The position numbers and the translations under genes are program-made. DNA of 64,000 nucleotides from Eonycteris spelaea (Eukaryota; Chordata; Mammalia; Chiroptera; Pteropodidae), in assembly GCA_003508835.1 (NCBI GenBank), contig PUFA01000210.1:2298501-2362500 (forward strand), read 5' to 3'. Within the stretch, counting starts at the first letter, position 1. Every line of letters begins with the position of its first letter. Below the pieces are notes generated by a model. It was not told where the DNA came from, did not search any database, and worked only from the letters and a program-made list of their open reading frames with translations. Positions 1 to 64,000 of the stretch are shown one piece after another.

Positions 1-117
1 TGGCTGTCTTTGCACACATATTTGGGAAGCTGTTTGAAAGTAAACTAAAGATATCATGGTACTGCATCCCTAGGGTCTTTAGCGTACATCTCTGAAAACT
101 ATCAAAGACAGTGGCAG

Positions 118-560
118 CTCCTATATTTGCTAAACAAACCACTCCAAAACTAGTGGGACAAAATAGCCATCGTTTTACTGCACTCATGGATTCTGTGGGT
201 CAGGAATGCATGGAGGGATGGCTGGCCCTGCTCCAGAACAGCAGGGATTTCACTTGAGAGTAGTCAAATGGTTGGGGGCTAGAATTATCTGGCAGCCTAT
301 GCAGATAAATGCAGGAAGGACTCAAAGTCTGATTTTAGTTGGACCTGTGGACCGGAGCACTCACATGTGACCCTTCCATGTGTCTTGTGTATCTCATGGC
401 ATGGCGTTTGGGTTCTAAGAGGGAGCATGTCAAAAAAGAAAGGGCCATTCCAGGAGGCCCGGGTGGAACCTTATAGGCCCTTCTGATGTAGCCTTGGGGA
501 CACTTGCAACATCACTTCCACTGAAGCCTGTTGGCCAAAGCAGGTATAAACACTCCAAGG
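118..560 (-). mobile_element. MaLR-type LTR (MLT1-like), antisense
   Basis: The left part reads as the reverse complement of a mammalian MaLR LTR 3' end (aaaccactccaaaactag at about 137, then gattctgtgggtcaggaa at about 189). It continues through the usual LTR body with diverged blocks near 360-480. It is heavily mutated, with no coding capacity. The subfamily is uncertain. Confidence 0.55.
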
Positions 561-639
561 GAAGAGATGCAGATCCCTTTCTCTCCATGAGGTGTCAGAG
601 ACTTTGTAGCTACTTACAAAGCCATCACAAAGACAATAT

Positions 640-790
640 CCTACATAACACAATGTTATTACCATGCCAACAAAAATAACTATCCCTGATTGTCTCAAAA
701 ATGGGTTTAATAGCTGATATTTTAAAAAGTAGAATCCAATCAAGGACAATGCATTAAAGTTTTTATTCTATATCTTAGTTTTAAAAAGGT
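640..790 (-). mobile_element. Ancient L1 (L1ME-like) fragment
   Basis: Two blocks (ttgtctcaaaaatgggttt, then gaatccaatcaaggacaatg) resemble the antisense strand of an old L1 3' region. The fragment is short and diverged, so the assignment is tentative. Confidence 0.35.
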
Positions 791-978
791 TTTAAAAAGT
801 CTTCTGGCATAATATTCAATATAACATCATTCTCCATTTGCCCAAGTAGCTGACTTTTAGTGAAAATCTAAATAACTCTTCAATGCTTTCAGGGGCAAAT
901 TTGCAGTCTGTCTTTTTCTGTTTTGGATGCAGTAAGTATGCTGAAACTGGCCTCAAATCATACTGATTACATCTGAAC

Positions 979-1320
979 TATTCATTCATTCATTCATCAT
1001 TCAATAACTCTTTGAGGGCATGCTATATTCCAGGCACTGTGCTAGATGCTAGGCATGTAAACCTGAATGAGGTAATTATAACATGGAAAACAAAACAAAA
1101 TGCTAACACTCTGTCAGTTCTGTTAGGCAAGGTAGACATAAATGCAGTAGGCATATGTAATAGCTCGGGACATTAAGTATAACAGAGGAAGTTCAGTAGG
1201 AGCTATGCAAGCAGAGAGATAAGACGTTCTCACTCTTGAGGTTGCAGTTCAGAGTCTAATAGGAATATAGATAAGTTTGCAGATAAATCACAAGACAAGC
1301 GCTATAAAAGGTATAATAAT
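979..1320 (-). mobile_element. L2 LINE 3' end, antisense
   Basis: The segment starts with the (attc)n terminal repeat of an L2 3' end in reverse orientation. It then has ccaggcactgtgctagatgc, the hallmark block of the L2 3' terminus. Similarity fades to the right. Confidence 0.65.
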
Positions 1321-1329
1321 AGAGCATGA

Positions 1330-3280
1330 ATGTACATAGTGAAGAAAGATATATAAAAAATATTTAATGACTCATTTCCCATGAAATAAAATCCAAATGC
1401 CTTAGCACGTTTTACTTTATTTCTCCTTTCTTCACTCTTCTCTGATTCGTTTCAGTCCTCTTGTGTTTCTCTCTGGCCTAGACCAATGGCTCAATTGGCT
1501 CATTTGTACATTTTATTTCGTTAAGTTTATACTTACCCCCATTACATTTTAGACTTATTTTGGGGCCCAGACACAAAGCCTGAAATTTTTCTCCTTACCT
1601 CTTTGCCTGCTTCCCCTTGGGTTTTTCTGTGGAGGTTAGAAAGCTGATGGACTCCCACTGACACTCTCATTTTGGGCAACATCACTGCTTCCCTAGGGAA
1701 GCCATAAAGCCTGGCTCATTTGCATGAATCTCTGCAGTGGCTCCTCTGACCCCAGGCCTGTTAGAAGTATTCATTAGATCCTCTTTAATTAAATATGTAA
1801 CACACATCATGCCATCAAGCATAGGAAAAAAATAATTACAAATCTAACAACAGCTCCTGCTCCTAATTAAAAGCAGGCTGTCTTTGCCTGAGAGCAAGCT
1901 GGGGACAGCGCTTTTATCCTGGGCACAGCCGTGGAACCCCTGGTGCCAAAGCCGGGGGGCACAGACACGAGACTTTGGATGTTCCAAGGGGGCTGAGCTT
2001 TGTTGGGTGACATAGGCTCTCTTCCTTCTCAGTAGGTGAGATCTAATTTCAGCTCCTGATATATGATTCAAGGTAAGGACGAGCTTTCATTTTCTTTCAT
2101 CCAACTTTCAAATGCTTTTTGACTCAACACCAGACAGTAGTATTGTAGGTAAACAGAGTATGAACACAGTGGGATGGTCTCACCAAGCAAAGCCTCTTGA
2201 AAGCTTAAAGAAAATGAGTCACAAGCATCAGTTGTTCATATGTGATGCCAGTAGGAAGTGAAGGAGCAGATTGGCATGAGGGCACAAAGAGTAGGCTCCT
2301 AGAGAGTCATTATTGTATACAAAGCTGAAAGTTGAAAATAGCATCCATAAGTAGGAGACTCCTTCACTCACCTTCTCATGACCTTGATTCTTAGATACCC
2401 CTTGAATTTTCCTCCATTACTCTCCTAATCTCTTTTCATCTCCACTCCACTCTGGTTAATTTTCTTTTTTCTAGTGAAACTCGGCAGAACCTCTCCACTC
2501 CTACAGTTCAACTGCCTTTCCTATTCTATCTGAATCTTGAAACAGCTTCCCCATTCTCAAGTAAATCAAAATACCTTTTATTCATCTTTTCAATATGATG
2601 GTTCCTAAATTATTATATTGTAGAGATAATCTTGTCGGAAGGGAAGAAGCGTGTGAAGGGTGGCTGGGAAGGAACTTATCCTGACACTATATATGCTTTG
2701 TAAACCCACTTTTATTGATTGTGTTATTTATTTGTTTGCTTCTTTGTTCGTTTGTGGTAGCCTTAAAGGGATGATGAAAACTCCCACTTTAGGCACTCAT
2801 CTCAGATTAAGTAGGAATTATGGATCCTTTGTAAGATTTTTTTGAAGTATAAAGGAAGTTTTTTTTTAAATCCCTTTTGTTATAATTTTTTACTACAGTC
2901 CTCATGCAATGTAGTATCTAATGACAATTAGGGAAAGCAAGGTATTCTTAGTATTCATTTGCCTTAGAAGAGTTTAGGTACTTGAACAAATTGAATCAGT
3001 GGATAACAGGAAATTCTAAGAAATTTGTACTGGGTGTACTTGATTTTTTTGGTAAAATATGAGGCAAGATTCTCTGCTAAAAGTAAGGTAAATGGTTGAG
3101 AAGTTGAGATTTGAAAAGATTTTGGAACTATTTTGGAGAAAGGAGATAGGGAGTCATCAAGGTAGAAATAAAGATATTATTGACTGTTAGGGTCAAGCTT
3201 TGATTAAAAAAGATGCAAATGTATTATGATGCCAATAGGCATGATTATATTACTGTCTTTAAAAATGCTTACTATCCAGT
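1330..3280. other. Unassigned, possibly with conserved sub-blocks
   Basis: No coding signal. A weak L2-like stretch may lie at about 1380-1500. The 1690-2060 part is less AT-rich than its surroundings and holds an ATTTGCAT octamer (about 1719) and TAATTAAA-type homeobox-like words, so it could be regulatory. The rest (2080-3280) shows nothing I can name. Confidence 0.3.
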
Positions 3281-3284
3281 CTTC

Positions 3285-3813
3285 AGTAGGCCACATGGTG
3301 GCCCCAAGAATACATATTTATATTATGTTATATTATGTTATAATATGTTATAATAAATAAATATTACCTTATATAGCAAAAGAGTGAATATTATCTTTTA
3401 TAGCAAAAGATATGATTAAGTTAACAATCTTGAGAAGAAAACCTTATCTTGAATTATTTTGGTTGGCCAAAAATGCGATCCCATGTATCTTTATAAGAGA
3501 AAGACAGAATAAGTTTTGCGACAAGCAAATGGGATAGGGGAAGGGAGAAGGTGCATATACAGAGAAGGCAGTGTGAACATGGAGATTGGAGTGATGCAGC
3601 CACAAGCCAAGGAATGTCAAGATTTGTCAGATATTATCAGAAGCTAGGAGAAAGACATGGGAAAGCTTCTTCTTCAGAGCCTCTGCAGGGAGTGTGACCC
3701 TGCCTGTACCTGGATTTCAAACTTCTGGCCTTTAGAACTGTGAGAGGTTGTATATACATTATTTTAAGCCACCGGTTGTGATAATTTGTTATAGCAGCCT
3801 TAGGAAAACAATA
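3285..3813 (+). mobile_element. MaLR-type 5' LTR, sense
   Basis: The typical late-LTR blocks occur in order: ttggagtgatgcagccac at about 3588, agccaaggaatg, aactgtgagaggtt, then ttttaagccacc and an end near aaacaatacag. An internal repeat of atagcaaaaga (about 3374 and 3402) suggests a local duplication. It is followed directly by MaLR internal sequence, so it serves as the 5' LTR of a longer provirus-like relic. Confidence 0.65.
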
Positions 3814-5110
3814 CAGATTTTGGTATTGGAAAAGTATACGGTTCCTATATAACAAATATATAAAAATGTGAAAGTAGCTTTGGAACTAGGTGATGGAAAA
3901 AGGCTGGAAGAATTTTGAGGTGCATAATAGGAAGAGCCTAGATTACCTTCAGAGATGGTTGGTAAAATGATAGCAATTCTGATGAGCACTGAGAAAAAAT
4001 TGAGGAGCAAGTAGAAAATGTTCTGTGCTTTCAGAATATTTTATATACAGTGGCAGAACGTTTGCTGAATTACATCCTACAGTTGTGTAAAAAACAGAAT
4101 TTGTAAATGATGAGCTTAGATGGTGAGTTGAGTATATTTCCAAAAGAAGTGTTGAAAGTGAAGCCTGGCTTTTGTTTGTTTGTTTTGTTTTGTTATGGTT
4201 GCTTATATTAAAATGTGAGAGAAAAGAGTTAAATTGAAGAAAAACTATTAAGCAAAATGAAACAAAAACTGATGTTTTGGGAATTTCTCAGCCTATCCGG
4301 ATTGAAAAAGATGATGGCATTAGGAGATTTACTGTTAGCAATGTGTACTCTGGAGAGAAGGACAAAATTGTGTCCAAATAAGCATTTGCTGAAGAGATTA
4401 GGGTATGTGACAAATGGATCTTCAGCCAGAAACTTACCAGAAACAAGAAACAGAGATGGAATTATACAGAAAAAATCTGTGAAGAATCCTCTTGTTTAAG
4501 AGAATGTGAACTCCCATGGCATACATGGAAAATCCATAAGACTTTGATAAATGTTATACCAGTAGAAGCACTGCCAACTGAACCAATAGGATCAGAGGCA
4601 CAACGATATGCAAGGAGGCTGTTGGACTCCCCAAATTCTATACATGGAAAATAATACACAATTTAAAAAAAAAGAAATTGTTATACAAACAGTAGCATTT
4701 ACCCAAGGTTGAGAGATAACAAAGTAAGTGCAACAGCTTCAAGCAGAAACACTAGGATATTAATAAAAGTATAAATAAAATGACTTACCAGAGGTCCAAT
4801 GAAAGAGGGAGGCAAGCAGTTCTATAAGTATACAACTAATGAGGGGGTCAATTGGCTGGAGTCTCAATGAAGTCAAAAAGGTGTCAATTTGAAGAAAGAC
4901 TATGAGAGAAATATAGGATATTGAGGTCAAAGAAAGAATTTGTTAAATTTGAAATACTGAGGATCAATGGTTTTTAGTGAAAATGGCATCCAGTGGATGA
5001 TCATACTATGGTAGTTATCGCACAGTAGAGGTGAAAATCATTCAAGGGAATAAGACTGAATAGTAGAGAGATTAGGGTATATGATAAATGTGTAATATGC
5101 ATTTTAGAAA
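3814..5110 (+). mobile_element. MaLR internal region, decayed
   Basis: Directly after the LTR the sequence matches the start of MaLR internal DNA (tggtattggaaaagtatac, then gtagctttggaactaggtga). MaLR internals are long non-autonomous relatives of ERVL; no frame is intact here. The stretch ends where an antisense L1 has been inserted at 5111, and some internal sequence may resume after 5651. A 23-bp block near 4396 recurs with three changes near 5068. Confidence 0.55.
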
Positions 5111-5125
5111 TGGAGGTGATTTTTA
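5111..5125. repeat. Left target-site duplication of inserted L1
   Basis: The 15-bp word tggaggtgattttta pairs with tggaggtgactttta at 5651-5665 (14 of 15 identical). Confidence 0.75.
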
Positions 5126-5258
5126 ATTAATTAATTATTTTTTGTGGTGACATTGGTTAACTAAATTTGAGTAAGTTTCAGCTATATACTTTAACAGTAA
5201 GGCATATGTATGTATGTATGTATATATATATATATTATATATATACACACACATATAT

Positions 5259-5295
<37 letters not shown>

Positions 5296-5650
5296 TATAT
5301 AATATTTATATTATTTATATTGTGTGTTCACCTCCCATACTTAGATTTCTTTCTGTCACCACATATTTGACCCCATTTTCCCTGTCTACCTCCCCCTCTT
5401 CCCCACTCCCTACCCTCTGGTTACCACTATAGTCATGTCCACGATTCTATAGTCCATGATTCTCTGTTTGTCCTGTTCATTTGTTGCTTTTAGGTTTATA
5501 TCTCACATGTAAGTGATATCATGTGATTTTCAATTGTTTCTGTTTGGCTTATTTCATTTGGCATGATTATCTCAAGGTTCATTCATGTTGTCGCAAATGA
5601 CAGTATTTCATCTCTTCTTACGGCTGAGTAATATTATATTGTATATATAT
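5126..5650 (-). mobile_element. L1 3'UTR/3' end, antisense, 5'-truncated
   Basis: The insertion starts with T-rich sequence (antisense of the poly-A tail). It continues with antisense L1 3'UTR and ORF2-end sequence (ccctctggttaccactatag, tcatgttgtcgcaaatgac, ggctgagtaatattatattg). It stops at 5650, flanked by a 15-bp target-site duplication, so this is a single retrotransposition into the MaLR internal region. Within it a compound microsatellite has expanded. Confidence 0.8.
5203..5310. repeat. Compound (TATG)/(TA)/(CA) microsatellite
   Basis: Runs of tatg, ta and ca alternate for about 100 bp inside the antisense L1 3'UTR, ending in AT-only sequence. Confidence 0.9.
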
Positions 5651-5729
5651 TGGAGGTGACTTTTAGATACCATATTTATACCTTGGTTGATAGAATTAGG
5701 AGATCTCTCTCCCTCCCTCTCTTTTTCTC

Positions 5730-5734
<5 letters not shown>

Positions 5735-5763
<29 letters not shown>

Positions 5764-5783
5764 ACACACACACACACACACAA
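5735..5783. repeat. (CA)n microsatellite with one interruption
   Basis: Two perfect CA runs are separated by a single extra A (acaacac near 5760). The tract lies just right of a CT-rich stretch (5700-5733). Confidence 0.95.
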
Positions 5784-5869
5784 ATTCTGTCCCCACAGAT
5801 TTGAAGCTAAAATCAAGACAGATTCAGTCTCATTCTCTTTGTATTCAGAAATTTAGCAAAAGAGAGTGA

Positions 5870-6320
5870 AGAAGATACTCAAAGAAAAGCCAGGATAAGA
5901 GAGAAAACATTGTGCAGATCATCTTTTTAAGACCTGGCTGTACTTAGACTGCTTGACTCTTTATACCCCTATAACCTTATATCTGTTTAAATTATGATAC
6001 TTGATGTTGGTTTTGTGGCTTAAAGAAAGAAGAAAAGAACTCTAATCAATATACTTTGTCCATTTTTAAAGCCTCAGAATCATCCTCCCTTTTTATTTTT
6101 TAAATTTCTATTGACATTAACTTAGTTCATGTGTTAAGCTACCCACCCCACCATGCTGAAATGGAAATGTGTTACCTTAGTATTTTTTCAATTTCATCTT
6201 GATTAAGGTCTAATAGAGTTATAATAAAATTTCATTGTTGAAAATAGCTTGATCTTCAGAAAGGCAAACCATTTTCCTTTTTACCATGTTATTTAAAAAA
6301 TTCAATTGTAAGTGTGTATT
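5870..6320. other. Unassigned
   Basis: AT-rich sequence with no frame, repeat family or motif I can name. Confidence 0.4.
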
Positions 6321-6329
6321 TTAACCTTT

Positions 6330-6715
6330 TTATTTTAAGGTACATTATACAAACAGAAGAGTCTACACAAAACATACATATGATATATACAATCAAAGAA
6401 TATTTATAAAGTAAATTCCATTAACTGCCAGCCCTGTTAAGAATAATTCATGGCCAGTTTTCTAGAATCCATTCTTTTGGGTTCCAAACCCAAATATATC
6501 CTTTGCCTTTCCCCAGAGTAAAAATAATTTTTCTTATTTTCTGTGATAATTATTCTTTGAATTTTTTTAGTTCCTTCCATGTATGTTTTCTAAGCAATAT
6601 TGTTAATTTAAAAATTTTCAAATTTAGAGACATGATATTACATGTACTCTTTGGGATTGTTTTTCTTCTTATTTGTTTACTATTCATTCCTGTTGATGCA
6701 TATAATAGATGATGC
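6330..6715 (-). mobile_element. Ancient L1 (L1ME-like) 3'UTR, antisense
   Basis: The order of blocks (a 'facing' aaggtacattatac start, then a phrase like attcatggccagttttctag, then tgatattacatgtactcttt) follows the antisense 3'UTR of old L1s, but divergence is high. Open frames here on both strands are chance frames in AT-rich DNA. Confidence 0.45.
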
Positions 6716-6889
6716 ATTTTTCTCCAGGCCAACTTTAAGCACCATCTCTTCCATAAGTCTTTCAAACCCTTCTTCCAAATCTGATATGTTCTTTGGTAGA
6801 ACATTTAAATTTATTATGATTTTTCAGGAGTTCTTATATTCTACCTTGTGACATAATTTTTCTCTCATATTCCTTTCTGGTTTATTAAG

Positions 6890-6995
6890 CCTTTAAAGGC
6901 AATGTTTGCCTCAGATTTCTTTGTATCCTCAGTGGCACTGGACCTAGTGATTATGTATAACTTATGCTTACAAAATTCTTATTAAATACATGATG
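6890..6995 (+). mobile_element. Possible L2 3' end
   Basis: The pattern ggcaatgtttgcctcag, then tttgtatcctcagtggcact, then an attaaata end resembles the L2 3' terminus (sense). Weak. Confidence 0.35.
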
Positions 6996-6999
6996 TCAA

Positions 7000-8090
7000 G
7001 ACCTGCAGTGTATTTTGAATGGAGGACCCTATATTATGTATTTTCCAAAGTCTGGATAGCTTAGTAATAAATACAGCTCTTCTATTCCTCATCGACTAAA
7101 CCATTGTGCATGATCTGCTTAGTGTTTGCCTTCAATTACATTCTCAATAACATTTTTTCATCTCTCAGAAGCTGTGTTTTATATCTGCTAGCCTACATCT
7201 GGTTAATATTGAAATCTCTGATCAAAAGAAAACAATCGAGTAAACAAAATGTAAGCGGGTGAAAAATCAATCAGAGTTAGGACTTTTAATTCTATGCCTC
7301 TTGGACCAAACAAATGTAATGGGGCGGATGGGGTGGGGTGAGTGGAGGGAACCAGTAATAAAAGCATAAAGAGTGAGAAACAGCCCTTGAGAGAATGGGT
7401 GCAGGTACAACTCTTTTTTATAGTCCCTGCTGAAAGGAGCACAGTGGCTCCCGTGGCATAATGCCCTGGAGCCCCAGGATGACAGCCTTTTTGAAATCCT
7501 TCCAGAAGATGCCTTCACCTCATCCGAGCCAAAGAACAAGTGTCTGTGGGAAAGCCAAAGTGAATTCCCCTAAGCACAAAGCATGCAGAGCAAAGCACAA
7601 CTTCCTTCTGAAAAGGAAATGAAGTGTTTTATTTCTTTATTTATTAGATTTGCTACTAACTGCACCCTGTGCCAGAGGCCCCAAGGCAGAAAAGCTTATT
7701 GTAAAATAATAGAGATAATTAAATTTTATATTATGAAACAGAGATCAATGCAGCAAAACTAGTATCTGGTCTGCTGGGGATATCTAAACTAAAGAGGTGG
7801 GTTCTGGCTGATATCCCAAGGCCAAACATCATTACTATTTCTATTTCTCTCTCCCCTCTTCATCTACTATATTTATCAAAAATTGTGGTTGCTGGGTACT
7901 TCATATATATATATATTTTTTTCCTACAAAGTAAGATTGGAGATTAACTGTATAAGCAACAGAAATAAATCTCTCCTGGATAATGTTTTGAGTATCGACC
8001 CATGGAGAACTTCAAGGGTGTTCATCATCACCCTAAGACAAATTTCTAAAATGGGTTAACATTTTTCCTTGGAGAGCTTTCACCCCTTTG
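7000..8090. other. Unassigned, part less AT-rich
   Basis: No recognisable repeat. The 7400-7600 portion is more GC-balanced than its flanks and looks single-copy. Two overlapping antisense frames (7203-7442 and 7267-7539) have no family features. Confidence 0.35.
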
Positions 8091-8109
8091 GTGCATGGTT
8101 CTCCTCTTG

Positions 8110-8260
8110 GAAGCTTCTTCCTCAGAGCTCCCAAGCTCTATGTCATACTTCCAGCTCATTTGTGTGGAATTTCATGTAGTACTTACACACCTTATTCCAG
8201 CACTGTCCTAAATCCCTGCTTTTCTTTTAAATTTTACCTGCTTTGGGTTAGGCACTTGCA
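8110..8260 (+). mobile_element. Possible L2 fragment
   Basis: The block cctcttggaagcttcttcct resembles the L2 sentence about 300 bp before its 3' end. Similarity is weak beyond this. Confidence 0.35.
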
Positions 8261-8304
8261 TTTTTTTCAATAAATATATTTGCAAATATGTATTTCTCAT
8301 GAGA

Positions 8305-8430
8305 ATAATGGTGTAGAAGTTAAAAACATAGGATTTAGTGTAGAAAACTTGGGTTTAAGCCCTGACTTTCTTACCTAAGTCACTATATGAACTTGGAAGA
8401 ATTTCTTAGCCCCTTTTAGATGCATCTTCT
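8305..8430 (+). mobile_element. MIR SINE, sense
   Basis: Reads as a diverged MIR: aatggtgtagaagttaaaaa, acttgggtttaagccctgac, then the core region with a degraded ctt(a)acct block. MIRs are ancient tRNA-derived SINEs mobilised by L2. Confidence 0.65.
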
Positions 8431-8821
8431 GGTTTTGCTGAGAAAACAAAAATATAAATTTATTTTTCTTTAAAAGAAAAGTAAACTGATAACTTGTTTA
8501 TTGGCCAACAAGAATTTGCTCTTACAAAAATTTAAGGCAGATTTTGTAAAAGACAATAAATAGCCATTTCAGAGACAGAGAGACTGAGGTCTGGAACTAT
8601 ATGGATGGATTCTTGTCCAAAAAAGGTAATTGTAGAGCTGAACAAACTGGTGAGCTGATAGCCATCCCACCATCACAGCAGTAATGCAGCAAGAGATATG
8701 AAGTTTATAGAGATTTCCAGAGCACCCACAGCAATTCTCACTAATTTACAAACCACACAATTCATCAGAATTGGAGATTCCAAAGGGACTGTGAATTTAT
8801 ATGGCAGGTGCAGATTTGTAG

Positions 8822-8945
8822 AAGAAGAGGAAATTGAGGCACAGAGAGTTTACATAACTTGCTGAAGAACATGGAGCTAATAAGTGGTGGACTTGGAAAC
8901 ACATGCATAGCCCTTTGATTTAAAATCAGCTCCTCCAAAAGAGTC
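8822..8945 (-). mobile_element. MIR SINE, antisense
   Basis: Contains gaaattgaggcacagagag followed by taacttgctgaagaacatgg, the antisense MIR core, ending in degenerate sequence. Confidence 0.7.
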
Positions 8946-8949
8946 TGGG

Positions 8950-9685
8950 ATTCTTGATTTTGTATTGACCCAACTCAACAGAGACTCAGTTTAACAGTGA
9001 AGACATCATCCATGTCAGACTCTGGACTTCAGGAAAATGAAGTTAAATGAAAATTTAAATAATCATGACATTCATTTAGGTTAAGAATTTCTTCTCCATC
9101 ATCGCCTCAAGTACTTGTAGGTGGGCAGGAGGGCTCTAAGATCTGCTGTTCGAACATCACTTTACAATGTTCAACTATTTTCATTATCAATTAATTCATT
9201 TGTCATGCATCTTTCAGTCTGTACTTCCACCACTTGGTACTAAATATAACAGCTACAAAAGGTCTACTTAAGAAATTGAGGTATTTTCTAATAGAAGACT
9301 AACCAGAATTTTTGCAAAAGCAGCAGCATCCTGTGCTACCCAGAAGAATAGAGCATGTGTAGAAAATCCCATTATGGGCCCACGAGGGCAAGATGTAATG
9401 ATGAACACCACAGAAATGGCTGATGTACATATGACATGCAAATCTCAAAGCATGCTGCCTTCCTGTACATTTACATCACCAAACGCTCAGAGCACTACTT
9501 ATTTCACATTTTAATAAAGAAAAAAGTAGAGTTAAAAGAGAAATAAAAAATATATTTATTGAGCTGGACTAGCAGCTGACTAAATACCTAAGCTTAAAAA
9601 TATATATATTTCTTACCTATCATCCCTGTGGTAATAGCAACCAATGGGCATTAAAACAAATTTGAAAGCATAATCAGCAAATATG
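8950..9685. other. Unassigned
   Basis: No frame longer than chance and no repeat family recognised. It includes a short AT-rich stretch at 9540-9610. Confidence 0.4.
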
Positions 9686-9689
9686 TTGC

Positions 9690-9880
9690 AGTGGTAAGAA
9701 GAGCAAAAGGTTTGAAATAAGACAAATTTAGGGCAATGGTAGATCCACCACCTACTTGTTATGAAAACTCAATGTTATTAACTGCAAAAGGGTCCAGGAT
9801 TCATCATTTTCATGATTGTTATGAGGATTCAAAATAATGTACATGAAAACACCAAGACTGGTGCATCCAAAAACTGAATT
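9690..9880 (+). mobile_element. MIR SINE, sense
   Basis: Starts with agtggtaagaagagcaaaag, carries the middle block ccaccacctacttgttatg, and ends with ttatgaggattcaaaataat, in MIR order. Confidence 0.6.
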
Positions 9881-10143
9881 ACTTATCACCGCACCGTAGT
9901 TGTTATTTTTATTATTACTAGGAGGAGGATATGAAAAATAATCTGCTCACTACACTGATAATAAGGAAAACAATTGGTTTTCTGCATCATGACTCATTAT
10001 CAAAGAATAATGTTCTCTGAGGAAATGATGGAGAACATCACTGAAGCACCTGGAAACACAGTCATCAATGTGATCAAAATTTTAAAAATAACATTTTGTG
10101 AAAAGACTGAGGAAGGCCCACATCAAACTGTAAAATTAATACC

Positions 10144-10145
<2 letters not shown>

Positions 10146-10182
<37 letters not shown>
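10146..10182. repeat. (TG)n microsatellite
   Basis: About 18 uninterrupted TG units; a good polymorphic marker candidate. Confidence 0.97.
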
Positions 10183-10185
<3 letters not shown>

Positions 10186-10199
10186 CTCATTAAATTACC

Positions 10200-11180
10200 A
10201 CTGAAATTTAGTTGGATTTGGACATGACTACAATGTACTAACAGAGGGGGTACCTTGCAACAACAGAACTAATCTAATAGAAATGGCAGGGAAGTAGCAT
10301 AATGTGAAAATACACATATCAGTAGAAATCTTCAGCTTAAGGTTGGAGCATGATGACACATATTGGAGTGTTGGATAAAATCAGAAATAAATAGAAGTGT
10401 TATAATGGCAGAGAGATGCTACAGCATCTCCAAAATATAGATGCACCTTAAACACAGTACAAAACTCCTCAGGGGAAAGATACTGACCTAACGGGATATT
10501 TTGACTATCTAGGTGGCATGAAAAACAAATCTTCTAGAAATGAAGCATCTTGTTAAAGCTGTGACATGATTTGCTCTTATTTTTTTATTTTAAGTAATAG
10601 AGAAAGTCACAAAGAGAAAATTGTACTGACTTAATTCTGACCATTGATGAAAATCTAGTCACTGTTATAAGGACAAAGACCTTGGAGAGAGTAATCTTGT
10701 GATATTCACAAAAACCTCAAAAGACACAGACTTGACTTCAGAACAGCAAAGTTAAAAACAATCAAAACATGTGTGTAGGTGTGTGATCCCTAGGACAGAG
10801 ACTTCAAAGATAACATGGCTTAAGAGAGATGAGAGGTAAGAAAACTCGGAAAAAATAAAAGCCAAGCCTAATTAAAGGAGAACTGAAGCCATTAAAAATG
10901 TGGTTCCAGTTTCTTCCACTGTAACATTTATGAAGACACAATAAACTGTGGTGCTCTAAAACTACAATTAAAAGAAAAATGATAAAAAGCAACGTATAAA
11001 GCCATGTATATGGGAAACAGTATTTATGGAAGCATTTCCACTTAGGTTAAAAAGTGGGGGCATATATATGTCTATATGTCCATATAACCAACTCTTATAT
11101 CTCTTACTGTGTGATCTTGGGTAAAATATTCAGTTTCCACAATGCTTCCGTGTTCAGCCCCTGTCGCTAGAGGTCTTCCC
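10200..11180. other. Unassigned
   Basis: A-rich single-copy-looking sequence. No gene or repeat family recognised. Confidence 0.4.
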
Positions 11181-11189
11181 ACACCATGC

Positions 11190-11270
11190 TCACTGTCCTG
11201 TCCCTAGTACCGAGAAGTGAGCCTGGCACAGAAAGGTGCTCTATAATGCTTGCTAAATAAATAAATGAGA
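11190..11270 (+). mobile_element. L2 3' end, sense
   Basis: The block agcctggcacagaaaggtgc followed by an aataaataaatga end matches the L2 3' terminus. Confidence 0.55.
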
Positions 11271-12530
11271 AATTGATCGAAACGTGATTGTTACAGGAAA
11301 TATTAAAATATACCTTGAGGACACAGACAATTTTAATATTAAAATACATTCATGGATATATTGAATTTTATATGCTACCTGCAGAGACTATATCTTATTT
11401 TCAAATTGCAATGAACAATTATAAAAATTGATTAGAGTCTAGATCACAAAAAAAAATTCTCAAATCAGAAATTGAGCAGGAAAATATCTTGTCATATGTA
11501 GCAAACTGTAAATTAATAACCAATTTTTAAAAAACAAATGCAAATAAAACCCAGCAATTTGGTAATTTAAAATATTCTTTAAAAAACCTATTAGAACAAA
11601 AAAGAAATCAAAATTACAATAATAGGCTATTTAGAAAATAATAGAAATTAAAAAAGCATTACTCATTATTGTAGTGTGAAGCAGCCAAAGTTATTCTCAG
11701 AGGCAATAATCTTAAATGCTTTTATTATTAAAATAATAAAGAACTAAAGAAATCTAGCAATCAACTAGATTAGTTAGAAAAGCAACACAAAATAAACCTG
11801 AGCAAATGGAGGAAAACATATAATAAATATAAAGACTGATTTTAATGAACTCAAAACCAAAAGGATATAATTTCTCAGTAAATCCAAGAGTTGTTTCTTT
11901 AAACATAACACACCAATACCAATGAAAATGGCAAAAACCAAATCCCATTGAACAAAAGAGAAAAACAAAATAATTTTTTAAATGGGACATAATGAGAGAG
12001 ATGTTTTTAGTTCAAGCAAATATTACACACAAGTTATGCTAAATAACTTAAAAACTACATGAAATCGATGGTTTCGTGGAAAAAAATATTGGTCAAAATT
12101 ACATTAAGGAAAATTAGAAAAATTAATTTGAGCAATAATATAAAATAAATCATCAAAAAGTCTTTAATGACAGATCTATGTTCAGGTAATTTTACTGTTA
12201 GAATTTCAAGGAGGAGATAATTTCATGCTACATAAGATGTTATAGAGATTGAAAATGATTATTTCCCACTTTATTATGATTGAATGCCATAAAAAGACCT
12301 GTACAAGAAAGCTCCCACCCACCAGGAATAAAAACAACCAAACAAACCCAAAACCCATACATGGGTTCACTGGAAAATACTGATGCAAAACTTTTAAACT
12401 ATTAGCAAATCAAATTCAAGGTATCTGTAGATAATCACCCATGACCAAGTAAGATTTGTCTTAAAATTAAAAGGCTGATATATTATTGAGAGAGGTGATT
12501 AAAGTATGTGATATCTGTAAGTCCAAAAAA

Positions 12531-12575
12531 TTTCCTCCTCCTGCTCCTCCTCATCCTTCTCCTCTTCCTCCTTTA
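12531..12575. repeat. Polypyrimidine (CTC/CTT)n tract
   Basis: A run of cct/ctc triplets with few interruptions, inside the decayed L1. Confidence 0.85.
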
Positions 12576-12583
12576 GAAAAACA

Positions 12584-12614
12584 GAAACACATTAAGGAAA
12601 ACTTAATGTGTTTC
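12584..12614. repeat. Perfect 13-bp inverted repeat (hairpin)
   Basis: Stem gaaacacattaag (12,584-12,596), 5-nt loop gaaaa, and the exact reverse complement at 12,602-12,614. No T-run follows, so a terminator-like reading is not relevant; it is a DNA inverted repeat. Confidence 0.9.
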
Positions 12615-13394
12615 AAAATTAAGCCATCAGTTGAAAAGGCGTGTCTATCTGAAATCAACAGCTAAGACAATACTTGATGGTGAAACACTAGAGACAATTT
12701 CATTAAAAAAAAAAAAACACAACACAACAACAAAAGAAAACATACTCATGTCCCCTATCTTCTTTTTATTTAACTTTATTCTTTTTTGAAAAGAGGAACA
12801 GAGACAAATAAAGGAGAAGAAAACTTAGTAATACCAACTGAACTGATCAAAGAACTGACTGTATTAATTGTGTTCATATCACATGGTATAAACAATATAT
12901 ATCCCAAGGTATTAAAAAAAAACTGTAGAAACAATTCAGGAATCAATTGTGAAGGATGAAGCCATGTTGGAGATAACAAACGAGATAAATAAGTTTTTGT
13001 TTTACTATTTAAAAATGAGAAAAAAGATGGATTCTAAACTACAGATTAGGACCATTGACAATTATCCCTAGAAAATTTAAATACATAGTAATGATATGTG
13101 TTTAACAAAAGAGACGATTTGAATTGAATTTGAACTTAAAAGGGTTATTAATAATTTTTAGGTGGTTAAGAAATGTAGTTACATTAATTTTAGGTCACAA
13201 AAATTCAGGATTAAATGATAAATGATAAAGTAATGTTTAGGTTCAGTGCATTTTAAATTGTAACTAGTTTTTTGGCATAATTTATTTTGATATTCTTTTG
13301 AATAATATGGTAAGCGTGGGCTAAGAATCATTTAGTGGGTTTGTGTTAGTTTAGCAACTGTATCCAAGCCAGGCTGTTCAGGGTTGAGGCAGTG

Positions 13395-13585
13395 CGAAAG
13401 AGAGTTTAGGTTTGAGAGCCAGATGGGCCTGAATCACCAGACAAATTTCACTGTTAACATTTGTCGAACTTGGACAAGTTGCTCAATTTTTTCCCATCTT
13501 TTAGGAAGAATAGTTACCTTACCCCAAAATAATAAAGATTAAGTTAATTCATAGAAAGCACTTGAGACAGTACCTGGTGAACAGC
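13395..13585 (+). mobile_element. MIR SINE, sense
   Basis: Blocks in MIR order: gtttgagagccagatggg, the acttggacaagttgctcaat core, then a tail like agaaagcacttgagacagta. Confidence 0.75.
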
Positions 13586-14019
13586 ACAGTGCCCAGGAAG
13601 CACCTCTTGTCTTAGTGGTTACTCTAGATGGCTTGAATAGAAGACCTTAGTGGCATGTGTATTAACTATATTTCCTCATTTACTGTATTCTTTTTTTAAA
13701 TTTTAATTTCTAAAGTTGATATTCAATAATATTTTATATTAGTTTTGAGTTTACAGCACAATGGTTAGACATTTATATAAGTCACAAAGTGATCCCCCTG
13801 ATAAGTCTAGTACCCTCCTGGCACTATACATGTTATTTTTTAAATTTTCTATATTCCCTATGCTGTACTTCACATCCCCATGACTGCTTTGTAACTACCA
13901 ATTTGCATTTGTTAATCCCTTCAACTTTTCACCCAGTTCCCCTACCACTCTCCCATTTGGCAATCACCAGTTTGTTCTCTGTTTCTGTTCTGTTTGTTCA
14001 TTTATTGTGTTCCTTAGTT

Positions 14020-17000
14020 TCCACATATAAGTGAAATCATAAGATATTTGTATTTCTCTGTCTGACTTATTGCACTTAGCATAATACTCTCTAGATCCAT
14101 TTATATTGTTGCAAATGGTAATATTCATTCTTTTTTATGGCTGAGTAATATTCCATTGTATTATAGTACCACTTCTTTTTTATCTAGTCATCTATTGATG
14201 GATACATAGCTTGCTTCCATATCTTGGCTATTGTAAATAGAGCTGCAGTGAATATAGGGGTGCATATATCTTTTCAAATTAGTGTTTTGGTTTTCTTTGG
14301 ATAAATACCCAGAAATGCAATTCTGGGTCATAAAGTAGTTCTATTTTTAATTTTTTGAGGAATCTTCAATCTGTTTTCCACAGCAGCTATACCAATTTGC
14401 ACTCCCACCCATGGTGTATGAGGGTTCCCTTTTCTCTACAACCTTGCCAAAACTTGTTGTTTTTTGATTTATTGATGATAGCCATTTAGAAAGGTATAAG
14501 GTGAAACTTCGTTGTGGTTTTAATATGCATTTTTCTGGTGATTAGTGACATTGAACATTTTTCATATGTCTATTAACCATCTATGTTCACTTTGGAAAAA
14601 TGCCTATTCAGGTTCTCTGCTCATTTTTTAAATTGGTTTTTTTTTGCATGTACATTGAGTTGTATGACTTGTTACAGATTTTAGATATTAACTCCTTATC
14701 AGATAAATCATTGACAAATATATTCTCCCATTCAGTGGGTTGTCTTTTTATTTTGTATATGGTTTCCTTTGCTGTGCAAAAACTTTTTAGTTTGATGTAT
14801 TCCCATTTGTTTATTTCTTCTTTTGTATTCCTTGCCCAAATAATATATCAGAAAGAAATATTAATATGAGCAATGTCAGAGTTTATTGTTTATGATTTCT
14901 TATAAGAGTTTTATGATTTGGGGTTTACATTTAAGTCTTTAATCCATTTTGAGTTTATTCTTATATATGATGTAAGGAGGTGATCCAGTTTCACAATTTT
15001 TTGCATGTATATGTCTGCTTTTCCCTACACCATGTATTGAATAGCCTGTCTTTTCCCCATAGTATAGTCTTGCCTCCTTTGTCATAGATTGGCAAATTTA
15101 TTTCTGAATTCTCAATTCTGTTTCATTGATCTATGTGCAAGTTTTTAGTTTGATATCAGGTAGTGTGATGCCTCCAACTTTGTTCTTCTTTCTCAAGATC
15201 GTTGTGGCTATCAAAGATCTTTTATGATTTCATATAAACTGTAGAATTATTTGTTCTAGTTTTGTGAAAAATGTCAATGACATTTTGGTAGGGATTGCAT
15301 TGAATCTCTAGATTGCTTTGGGTATTGTGGGTATTTTAATAATGTTAACTTTTTCTACTCATGAGCATAATATATACTTCCATTTATTTGTAACGTCTTC
15401 AATTTTTTTTCAATGGCATAATTTTTCAAGTGCAGGTGTTTACCTCTTTGGTTAAATTTTTCTAGATTTTATTATATTTTGATGCAATTATAAGTGGGAT
15501 TGTTTTCTTAATTTCTCTTTCTGATAGTTCATTATTGGTGTATAAAAAGCCAACTGGTTTCTGAATATTAAGTTTGTATCCTGCTATTTTAGTGCATTTA
15601 TTTATCAGTTCTAATAGTTATTTGGTGGAATCTTTAGGGTTCTTTATATGCAGTAACATCATTTGCGAATAATGACAGTTTTACTTCTTTTCCAATTTGA
15701 ATGCTTTTTATTTCTTTTTATTTTTTTGTCTGATTGCTGTGTTAACTAAAAGCAGTGAAAGTGAACATTCTCTTATTTTCTTGATCGTAAGGAAAACACT
15801 TTTAGCTTTTCCTCATTGAGTATGATATTAGCTGCGGGTTTGTCATATATAGCTTTTACTATGTTGAGGTATGTTTCTGAGATTCCCATTTTGCTGAGAC
15901 TTTTCATCATAATTGAATACTAGATTTTATCAAATGCTTTTCCTGCATCTATTGATGTGATCATTTGGTTTTTATTCATCATATTATTTATGTGCATATC
16001 ATGTTAATTGATTTGCAGATATTGAACTAACCTTGCATCCCAGGAATAAATCCCATATGATCATGGTGTATGATTTTGTAATGTATTGCTTTATTTGCTT
16101 TGCTAAAATTTTGTTTTAGGGGATTTTTGCATCTATGTTCATTAATTTGGACGGGGAGGTGGGGAATAATGTCTGTCTGATTTTAGAATCAGGGCAGTAG
16201 TAGCCATAAATGAGCTTGGGAGCCTTCCCTTCTTTTGAATTTTTTGGACTAGTTTGAGAAGGATAGTTGCTGATTCTTCTTTGAATGCTTGGCAAAATTC
16301 ACCTGTGAAGACATTTGGTCCAGGACTTCAGTTTTTGAGAATTTTTCGATTACTGATTCAATTTCATTAGTAGTAATCAGTCTGTTCAGATTTTTTTGTT
16401 TCTTCTTGATTTAGTCTCAGAGGAGTATATGTTTCTAAGAATTTATCTATTTCTTCCAGATTGTTAAATTTATTGACATGTAATTGTTCATAGTATTTCC
16501 TTTTAACTCTTTGTATTTCTGTGGTGTCAGTTGTACTTCTCTTTCATTTTTGATTTTATTTATTTGGATCTTCTCTTTTTTTGTGTGAGTCTGGTTAAAG
16601 GTTTATCAATTTTGTTTATTTTTTCAAGGGACCAGCTCTTGGTTTCATTAATCTTTTGTAATGTTTTGTGGGTTTATATTTCCCTTATTTCTGCTCTGAT
16701 CTTTATTATTATCTTCTTTCTATGCACTTTGGGGTTTCCTTGCTGTCTTTTTCTTTAGTTCCTTTAAGTGTAAGTTTAGATTGTTTATTTGAGATTTTTC
16801 TTATTTTTTGAGGTAGGCCAGTATTGCTATGAATTTTCATCTAGAACTGCTTTCACTGTGTCCTGTACATTTGGGGTCATTGTGTTTTCTTTTTCATTTG
16901 TCTCAGGTATCTTTTGATTTCTTCCTTGATCTCATTGTTATCCCTTTCAGTGCAAAGTAGCACGTTATTTGACCTCCACGTGTTGGTGTGTTTTTCAGTT

Positions 17001-17732
17001 TCTTTCTTGTAATTGATTTCTAGTTTATACCATTGTGATTGGAGAAAATGCCTTATATGATTTTAATCGTTTTAAATTTACTGAGACTTATTTTATGGTC
17101 TACCGTGATCTCTATCTTGAAAAATGTTTTAGGTGCACTTGAAACAAATGTATATTCTACTGTTTTGAGGAGAAATGCTCTAAAAATATAAATCAAATTT
17201 ATCTGGTCTAGTGTATCTTTTAAGGGTATTGTTTCCTTGTTGATTTTCTGTCTGGAAGATCTCTCCATTTATGTTAATGGGTTGTTAAAGTCCCCTACTA
17301 TGTCTCTGTTACCATCAATATCTCCCTTTATGTCAGTCAATATTTGCTTTATTCACTTAGTTGCTCCTATGTTTGGTGTATAAATGTTTACAAGGATTAT
17401 ATCTCTTGTTGGATTGCTATCTTTATAATTATGAAATGCCTTTCTTTGTCTTTTATTATAGCCTTTGTTTTAAAGTCTGTTGTCTGTTTGATATAACTAT
17501 TTGGTACCTTCGAGCCTTTTTCAAAGCTTTCCATTTTTATGAATTAATTGTTTTTTCCATCCTTTTTATTTTCAGGTCTGTAGTATCTTTTTGATTCTTG
17601 GAAGTGGGTCTCTTGTAGACAGAAATGGGTCTCAGTTTTTCTTATCTGTTAAGGCTACCCTATGTGATTTGATCGAGAAAATTTATCCATTTACATTGGA
17701 AATGATTATTGATAGGTATGTAGTTATAGCAA
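14020..17732 (-). pseudogene. L1 ORF2 (endonuclease-reverse transcriptase) pseudogene
   Basis: On the minus strand this reads as L1 ORF2. The N-terminal endonuclease starts near 17,730. The endonuclease GDFN motif is read at about 17,283-17,297. The endonuclease C-terminus forms a 71-codon open piece at 17,053-17,268 with the RQKINKET and VEYTF blocks. The reverse transcriptase spans roughly 15,000-16,600, and the C-terminal region ends near 14,020. In an active L1 this protein nicks target DNA and copies the RNA. Here it is broken into many frames, so it is a relic. Open frames on the plus strand inside it (for example 14,600-14,869 and 16,531-16,758) are antisense shadows. Confidence 0.8.
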
Positions 17733-17733
17733 T

Positions 17734-17766
17734 AACACACACACACACACCACACAACACACACAA
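17734..17766. repeat. (CA)n microsatellite at ORF1/ORF2 junction of L1
   Basis: An imperfect CA run with two CACCAC/CAACAC interruptions, followed by a T run. It sits where the L1 inter-ORF spacer should be. Confidence 0.85.
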
Positions 17767-17789
17767 TTTTTTTTTCTCCCTTCTTTTTA

Positions 17790-18650
17790 AAGAAGCCTCT
17801 TTAACATTTCTTCTAATTCTGGTTTATTGGTGATGAACTCCTTTAACTTTTTTCTGTCCAGGAAACTTTTTATCTCATCTTCAATTTTAATTGACAGCCT
17901 TATCAGGTAGAGTAGTCCTGGTTGTAGGTTCTTTCTTTTCATGACTTTAAATATTTCTTGCCAGTCTCTTCCAGCTGCAAAGTTTCTGTTGAGAAATCAG
18001 CTGACAGTCTTAAGGGAGCTTCATTGTAGGTAACTAATTGCTTTTCTCTTGCTGCTTTTAAGACTCTTCCTGTCTTTAACCTTTGGAATTTTCATTGTGA
18101 TATGTCTTGGTATGTGCCTATTTGGATTCATTTTGGGGTTGGGGGATTTTTGAGCTTCCTGGACTTGTATGCCTATTTCTTTCACCAGGTTAGGAAAATT
18201 TTCAGTCATTATTTCTTCAAATAGGTTCTCATTCCCTTGCTCTATCTCTTCTCCTTTTGGCACCCCTATGATGCATATATTGTTCTTGATATTGTCCCAG
18301 ATGTTCCTTGAACTATCCTTAATTTTTTTAAATTTTGTTTTTGCTGTTTTGATTGGGTGTTTTCTGCTAGGTTTTCTTCAAGTTTGCTTATTTAATCTTC
18401 TGCTTCATCTAATCTATTGTCTATTTCTTCTAGTATATATTTCATTTCAGTTATTGTAATCTTCATTTCTGACTGGTTCTTTCTATGCCCTTTTTAATGC
18501 TTTCTATTTCTTTAAGTTCTCACTGAGATCATCTGTTGTTCCCCTAAGTTTATTGAACATCTTTATAACCAATGGTTTGAGCTCTGTACCTTGTAGGTTT
18601 TCATTTAGTTCTTTTTTTGGAGTTTTCTCTTGGTCTTTTATTTGAGACAC
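17790..18650 (-). pseudogene. L1 ORF1 (RNA-binding protein) pseudogene
   Basis: On the minus strand an 80-codon piece at 18,021-18,263 carries the recognisable ORF1p centre (NLFEEIMTENFPNLVKEI, then VQEAQKSPN). The C-terminal region (antisense gtgatgaactcctttaact near 17,831) lies to the left. ORF1p is the trimeric nucleic-acid chaperone that coats L1 RNA. The N-terminal start is not clear. Frameshifts and stops separate the pieces. Confidence 0.8.
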
Positions 18651-21066
18651 TTTTCTTTGTTTTTAAATTTTATCTGCTTCTCTTTGTTTGTTTCTATGTA
18701 TTAGGTAGATCTGTTATGTTTTCCAGTCTTCACCAGGTGACCTTATGCAGTAGGTGTTCTGTGTGATCCAGTGGTGCAGTCTCCCTGATCACCTGCATCA
18801 GGTGCTCCAGGAGTGTCCCTTGTGCGAGTTGTATGTGCCCTCCTATTTTAGTTGAACCTTGATTGTGTTGGCTTGTCAATGGGTGGGATTGACTCTCACT
18901 TACTTGTCTGACTATGAAGATTAGCCATGCCCACAGTATATGGCTGCAATGTGGAGTGGGATTCTCTACAGTAGGCTTATGTTTCTGTTAAGACCACTCT
19001 TTTGGTGTGTGCCTGTGAAACTAATCAGGTGGTACTCTGCTGTGGTCTCACGCTAGCCTCTGAGTGTGTTGATTCTGAGGTCCCTTGGGGAAGGCTCTCT
19101 TGCAGGCCAAAGCTAGCTGCTGCCTGTGACCACCTGGGGCTACCTGGTAGGAGTTACAAAGCTATCTCCATTTGGTTACTACCTATGTTGGTCCTGGCAG
19201 TATATGGAAGAGGTCACACTGCAAACTGAGGATGATTGTCTTCAATACAGAGCCTAGGGCAGCTCAGCAAAAGGCCCAGGGCTCCCCACAGCCTGAGGCT
19301 TCCTACTGGCTGACTGTAAAACTCAGCAGCTGAAAGGGCCTCAGGAGCTATGTGAGATGGATGAGGTAGGGTCCCAGGGAGTCTCCAGGGTGGGAAAAGC
19401 TGTGTGCAGATTCAGATTTAGCGCCATGCTGAACCTGTGGCTATTTGCAAAAGTCTGAGATTACACTGAAGCCAACTGCTGCCCACCTTGGGCCTCAGAC
19501 TCCCAATATTTGTTCAAGAAATACTATAACTCAGTCTAGGGCTGGTATCCCACCACAGAAAGTGACACTGAAGGTGTGCAAATCAATGCCTGTTGATTAC
19601 TGCTGAAGGAGTATCCTGCTGAGAGCTCAGGGTGAGGCTGGTTGCCTAGACACAAAAATACCTCTAGCAATGTGCAAATTGGGTGGAGTGGGTCTCAGGG
19701 AGTCACCAGGGTGGAGCTAGTGAATTTCACCAGTCCAATGCAGATTCAGATTTGACCATGGGGAAAGGGTTCAGTATAAGCAAGATGGCACCCACCTGTG
19801 GGCTGCACAAGAGAAGGGCTCAACGAAATGAAATTAACACCCATCTCTCCAGCCGCTACTCTGAAACAACACAATTCAGTCTTTCTCTGTATGTCTTTGG
19901 TTCCTCCTGAGCTACTGTCCCTCTGCTGGAGCCCAGGGTGAGTGCATGCAAGTGAGTCTGTGTGGACCCTTTAAGTGAATGTCTCGGTTTCCAGCAGCCT
20001 TTCATTTTACCCTGACAGTTGAAATCCCTGCTGATTTTCACACTCAGATTTTGTGGGGACTCCTCTTCCTGGCAATGGAACCCTGGGCTTGGGAGCCCTG
20101 GTTTGGGGCAGAGGCCCCTTGCTCCTCTGGGGATGAATAAGGACCCCTATTTTATGAGACTCACAGTGTTGCCTGGCCTCACCTCTTCTTATCCTATAGC
20201 TTGTAACTGCACACAAAATTAAATTCTTTAATATAGTTTTTTTTCTCTGATCCAAGCTGATTTTGACCAGATAATGGCATTGTGACTCATTGCCTTTTCT
20301 CCCCACCCTTATCCTCTGTATGCCTGCTCCTTTAATCATTAAGCCTTAGTACATAAAATGAACCAAGCCTTAAATTTATAATCATGAGGACAATAGGTTT
20401 TGGTTGGACTTTAGACTAAGGATGACATCTCGGCTTTAGATGTATTTTAACCCCAGGCCCATTGAAGCAAATCTACAACCCCACTAGCCAAGGAACTAGG
20501 TATTGGACCAGATGGAATGGCATCATGACTGATTCCAGAACCAGACACAATGATCAATTACATCATCCGTTTTTAGTCATCCAATCAGTAAGTAGCACTG
20601 GCCACACCAACACCTTTAGATTCCATGATGACTGATATTTCCTTATGTAATCTGTGCTTCTGAAATACTTGGGGAAGGGGTGCAGGGGAAGGCCTTTGAG
20701 CACTAACTCATCTGTGAATCCAGGGATTGCAATTCTCCAATAAATGCTTATTCTATTTAGCCCAACTCATGTTGAGTTTTGACTGAATGGGGCAGGCAGC
20801 GCAAGTCTTTGGACTTATTTGTCCTCCAGTTTCAGGGGGAACCTCCACAGCTGAGATATCCTTCCCGAGGCAACCAGTTTTACATCTTCATTCCTCTTAT
20901 CAGTCTTGATGTGCTTCCTCTTTATGTTCTTAGCTGTAAGAGTTTTGTTGCGGTCTTCAGATGGCTCTCCAGGTTGATTGTTCTGTAATTTGGTTGTAAT
21001 TTTAATGTGGTTGTGGGAGGAGGCAAGCATAGCATTCACCTACTCTGCCATCTTAACTCTACCCCT
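18651..21066 (-). promoter_or_regulatory. L1 5'UTR (internal promoter region), antisense, split by LTR
   Basis: GC-richer than the rest of the L1. The far right end (20,835-21,066) is the promoter-proximal terminus. A block at 19,369-19,420 (cagggagtctccagggtg, then cagattcagattta) recurs at 19,691-19,754 (cagggagtcaccagggtg, then cagattcagatttg), suggesting an internal partial duplication about 320 bp apart. The 5'UTR is interrupted by a 701-bp LTR-like insertion. Confidence 0.7.
20134..20834 (+). mobile_element. Solo-LTR-like insertion within L1 5'UTR
   Basis: The L1 5'UTR is colinear up to gctcctctgggg (20,132) and resumes at gggggaacctcc (20,835). The 701 bp between start with TG and end with CA, as LTRs do. 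They carry an AATAAA signal at 20,739 about 95 bp before the end. A short G-rich duplication (gggga, 20,129-20,133 and 20,836-20,840) flanks it, allowing one base of slippage. No internal retroviral sequence is present, so it is best read as a solo LTR of an endogenous retrovirus. The family is not recognised. Confidence 0.6.
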
Positions 21067-21078
21067 AGCCCCATATTC

Positions 21079-21554
21079 TGTGTCCTTGATACTCTGTCAT
21101 CTGAGTCCTCACTGACTAGAAGACTACCCCTCCCAGGATTAGTTAATTCCTAGAGGAAGGGAACACTCTCCAGAGAGATCACTCTCCAAATGCAAACCAA
21201 CAAATTCAGAGCCTATATCCCTACTTGTCTTCTTTTATTAGTGGCCTGCTGTCCAGTGCACTAGGTTCCTGCCCAAATTACCCCAGGGCAAGGTACTGGA
21301 CAAACAGAGACTGCCAGAGAACACTGAAATTAAACTAGCCAATCCAAAACCTATCTACTTTGCTTACCCTGCTTTGCCCATTTTTTCGTACAAAAGCATA
21401 ATAAAGGCTCACACTCATGTTTTCCCTTGCTCCGGGCCGATTCTGGTGACTCCTGTATGGCTGTGCTTAGCATGCTGTGCCTTTTGCTTCTTGAGACCTG
21501 TTAGTACAAACTAATTTCTTCATGACAGTTATTTCTATGCCTGTGTGTCCTACA
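21079..21554 (+). mobile_element. Candidate second solo LTR beside L1 5' end
   Basis: A 476-bp stretch begins TGTG and ends CTACA. It has a CCAAT-like word (gccaatccaaaacc, about 21,338), an AATAAAGG signal at 21,400, and near-matching flanks (atattc at 21,073-21,078 and atatct at 21,555-21,560). This is the layout of an endogenous retroviral LTR. The family is unknown and the ends are tentative. Confidence 0.45.
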
Positions 21555-21560
21555 ATATCT

Positions 21561-22190
21561 GATGAAAACAAATCCTGGTTCTTTTAAAAACACCATGTTA
21601 AAAGGCTGCTGCTCTTATCTTATTTATTATGATTATTTTAATATCACATAAGATGTTTAAAAAAAAGATATAGATTTAGATAAATTAGAGCTGAAATAGA
21701 TTAATCTATGGATAAGAATTGAAAGTCTAAAAGCCCATGACCAGTTAGAATTGTGAAAGTAAATAATACAGAGTGAAATTTTAAAATATGTATATAATAT
21801 ATAAAAGCTATATGTATTAAATTATATTTATTATATATGTTAAATTATGTATATAGGCTATACATTTTTTTCTGTACTTTAAAAAAATGATGCATAAAAT
21901 GTAGAATGGGAGAAATATGGCCTTACAACAATATCAGGGGAAAAAATCTATATGTTTTTATACATTTGAATGGTTTCAATTCAATTGTTGGCATGAGGCT
22001 GAAGGTGTGGTATGGCTACTAACAAGGTGAATGCAATTTTGAGCTGTGCTAATAGTTTCATAGTCAGTACAAAGCAGAAGCTCTCCTTAGTGTACCGTAT
22101 GCTGATTAGACAAAATTTGGAGATGTTTTTCTTTATAAGTCCTAGGAACTAAGGAGCACAATTAGAGATGGAGAACTAGAATAGTGAAGG
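21561..22190. other. Unassigned AT-rich sequence
   Basis: Includes TA-rich low complexity at 21,785-21,860. Nothing else is recognised. Confidence 0.4.
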
Positions 22191-22199
22191 GTGTAAAAT

Positions 22200-22370
22200 A
22201 ATTTTGAAGAAACTACAAAAGAAAAAGGAACATAGTTATCTTTAAGTATTTGAAATATCCTCATGTAGAAGAGGAAAAAGACATTCTTGTTTCTCTTTAT
22301 TAGATAGAACCATGTTCAATGACTGGAAGTTCAAAAGAGGAATGCTCATCTCAGTAAAGTTAAGGGAGAG
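22200..22370 (+). mobile_element. Possible CR1/L3-like LINE fragment
   Basis: Blocks agtatttgaaatatcctcat, agaggaaaaagacattcttg and caatgactggaagttcaaaa follow the order of an old CR1-class LINE 3' region. Weak. Confidence 0.3.
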
Positions 22371-22379
22371 GGTGGAAAG

Positions 22380-25300
22380 AAATTACTATTTTATTTGTTT
22401 AACTTATATTATGTGTAAGACACTGCTGTCTTATACTCTCATACACCTTACTTTCTAATATTTACTATTCTTCAATTACACCACTGTCATTCTTCTAGCA
22501 AAAGTTCATAAAATATTTCATAAGGAATCCTATGGAAGCAAAGATTTGATATCCTCTAAGTTCTCTTCAAATACTAAGAGTTTATGGTCCTTAGTCAGCA
22601 GTCATGCTTTAGGGAATGAGCCTGGGGCAGAGAACTCAACACATAGTTCTCAAGGCTCTTTATCTAAATATAACTATAATCATAGAGAACACCAGATGGA
22701 GTGAGACTGAATCTCTTTCTCTAGCAAATTAAGACTATTTCCCATTATATTTCATATAAATAGAATTTTTATCTGCTTATCTTTTGAAAAAATATCACTT
22801 TTGTTTGATTGATCACATATTTAGTAATTCGGATTCAATAGGAGTTTATATCGAATTCAATATCATCTTTGTGTGTCAAGTTACCATAATTGGCTCTCAG
22901 GGTGGGCATAAGCATGAAATATGCAATTAAGAGTTAAAGTATGATTGGTTAAATGACACTGTTTTAATGGTCTAAAATATCCAGACATTGAGATATTCTT
23001 GTCTTTGTGGCCTGCTTTAATTATATGTAACATAGAAAAAACAAATTTAAACCTGTGTTTTTACTGAAAACCAATAGATAACTGCCATTTTGCCTCCTAG
23101 AGGAGTGGCATGATTCTTTCTTAAGAAGAAGGCCTTCTGTTTAGCATAATACTTTGCTCATATGTATGAACAATGATGTTCTAAGAACTTCCAAAAGAAG
23201 ACCATGCAATAAAGAGAGAGTTGTATTGTTTTGCATAAAAGTTAACACTTATTTGAAGAAACAAAAGGTAAGGGAAGATGAAGAGTTCTGAGAACAGGAG
23301 AAAGGACCATGCAAATTGGAGAAGTTGGGGTGTATATAGGAAAAATTCCATGAAAAATGTTAAACAATGAGAATTTCCGGGTGGTTGGGATGGCTGGGGA
23401 AAGATTAATTATTAAATTATTTCTGTGCATTGTTCTGATGTAACAGCCATTTAATATATAGAAATGTCTCCTAAGAATAGAGTTTTAGGGACTAAAGGGG
23501 CTGTATTGCTGTATGAGTACTGGACAAGAACAAGAGAACAGGTGTGGGAGGGGAGACGCAAGCTCAATGGAAATAGTTAATTAAGATTACAGATAAACAT
23601 GAGAAGATACATTTAAGATGTGTGAAAAAATCTTAGAGAGGATATTGAGCTTCTTATTAAAGATGAGAATAGGAGTTGAGGTTAATTTTATATAAGTCTC
23701 AAAGGACAGGAAGACCTCAGCCGACATCTAGATTGAATGTGTAATTGTCTCAATTCTCTTTTTCATGGTGCTTCTGTAGAAACACCTTTAAGTCAAGCTT
23801 ATGAAACAATTACAAACATGTTTCTGTTATCCATATAGCTCACATTTTTAATTTTTTTTTTCCATGGGAAGCCTGAACTATTTTATGTTGCAAGTAGAAA
23901 AGGTAATATGCCTATTAAACAGACATGTTTTTTCTTCCAAATTAACTCATTGGATTTGACCCTTGTACACTATAAGGTAGATTGGAACTTGTTTTATAAA
24001 TTGGAAAGACATTGATTTTTCATATGGTACCTGTAGTTAAAAGCTAGAGTGATTCAAAATTCACTGTTACAAAATGTCAAAGCAAAATTCATGCCATACC
24101 ACTGCTCCAAAGGTTTTCCTTGAGGTTTCTAATTGGTAGTTAAGGGTACAGGTCTCTAACCTAAAATCCCATAGAAGGTGGTTGCAGAACTTCCCCTGGG
24201 CCAGGCCCTCTGATTCTTCCTTTGCCAAATCTTCCATCCAACAAGCTACAACTTCAGCAGCTAGGCTATATATTGGTAAACTTTCTTCCTGTGTTTTCTT
24301 TATTGATCTAGTACAACAGCATAGAAATACATGTCCAAATTAAAGGAAAGATGGAGTTGACACTCTAAGAGTTTTAGAATAGTTTCTGCTTTACTAGATT
24401 CTGAACTATTTTCTCCCTCAAGTTATTTGAATGTGAGCTGAGGTGTGAACAAGGCAGGAATGAGAATCAATAATTAAGCCTTTTTTTTTATACCCACTAT
24501 GACGGGAAATTTATTTCTTTCTCTCAGCCTGATGATTATTTAGTATTTATCCAATACCCGCAAGCCAGATCTACACAGCAATAGAATACAACTTCAGTAA
24601 AATGAACAAAAACACATACAAGAACAATCCATTTAGCCTGTTTCCATGAAGGTATTTTATTGTCTTGTAATGGTCAAGTCCTGAGGGAAGAGGCAGGTGC
24701 AGCAAAAGAGGGGAGCTCTTTTGGTTATCTGTGTTCATCTCATGGGGCCACTATCATGTGTAACTACTAAAAAAAATGGAATAAGTGCCTCTAGAGAGAT
24801 GCCTGTTCCAATTTCTTTAGTCTGCCTTGCTCATATGCAATTCCCCCAGACACGGTGAGTATTTCCACCCCTACAGATTAGACAGCAACTCATAGTGAAT
24901 AGGAAATGCCTTTGAAAATAGGTCCAGAACCCTGAACTTTGAGAATAACACCACAAAACCTTGCTGGTAGACTTTCCAAGGAATCAGTTATATATGGTAT
25001 AGCAAGGAGCCCTGTAAGACAAAAAGAAAATCATTGGCCTAAGAGGTGATACTTGTGTATTCTCTCATTGCTAAACAGGAAGGTCAATTCGTTTGAGTTG
25101 GCTAGTTCCAAGCTGATTGCCTTAATGCAGTGTGAGGAAATTGGTTACAGCTGGAGACAAGCCTTATTTACCACATATCTCTTTTTGTTATTTTTTCCCC
25201 AGAAGACTGCAAATTATCAAAAAAAAAAAAATAATGCTTCTCTCAATGTCTTCCTGGGCTCCAATGTTGTCCAGACCCAGTTACAGGTATCAATTCAATG

Positions 25301-25560
25301 GCTGTATACTGGAGCAATACATGGAAATATATTTTGTTCCAAGAAGAAATGGGGCAACTCTTTACGTAATTCAAGTGTTTGTTGGAGCCATACCATCCTC
25401 TGAGACTAAGCAATGTCCTAGAGAATCAGGTTGCATAGGTTTTCACACTGGTGGTGTAATCTTCTAAAACATCTTTATTCTGTGTTTTTGCTTTGTGGAC
25501 TTCCATTCTGTATTCATTTATCTGTAATTTGACTTTCATTGACACCAGCCTATGAAAAGT
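22380..25560. other. Unassigned, largely single-copy in appearance
   Basis: About 3 kb with no clear repeat. Two overlapping plus-strand frames at 25,053-25,403 and 25,132-25,467 (116 and 111 codons) are the longest here. They have no domain, signal peptide or family resemblance, and the region has no visible exon structure. Confidence 0.4.
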
Positions 25561-25574
25561 AACTCATTAGCCTT

Positions 25575-26010
25575 CTTCAAGGTTTAATATGGTCTTCACT
25601 TTTACCTCTCTGGTCAACTTCCATAGCTTTCCAAACTTTCCAGCCACTGCTCACACTATATCTATGACTCCTTCTCCTACTAAAACTCATACAATTTAGA
25701 TGTTTGTTCACAGCCTTTCCTTCTGACCTTATCTATTTTCCTAATGAGATTATCTGTTGCCCCTTGATTTACTTGTTTATTCTTACTTTGGCCTCTGCAC
25801 TTTGCTCTTCCTCTTTTCTCTTCAATCTTGAGCTTCTCACTGGCATTTCCATGTAATCCATGCCTCAAAGTCAATATTTCTCAGCCACGTTTCTCATCTT
25901 TTTCAACTTCTGTTCCAATGTCACCTGGCTCAGTTACTGCCATTTCAAGTTTCCATTCTCATTCTCAATATACCTTTGTCTCTAACTGTTGTTTGACTCA
26001 ATCACTACCT
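25575..26010 (+). mobile_element. Possible L2-like fragment
   Basis: Pyrimidine-rich sense sequence with blocks such as cttcacttttacctctctgg and tttccagccactgctcacac that resemble L2 sense sequence. The assignment is weak. Confidence 0.3.
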
Positions 26011-26049
26011 TCCTAACAAGAACTTAAATCTTTCCAGTTATAAATAATC

Positions 26050-27770
26050 CTTCCTTTGTATGAACATAAGTTTTTATTTTTCTACAGTAATACACAGGAG
26101 TGAAATTTCTGGGTCACATGGTAATTGCATATTAAATATTATTAGAAACTGCCAAACTGTTTTTCTAGAGTGACTGCACTATTTTGTATCCCCATAAGCA
26201 AAGTATGAGAATCTAATTGTTCTGTATCTTCTCCAGTACTTGGTACGTCAGTTTTTAAAAATTTTATTTATTCTAATAAATGTTCGTTAGTGTCGCATGA
26301 TGGTTTTATTTGCATTTTCCTAATGTCAATAATGTTTAGTACTTATTCATATACTTATTTGCCATTCATGAATACTCTTTGGTGAATGTCTGATTAAATC
26401 TTATTTATTTGTTTTTAAAATAGTTTGTTTTTTTATTATTGAGTCTTGAGCATTCTTTATACATTCCTGATACAAAGACTTTGTCAAATATGTGAATTGC
26501 AAATACTTTTTGTCTTTTTATTTTTTACAGTGTCTTTTGCAGAATTATGGATTATACCTGCAGATTATATTTTAGAATTCTTTGCTAAATACAAAAAGCA
26601 TAAAGATACTCTCCTACATTTGCTTCTCAATATTCTGTAGTTCTACATTTTACAAATTTATGGCCCATTTTAAATTATTTTTGTAAGAGGTATAGAGTAT
26701 AAATTTAAGTTCTTTTTTTAACACATGGATATCTAATTGTTTGAACACCATTTCTTGAAAAGACTATTCTTTCCCTCATTGAATTGCTTTTGTATTTTCT
26801 CAAAAATTAATTTATAATGTTTGTGTGAGTATGTGTCTGGACATTAGTCTGTTTATTTGCCTTTCTATATGAGTGTAAAAGTATGCTTGTCTTTACAACA
26901 AAATCCTGCTGAGATTTTGACTGGAGTGTTAAATGTGTAGATCAATTAAGGAAAAATAGACATATTCACTACATTGAGTGCTCAAATCCATGAACCTGGT
27001 ATGGCTTATCTTTTGTTTATTTATGTCTTCTGTCCACTGAGTTTTTAACTTTACCTTTCTATACATCTTTTTCCAATGATTGCTCAAAGGATAAAATATT
27101 CATATTTAACTTTTCACAGCCTACTTAGAATTAATATCCTATCTTTTTAAATGGAATGTATAAATTTGCCATCATATAGGTCCATTTACCCTCTTCCTTT
27201 TCTGTTGCAGTTAATAATAATTGAAATTTTCTCCAGAAAGTGTTATAATTTTTGTTTTTTTAACTGTAATATGTATGCAATTTTAAAAATTTAAGGGATA
27301 AATTACTATATTACTATATTTGGACATTTAATTTTTTATAGCACTTTCTCATTCCTAAAGTGCCAAGTGTCCTAGAGACAGATCTCTTTTTCTTTAACTT
27401 TTTTTTAGCATTTTTTTTCAGAGTTATCAGTTGTTGATTAATCTTCTTGGTTTTCTTTCATCCTAGAATTTTTAAATTTTGTCTCTATTTCTGAATACAG
27501 ATATAGAATAATTGAATATAGAATTATGGATTGACAGTTCTTTGTTTTCAGTAACTTTTTAAAATGATGTCTCATTATTTTCTACCTCCATGATTTTTCA
27601 TGAGAAATTTGCAGCCATTTGAATCGACTACAACCAATTCAAGGTATTCTCCATATGTAATGTGTTATTTTTCTCTGGTTGCTTTCAAGACTTTTTGTCT
27701 TTTTTTTTCAGCACTTTGATTGTGATGTATTTCTCTGAGGTATTCTGTTTAGGGTGTGCTGAGCCTTTTT
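26050..27770 (-). mobile_element. Ancient L1 (L1M), antisense, internally deleted
   Basis: The left part is antisense ORF2 C-terminus (gaaatttctgggtcacatgg near 26,103, gaaactgccaaactgttttt near 26,144). From about 27,110 the sequence jumps to the ORF1 C-terminal half (tttgcagccatttgaatcg, then gtaatgtgttatttttctct near 27,657). Most of ORF2 is missing. It ends beside an MLT1 LTR. Confidence 0.7.
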
Positions 27771-28100
27771 ATCTGCCAATTTAACAATCCCCTCAATGTG
27801 ATGGTATTAGGAGGTAAGGCCTTGGAGGTGATTAGGTCATGAGGGTGGAGTCTTCATGAACAGGATTAGTGCCTTACAAAAAAGACCCCAGAGAACTCCC
27901 TTGACCCTTCTTCCACGTGAGGACACGACAAAAAAGACTGGCATCTACGAACCAGGAAGGGGGAACTCATCAGACACTGAATCTATGGCACCTTGACCTT
28001 GGACTTCCCAGCCTCTAAAACTGTGAGAAATCAATTTCTGTTGTTTATAAGCCAACCAGTCTATGGTATTTTGTTATAAAAGCCTGAACAGCCTAGGACA
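27771..28100 (+). mobile_element. MLT1-type MaLR LTR, sense
   Basis: Very recognisable: caatgtgatggtattaggag, gtgattaggtcatgagggtg, cttcttccacgtgaggacac, ctgttgtttataagccaacc and an end at cctgaacagcctaggaca. It is slightly 5' truncated. Confidence 0.85.
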
Positions 28101-28104
28101 TTTC

Positions 28105-28375
28105 CCTTAGTTCTTCTTATTGCTTTGCATTTTCAAGTTAATTTTAGGATCAGCTTTTATGTTTGATAAAATAACCCCTGGAGGTATTTATTACAATTGT
28201 ATTTAATGGATAGATTAATTTTGTAGAAATGATATATTTATAATATTGAATCTGTCAAACCTTGAACATTGTACGTATCTGTATTTATTTAAGTATTACT
28301 TAATTTCTCTCAATAATGCTTCTTATTTTTCTGTGAGAGGTTATTGAATATATTTTATTATTTGTTTTCTGATGG
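28105..28375 (-). mobile_element. L1 ORF2 fragment, antisense
   Basis: The blocks tttgcattttcaagttaatt and atcttgaatctgtcaaac-like text match antisense ORF2. It is a separate fragment from 26,050-27,770, since ORF order is not continuous across the LTR. Confidence 0.55.
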
Positions 28376-28532
28376 TATGGTAAATATATATTTTAAAAGA
28401 TCTAATATTATGTTATCCAAAAGAGGCACACTTAAAACAAATAGACCAATACATGTTGAAACTAAATGGGTGAGAAAGAAATAATAAGAAAATATGAGCT
28501 AAAAAATCTTGTGAAATGAATCTTAATATTTT

Positions 28533-28545
28533 AAAAGGCAATATT
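28533..28545. repeat. Left target-site duplication of tRNA/5S SINE
   Basis: aaaaggcaatatt, matching aaaagacaatatt at 28,784-28,796 (12 of 13). Confidence 0.85.
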
Positions 28546-28552
28546 TGGATGT

Positions 28553-28625
28553 GGTTCCATAGTGTAGCAGTTAGCATGTCTGCTTTATAAGCAGAAGGTC
28601 CTGGGTTTACACCCCAGTGGAGCCA
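28553..28625 (+). pseudogene. tRNA-Val-like 5' unit of the SINE
   Basis: The 73 nt fold as a tRNA. The acceptor pairs GGTTCCA with TGGAGCC (one G-T wobble). The anticodon stem is TCTGC/GCAGA with loop TTTATAA. The T stem is CTGGG/CCCAG. The sequence is closest to tRNA-Val(TAC) as I recall it, but the anticodon at 28,586-28,588 reads TAT, an isoleucine-type anticodon. The T loop is TTTACAC instead of the usual TTC-type start, so the B box is damaged. It is part of the SINE and not a free tRNA gene. Confidence 0.8.
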
Positions 28626-28634
28626 TGGTCCATG

Positions 28635-28756
28635 GTCTATGGTCATGCAGCTTGAACAAGCCCAGTGTCAGAAGCTAAGATCTCAGAAGCTAAGCAGGGT
28701 CAGGCCTTGTTAGTACTTGGATGGGAAACTGCCTAAGAAGACCAGGTGCTGTAGGC
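28635..28756 (+). pseudogene. 5S rRNA-like 3' unit of the SINE
   Basis: Runs from GTCTATGGTCAT to GGTGCTGTAGGC, 122 nt, against about 118 nt for the same span of mammalian 5S rRNA. The internal promoter is the best-kept part: GAAGCTAAGCAGGGTC (A box) and TTAGTACTTGGATGGGA (C box) are intact or nearly so. A 12-bp word, tcagaagctaag, occurs twice (28,668-28,679 and 28,683-28,694); only the second copy is expected in 5S. Confidence 0.85.
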
Positions 28757-29274
28757 ATAAATAATAATAAATAATAAAAAAATAAAAGACAATATTATCA
28801 TAAAGAACAAAGAATGATATCACAATCACATTCTTATAAATTTAAATATAAAAACCATAAGAAATACTCATCATACACACATTTGGACCTATCCATATAG
28901 ACCCTAACTATATTAAACAAAATCTACAAGAACTAAGATGAGAAATAGATGAAACAATAACTTTAGATGAAGTTTGAACATACCCCTTTGAGACACTGAT
29001 TGCACAAAGTGACAAAATGTAAGTATACATATTAAGCACATAAACAATAAATTTATTAAGCTCAAGCAACTGTATATGAAATTCTACACCCAATAGGCAG
29101 AAAGGATATATTTTTTCAAAGACACATGTAAGAGTTATAAAAATAGGTCATTTATTTGGCTTTAAAACAAGTCTTAGGAATTCCAAATGTTCAGTGCATC
29201 CAAACTATCTTCTCTAACCACAATGCAGTAAAATTAAAAATCAGCAATAAAAGGAAGGAGCTTTAAAAACCAAT

Positions 29275-31015
29275 GAGTTTGGACTTCAGCTTTTGAGTAA
29301 AATGGAATAACAGGGACTAAATTTACTCCCTATCTGAAATAATTTAAAAAGTAAGCAAAATGTTTAATAAAATAGTTCTCAGAACATTGGATATTTGGTA
29401 ATGAGGACAGTGATGCCTTAGAGATAGAAAAAATTTAAGTGAGTGCTATGATTGTCCCAGCTTACTGCCTGGAAAAGATTTCTTGGATGTGATACATGGA
29501 GAGGGAATCCGGAAACAGCCACAGAGTCTCCCTGAGTTAAGGAGATAGAGCTGGGTGTTCAGAAAGGCCAAGGAAACTAAAGAAATAATGATTTAAAAAA
29601 TTTCCAAATTTGGTGAAACAATAAACCTACAGCTTCACGAAGTTTGGTGAATCTTAAACACAAGAAACATAAGGGAAACTATGGTAAGTTACATAAAAAT
29701 CACTTTGCTTAAAATCAGTGATAATTGGAAAATTTTAAAAATAGCTAGAAGAAAAAGGGACACATTTATACAGAGTAACAAAGAAAAAGTTAGCAGATTT
29801 CTTACTGAAACAATGCAAGCCAGACTGTGGAATAAAATCTTTAAATTACTAAAACTCAACAAACAAAACTCTGTCACCTTAGAATTCTTTACCCTATGAC
29901 ATTATCTTTCAAAAATTAAGACAAATAAAGACATTTTCAGACACTTAGAAGCTAAAGAATTCATTGCCAGTATGCTTGTATTATAAGAAATGCTAAAGGA
30001 AGGAAAATTGTAGTAGGTGGAAATCTAGAACTATGAAGAAGAACGAAGAACAATGAAAATGGAATTTATGTAGATAAATATAAAAACTTTTTTCTATTAT
30101 TTAAATCTACTTAAAAGATAATCAAGTGCTTAAAGCAAATATAATAACAATGTGTTGTGAAGTTATAATATATGTAGAAATAAAATATATGACAACAATA
30201 GCATAAAGGTGGAATGAGTAGAAATGGAAGTAAACTGTTGTAACCTTCTTAAATAAAGAACTATAACATTTCTTGAAGGTAGACTCTGATAAATTAAAAT
30301 GTATATCACAAAACCTAAGAATAGCATAAGGAAAAGTTAGTAAGCAAACAAAAATGTAATCACAAAGAAATATTTAATTAATATGAAACAAGACAAAAAG
30401 AGAAAAAAAAACCAGATTAGACAAATAGAAAACAAATAGCGGGATGGTAAGTTTAAACCATCCATATCACATTAAATGTAAAGGTTCTAAATACCCTAAT
30501 TAAAAGGTAAAGATTGTCATATTGAATAAAAAAGCAAGACCTAATTATATGCTGCCAACAAGAAATTCACTTTAAATATAAAGGCACAAGTTAAAAATAT
30601 GGAAAAGGTAACCATGTCAAGTAATTAAAAGAAAGCTGGAGTGGCTATATTAAAATTCAATGGAGTAGATTTTAGAGTAGAGATTATTACCAGGGGTGAA
30701 GGGAGTCGTTTCATAATAGCATGAGGTTTACTCAGTAGAAAAACATAATCCAAAACAGCTTTTCACCCAATCACAGTTATGAAGTGAAACTGATAATGGA
30801 AATAGACAAATCAACAATTATAGTTTGGAATTTCAATACTCCTCTCTCAATATTTGGTAGAACAGACAGCATATAAAAAGACAGATTGCCTAATTATAGA
30901 AGACTTAAACAACTCTATCAACAAAATTGACCTAATTGCATTTATAGAACAATTTTTTCAATAATGGAATACACATTATTTTAAGTGTACACAGAATATT
31001 TACCAAGGTTGACCA
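29275..31015 (+). mobile_element. Ancient L1 (L1M/HAL1-like), sense: ORF1 then endonuclease
   Basis: Sense-oriented. The 5' part carries a ttcagcttttgagtaaaatg-type leader (29,288). ORF1 C-terminal text lies near 29,600-30,000 (ccaaatttggtgaaacaata; gaagctaaagaattcattgc). The spacer and the endonuclease follow (tggaatacacattattttaa near 30,965; ccaaggttgaccatactg near 31,003). All frames are broken. Confidence 0.65.
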
Positions 31016-31020
31016 TACTG

Positions 31021-31075
31021 TAGGCTGGGAGTCGGCAAATTATGACTCACAGGCCAAATATGATCCATTTATTTT
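31021..31075 (+). mobile_element. hAT-Charlie non-autonomous fragment
   Basis: The text tgggagtcggcaaattatga, then caggccaaatatgatcc, is the terminal part of a widespread hAT repeat whose fuller copy lies at 53,431-53,613. Only the left end is preserved. Confidence 0.55.
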
Positions 31076-31079
31076 TTTC

Positions 31080-33079
31080 CTCCATTGTAGATTCTGTCAA
31101 GTATAACCTCATTAATGTTATGATTCTTTATCTAAATATGACAAAAATTAGACTCATGCAGGTTTTTTATTCTACAATAGAGAAATCCAAATGAAAGAGA
31201 AAATATTTTTTTAAAAAAACAAAAATAAATAAGATAAAATATCATAATATGTGTTAAAACAAGATATACAAGATAGATCACATTTGAGGGCTTACAAGAC
31301 CATGTTTTCTGGGTTTTGCAATTATCTCTAGCGTAACTAAAGTAGTCCATTAATATTTACTGAATAAACAAATGGGAGAATGATCTTATTAATGAAAACT
31401 TCAAGATAGACACTACCTGAATGCTGGGTAGTAATTTTGTGCATTGTCATAATTTCAACAGAAGGTCTAGTTCGATATCCCTTAATATATTTTTAAATCT
31501 CTAAAATACTGTAATTTTCTGAAAATTTTGAATTTCCTCTTTTATAATATTATGATTTTTAACAAAAATTATCTCTTCTTATTTTTCACTAGCTATTATC
31601 TTGTTAGTCTATAAAGAGTTAAAATGTGCCCCCCCCCCAATTTTCGCCATTGAGAAATATACAGAGTGTCTCAAAAAATACTTGGGTGAAAGGGAGTGCC
31701 TGTAAAAAAAGAAAGTGATGTGTAGAATAGGTTTTCCTAGAAAAAGTATTTTTAAAACCATATATGTATGGAAAAATATTGAAAACATTTATAGCCCTAT
31801 TTGTTTTGCTATTCTGTATTCTGCCTTTTAAGAAATTGAGTGCAATCATGAAGAATGCCAAGTTGTTGCATGATTGATCACCTGACACATGTATAAATGA
31901 CATTCAGTTTGTGCATTGATGCATAGGCAGCATTTACAAACTAACTATCACATTGATGTATGCGGGCTATTTTGTCTTTGCTGGTCTATCTTGTATATCT
32001 TGTTTTAGTTTTTAAAATATATTGTGATATTTTATTATCCTGTTGATTTTTGTTTTTAATAAAGTATCTTCTCTCTCTCATTTGGAAGTTTTCTATTATA
32101 GAACTAAAAATCCACTTGAATCATATTTTTATCACTCCTCACTGTAATTAAGTAATCTGTGATACCACTTCTTGTTGTCTACTTTTATTCATTTGCACAT
32201 TATATCTTATGATCTCTTATTGGTGTTACAGCAATATGTTTTTCATTTTAATAAATTCTGTGTTCTAAAGGTTGTGAAATGCTGACTTAGTCAAATAATT
32301 ATTTGTGTGACTATTTGATTAATGATTCTATCTTTCTCAAGAAAATAAGTTTCAAAACAAGCCCCACATTATTTTTTACTCATTCTGGAATCTCTAGACC
32401 TAGTTGGTGCCTGACATCTACACTAAAAAAAATTGTATTAATATCCAAATAATGAAGGAATGGTAATTTCTGGCACTAAGTTCACAAGGATTCTCATTAC
32501 ACATTAAACCTTATGATAGGTTACTTAATCGGTCCTTTAACTTCCACTGGCATGTTTTTACCATTAGTTCTGTGTTGTTTAATTTCAACCTGCAATCTGT
32601 CTGCTCTGTATGAAATTACATAAACCCACTAAATGATCATTATCCAAGTTTTGCCTTGTCCTTGATGTCAAATCTTGCTTTGCTGAAAAAGAAATATTTA
32701 ATTTACCTGATTATATAAAAACTACTTTTAGTAGCTTGTGGAATTTAAGTTCACTATTAAAGTAACTTCATATTTTAAATATCATATTATCCTTCTAAAA
32801 TATTTCATCTTGTATTTAAATGGAACATGTTGTTAAGCATTGTTATAGAGAGGTTACTTCACAACTTATATGTGTAGATAAATAAAATTTGAGGACATAT
32901 ACATTTCTACCTTTAGATTTTTAAATAATTTGATTTACCATTTTATTGATGACAACTTCTGCCATATTCTAATCATTAAAAGTGAGTCACTAAGTTAAGT
33001 CCTCACTCAAGGAGAGGGGAATTAGTCTCTATCTTTTGAGGGATATATTATAAAAGAATTTGTGGACATATTTTAAAAC
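31080..33079. other. Unassigned
   Basis: About 2 kb of AT-rich DNA. It includes a 10-C run (31,629-31,638) and AT-rich runs. No frame or repeat was confirmed. Confidence 0.4.
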
Positions 33080-34250
33080 CACCACACAAATGTACATCTA
33101 AAAATCAATATTCTTAGCTAAAAAAAAAAGGATGCTTCATTTGTAAAACAAGCATAGAATACAAATGCAATAATCAGATAACAAGAAAACTCCTAAAAAT
33201 TAAGGGAAAAAATTACTGATCTGATTGCCAAAATACATATATACAAATATAATAGATGGGATAAAACACAAAAACTGAGAAAATTGCCCAGAATTTATTG
33301 GGAAAACTTATAAGATAAAAATTTGGAAAGGAAAGAATAAGAATATAGGTATAGATAATCAAGATCCAACATCCAACTGATAGGAAATGTAGCATGAAAA
33401 GTAGAGGGAAGTTCTTATCAATAAAGAAGAAGAAAAAGGTAGAAGAGAAGGAGTGAAAGGGGAGGAAGAAGAGAATGCAATGGGGAAAGGAGAAAGAAGG
33501 AGAGAAGGAGACAAAGAAGCAAAAAATAAATTTTCCCAGATCAGTGCAGCTGTGTTCTTATCCGCAACTGAATGCTAGGAGGTAACATGGCAAATGACTT
33601 AAGAAGTCTGCATAAAAAGGATGGTCAAACTAAACTACCATGGCCATAAAAAGTTTCAATCAAATGAGATACAAATAGTTTTTAAGATATGTGGGGACAG
33701 AGAATTTTTATCTTTCACAAGATTGGAGCTGGAGGATCGATGACTCTGGAAGAAAGTCTCCTGAGGAAAAATGGGTAAGGTTATATAAACATTGACCCAA
33801 AAGGCCACTGAGACCTCCTCTTCCACTAAAGGCAAACTAGATAGTTTAGACCAACTATCCCAATGAAGGAAACTAGATAATCTGGAGGAAAATATCTGTT
33901 AGAAGCATTGAGAATTAACAAGGCAGTGAAGAAGTGTGAGGCCAAAAAATCCCTAAGAAGAAAACCTAGGGAGGCTAGCTTTTAACCAGAGGGACATCTA
34001 CGAACTTAAGAAGCATAGCTGGGCAGAGCTTTAGTAGACTCTAATGACTTGGAAACAAATATTGGAGTTCATAATTTATAAGTACAGAGGATTGGTGAAT
34101 GAATCTCTGCTTTGGGTTAAGACATAGGAAAGAAATATGCTAGGATTAAGGATAAATCCTAAATGAACCAGACTTTGCATGGACTGCTACCTAGCTTTTA
34201 ATCATATAAATCTTTTATCGGCTTAAAGTGGTTCAGAATTGCTACTTCTC
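33080..34250 (+). mobile_element. HAL1/L1M-like element, sense
   Basis: Blocks tcaagatccaacatccaact (33,359), a purine-rich stretch and aaattttcccagatcagtg follow the order of HAL1 (an L1 relative with only ORF1). Decay is severe, and similarity after 33,600 is weak. Confidence 0.45.
33410..33535. repeat. GA-rich low-complexity tract
   Basis: Strong purine bias on the plus strand (gaagaagaaaaaggtagaag and similar), probably expanded from A/G-rich HAL1 sequence. Confidence 0.85.
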
Positions 34251-34309
34251 TAGTTACCTATCAGAAAATGTGCTGAGAGAAGATAATATCCTTCTCGACT
34301 GCAAATGTC

Positions 34310-35340
34310 TCTATAATTTTATATAAAGTGTTCAGTATCCTTAACTCCTAGCAACCACTAAGAAGTTCTCCATTTCTAAAATTTTGTTATTTTGAAAATA
34401 TTATATAAATGGAATCATAAAGTATATAACCTTTGGCTTTTTTAACTCTGCATAATCCCTTGGGTATTCATCACGTGTATCAACATTTGGTTACTTTTCA
34501 TTTCTAAATAGTATTCCATGGTAGCTATATATCACAATTTAACCATTCAGTGGTTGAAGGACATCTGGGATGTTTTCAGTTTGGGGATATTTTGACTAAA
34601 GCTGGTATGAACTGTCATGCATGTTTTTGTGTAGATATGTTTTCATTTCTCTGGGATAATGCTCAAGAAGACAATTGTTGGGTCATATAGTAATTGGATG
34701 TTTGATTTAATAAAAAAACAGCTGAACTGTTTTTTAGAGTGGTTGCATTATTTTATGTTTTCATCAGCAATGTCTGAGTAATCCTGTTTCTCTACATCCT
34801 TGCCAGGATTTGGTGTTGTTCCTTTTTTGTTTTAGTCATTCTGATAGGTGTATAGTGATGTCTCATCATGGTTTTTAATTTTTATTTCCTTGATGGCTGA
34901 TATTTGAAGCACCTGTTCATGTGATTATTTGCTCTATGTATATCTTCAGTGAAATGTCTTCCAGTCTTTTGCTCATTTTCTAATTGATTTTTTTTTTTTT
35001 TTACTGTTGAATTTTGAGAGTTCTTTATATATTTGAGATACAAGTCTTTTGTTAGAGGTTTGGTTTACAAACATTTTCTCCCAATCTCTAGCTTGTCTCT
35101 TTAGGCTCTTCACATGCGCTTTCGTGGAACAAAAACTTTGATATTGATGAAGTTTGCTTTATTAAGTTTTCCTTTTACAGATTGTGCTGTTGATGTTGAG
35201 TCTAAGAATTCTTTGCCCTGTCCTAAAAATTGAAAATTATCTCCTATTTTTTCTAAAAGTTTTATAGTTTTACTTTTACATTTCCTTGTGTAAAACATTT
35301 TGAGTAAATTTTTGTATTAGAAAGATTGATCCATTTCAAG
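34310..35340 (-). mobile_element. L1 3'UTR and ORF2 C-terminus, antisense
   Basis: Antisense blocks in order: aaatggaatcataaagtata, ctgataggtgtatagtgatg, gtctcatcatggtttttaat, tcatgtgattatttgctcta, caagtcttttgttagaggtt and acattttctcccaatctcta. It has a 5' truncation near 35,340. Confidence 0.75.
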
Positions 35341-35464
35341 TATCTGCATAAATTCAATTTTAACATATGGCAACATAAGTCTTTGATTTTTAAATAAACA
35401 AAGTCACATATACATAAATTAAAATAATGGCTGTAAAGAAGAGGTAACAGGTTTTATATTCTCA

Positions 35465-36015
35465 TACTTCCATGCCTTTGCTTTTGCTGTGCCAGCTACT
35501 AGAAATACTTAGTACTTTTCCTTTCTAAAACTTCTATTCTTTTCCAATTCCCATTTTCTCCAGGGAGATTTCCCTGACCGCCTATCCTGAATGGAAACAC
35601 TTCTCCCATGTTCTATATCACTCATTATATAGTTAATGGTACGTTTCACATCTTTAAAATACTGTGTTCTCTCCTACCACAGGAACTTTGCACATGCTGT
35701 TCTCTCTGATTGCAATTCTTCCACTATGCCTTCCACCTGGATGCCTCTTATCTTTCAGTTCTCAGGTGAAATGTTACTTTCATGGAACTGAGTAAGTCCC
35801 CATTCTTAAGCTTTCATATTACCGGTACTTAGTACAGTTGCTAATTAGGATTTTTTTTTTTCATCATTTGACTTTTTGTCTTTCCCACTAGACTATGATT
35901 CTTATGAGAGAGGAGCTATTTGGTGGTCACCCTTGTATGCCATGTATATAGCACAATGCCTGGCAAATAATTGATGTTCTATGAGTGTTTCTTTAAAAAA
36001 AAATGAATTAATGAA
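35465..36015 (+). mobile_element. L2 3' ends, two adjacent copies, sense
   Basis: The first copy covers about 35,465-35,660 (gagatttccctgaccgccta). A second starts over at about 35,680 (ggaactttgcacatgctgtt). It continues to the 3' terminus with cactagactatgattcttat, gcacaatgcctggcaaataa and an aatgaattaatgaa end. The repeated start shows two L2 pieces in the same orientation. Confidence 0.8.
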
Positions 36016-36029
36016 TTTCTGATTCGTAA

Positions 36030-36745
36030 ATTTTTAAAGGCAGGGACTATGACTTACAAATTATGGTCATAGATTCTAGGTGCTAAAGATTTAATAGTTG
36101 ATTTCAAAGTGAGAAAGCTGAGCACTTAGTTTATCCACACAACAAAGTGTTTAGGAGAAGAGCAATATTTACTCAGATAATTTTTATTGGAGGAAGGTGC
36201 CAGTTGGTAATACATAAAACCTTTCCTGAAATACCCATGTGATTAGAGTTAAGTAACCATAATAATTTAAACAATGAGCAGTTAACTTAAATTATTTAAT
36301 TTCTTTTGAATGTAGTTATTACCTAACAAACCTTCTATTATTTCTTCATATAGTAAAATAAATGCATAAAGAAATATGAGGATGGCCAGGCAAAAAAAGA
36401 TATTAGCGACCGATTTGTACCAGAGCACTTTACAAAAACTAAGTATAATTTTGCTGGCCTATTTATGAGTTAAAAATATGCATTATGTTGTTCATCCCAT
36501 TTTCTATTTTATGCTCTCCTGGAGAGTCCAGTTGAACTGTGGCTCATTTTTAACTCTCTCCCATACTTCCCTATTTCCATCCACCCAGACTGCATGGGTG
36601 TGAAAGTCTCTTTGCTATTGTTAGCTGCACTGGAGCACATTGGGTCCTTCCAGAAGCAGTGAGTGAGGGTAAAAGTTCCTTTAAGAGAACTTTCCATTCT
36701 TAGCCTAGCCTAGCTGCTGTGGCCTGAGGGGCTAATCAAGTTTTA
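36030..36745. other. Unassigned
   Basis: Mixed composition. The part at 36,500-36,730 is less AT-rich and looks single-copy. Confidence 0.35.
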
Positions 36746-36747
36746 TA

Positions 36748-36830
36748 AACACTGATTAAATCAGGTAGGTTATTTTCATCACTGTTTTCCAGAGGGGGAA
36801 ATGGAGGCACCTCACATGGGAATAATATTT
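36748..36830 (-). mobile_element. MIR SINE, antisense
   Basis: The run aaatcaggtaggttattttc, then gaaatggaggcacctcacat, is antisense MIR. Confidence 0.5.
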
Positions 36831-36839
36831 GCAGGTACA

Positions 36840-37990
36840 GAAAGACAGTTTTCTATTGCTTAATTCCCTTTCCCTTGCTAATGGCAGCAGACAGCCCCAG
36901 AGGAGTTAGAGTTTGAATAGCATTCAAACAGGTCACATTTGGAGATGGAGGTATCTCATTAAAAACTTTCTGTTTTACTGCTATATATGCATTTGCTGTA
37001 TATCCAAATCCATGACAGAAACACTGTACCACTTCTGTCTTAGTATCTAATAGTCCTTGCCAGGTGGAATGAAAAAGTTGATTACACACAGCTTTCCCAA
37101 TGTCTTTTGACAGGAAAGAGCAACAAACAAACAAAAACAAAAACAAAAAATTTTTCTTAACAAATGGAATGTCAATCAAAGCTCAAACATATTAATGCAA
37201 GATTAACTGGTTTCAAGTTAATTCCTAGGAAGCATAATAAGATAGCATGACTGGTTTTATGATTCAGGAATATCTTTAACACGGGGTTGTTTTCATGTTT
37301 TGTTTTTTTCACACTCATGTGCCCACCTTCTTGAAAAGTCAGTGTTACCACCCGACTTGGAAAGCTCTGTACGGGGAATTGAAAAGGGGTAACTCTCACA
37401 ATTTCTTCTTTCTTTTTTAATGAGCTATAGTCTATAATGTGTTAGAACAGGCCAAGATTTGAAAGAAAAAAAAAAAAACTAAATTTGAGCTAATTGTATC
37501 TTGACAGGTCCCCTCCCTCAACCCTGCTCTGAACACTGGGTTTCTCTCACAAAGATATTTTTTTAAAATATTGAGTTGTGTGGCAGTGTGGGTGGGAGGC
37601 AGGAAGGAAAAGGAGGATTTTTGAATTAAATAGAACTTTAAAATGTGTCACAAATTTTCATGGCAAAGAATGTGGCATTGGAAATCTCTGGGATTGGTGC
37701 AGATTCTGTGACATTCACATTCCTACTTTCTCTCCAATGGGTTTTCTTCTTGAAGGTCAGATGGGAGCAAAGCTCTATGCCTTCCACCATTGACTCATTG
37801 GTTCCTGAGTAGAGACATCCCTCATTCCCAGGTCTTGCCATGGGTAGAGTTTATGAAATTATAATCCAGAGACCTTCAAATGGCCTCCAGACAATCTCTT
37901 TCTTAGTTTAGAACTTTAGAGCTAAATGTCACCTTATAGGTAATCTAGATCCTTACCACAGAAAATATAGTCCAAGAAACAGAAGATCTG
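36840..37990. other. Unassigned, single-copy in appearance
   Basis: A minus-strand frame of 108 codons at 36,853-37,179 has a hydrophobic start after VKKN, but its start region lies over an A/T-rich run and no family fits. A short degraded MIR-like piece may lie near 37,900-37,985. Confidence 0.35.
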
Positions 37991-37994
37991 CCCT

Positions 37995-38110
37995 TACCAG
38001 GAAGCTTGTTAGAAACAGAGAATTCTCCCCCGCAGACCTACTAATTCAGATAGTGTCTTTTAACGAGATCCCTAAGTGATTCACAAGTACATTAAAGGTA
38101 GAGAAGTGGT
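37995..38110 (+). mobile_element. MER5-type hAT-Charlie fragment
   Basis: Blocks gaagcttgttagaaacagag, gcagacctactaattcagat, cttttaacgagatccctaag and acattaaaggtagagaagtg match the MER5 type of short hAT repeat. Confidence 0.65.
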
Positions 38111-38324
38111 GCCTAGATTGAAGCTCTTTTTTTTCTAGATTAGGACCTTGTGATCCTGATCTGGGGAGTTATTAGTGTCATACAACAAATCAGAGCCATT
38201 GCTCTACGTTCTCCAGGCATACTGCTCTTCCTTCATATGTCACTGCTCCTCTTGAACCTTGAATGGAGAGTTATTTGTATTTGTGTTCACTAGTAAAAAG
38301 GGAAATGGTTCCTCATTCACATAA

Positions 38325-38405
38325 ACTGTGTCTGTGTCTCCATCATCTTTAACTTGTGGAAAACACCTAGCACGGTGCCTGTGTACATAGTAGGTGCTGA
38401 ATTGA
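38325..38405 (+). mobile_element. L2 3' end, sense
   Basis: Contains acctagcacggtgcctgtgt and acatagtaggtgctgaattg, the terminal L2 block. Confidence 0.6.
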
Positions 38406-38867
38406 CACTATGATTATATTAATAAGATTATTAATACTAGTAGTTACTGTCATTAATTTTCTGTGTGCAGTAAAAGTAAAAGAAAAATTTCCATAGAGGA
38501 TATCTCATCTACCCAACTAGCCTACAGACAAGACCAGGAAATCAGAGGCTGATGTAGTGAGACAGGTTTATTTTCACTTAAATTACTGCCAGAGGACAGA
38601 AAGTGGTTAGCTGGTGAAACACCTACCAGAGCCCCACAGCTCCTTGTAAGCAGAAAAGTATTGTCTTCCCTGCTTCCCTGGAATTGGTAAAATAAAAAGT
38701 TGCAGAGTCATTAAAGGCACAAAGAGTCTTCTGGTGGAATCTCTTCTGCTAATCGCATTTTCTTTCGTACTGTATAATTGAGAGAAAACTCACCTGCTGG
38801 CCAGGCATTTCTCTTCTCTCGATTCTTTTCTTCCTATTCTCCTGTCCCACTCTTTTTTTCTTCCCTC

Positions 38868-38981
38868 AACATTTGTTGAGCATCTACTATATGCTAAACT
38901 CTACAATAAGTACTGGCAAAATACGTAGTGTTTAATTTCTTCCCTCAAAAAGATCTTATTATAGCAAGGACAAAAACAACC
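38868..38981 (-). mobile_element. L2 3' end, antisense
   Basis: The sequence acatttgttgagcatctact, then atatgctaaactctacaata, is the reverse L2 terminus, adjoining a TG microsatellite. Confidence 0.55.
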
Positions 38982-39018
38982 GTGTGTGTGTGTGTGTGTG
39001 TGTGGTGTGTGTGTGTGT
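38982..39018. repeat. (TG)n microsatellite
   Basis: TG run with one GG interruption near 39,004. Confidence 0.95.
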
Positions 39019-39179
39019 AATATTATGATATAATGATTTATAAAAAATATATATTTGGTCATTCAGATGGCAAAAATATATTTCTCACATATATTTGGTC
39101 TTCTTCCAACCTTACTGGCCTCCTAAATCCTTGGAATTTTCTGTGTTGAGAGTGATAAAGGTGCCTTTTGTTATGTTAA

Positions 39180-39440
39180 TGAGGACACTTTGGGAAGCAT
39201 CTAAGGATGGGGCTGGTTACCAGTTGGAGCCAACTATGTAGTTAAGTTAGAACTTTCAGTCCCACTTCCTGAACTCAGGGAGGGGAGAGGGGCTGGAAAT
39301 TTAGCTCAATTGCCAATGGTCAATTGCCAATGGTCAATGATTTAATCAACCGTGTTTATGTAATAAAGCCTTTATCAAGACCCATGATTGGGCTTGGAGA
39401 GCTTCTGGATTGGTATGATCTAGCTTTGGCATTTATAGGG
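39180..39440 (+). mobile_element. ERV LTR, probable (family uncertain)
   Basis: Blocks gaactcagggaggggagagg, then aatgatttaatcaaccgtgt, atgtaataaagcctttatca and cttggagagcttctggattg keep the order of a widespread mammalian LTR. A 14-bp unit, tcaattgccaatgg, is tandemly duplicated at 39,306-39,333. Confidence 0.5.
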
Positions 39441-39599
39441 TCTCCTGGGACAGAATTTCTTTGTTCACCCATATTTAAGTACAAAAAAAGCTGTACAGTA
39501 AAGGCAATTGAGTATACACTTATATTTGGAAATTCTTCTCCACACATCTCTGGTACTTTTTACTCATTAAATTGTAAGTCAGAAACAGTTATATGTTTT

Positions 39600-40435
39600 T
39601 AACAAATCTCCTCACCTAGATGTATAAATATGAGTCCTTCCTGTGCTTCCTTTTCCTTACAGGTAGGTTGGCACTGGGCTCAACCCCTGACAACTGTCCC
39701 AGCATTATAAAATCTCTCGTTCTCTTCAGTCAACTCCATTTCTGGACATGGAATACCAGATCCAAGGCGTGGTGGTGAGCACGTCAAGTGACAAAATACC
39801 TGTGTATTGTAGGAGACATTAAATTTATTTGCTTTAGGGTCAAACTTGCTCTTTTCTTTTGCATAAGTGCTGCGTGACAAGGCAGCATTGGTAGGAATTT
39901 GGTATGTGCTCTTCCTTTCCTTTGAGGGAGAGGTCTAGGGCAGACCTCTCTAGGCTGTATCTGTGGCTTCCACCCATAGATATGGATGCTAGGACTCTGC
40001 TGACTGCATATGTAGTTGTGTTTTACTTCAAAGGATTGAACTGCTGTTACATCTTGTTTTAAATAAGAGAGTTTAAATAGTAGTGCCATGTTTAATTAGG
40101 GCCTGAGTAAGACTTCTACTGTGAGATAGAACAAACTCAGAAAAGGATCCTTTCGTCTGTGAAAAGTATGTCATAAAACAAAATCCTTATCTGTGTGTAA
40201 TAAGCAAAGGTAAATTGAATTATAATGAAATAGAGAACTGAATTACAGGATTTGGGGAAGAACTTTCTAGAACTATAAGAAAAACTAATACCTAATAAGA
40301 TATTTCCAAGTAAAAGTCCTACTGAGGCTAGTTTAATAAATATATGTTTTATATCATAAAAATAGTTTTAAAAGTGATAGAAAATTTACATTTTCAGTAG
40401 TATTAACATATCTCTTTTAATGAAGAGATGGGAAA
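39600..40435. other. Unassigned
   Basis: No repeat or gene recognised. Minus-strand frames at 39,680-39,880 and 39,784-40,089 overlap in different frames and look like chance. Confidence 0.4.
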
Positions 40436-40439
40436 GCTA

Positions 40440-40670
40440 TAGCATAGCAGGTAGGTGGGAGTGTTTGAAAGCAGAAAAATGCCTTTTCAAGTTTTTGTCT
40501 ACTTAATCTACTTAATCTTAGACACTTTATTTAACCATTCTAAATGCTCATTTATCATCTTTAATATGAGAGTAATAAAATCCAACCAACTGGAGAGTTG
40601 AGTGGATTAAATGAAATAATGTATGTAAAGTGTCTGTCATGTAAAGGTGTGAACAAATTCATTTTTTTAT
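40440..40670 (+). mobile_element. MIR SINE, sense
   Basis: Blocks gctatagcatagcaggtagg, ttatttaaccattctaaatg, tcatttatcatctttaatat, aaatgaaataatgtatgtaa and gtgtctgtcatgtaaaggtg follow MIR over its full length. Confidence 0.75.
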
Positions 40671-40759
40671 TTTGAAGACTTTTTCCTCACAGAAGAAAAT
40701 GTACTTCCGTTAGACACATTGGGTGAATGTCAATTTTATTTCTTTCATTAACATACAGT

Positions 40760-42030
40760 AAGATTAAATGTTTGGGGGGTATATAGTTCTATGAATATTA
40801 CTCCATTTGTAGATTAGTATAATCACAGGATGCAGAACAGTTCCTTTGCCCCCAAAAGACTCTATTGTGCAACCTCTTTGTAGGCTTTTTGTAGACTCCC
40901 CATTCCCCTAACTCTTGGCAGACACTGATATATCCTCAATTACTATAGATTTGTCTTTTTGAGGATATCACATAAATGGAAGTATGCATTATGTAACCTT
41001 TGGAGACTGGCTTCTTTCACTCGACATAATGCCTTTGAGATTCATCCAAGTTGTTTTGTGTATCAATAGTCTGTTCCTTTCTACTGCTGAGTGGTATTCC
41101 ATTGTATGGATATATCACATTATGTTTAACTATTCACTTATTGTAGATACTTGGACTGCTTCCAGATTTGGCAATTATGAATACATCTGTTATCAACATT
41201 TGATGTCAGCTTTTTGTGTGAATACGAATTTTCATATCTCTAAGGTAAAATACCCCCAAACGGGATTTCTGGGTCCTATGGTAAATATATGGAGAGCTTT
41301 ATACAAACTGCCAAACTATTTTCTGGAATGTCTGTATTATTTTTCATTTCCAAGCAATGTATGAGAGTTCCAGCTGTTCTGTGTCCTTACCAGCACTTGT
41401 GTGTCTTATTTTAGCCATTCTAATAGGTATATAGAAGTATCTCCTGTGGTTTTAATTTGCATTTCCCCAATGGCTAGTGATGTTGATTATCTTTTCAAGT
41501 GTGTGTATGTGTGAGTGCGTGCACGTGTGTGTGTGTGTGTGTGTGTGTCAGTGTGTTTTACCACATATACATATGCTTAGGTGAAGTGTTTGTTCAGTTT
41601 TCTGTCTTTTTTTAGTGTTGGAATCATGTTACCTATAGCTCAGTTTGAGAATTGACATGATTACCGTGTTGTCTTCCAATATATGAGCACCATATGGCTC
41701 TCCATTTATTTAGATCTTCTTTGATTTCTTTCATCAGCATTTTACAGAGTTCAGCATAGAGATATAATACAGGTTTTGTGAGATTTATATCTAAGTATTT
41801 AATGTTTTTTAAAGCTACTATAAGCAGTGGTTTTTTTTAAAAATTCCTGTTCCCAATTGTTTATTGCTATTATATATAAATACAATTGATTTTTGCGTGT
41901 TGCCTTATGTCCTATGATTTGCTAAACTCACTTATTATTTTCATGAGCTTTTTATAGATTTATTGAGGTTTTCTACGTAGCAAATCACATCATCTGTGAA
42001 TAAGGACAGTTTTATTTCTTTCCCAGGCTT
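40760..42030 (-). mobile_element. Ancient L1 3'UTR and ORF2 end, antisense
   Basis: Antisense blocks: gtattccattgtatggatat (41,095), accccc-flanked gggatttctgggtcctatgg (41,262), tatacaaactgccaaactat (41,301) and tggttttaatttgcatttcc (41,446). ORF2 text then continues to 42,030 with an internal deletion. The 126-codon plus-strand frame at 40,984-41,364 lies entirely on the antisense strand of this L1. Confidence 0.75.
41499..41556. repeat. (TG)n microsatellite within L1
   Basis: An imperfect TG run with gtgcgtgcacg in the middle and a perfect part at 41,525-41,548. Confidence 0.92.
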
Positions 42031-43164
42031 ATCCTGAAGTGTTCTCTATCCACAGGTCAGTGGCCACTTCTGGGTTGTATGCTATTATGCATCCACACTG
42101 AGCAAGAGAGGAGGAAAAGTGTGAAATTCTCTGCCAATTTGGTAGTATATCAAATTTTAGTCTTCTTTCCTAACCCTCCTGCTATTACTTACTATTTAGA
42201 GCTCTCAAATGATTCTTCACACATTTTGTCCAGGTTATATAGCTGCAAAAAATGGGAGGGGCACAGGGTGGGTTGTGCTTACTCTATCTTACCTTGAGCC
42301 CAAACCAGAGATTGTATTTGGGGTCTTCCCTCTCAGTAATTAGAATATAATTTGTATTTCTCCATTCACACTCTTTTTTCTGTCCCTGCTGCTTAATGTA
42401 CTCTGCTGACCTTAATCCTGGGTGTAAGCAAGGAACATGTCAATGGAACACAGTAAAATCGAGGGGGTTTTGCACATATGGAGCTTTGGCTGCCTTAGCA
42501 CTGTGCTGCAAGAAATTGAGTTAAATGAGTCTGGACACAGGGTAAGAGAGAAACTTTAACTCAGCTTACATTCAGATTATTTCAAATTAGAAAATTAATG
42601 AGCCCCTTAAACCACAGAAATTTTCTGGATCAATTTACAACACAGAAAATCAATGGAAGCTTTCTTTGCTTGGCCAGTGTGGTTATTGGTAATTCCGCAA
42701 CATTTGCATTTTAAAATGAGTGTGTGCACATGTTTCCAGCATGGGTGAGGCATTGCAATGAGAAGTCAGTGGAAAGAATAAACCAGAGGAAAGTGGTGAT
42801 GTAAAAGCTCTTGAGACCTTGTTTTGACTGGATTCATTGTTTTCATTGTTTTGTTTCTTGTGTTGGAGTCATCCAGTAAACCTTGGCTCTCTGGTAACCT
42901 CTTTCCTTTCACAGGTGGTCTAGCTGGTGAGGTTAAGCGGATCGAACTTCACGGAAGCTGCTTTGCAGCTTCTTGCTGTTTCAGAATAAAGTTTGGAAGC
43001 AAAGTTATCCCTGGTTTTAAGTTACTCTTGTTCTTTGCACTGTGTTTGGTTTTTCAGTTAGGGACCCACACACCAACACACTCCAGGGTGCACTTTTAAC
43101 AAATACTTACTTCCATTTTCACATTTCAACTTCTTTTGGAGGCTCTAAACGCTGGTCTGCAACA

Positions 43165-43180
43165 TCGCCATCTGGTGGCT
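43165..43180 (-). promoter_or_regulatory. CTCF-like binding motif
   Basis: tcgccatctggtggct contains gccatctggtggc, close to the reverse orientation of the core CTCF site (GCCCTCTGGTGGC type). One motif in 64 kb can arise by chance. Confidence 0.4.
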
Positions 43181-43934
43181 CCAAAGCTACATGGAAAAAA
43201 AGATGGTATTTTCTTGTTTGTTTGTTTTTCCAAGACGTTTCTTCTGCTGCTCTCAGTTGATTTAGAATGAACTCATGACAGAATCGTGCACCAATTTAGA
43301 TTTCTGCTCAAGCCATTTCTCTCTTCCTGCATATATACACCTAGAAATGTGTAAGGACAAGAAGAAAGAAAGCAGAAGGATTTGGAAAGCAACAGGGTTT
43401 CTGATGCGAAACCTAAGAATTATATAGAGAAAATGCTGCTACTGAAATGCATCTAATCTGAATGTAGTTGTATTGAGTTTCCTTCTCTGCTTGGGTAATT
43501 TTAGGAGTTTTTAGTTTTATCACAGACACCATATTTGGACTGAGATATCTTTTAACTTTCATGGTTCTAGGTGTTTGGGTCATTGATGGAGAGTGACTTC
43601 CACATCAAACTCCCTCCTCTCTGCCCCCTCCTTCAATTCCTGCTCCTGCCATAGCCCCAAAATGTGCTTGATTGTCATGGGTTAAGTTTTACTTGTTTTG
43701 CCTAAATAAATCTGGGGAGTTTTTCTGTTCTCTGAAAATTTTAATATTCTAGTTGAAAATGCTAAAGGAACTAACTGCTTCAGTAATCCTGATGGAAACA
43801 TAAGCTCACAAGGAACAAAAATCTGTGCTGTGTTTTTATTTCATCACTGTTGGCATCTCATCTCTCTTTCCTAAATTGCTCACCTTAAGAATTGCTCTTT
43901 CATTTCTCTTTTCCAGTTTTCCTCTAATATGATA

Positions 43935-44025
43935 TTACATATATGTATATATATATACACATATATATGCTTATTTACGTGTGTCTATATGTGGTATGTG
44001 TGTGTGCGTGTGTGTAATATATAAA
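43935..44025. repeat. Compound TA/TG microsatellite
   Basis: atatatgtatatatatatac, then TG-rich sequence (gtgtgtgtgcgtgtgtgt) and TA sequence. Confidence 0.85.
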
Positions 44026-45424
44026 AGATATAGTGAAGATAAAAAGATACCACAATATCCATATACTGGATGATCAGCCCCTAAACAGCTGAATATCAAA
44101 GTGATTTATTACACATGAATTTAAAAAGATTTAAGGACAAGGACTAAAGCTGTTTCATATTTTAAAAACTTAAAATCTTGAAAATTACAGATTAAACAGT
44201 TCAAAAATATACATGCATACCCAATGATCAGTTAGAACCCAAATGTCAATTAAAATTTGTGACTTTATTATCAGATAAACTCATGAAAGAGTTTAACTAT
44301 CTGAATCACTGATAGTTCCACCAAAAAATATAGAAGTAAAAAAGTAAAAAAAACCCTTTTCTTACTATTTATAACGGATGTTATAGAACCAATGTACCAA
44401 AACTTAAAGTTCAGTTCTTTATTCATGAGTGAATTCCTTACATCCGCAGGCAGTCTACATACATGAATATGAATTTGCCACAGAATTATCTTTATAAGTT
44501 TGGTTTATGGTTTCCCAAACCACATTAAGAAATGCAGTTTGGTAGTAGAAGTTTATTTTAGGCAAACAAACTGACAACACTCAGAAGTTATAGGTAAAAA
44601 TTTGGGGAGAATTTTTAAAAACACAAAAATAAAAGCAAGAATTTCAGTGGCCTGGATTATTTTGTGTCAGAGCAAGTAGTCTCACCAATCATAATACCTC
44701 TAAGGATTCTGCTATATAACAGTACTCCATAAAATATTACCTGAACCGCAGGATCTAGACTAAGTTCTTCAAGCTCTGTTTGAAAGGCAATGTGTATGTG
44801 TAATGTATTTTAGAAATATTTTTATAGCAAATATTTTATGAAAAAAATAAGAACAGTTAAAAATGAAACCTTGTGCTCTCTAGAAATTAGACATATCACT
44901 CACATATTTGTTACCAAGGTGGACCTGCTGAGGAGTCACTGTCACATACAAGTATAAAGTATAGAGATAGAAATATGACAGTAGCATGAACTTCCTAGAA
45001 GGAATTAATGTGAATAGAATTGAAGGTAGGAGAAGGTGTTTCTCATACAAGTGACTCAAAGTTCAGAGTTTGAGATAGAAAGGAAGTGATAGGAGAGGAA
45101 GAAAAAAGAAATGGAAAGAGGGAAGGGGAGAAATTAAGAAGAAATCTCTTACATGTTCATGTACTGTATGATTGACTAACAAATATTTATTGAATACCCT
45201 ACAGCAAAAACAAACAAAACATATTGGTCTCTGAAGTAATTCTAGCATTCTCATTTCTTGGTTAATTTCCCAAATCTGTTTCTTATTTTAAGGAAAAGCA
45301 AGAATTCATCAACAAAATTATGAATACAAAATGTGTAGCAAGCAATTTAGAATATTTTAAAAACTTTACTACTTAAATTATGGTCCATGGATCATTAGCA
45401 TAAGTTTCACCTCGGTGTTTGTTA

Positions 45425-45545
45425 GAGATAAACTTCTTGTAATCATTTCACAGTATATACAATATCAAATCATTATGTTTTACACCTAAAACTAATGCCA
45501 TGTTATATATCAACTTTATCTCAATGAATATAAATAAACAAAACT
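45425..45545 (+). mobile_element. L1 3'-terminal stub, sense
   Basis: Blocks tgtaatcatttcacagtata, atcaaatcattatgttttac, acctaaaactaatgccatgt and tctcaatgaatataaataaa are the last about 120 bp of a laurasiatherian-type L1 with an A-rich tail; strongly 5'-truncated. Confidence 0.7.
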
Positions 45546-45549
45546 ATCC

Positions 45550-46670
45550 TGAAGTATGAAAGATATCAGGTAAACAAGAGGTAATTATAAGTAGCAAATG
45601 CTGAGAAAAAGATTTAATTGCTTATTGAGGGACATGTTCTTACACACAATGTGGGCATGAGTGTGCACTGAATATCATATGGCAAGATTTATCCCATATG
45701 AGTGAAATAACGGTAACATAATTATTTTTCAAAAAGGAGAAACTATTTAAAATGCAAACTCTTAGTTGAGCTTTTAAAGGCTATTGTATATTTGCAAATG
45801 AGTTAAAGCATTGTACTCTGGAATAAATAATGTTGACATAGAACAAAGTAAGCTTGAAAATTAATTAAAAATTGTATTAGTTCATGATCTATTTGTGTTC
45901 TTGTGTCAAAAAAATTTTGTAAACTTTGTTTAGCAAATACAGTAAATATGTTGTTGGTGTTAGGAGTCAGGGTTTTCAGTGGGAGAGAGAAGAGATGCAG
46001 GTATAAAACCAGAGAAGTTAAGTAAATCTTTATAATCTTAAAATTGAATTGGAAATGTCAGTTTGAAGTCCGACTTTTTTTCATTAAAAAAATATTTTCT
46101 AGCCCTGTCCACTAAAAAAGTTTTTTTAAAAATAACCAATCCAGTAGGAATGCCCATATTATGGTATTCTATCATTTCTCATTGAAACACATTTCCTTGA
46201 GCAGAGCCTGAGAAAAGTATTCTTGTGAAAGTGATTCCTTGAGGAAATGCTTTATAAGAGAGTCAGGGAAGCAAGACAGTGTCTGGGGCAAAAGCTAAGT
46301 GAGGACATAGGTTTGGCTGGAGACTAGCTTCAGCCTGGTTTATACTGGGCTCTGGTGCACAAATTGTACTTCAGAGTTTGTCACAGCTTGTAGCTAGCCT
46401 TTTGTTCCCTATCTCAGTTACTGAGATGAGGAAGCTTGGTTTAGCCTAGGAAAATTCTTTGAAGACAAGACAGTTGTGACACATTAGCTGTCAACACACA
46501 GCAGCTGGCAGAGTACTGGCCAAGTAGGTGGGATCTAGGAAGGTACCTACAGCAGCTAACAAAGATTCCTTGGAGAAATGGTTAATTCTAGATCTGGAAC
46601 AGGAAATGTAGAATGAGCCTTGAACATTAAAAAAAAAAAATTATAAAAGTATTTGGAGTTTCTATTTTTC
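45550..46670. other. Unassigned
   Basis: The part at 46,190-46,600 is less AT-rich and could be an unrecognised LTR or single-copy DNA. Confidence 0.35.
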
Positions 46671-46677
46671 CTTTTTT

Positions 46678-46707
46678 TTTGGTAGAAATTGAGTAATTTC
46701 TACCAAA
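46678..46707. repeat. Perfect 13-bp inverted repeat with 4-nt loop
   Basis: tttggtagaaatt (46,678-46,690), loop gagt, then its exact reverse complement at 46,695-46,707. It lies at the left edge of antisense L1. Confidence 0.92.
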
Positions 46708-46714
46708 TTATTAG

Positions 46715-47335
46715 AAATTATTACTTCTGATGTTTTGATAGAACCAACTTCTAAAACTATCTGACCTTGGTATTTCTTCAGGAGAAAATTTTGAACTATT
46801 AATTCAATTTCTTAAATTATTTTAGAATTATTCTGGGTTGTATTTTTCTTAACATATGAATTATGTAGATTTTTCCCCCTTTGGTATTTGCCCACTTTTC
46901 AAATTGATCTACATAAAGGTGATGATAATAAATTTTAAAATATTTTGAATTTCCTCTTTATTTATGGGTATATTCTCTCTTTTTTTTCTCAATATTGTTT
47001 GTGCTATTTCTTTTTTTCTTGGTCAATCTGGCCATGATTTGCCTTTTTTCAATCTTTTAAATAAACTCACTTTGGCTTTTGTACATTTTTTCCTCTAGTT
47101 TATTAATTTCTCTTATATTTATTCTTTTTTTTTTCTTTCATCATGCTATTGTTTTTCTAATTTCTTAATTTGAATGTTTGACTCATTTAAACAGTAATTT
47201 CTTTTCTAATATAATTAAGGTTGCATATTTTGAGTGTATAATTTGCAAGCATTTTAGTCATTGTGTACTATTAAATATTATCTTATTGCCATTGTGATTG
47301 TATCACTTCTGTAATTTGATTTTAAAGAACTTTAC
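46715..47335 (-). mobile_element. Ancient L1 ORF2 fragment, antisense
   Basis: Antisense ORF2 blocks: tttcttcaggagaaaatttt, tttttcttggtcaatctggc, aataaactcactttggcttt and tagtttattaatttctctta. Confidence 0.6.
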
Positions 47336-47384
47336 AAGTTTTTTTTCTCACCCACTGAAGAGTCACTCTGGGAAAGCCCACTGC

Positions 47385-47574
47385 AATGTTTTGAGCAACC
47401 CCATATGAAGACCAATGTGGCAAAGAACTAAGGCCTCTGATCAACAGTGAGCAAGGAACTGAGGTCATCTGCCAATAGACACACTAGTGATGTTGAGGGC
47501 AGATCTTCCAGGCCCCATCAAGCAGTCAGATTACTATAACCCTGAAAAATGTCTTGACCTGCAATCTCATAAAA
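47385..47574 (+). mobile_element. MaLR-type LTR, left part
   Basis: Blocks gagcaaccccatatgaagac, gaactaaggcctctgatcaa and gatcttccaggccccatcaa match the MaLR LTR body. The LTR continues at 47,799 after a hAT insertion. Confidence 0.65.
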
Positions 47575-47798
47575 CAGCAGTCCCCAAACTTTTTGGCATC
47601 AGGGATCGGTGCTCCTGTGAGAATCTAATGCCTGATGATCTGAGGTGGAGCTGAGATAGTGATGCTAGTGCTGGGGAGCGGCTGCAAATACAGATGAAGC
47701 TTCTCTTGCTGGCCAGCCACTCACCTCCTGCTGTGTGGCCTGGTTCCTAACAGGTAAAGGACTGGTACCAGTCCACAGCCCAGAGCAGGGGACTCCTC
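47575..47798 (+). mobile_element. MER1-type hAT-Charlie element nested in LTR
   Basis: A 224-bp element opens with cagcagtccccaaact and tttttggcatcagggatcgg. It has tctaatgcctgatgatctga, tgcaaatacagatgaagctt and cacctcctgctgtgtggcct inside, and closes with ggggactcctc, a degraded terminal inverted repeat. The flanking LTR reads through across it. The 8-bp target duplication is too degraded to be certain. Confidence 0.8.
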
Positions 47799-47935
47799 TA
47801 AAGATATGGAGCCAGAACTACCCAACTAAGTCATTGCTGAATTCCTGGCCCATTAAAACTTTAAAATAATAAATGATATGCTTTTTAAGCTTTCTTTTGG
47901 GAATAATTTAATATACAATAATAGGTAACTAATAC
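47799..47935 (+). mobile_element. MaLR-type LTR, right part
   Basis: ggagccagaactacccaact, then aaataataaatgatatgctt and the end taggtaactaatactg, continue the LTR from 47,574. Confidence 0.65.
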
Positions 47936-47939
47936 TGTT

Positions 47940-48465
47940 TGTGTGTATAAATGGAAATGTGATTTTTTCTTTTTTATTACAAGATTTTTTTAAATTCCAC
48001 CTACTATTCAGAAATTATATAGACTACTACTACTCTTTTAGTGGTTACTCAATAACTTATGCCACATATAACAATTAAAATTACTAACTTTTTATGAGAG
48101 GCATCATTTTATTTTTAGGTTTTAAACATTTGTATTTAATTTATTAAATTTATAAATGCAGAAACCCAGTTCTGAGAATAACATTTTTAAGATTAATGAT
48201 AAAGGACATAAGATATCTGTATATTAATTAATATTAATTTTCTTGTTCTACCTTTATTTTTGAACGGGGATTTATAACATTATTCTGGGTATTGTTGAGC
48301 TTCAGTTTCAAGTGCTATCATGCTACTCTGAGACATTTGCATGATGTAAGGAAAATGTCTCACAGGAAAGGAACACATAAGAACTGATCAGTGGGATGGA
48401 GCTTCCCTCTAAACTGAGAGCAAAATTTCCTTCTTCCCCTGGGTCAGACGTTGCCTGGCTACCTT
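47940..48465. other. Unassigned
   Basis: AT-rich; no family recognised. Confidence 0.4.
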
Positions 48466-48474
48466 CAGAGATTT

Positions 48475-49565
48475 ATTTTTTTTAATTTTTAAATTTTAAT
48501 GTTTTTTTTTTTCCAAACACAATTGATAGTCAATATTATATTAGTTTCAGATGTAGAGCATAGTGGTTAGGCATTTATATAATTTAAAAGTAATACCCTC
48601 GATAAGTCCCGCAGCCATCTGACATCATACATAGTCATTTCTTTATTGTTGACTCTATTCCTTATGCTATACTTTATATCCCATGACGATTTTGGAATTA
48701 CCAGTCTGTACTTCTTAATCCATTCAACCTTTTTACTCAGGCTCTCAACTTCCCTCTCGTCTGGCAATAATCAGTTTGTTCTCTGTATCTTTGAGTTTGT
48801 TTCTGTTTTGTTTATTTATTTTGTTTTTTGATTCTCCAAATAAGTGAAATAATATGACGTTTGTCTTTCTCTGTTCAGTTTATTTTGTTTAGCATAATAC
48901 CCTCGGGGTCCATCCATGTTGTTGCAAATGGCAGGATTTTATTTCTTTTCATTGCCAAACAATATTCCATTGTATATATGTACCTCATTCTCTCTATCCA
49001 ATTATCCATTGATGAACACTTAGGTTACGTCCATATCTTGGCTATTGTAAATAATGCTGCAATGAACATCGGGTGTGTATATCTTTTTAAATTAGTGTTT
49101 TCAATTTCTTTTGATAAATACCCAGAAGTGGAATTGCTAGGTCCTAAGATGGTTCAATTTTTAATTTTTTGAGTAAACTCCATACTGTTTTCCATAGTGA
49201 GTGCACAAATTCGCAGTCCCATTAACAGTGCACAAGGGTTTTCTTTTCTCCACATCCTCACCAACGCTTGTTTGTTGATTCACTGATGATAGTCATTTTG
49301 ATAGGTGTAAGGCCATATTTCATTGTGGTTTTCATTCACAATTTTCTGATGATTGGTGACATTGAGAGTCTTTTTATCTATCTATTGGCTATCTGTATAA
49401 CTTTTTGGAGAAATGTCTTTCAGGTCCTCTGCTCATTTTTTAATCAAGATTTATTTTTTTGGTGTTAAGTTGTATAATTTTTAAATAAATTTTGGATATT
49501 AACCCTTTATCAAATGTATCATTGATAAATATCTTCTCCCACTTGGTAGGTTGTCTTTTTGTTTT
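48475..49565 (-). mobile_element. L1 3'UTR and ORF2 C-terminus, antisense
   Basis: T-rich start, then antisense 3'UTR (ttagtttcagatgtagagca) and ORF2 end (ttgttgcaaatggcaggatt, atccattgatgaacacttag, ataaatacccagaagtggaa). It stops at about 49,565 (5' truncation). It is the same L1 type as the copy at 13,690. Confidence 0.8.
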
Positions 49566-49659
49566 AAAATTACTAGATTTAACGTATAACTCTGAATAAT
49601 GAAAGGAGCTTTGGACACTTTTTATCACTCTTCTTTCAGCTTATATTTTTATCCAGTCA

Positions 49660-50125
49660 TTTAATCTCTCATGGATGTATTTCTTTCTAATTTATTTTCC
49701 TTATGAAAGGATTCCTTCCATCAGTTAATTAACATATCTATCACCTCACATATTTACCCCCCTTTTCTTTGGTGTTCTACTTTTTTTGGCACATTTAAAT
49801 TATACAGTGTTATTAACTATAGTCACTATGTTATATATCAGATACTTAGACTTTATTCATCTTAAAACTGAAAGTTAGTTATTTTAAAAATTAAAAATTA
49901 TAAATGCGATCTTATTAAATCAATAATTCTTCAAATTTACCACTCATCAATTTCTTCGCTAATCACTACTCTCATTTCAGATATTCTATCTGGAATCAGT
50001 TTACTTCTTGCATTTCAAAACCCTTAGAAATGCCTCTAAGTAAGGTCTGTTGGTATAATGCTCTAAGTTTGGCTTATCTGAAAAATACCTTTATTTCAAA
50101 GTTGCTTTAAAAATTATTTGTTGCA
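49660..50125 (-). mobile_element. L1 3'UTR joined to ORF1 end, antisense
   Basis: Antisense 3'UTR text (aattaacatatctatcacct; agtgttattaactatagtca) is followed, at about 50,030, by antisense ORF1 C-terminal text (taaggtctgttggtataatg). All of ORF2 is missing between them. Confidence 0.55.
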
Positions 50126-50129
50126 GTAT

Positions 50130-52325
50130 ACTGTACTCACATAAAAGCACAGAAATCAGAAGTGCTCAGTTAGAAGAAATTTTGAAAAGTGAAAACACCC
50201 ATGTAATCAGCATCGAAAGCTAGAAATAAGACATTACAACACCGTGGTGGCTCCCCTCATGGCCCTGCCTCTAAACTGGTCCCCTCGGTTAACAACTACC
50301 CTATACTCTAAAAGCTTAGATTAGCTTGGCCTTTTGTGAACTTTATACAATAGAACTCTACGGGATAAAATTGTAGATGTTTGACTTCTTTTTCTCAAAG
50401 ATCTGCTTGTTTCTCAAAGATCTGCTGTCGCGTGCAATGTTCATTTTCATAGGTGTAGAATATTTCATTGTTATTATCCACTTGACCATCAATAGTGTGT
50501 GTGGGTTAATTTCAGTATTTGTGCATGACAGAGTGTTGCTATAAATTTCCTTGTATATATCTTTTGATGTACATATATATGTGTTTCTTTGTAATCAGTT
50601 AGAATTGCTGATTCATAGATATTTCTTTATATTCTGTTTTAATAGATATAGCTAACACTTTCCCAAAGTTCTTATTATCAATTAATACTTCCATGATCAG
50701 TATATCAAACTTCTAGTTGTTCCATATTGGTGGATTTGGAATTGTCTGCCTTTTGTATTTCAGTCATTCTGGAGAGTGTTGTGGTTTCAACTATTTCTTT
50801 AGCTAATGAGTTAAGTCCATTTTCATATTAACATTGGCCATATGGATATGTTCTTTGGGAAATGCTGTTTCAAGACTTTGGTCCACATTTCTTTTGAGTT
50901 GTCCTCATTTTCATATTGATAAATAGGAGTCTTTTGAATATTCTAGATGCTAGATACTACACATATCTTTTTTTTACATGTTCACCCTCTTAATGGTTTC
51001 TTCTGATAAATGGAATTTTTTAGTTTTAATGTAGCATAATGTATCCACTATATTCCTTATGGTTGATGGTTATGTGCATTAAAGAAATCTTTGTGTGCCA
51101 CAATATATTAAAAATATTCTCTTATGTTTTCCTCTAAAAGCTTTATTGTTCTATCTTTCACCTTTAGAGCTTTGTTCCATTTTGAGTTTTTCTATATACA
51201 TTGTGTTGTAGGGGTAATAATTCATTTTTTTTTAATCTGGCTAGTCAATTAACAATGCATTTTTATCAAAAATTTTTATTGTATTTCCATATAATTTAAA
51301 AGGCAACTTGTCCATTTCCAAAACAATATTCTACTGGAGTTTTTATTAGAATTCCATAAAAATTCTGTAGATCAATTTGAGAATTAATATCTTAATGAAT
51401 CTTTCAGTTTTTGAACATGGCTTATTACACATTTATTAGGGTCTTTTAAAATTTCTCTCAGTAATGTTTTATAGCTTTTATTGTAGAATCTTGCACATGT
51501 TTATTAGACTAACTGAATGTTTATGTTGTTAAAATTGGTGTAGCTTATTTTAAATTCACTTATATTCATTTGTACTATAAATAGGCTTTTTGGTTGATTT
51601 TATCCAAGTATTTTTCAAAATTTGCTATTACTTCTAATAAATTATCTATACACCATTTTTTTGGTAAACAGTCTTGCCACATCTGAATCATTACTGCTTT
51701 ATACCTTCTTTCTAATTTAAATATATATATTAATTAAATATATGTATATATACTTTGTTTCTTTTCTACTTTAGCACTTTGAGGGGTTAAGTAGTGCTGA
51801 ATAGAACTGACAGTAGTATGAACACTTGGTTTCCTCTCACATTCAGAGGGAAAGCTTTTAATATTTCACAAATAAAATGATATTTATTTTTAGTTATTTT
51901 TAAATATACTATTTATTAGAATATGCAAGCTTCCTTCTGCTCTTAATTTGCTATGTGTTTTTTTTTTTTATCATTAATTGGGATTGATTTTTGTCAAGTG
52001 TTTTTAAGTGCCCTCTTCATAAGAGAGATTGGTCTTAATTTCCCTCGCAATGTTTTTGTCAGGATTTGTAATCCAGGTAATGGTGGCTTTTTAAAATGAG
52101 TTATGAAATGTTCACTCCTTTTCCATTCTGTGGGAGAATTTTTGCAATATTGATAATGCTTCTTCCTTATATAATTAAGAACAAATTACTGATAAAATTA
52201 TCAAGCACTAAGAAAGTTTGTTTTTAAATGACTATTTTGGATTTAAAAATCATTCTCTTTTATAGTATATGCAGAAATATTTATATTTTCTATTTCTTCT
52301 CTTTTCAGTACTGGCAAATTACTTT
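50130..52325 (-). mobile_element. Ancient L1 3'UTR and ORF2, antisense (segment 1)
   Basis: Diverged antisense L1: 3'UTR-like start, then text like atggatatgttctttgggaa and aacatggcttattacacatt in ORF2 order. A 17-bp direct repeat (tttctcaaagatctgct) occurs at 50,391 and 50,410. TA-rich sequence lies at 51,715-51,755. Confidence 0.65.
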
Positions 52326-52329
52326 TTTC

Positions 52330-52700
52330 AAGGGTATATTAGTTAAAACTGACTGCAATAATATTGAACAAAACTAAAACTAAATGGCTTGCCACAAACC
52401 TTTGTTTTGTTGTTGATTTTCACAAACCTGTAGGTCAGATGTGGTTCTTCTGAACTTAAATGGGCTTGACTCCAAGTTGTAGGTAAACTTTAGGTCAGCT
52501 TCACGTCCTTATTCTGAATGTACATACGACTGGTTCTTCTTTTAGTGGAGGAAAAAGCAATAAAACCATCATGCAAACACATTTTAAACGCTTGCTCACT
52601 AGTTGTCAGCTCACATTTCATTGTCCAAATCAAGGTGCAAGGCCAAGCCCAAATTCCATGTGTGGATGCATTTATCAAGGCGGTAGACCATGTCATGAGA
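52330..52700 (-). mobile_element. Possible MaLR-type LTR, antisense, inside L1
   Basis: A break in L1 similarity starts with gtatattagttaaaactgac and actaaatggcttgccac, like the reverse of an MLT1-type LTR end. The rest is too diverged to name. The open frames on both strands here (67 and 75 codons) are not convincing. Confidence 0.45.
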
Positions 52701-52744
52701 TGTAAGGGGAAAAAAGTCTGTCTACTGCCAAAAATAATTTTTTA

Positions 52745-53422
52745 AATCAGAAATTTAAAATTTATTATCATAAAATATTTAATATATTTTATTATGTATT
52801 TAGCATCTTAAAATTCGTTAATGATATCCCCCTTTTCATTTCAGATCTTATCAATCAGTGCCTTTGTTCTCTCTTCTACTTGATCAGTCTTGTAAGAATT
52901 CTTTCAGTTTTATTATTCTTTTCAAATATCAGTTTTTAGTTTTGTTAATTTTCTCTGCTGTAAGCCTTTTATGTATTTCATTAATTTATGTATTTATCCT
53001 TATTACTTTTCTCTACTTTTTATGAGTTTAACTTGTTGCTCTTTTTTCTAATTCTTTGAGATAGATTTTTAGATAATTATTGTTTTGCTATAATTATCTC
53101 TGTAAGTACAGCTTTATGATATCTCCTAAGTTTTGATATGTGATATTTTTATCATTTAGTTTTAAAATATTTTTAATTTACCTTGTGATTAATATTAATC
53201 ACAAAACTTTGACATATAGTTTATTTTAAAGTGTACTGCTTAATTTCATATTAAGAATTTCTACTTATCTTTATTCATTTATTTCTATCTTAAATTTACC
53301 GTGGTCAAGCAATATATTCTGAATGATCTCAATTCTTTGAAATTTGTTGAGATTTGTGTTATGACCCAGCATTTGGCCAATTTGGGGGAAGTTTTCCCAC
53401 ATGAATTTGAAAGAAATGTACA
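52745..53422 (-). mobile_element. Ancient L1 ORF2, antisense (segment 2)
   Basis: Antisense ORF2 text: ccccttttcatttcagatct, aagaattctttcagttttat and tatgacccagcatttggcca. It is interrupted by a hAT element at 53,431. Confidence 0.6.
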
Positions 53423-53430
53423 TTCTAGGT

Positions 53431-53613
53431 CAAGGGTTGACTTATAAGCAGATTGACCACCTATTTTTATTAATAAAGTTTTGTTGGAACACAGCCATTC
53501 ATTTACATATTATCTATGGCTTCTTTAACCTATAATTACAATAGAAACCATGTGGCCTGCAAGTCTAAAATATTTACTATCTTGCCCTTTAAGGAAAAGT
53601 TTTCCAACATCTG
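53431..53613 (+). mobile_element. hAT-Charlie non-autonomous element in L1
   Basis: A 183-bp element reads caagggttgacttataagc at one end and ttttccaacatctg at the other. The internal block ttggaacacagccattcatt is typical of this repeat. It is flanked by ttctaggt (53,423-53,430) and ctgtaggt (53,614-53,621), a 6-of-8 target-site duplication as hAT elements make. Confidence 0.75.
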
Positions 53614-53621
53614 CTGTAGGT

Positions 53622-54400
53622 TATTGGAACAACATTCTACAGATATCAAAATAGATCACAGTTGTTATTTATGTTGTCCAGATCTTCTCTAATTTTACAA
53701 TGTTTTATTCTTAGCTTCTATTGAAAGGGCTATTTTAGCCTCCCTCTATAATTGCGGATTTGTCTATTTTTCCTTTCAGTTTTATTATGCTTTATACATT
53801 CTAAAACTATGTTGTTGGGTACATATAGATGAAGGATTATGATAACTTTCTAGTGGATTGACTTTATAATTATTATTATGAAATGCCTTCTTTATTTCTT
53901 GTATTGTTATTATTAATATTATTTTTTTTTTTTTGCCTAAGTTGTCACATACTTTAAAATTATGCATATTTCCTGGTTGTGTTTGGGGCAGAGATAGTGT
54001 TAGTGTTTGCTTGGAACATATTTTTCTCTCCTGTACTTTCAATCATTCTATCTTTAAATTCACCATATTTTTTTCTAAGTTGCTTAAATATAAAATTTTA
54101 TATTTGTTTTATCCCTTGCTTCCATCTGGCAATCTTAGTCTTCTAACTGGATTTAATCTAATTGAATAAATTAAATCTAATACAATTGCTAACATGGTTA
54201 AATTTATATCCACTATTTTGCTATTTGTCTTATATTTGTTTCATGTTGCTTTTATTCTTTTTTGCCTGCTTTGGGATTAATTGAATATTTTTATTTACTT
54301 TATGTTTTTCTCCATTGAATATGTATATATTTTATTATTATTTTAGAGTAAATGTAAAGATTTTAGCGTGCTTTCCTAAAGTTTAGTAAAATTTTTAAAA
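53622..54400 (-). mobile_element. Ancient L1 ORF2 endonuclease end, antisense (segment 3)
   Basis: Similarity resumes with aacaacattctacagatatc, so segments 2 and 3 are one L1 split by the hAT. It continues to about 54,400. Confidence 0.6.
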
Positions 54401-55690
54401 GTCATTTGATAAAGCATAAACCATATAACATTTCAACTCTATTAAACCACTCATCTTTTATATTTTATCTTGTGTTTAATTCTGTATATATTTGTAAACT
54501 ATTCAAAAACTGCATTTGTTATTGCTTTGCACCATCTGCTTTCATCTGTCTTTGGTTTGTCCCTGCTCCAGGTTTCCCAAATGACAGCCTACGATGTTCA
54601 TTAGAACTTCTCCCCACTTGTAGATTCCCAAATCCAATCTTCCTCCTCATAGTGGCTTCCCGCTTTTATAGTGGCTTTTTGCTTGGCCTCTTAGCCTCCT
54701 GTCCCAAGCAGCTTGAGAATTTGTTATATGTCTTGAAGTTAGAAAGTGGTAGTGTTTAGATTCAAATCTTCACCCCTCCATTCTTACTTAAGATTCTTAC
54801 TCAAATCTTCACCCCTCCATTCTGACCCCTCAAGTCTGTAATTTTTCTTACTGTAGCCCACCAGGCTATCAAACGCTGCCCTGTTTTCTCCACCTACTGG
54901 TAGTATCTCTTTGCCTAAACTCTTTGCTTGGCAAATCAGACTGTCGTTCTGTACCATAAATTAGCAAACACAACAAGGTTAAAATCTGCTAGAGAATGTT
55001 GGTTCAATTCTTCCCACACTTTCTTCTTTTGTAAATTTTTTCCTCTCAAAACCTGATTACCTTAAAGTTCTAAGATTTCCTCAAACAGGTATGTATTTTT
55101 TGAGTGTATTTTTCCTGCCTTCCAGTTGTTCTTGGTAAGAATATTGCTCTACCTCAGGCTGTTTCATCATACTTGAAGTTCGATGTCCCTCTATTGTGTC
55201 ATAAATTTTGATTTTATTTGTCTTGCATTTCTAAAATTCTGTTAAATTTTTTATTAAAAAAATCCACTTGGTCAGACTTCCAGTATTTGCTTAAAACATA
55301 CAAAGCATACTTATTATCTATTATTTTCTTTTAATTGCCTTTTCTCAATTCTTTGCAGCCTGAGTCTGCTGTGAGTAGTTTTAGCTATCTCCTAGCCATG
55401 GCTCCTTGTTTCCTATGAGTTTTGGTATTTTTGCTATGAGCTCATGCTCTTAGGAACTCTGTCTATGGGAATTTTTTGATGACTGGTTTAAAGATATACT
55501 CTTTCAGAAAGAATTTTAATTTGTTTCGGACAGGGACCCTAGGATACCTCCAATGTCTTATGTTGCCCTCAAAACAGAGAGGCTCAGAGATATCAAAATT
55601 CAATATTTGCAGGCCAATAGTTAGTTTCAGTCCTTACTGAGCTCTGTGAATTCTCTTTTTTTTTACTCCAGTTTTGGGCTTTTAAGATTT
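54400..55690. other. Unassigned, with a short tandem duplication
   Basis: May be the 5' continuation of the antisense L1, but no block is decisive. A perfect 23-bp word (tcaaatcttcacccctcca plus 4) occurs at 54,762-54,784 and 54,801-54,823. Confidence 0.35.
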
Positions 55691-55719
55691 TATTTTATTG
55701 CAAACTCAATGATGTATTT

Positions 55720-56920
55720 AATATATTTTAATCTTTTATAGTAAAGTCAAAAATAGATACAGAATACTACTTAAAAATATATAGCTTAATATATAAACAC
55801 CCTTATAACAATACTTAGGTCAAGAAATAGGACTTTTTCACTGTCTCCATATGCTTTATCAATCACAAATCCTTCCTTCCTCTCTAAAAATAACTATTAT
55901 CCTGACTTTTATAGCAATCACTTTCTTGCATTTTTATATAACTTAATCACACAAAGGTGCATTCATACACATTAAAAATTTAATCATGTCCATTTGTTAT
56001 TTGCTTTGTCTTTGAAGTCTTTTATAAGTTACAGTGTTCCCCCAACAACCCTTTCTTTTCCTTACAATTCATCTATTGAAAATAAAATCCACATGATGGA
56101 TTTTACTGATTACATATTTATGATGATGTTCAGCATGTTCCTCTGTTCTCTGTATTTCCTGTGAGTTGTTAGCTGGATCCAGATGCTGCATTAGGTGTAG
56201 GTTCCATCTCTTTGGCTGCTTTTTAGGTGATGGTGTGTACTTTCACCAAGGGCCACATAACGACTGGTTGTCTCTCTTTATGTGATATTAGTATCTGTTT
56301 ATGCTCAGTGCCTTGATCAATTTATTAATTAGGAGATGTCAATGATGATATTCTTATTTATTTAAAAAGTTATTTTTTCTTTTGCACTTATTACTTGGAA
56401 TTCTTTTATAAAGAGATACTTCTTATCAGCTAGGTGGTTATCTAGTGATACAGTTCACATGGGAGAGGCAAAACAATGCTTAAGTTTATACACCAGTTTT
56501 TGCTATAGTGAATTGATTTCCTGTTCACCTTAAGGTGACTAATTAGTTTGTGTGTGTGTGTGTGTGTGTATACATATATATATATATATAGAATTTTATA
56601 TGTATTATATAATATATATAAAATACAAGATATATATATATATATATACACACACATATGAGTAGTCAGTGTGTATATAAATAGAAACTCATGGATTTAG
56701 ATATATTTGATAAATTTAAATCCATTAAAAATATTATCCTTAGTGAAGCAAAAAATTGCTCCATCTTTGGCCATTGAGTGTCTCTTCGAGTTGCCTCCAA
56801 AGCCCTTTCAACAAGACCTCAGACATTCCAGGCTCATCTTACACATTTCCTGCCCAGACCAAGAATGTGCTGCTTTTCCAAGAAGCCCTGCTTTCTTTTA
56901 GAGGAAAATTCTAGTTTAAA
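55720..56920 (-). mobile_element. Ancient L1 (L1ME-like) 3' region, antisense
   Basis: Blocks: ttaggtcaagaaataggact, aactattatcctgactttta, ggaattcttttataaagaga and caggctcatcttacacattt, in L1ME-like order. It contains an expanded microsatellite. Confidence 0.55.
56548..56656. repeat. (TG)n(TA)n ... (TA)n(CA)n inverted microsatellite
   Basis: A TG run followed by TA (56,548-56,590) faces a TA run followed by CA (56,630-56,656), with about 40 bp of AT-rich sequence between, so the two ends can pair. Confidence 0.88.
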
Positions 56921-56924
56921 ACTA

Positions 56925-58685
56925 TGACTGAAGCAATATTTATGCTCATTGTATTTGATTGTTCATTTTTTATAGGCCTTTAAGAGATATTTAATATACA
57001 TTTATCCAATTTTTTTTTTTTTCTGCAGGATGGTTTTTTCAGGTTGCTTAGTCTGACTTATTGCAAGAAAATGAAGTCTATTGCCATGAGTTAAACTTAG
57101 AGTGTCATACTATATTTTTCTACAGTATGATTGGTAAACTAAAGCTTAATGTGCATGGCTAAATTAACTTTTAAAGTCAATTTTCTATTTATGAACATTA
57201 GTTATTTGTATAAACATTTCCTGTATTTAAATTCTTGCATTTATTTCTAATGACTTCCTTAAAGTTTCTTAAGGTACAATTGCAGGCTCAAAATTTCTGA
57301 TTACGGTATTTTAATGGCTTTGAAATGGATTTCAAGCTTCTTTGTCTTTTTTTTTTTTTTCTGTTTCACCTAAAGGTAGAGAGTATAGATGACAGTGAGT
57401 GACCGTGGAATCTGAGATGCTACTATTTTTCACTGTAAAGTAATGTACTGGCAGAGTTTGGCTTATCAGTATTTCTGATAGAAACTTAGTATATCAGCTG
57501 CCACTAGAACCTAAGCAACACTAAGCAAACTGATAAAACTCAGTTCCTGAATCTTTACCATGAAGAAGCAAAGCTTGGATCTGGGTTGATCCCTGAGCAG
57601 GTAGAGAATACCCAAGACATGGACTTCTCTTAGTGGGGGCTAGACAAGGGAGATAAATATGCTGACATAGCCCCTTGTGTAGAGGCTGCAGACAGTTAAG
57701 GTCAAAAAGACAATCTCCCTCCTTCACCAAGAGGCAGTCTAGTCTCTGGTCATCACCCCTTGTCCCCCTTCCACACACACACATCCTTTTCTCAGTAATC
57801 CAGGAATTGTGTTGGGAATCCAGACTCCATGGATTTAGTCGCTCTATCCCTCAGGATTAACACTTCTCACCTGGGCCCAGGTAACGGTGCCTGCAGTGCT
57901 GTGTATGAGATGGTGTGTGCACAATGGTGTGTGTAGGCAGCAACTGGGGTGAGAACCCTCTCTTTGTCCTTGGCGTGGAGCCTGGCCCGGATGTTAAGAA
58001 AAGCATGGCTTTCTTGGGAAAGTGGGGGGCATCGACTCTGCATCTGAGGCCATTTCACAAGGCGGACATCATGAGGGAAGGGGTCAGGCATTAACACAGC
58101 TGGCAACCCACAGTGTTAAATTGTCCGTAAAAGCGGTTGTTAAAGCCAGAAAAATAAAATGCAGCCCTTCTGCAGACACTCCATGCGCTGCTTATTCAGG
58201 AATTTCACAAAAGCTCAAGGCCTGTAATGAGGCCTCTGGTGCTCCTCTGAGCCCCACTCAGCGTGACCCACAGGCCACGTGACGCCTGTACATTGAGGCC
58301 TAATTGATGAGGTTTTGATGCTTAAATGGAGCTCTGATTGCGGAGTTTCTAGGAACTGCTGCCTGTTAGGGCTCCGAGGTGAGGGGGGATTTTTACACTT
58401 CATTCCCAGAGCTCATCTAATGACTGTTATGAAATGAAAACTAACTTAGGGAGAAATGGAAAAGGGGAGGGGAATGTATGCCTCTAGGCCAAATTCTGTA
58501 ATCTGATAGTCCCTTCACAGGAGGAGACCGGAGAACACAATGACCCTGAATACCTTTTGCTCATTCAACTTCGGAAGACTAGTCTGCTCTTTCCAATTCA
58601 GTTTGTGAATGGTGCATCTGGTTTCGTTAATCAGAAAAGCAAATGCCTTAAAAATGAGGTGCTGTAGTCTCATCTCTATCAAATT
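56925..58685. other. Unassigned; less AT-rich, single-copy in appearance
   Basis: After T runs at 57,010 and 57,343 the sequence is more GC-balanced, with no recognised repeat from about 57,400. Part 58,120-58,400 has homeobox-like and E-box-like words. Overlapping short frames on both strands (57,521-58,403) show no coding signature. Confidence 0.4.
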
Positions 58686-58689
58686 TTAA

Positions 58690-58890
58690 AATGCTTTCCT
58701 CGTGGTGTGGAAGCAGATGGACTGGTTCACATCTTGGCTCAGTCATTTAATAGCTCCGGCCAAGGCGCTTTCTTCTTTAAGCCTTATTTTCATCATCTGT
58801 AAAATGTGAGGTGAACTGGTGCCTTCCAGCATTATTGTGAAGATTAGAGAAAGTAATAAAGCAGGCAAGAAGCCTGGCACACAATGGGGA
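58690..58890 (+). mobile_element. MIR SINE, sense
   Basis: Blocks gtgtggaagcagatggactg, ttttcatcatctgtaaaatg, attgtgaagattagagaaag and agcctggcacacaatgggga cover most of a MIR. Confidence 0.8.
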
Positions 58891-58899
58891 GTTTGGATC

Positions 58900-60290
58900 C
58901 TCACCTTCCCCTCTTCATGACTTACTCCTTTTTACAGTGACTGATGGTGGTTCTGTTTGAATGTCGACCAACAAAACAACAACTGACTTTTAGGCTTACC
59001 AGACAGAACATAGAACATCACATGTCACCCTCTTAGCATCTGAGACACACAGTAGTGCCCCTCTTCTTAGGCACCCCTTCCTACCATTTGCTCCCTCCCA
59101 TTCTTGTCCCTTGGCTTTTCCCATCGGGGCAGTGCAAGGGTTAGAGCTTGCTCTAAGGCTGGATTCCAGCTGCTGGGTTAATTGCAGGGGTGGGTGCTCC
59201 TACTGGTGTGAGGCACGGGGCACAGGGTGCTGATGTCTGGGTTATAAATGCAGGTGTGTCAGAAAGCTGGGAAGTTCTGAAAGGACAAGTCAAAGTGTAA
59301 TAAGGTCCAGGCCTGAGGTTAAAAAGTCCACAGTATGCAGTTGTCCAGCCAGCTCAAAGGAGATTCAGGGGGAAGATTCTAGAAATATTCCAAAAGCCAA
59401 CCTTATTCAGGTCCGACAAGTATTTATGGAACTTTCCAAAGTTCCCATTTGACCACTTCCCTTTTATGAAAGACCTACATTAGTACCTGTTTTCTCTAAT
59501 AGAAAGAAATCCAAAAGGGATTTTCGCTTTTATGAAAAAAGGCAAAAAACAAACATATATTTAGCATTTGTTTTGCAGTGAGAGGGGCCCCACAAAGTAC
59601 TTACCTGGGACCAACACTCATATCTCAGCATCAAGCCACGAGCGTTTTGAACTGTGTCTGTGAGCATCTGTGCTTTATTTCGATTTATTCTGTGTATCCT
59701 TTAGCAAGCTGTGTCAGAAGATAACTGCTTCTTCACTTTAAGCCATTTTGGCTTGCAAAAGTTTTCGTAGGAATGCTCTGCTTTTGAATGGTGAATGGCG
59801 GGGAAAACCTCTATTCTTATGCTGAGTTTGTGGGGAGGAAGGCTCTGAGGTGATTTGACAAAGGCAAGCTCTGAGACTCCCTCCCCTGGTGAGCTATGCC
59901 TGTTCTTCCCTGTGTTTTTGTTTTGCTTTTGTTCTGTATTGTTTTTGAAAAAAACTTTCATTCAATATAGGCATAAGAGATGGGTTTCTGTAATCTCTCC
60001 TCTAGGCTAAACCTTTCTAGCAGACTGTACATTATGGCTGATGTGAAGTCACAGCTGCATAGCGCACTCCCGTTCACACCTATAGCCTTAAAGCTAAAAT
60101 TTTATAAAGTAGCCGAATAGTCACTTTCTCACTTTCTCACCTGTCAACCAGTACTCAGTCTAGTGCCATCTGGACGCTGCCCTGAATAACTGCTATGGCA
60201 CTTAGCTTACCAAGGCCTGAAAGTCCAATGGCCTATTAACTACTAAATCTCAGAATTGCTTTCCCATCTTTATTTTATATGCCTTCACTG
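58900..60290. other. Unassigned; single-copy in appearance
   Basis: Mixed composition, no repeat recognised. A perfect splice-donor-like word exists on the minus strand at 59,599-59,608 (ccaggtaagt), without supporting exon evidence. Confidence 0.4.
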
Positions 60291-60299
60291 AAGCATGAA

Positions 60300-61515
60300 A
60301 GACTACTAACAGGAAATTCTCTCCCTTGTTTTTTTTTTTTTTTCCTGACAAAATTCTTTGCTAGTTTTCTTCCCATACTCTGTCCTCTCCACTCACTCAA
60401 ATACTCCCACAGTTAGAATCCTTTGATGTCAAAGAAGATCTGCAACCCAATGACCTGGCTATCTTCTAAACTTCTCCTTAGTTTTCCCGTTCTGCTATAT
60501 TATTATTTTTTATAATTTTCAGGGCCTCCTTTTGGAGCTGCCAGTTTTGCTTTACTTGGCATCCTGTTCCTGTTTCATGGCTGCAGTTTTTTCTTATTTG
60601 AAAACAGAGATAAGATTTTTTTTCCTCCCTGCTCAGTCTCTTTTTCTAGACTGTGTTTATTTATATCTTTTTTGGTTGCTATACCTCATATTTTAAAGTA
60701 TCCTCAGCTGTCCGGTAATCCTCAATTTCCAGCTCTTATTTCAGAGTCATCCTCTCAAAGCTCATTGGAAGCTCATTGGAGTGCATGGCTGTGGCTTGCA
60801 GACTGTGAAGGAGTGGGGAACCTGCTTCTTCTGTTCATTTCTTTATGTCTTTCTTGTTGGCGTAGTTAGATTTCCCAGAGGAGACTATTATACTCTTGCT
60901 TAGTGGGTGAAGAGCTAATTGTCCACTAGAATGCTAATCATTCTTGGAGCTTAATACAAAAACAGAATGACAGGGGTTGCCAATATCCAGCACCCATACA
61001 TGCACTGAAGTTTCTGTTTTTAGTATACTGACTCCTGTCTTAACTGTGCCTAATGTCCACCGGTACAGAGAGCTGCTATTGTGTTCTCTCAAAATACAAA
61101 TCTCCAGTCATGTACCAGTGTGAGGAAAAGACTGGCAACAAGCTAACCCGGTTGGTGAGAGGATCTGACTGCTTCTTAAATCAATTTTTAACCAATCCTC
61201 ATTAATTTAGCTCATTTCCTTCAAATTGGCTTCTATGTGCCTGGTTTCTCCAATTATTGAGTCTTTTAGAGATTCTGCTATAAATTGGGTTTGCTCTTGG
61301 CTTTCTCTCTTTCTTGTTTGGGATTCAGTTTTCTCAAGCCTCAAAAATATTTTACCTATTGCCTATTTGATTGAAGTCATTCAAAATTTTTTTTATTTTC
61401 TCCTACCTTCCCTATCTTTGGAAGGTTTGCTTTTAAAATCGTTTCAGATTTATTTTAGTGAGATTTCAGGAGGGAATAGAAATGCGTGGCCAAGCTATCA
61501 TCTTGCCCCATTCTC
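60300..61515 (-). mobile_element. Possible HAL1-like LINE 5' half, antisense
   Basis: Text at 60,555 (gcatcctgttcctgtttcat) and near 61,457 (gtgagatttcaggagggaat) resembles the antisense 5' half and 5' end of HAL1-class elements. The match is weak in between. The 126-codon frame at 61,226-61,606 crosses this region and has no other support. Confidence 0.35.
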
Positions 61516-61529
61516 TTTGATTTTTTATT

Positions 61530-61990
61530 CACCTGAATTAGTCACACATGTTCATAGAGCAGCACAATTTCTGAGACTCTTCATTTCTGAAGATGTCTTT
61601 GTTTAGTTCTCATACTTGAATGATGATATGACTGGAAATAGCTTTTGTGTTGTTTTTCAAAAACTATTTTTTCTCATTACTTTGGAAATAATCTCCATTG
61701 TCTTATTGAAACAAAAAATGTCAGTGATAAATCTTATTTCCATCTCCTTCTCATTCTTTTGTAGGTCATCTTCTCAAAACCTCTGCAAGCTATTGTAATT
61801 GTCTATATCCTTTATTGTTCTGATAGTTCTCTGTTTCTCAATTTGCTGTTAAATGTATGCTTAAATTTCTAAATCTGTCCCCATGTCTCCTAGCTTTTCC
61901 TGCATTTGGAGGATAAGTCTTCCACTGGCTGTTCCCACTTACTAGTGGGATACACAGCTATGCCTACTCTTTTCATTTCTTTGACATATT
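61530..61990 (-). mobile_element. Possible second HAL1-like fragment, antisense
   Basis: gaagatgtctttgtttagtt followed by ctcatacttgaatgatgata resembles the antisense ORF1 end of the same class, suggesting a second piece adjoining the first. Confidence 0.35.
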
Positions 61991-61999
61991 AGAATTGAC

Positions 62000-62270
62000 T
62001 CTTCATTCAGTTACTCTAACTGGTACTTAATGTCTCATGCCATGAATCCTGTTTTATCATGCAGACATAGTAAACAGATCTCCCTCTGTTGATTCCTGAA
62101 TTGCCTCTCTACTGTTGCTCTTCCTCAGATATTGATTCTTCATTTTGAATTTCTTCTTTTGCTTATCTTCAAATGTTGGTCTTTATGATGATGGGAAGAT
62201 ACTGTTACTGGGTAGATGGCCTAGTGGATACTCTGTTGTGAGATAACGCTTCTTTTCTCTTTCTCTCTTC
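62000..62270. other. Unassigned
   Basis: Pyrimidine-rich sequence leading into a (TTG)n run; no family recognised. Confidence 0.4.
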
Positions 62271-62277
62271 TTTTTTT

Positions 62278-62278
<1 letters not shown>

Positions 62279-62315
<37 letters not shown>

Positions 62316-62317
62316 GC
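62279..62317. repeat. (TTG)13 microsatellite after T run
   Basis: Thirteen TTG units follow a T run. On the minus strand this reads as CAA repeats ending in A, and it creates a glutamine run in a chance frame (62,221-62,433). Confidence 0.95.
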
Positions 62318-62701
62318 CTAACACAGTATACTTCCCCCTCTCCAGCCTCAGGCTTCAATGGCACCTCAGTGCAGGGGCAAGTAGAAGACAAACTCCCCGG
62401 TTGTTTTTTTGTTGTTGTTCTCCAAACAGACACCCACCAGTCTCCTTGTCTCTGCTTTTTATATCCACCATCTCAGAGCAACAACTTCACATCTACTCCC
62501 ACCTGTCCATTAGTTTTCTCCTGATGAGTTTTGGGCTTGGTATCCTCATTCAGTCTAATCTTATCTGCATTTCATTTCGAGAGATTCTTTCTAATATCTG
62601 GTCCCTTGATGGAACCCCTTCTTATTTTCTATTACCATTATAGATTTTTAAAATAAATATTCTAAAATAAATCTTTTCTATAATTTCTATGGATTTGTGT
62701 A

Positions 62702-62703
<2 letters not shown>

Positions 62704-62733
<30 letters not shown>

Positions 62734-62745
62734 GTGTGTGTGCAT
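62704..62745. repeat. (CA)n(TA)n(TG)n palindromic microsatellite
   Basis: A CA run passes through TATATATA to a TG run; 62,715-62,742 is a perfect 28-nt palindrome. Confidence 0.95.
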
Positions 62746-62789
62746 AGCTTCCACATTACCTCATACTACTATCTTTAACCCATTACAAT

Positions 62790-63178
62790 ATCTTTATTTA
62801 AAAATATCCTTTATATTCACTCTTCTGTCCACTTCAATTTGGCCTCCATCTTATCAAAACCACCTGAAATGCCCTTGTAAAAATTACGAATATCCTCATA
62901 TTGAAAAAGTCAATAGAAATTTTAGTTCTCATTTCATTAGATTCCTCATTAGACTTTAACTTAATCAACAATAACTTCCTTTTTTCTTAGCTCTTATGAA
63001 AGCATAATGTTCTATTTCCCTTTTTTCTTTCTGCTTGTACGTCAGTCAATTCTGCCAGTCACTCTGCCCCTAACAGATCTGTGAATGCTGGAATTTTTCA
63101 GTATTTAGTCCTAAGACTTCTTTTCTTTCTTTCTTGGTGACTTCATCTATTTAAATATCTTTTAATCTCATCTAGGGA
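62790..63178 (+). mobile_element. Possible L2 LINE fragment, sense
   Basis: Pyrimidine-rich sense text (tcagtatttagtcctaagac, then tcttggtgacttcatctatt near 63,133) follows the part of L2 preceding the YADD motif. Diverged. Confidence 0.4.
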
Positions 63179-63185
63179 TCAAGAG

Positions 63186-64000
63186 GGTGGAGTAGTTAAA
63201 TGCTGTGCTCCCTCCTATAATCACATTAAAATTACAACTAAATTATAGAACAATCAAACTTGAGAAACATACGAAGACGAACTGAACAAAAGTCTTACCA
63301 CTAAAGATATAAAGAAGAAGCCATGTCAAGATTGGCATTGGGGCTGAGGTGCGGAATGGGATGATCCCATACCCATGTGTGTTGGGAATTGGGAGGGATA
63401 TCTCAGTCACCGAGGTCTCCTTTGAGAGGCAAGGGGTTCAAGCTCCACACTGAACTCCCAAGCCCAGAGCACCAGTGATGGGAAAAGGAGCCCACACAAC
63501 ATCTGGCTATGAAAATAAGTGAGGATTCCATCTGTCTGGGTGAGACTGAGCACTGCTAGAAATTCATGCATTCCCTTAAAGGGCCAACGCACAGCCTCAC
63601 TCACTTCCAGGCACTTGCCCTGGGGTCCTGTGGAGGGCCAGTAGCTCAGGAGGTGCCAGATAACTTCCTGGGCTACAGTCTTTCTCGGAAAACTCTTGGG
63701 GGTCTGAGGGCCCCAGGTAAGAACTGACTGGCCTTGCTGTGCTCTGTGCATTTTTCTGATTGGCCCCAGGCTCAGAACTGGTACCAAATCTGAATCTACA
63801 TTAATCTGTTGGGCACCACTCGCCCCATGCTGGTAACTCTTTGAGACTGCATCTAACCCAACTCACATACTGCCTTGAAGCTCTTTTAGTGACTGTGCCT
63901 TATGAGCAGCTAGGTGGCAGCAGGCATCAGGGTGCTCAGGCCAGGTATGGGTGGCAGCTGGCCTAAGTTGGTAGCATGGCCTCTCCCATATGTCTCTAGG
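63186..64000 (+). mobile_element. L1 5'UTR, sense, continuing off window
   Basis: Opens with agggtggagtagttaaatgc and attacaactaaattatagaa. It continues with gggagggatatctcagtcac, acacaacatctggctatgaa and cttaaagggccaacgcacag, in the order of the laurasiatherian-type L1 5'UTR. It is the same kind of 5' end as the antisense L1 at 13,690-21,066. It holds the internal promoter of an L1 whose ORFs lie beyond 64,000. The 126-codon minus-strand frame at 63,407-63,787 is antisense to it. A strong splice-donor word (ccaggtaag) is at 63,713. Confidence 0.85.

Follow-up and report, generated by a model that had tools for sequence, protein, structure and literature searches.

A hybrid tRNA/5S rRNA SINE, probably old and inactive, whose two units moved in one L1-type retroposition

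A tRNA-like unit and a 5S rRNA-like unit lie close together on one strand of the window, the whole 64-kb stretch of DNA analysed here. Their arrangement raises the question of whether two insertions came to lie side by side or whether a single mobile element carries both RNA units and, if so, to which family it belongs and in what state this copy is. We compared the two units with known RNAs, analysed the duplicated sequence around them, scored their internal promoters against consensus motifs and weighed the element against related SINEs and L1 chimeras. The features on which the argument is built are collected in Table 1.

Table 1. Features of the element and of its insertion site (positions in the window)
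Feature	Position	Strand	Basis or remark
5' target-site duplication, AAAAGGCAATATT	28533..28545	.	Starts at the TT/AAAA cut; TTTT at 28529-28532
Leader TGGATGT, 7 nt, from duplication to tRNA unit	28546..28552	+	Sequence, folds
tRNA-Val(TAC)-like unit with a TAT anticodon	28553..28625	+	Rfam, ARAGORN, alignment to human tRNAs
7-nt triplication CATGGTC/CATGGTC/TATGGTC over the tRNA/5S junction	28624..28644	+	Spans the 9-nt linker
5S rRNA-like unit	28635..28757	+	Rfam, alignment to human 5S
Imperfect 15-nt tandem repeat in the 5S unit, AGTGTCAGAAGCTAA / GATCTCAGAAGCTAA	28664..28693	+	12/15 alike
5S-type internal promoter	28687..28731	+	Match to consensus motifs
A-rich tail, TAA-like units, 26 nt	28758..28783	+	Sequence
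3' target-site duplication, AAAAGACAATATT	28784..28796	.	12/13 identical to the 5' copy

Two RNA units and their junction

Each unit matched a full Rfam model, tRNA (RF00005) with 59.5 bits against a gathering score of 29 and 5S_rRNA (RF00001) with 44.4 bits against 38, and these were the only two gathering-level matches in the 64-kb window. A laxer scan of the window returned 25 matches, consisting of the same two units and 23 matches below the gathering scores of their families; 21 of the 23 were to microRNA models and the other two to small nucleolar or Cajal-body RNA models. Near 5.2 kb a TA/CA-rich stretch drew nine overlapping microRNA matches. The units lie on the same strand and are joined by a linker of 9 nt (TGGTCCATG, 28626-28634) that holds no A tail. 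This bears out the sequence-only reading of the locus, which had placed a tRNA-Val-like and a 5S rRNA-like unit 9 nt apart. The head of the element is, as in SINEs, derived from Pol III-transcribed RNA, with both units recognised at the Rfam gathering level.

ARAGORN found a single tRNA in the window (28552-28626) and labelled it Ile via the anticodon TAT. The source of the unit was compared among ten tRNA sequences, all human. Val-TAC came out on top with a score of 102 and a gap-free alignment (62 of 73 positions identical), the next best being Val-AAC and Val-CAC at 46 each; tRNA-Ile was rejected as the source because Val-TAC scored far higher. Since Val-TAC is best by such a wide margin, the present TAT anticodon probably arose from TAC, and the earlier description of the unit as Val-like was right as far as these ten sequences can tell. 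Its stems are able to pair throughout (acceptor 7/7, anticodon 5/5, T stem 5/5), and the unit folds better than shuffled sequences (z -3.34), with a predicted minimum that is not a cloverleaf. Folding predicts that the leader pairs with the linker, which would extend the acceptor stem (z -3.06 for leader, tRNA unit and linker folded together), and the 3' end of the tRNA unit has no CCA in its sequence. The 7-nt leader together with the missing CCA points to a fusion that would have involved an unprocessed transcript, or the gene itself, rather than a mature tRNA.

The 5S unit was identical to a human 5S sequence at 97 of 118 aligned positions, with 8 gap columns. The unit has five extra bases because a 15-nt tandem repeat replaces ten bases; when the human reference was given this repeat, identity came to 102 of 123 with 3 gap columns and the alignment was gap-free across the repeat region. 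The predicted fold of the 5S unit is no better than that of shuffled sequences (z 0.67), nor is the fold of the whole element unusual (z -1.00). At the junction of the two units a 7-nt sequence is present three times, and the third of these, TATGGTC, belongs to the start of the 5S unit. A search of the whole window for such runs, with units containing all four letters and at most one mismatch, found this triplication only (seen in two registers). Both the triplication and the tandem repeat within the 5S unit could be usable as markers of the family.

One duplication around both units

The two copies of the target-site duplication enclose both units and the A-rich tail, and the duplication becomes 14 long with one mismatch when the preceding T is included. 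It begins at TT/AAAA, the L1 endonuclease site, which occurs at 0.2% of top-strand positions. When the same geometry was placed at random in this AT-rich window a 14-long match was reached in none of 5000 placements, and none of 127 other TT/AAAA sites had a copy of at least 12/13 identity 200-300 nt downstream. These controls uphold the claim that a 13-bp duplication (12 of 13 identical) flanks the pair with an A-rich tail, and the element has both the duplication and the 3' tail (28758-28783) of a SINE.

Taken singly, neither the tRNA unit nor the 5S unit is flanked by a duplication longer than 5 nt. With one duplication at TT/AAAA around the pair and none for each unit, both units moved together in one L1-type retroposition of the hybrid, as the sequence-only reading had proposed when it treated them as one retroposon. 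We also considered two independent insertions, in which a 5S-derived SINE would have landed beside or inside an older tRNA pseudogene. Such a history would agree with the match of each unit to a whole Rfam model, but no A tail separates the units and the clear duplication encloses the pair; it was rejected on the shortness of the single-unit duplications (at most 5 nt) and we regard it as exceedingly improbable.

The A-rich tail and the TT/AAAA cut agree with those of an L1-mobilised T-minus SINE. The tail contains AATAAA at 28766, 28773 and 28781, the last of these across the border between tail and duplication, and copies of this motif can arise from TAA-rich sequence; TTTT is absent from the element. 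T-minus SINEs are defined as lacking both a Pol III terminator and AATAAA (PMC8466645). Measured against that definition the element has no TTTT, yet it has AATAAA three times, a combination from which a single copy cannot decide the type of the family.

We consider it very likely that the locus holds an old, probably inactive hybrid tRNA/5S SINE, placed by one L1-type target-primed insertion and most likely belonging to MEG-TR. On this reading the A and B boxes of a source copy would have directed RNA polymerase III to initiate a few nucleotides ahead of the tRNA unit, and the transcript would have read through the 5S unit into the A-rich end. An enzyme, presumably that of L1, would have nicked TT/AAAA and primed on the A-rich tail, and the whole hybrid RNA would have been reverse-copied, leaving the 13-bp duplication behind.

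State of the promoters and age of the copy

The internal Pol III promoters of the SINE were scored by mismatches to consensus motifs. The A box of the tRNA unit has none, a level equalled at 23 sites of the window. Its B box region, GGTTTACACCC, is the best B-box match in the element and has 4 mismatches out of 10; the window holds 701 sites that do as well. Within the 5S unit, box A (28687-28701) has 0 of 15 positions mismatched, the intermediate element (28702) 2 of 8 and box C (28714-28731) 2 of 18, and neither box A nor box C has a second match of such quality in the window. With 4 of 10 positions mismatched in the B box, the tRNA-type promoter of this copy looks broken. Four of the 11 changes in the tRNA unit fall within the B box, that is within 11 of 73 sites (p 0.054), which is no more than suggestive of B-box decay. 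A special conservation of the 5S promoter boxes was unsupported (36 of 40 positions identical against 66 of 83 for the rest of the unit, Fisher p 0.20).

The element contains no CpG, and all 12 CpGs of the progenitors (three in Val-TAC and nine in 5S) have been lost. The rate of the CpG-poor window predicts only 1.0 CpG in 237 bp, so that their absence is weak evidence of age; the loss fits age in the family or in the copy itself. The nearest TTTT downstream is at 29111, so that RNA polymerase III transcribing this copy would continue for more than 300 nt into the flank. This copy is probably an old one and no longer active. The earlier reading of the locus had mentioned neither the TT/AAAA site, the 5' leader, the junction triplication and the 5S repeat nor the absence of CpG and TTTT.

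The window contains other repeats as well. A direct repeat of about 1 kb (13716-14754 and 48523-49565, 74% identity), to which shorter pieces including 5504-5649, 14128-14245 / 41074-41189 and 34833-35102 are related, appears to resemble bat L1 sequence. An open frame on the minus strand (18024-18377) matches, at E 3.2e-12, the RNA-binding-like domain of L1 (PF02994), the sole match in a Pfam search of 10 of the 72 listed open frames, and is probably part of an old minus-strand L1. Inverted copies were seen at 19903-20095 / 63455-63653 and at 20901-21054 / 63181-63334 (73% and 76% identity), and these two blocks are probably one repeat in opposite orientation. The sequence at 27790-28100 appears to resemble the end of a MaLR-type LTR.

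Relatives, family and meaning

No second copy of the element was found in the window, where comparison of the element with the rest gave chance-level pieces only (next best E 0.14). Exact-pattern scans of viral contigs with patterns from the element gave one match and no other. This contig, L001, was taken as a chance match and rejected as a relative: ARAGORN found no tRNA in it, and nothing resembling 5S was seen over the 251 bases read. A scan of prokaryote contigs with an element pattern gave no match. Both collections are a weak test for further copies of the element.

The lack of a second copy in the window and in these collections would also be in keeping with a one-off chimera, unique to this locus, made in a single L1 event by a template switch from a 5S-type SINE or 5S RNA to a tRNA, or from ligated RNAs. 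Also in its favour, L1 is documented to form chimeras with 5S rRNA and with tRNA in human, and its chimeras with U6 are as a rule full-length and sense (PMC13174262). Against it stands a hybrid family of the same design that has reportedly been published. Like the element, the 5S and tRNA chimeras are L1-type insertions joining cellular RNAs; they differ in that they are fused to L1, their 5S parts being typically truncated and antisense and their tRNA parts usually halves, antisense in most cases (PMC13174262), whereas both units of the element are full-length and sense. We thus hold a one-off chimera to be improbable and return to the hybrid SINE.

The family assignment turns on architecture. 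MEG-TR is a fruit-bat hybrid SINE that has a tRNA unit and a 5S unit in one element, and it was reportedly described by Gogolevsky, Vassetzky and Kramerov in 2009 (Genomics 93:494, a reference given in PMC7547651) together with MEG-RS, MEG-RL and MEG-T2. Our element likewise carries both units, and by this architecture, which is the whole of the match, it most likely belongs to MEG-TR. The A-rich tail and the L1-type insertion are the element's own features that we set beside it. MEG-RS and MEG-RL are 5S-derived SINEs of fruit bats that share the 5S-derived unit but are not known to carry a tRNA unit. As a SINE name MEG-TR was not found in the openly licensed literature searched, in which PMC7547651 was the one paper judged to deal with SINEs.

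Because the likeness to MEG-TR is one of architecture alone, the element could instead come from another hybrid family, in another host, that arose independently from tRNA-Val and 5S. To this we give a slim chance, since the tRNA/5S architecture is not known from hosts other than megabats. Few mammals, too, are named in reviews of 5S-derived SINEs (PMC3272025, PMC9599045). A comparable case is HaSE3 of the moth Helicoverpa, which resembles the element in being a chimera involving 5S rRNA and a tRNA-derived SINE; it differs in coming from an insect and in having a 5S head on a body and LINE-like tail common to HaSE1, an order unlike the tRNA unit followed by the 5S unit seen here (PMC3272025). 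The statement that SINEs with modules from two classes of Pol III RNA are rare was fair, but with HaSE3 as a precedent the rarity is not absolute (PMC3272025).

We return to MEG-TR as the preferred assignment, for which the expected density of copies can be estimated. MEG-related copies number up to 23,000 in Rousettus and up to 22,000 in Pteropus vampyrus (PMC7547651). If the genome is about 2 Gb in size, these numbers give about one copy per 90 kb, and one copy in 64 kb fits.

Taken together our results indicate that the element is a real hybrid SINE copy and probably another copy of a known kind. That kind is reportedly already in print, and what we have here looks like an ordinary old copy that adds little beyond the known hybrid family. 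A more speculative and rather unlikely idea is that the two types of Pol III promoter have different products, the tRNA-type giving the full hybrid RNA and the 5S-type a 5S-only RNA; one locus could then seed both kinds of copy, and loss of the B box, such as this copy shows, would turn it into a 5S-only source.

L1 activity is reported to have ceased in megabats some 24 million years ago (PMC4072516, PMC5322556), and the 5S-derived MEG SINEs are described as the sole SINEs known to be active in megabats (PMC7547651). If the host is a megabat, the loss of L1 set against MEG SINEs called active makes the age of such insertions a dating question. The junction triplication and the 5S repeat would provide exact markers for tracing the origin of the hybrid, and the same two markers could show whether 5S-only copies derived from it.
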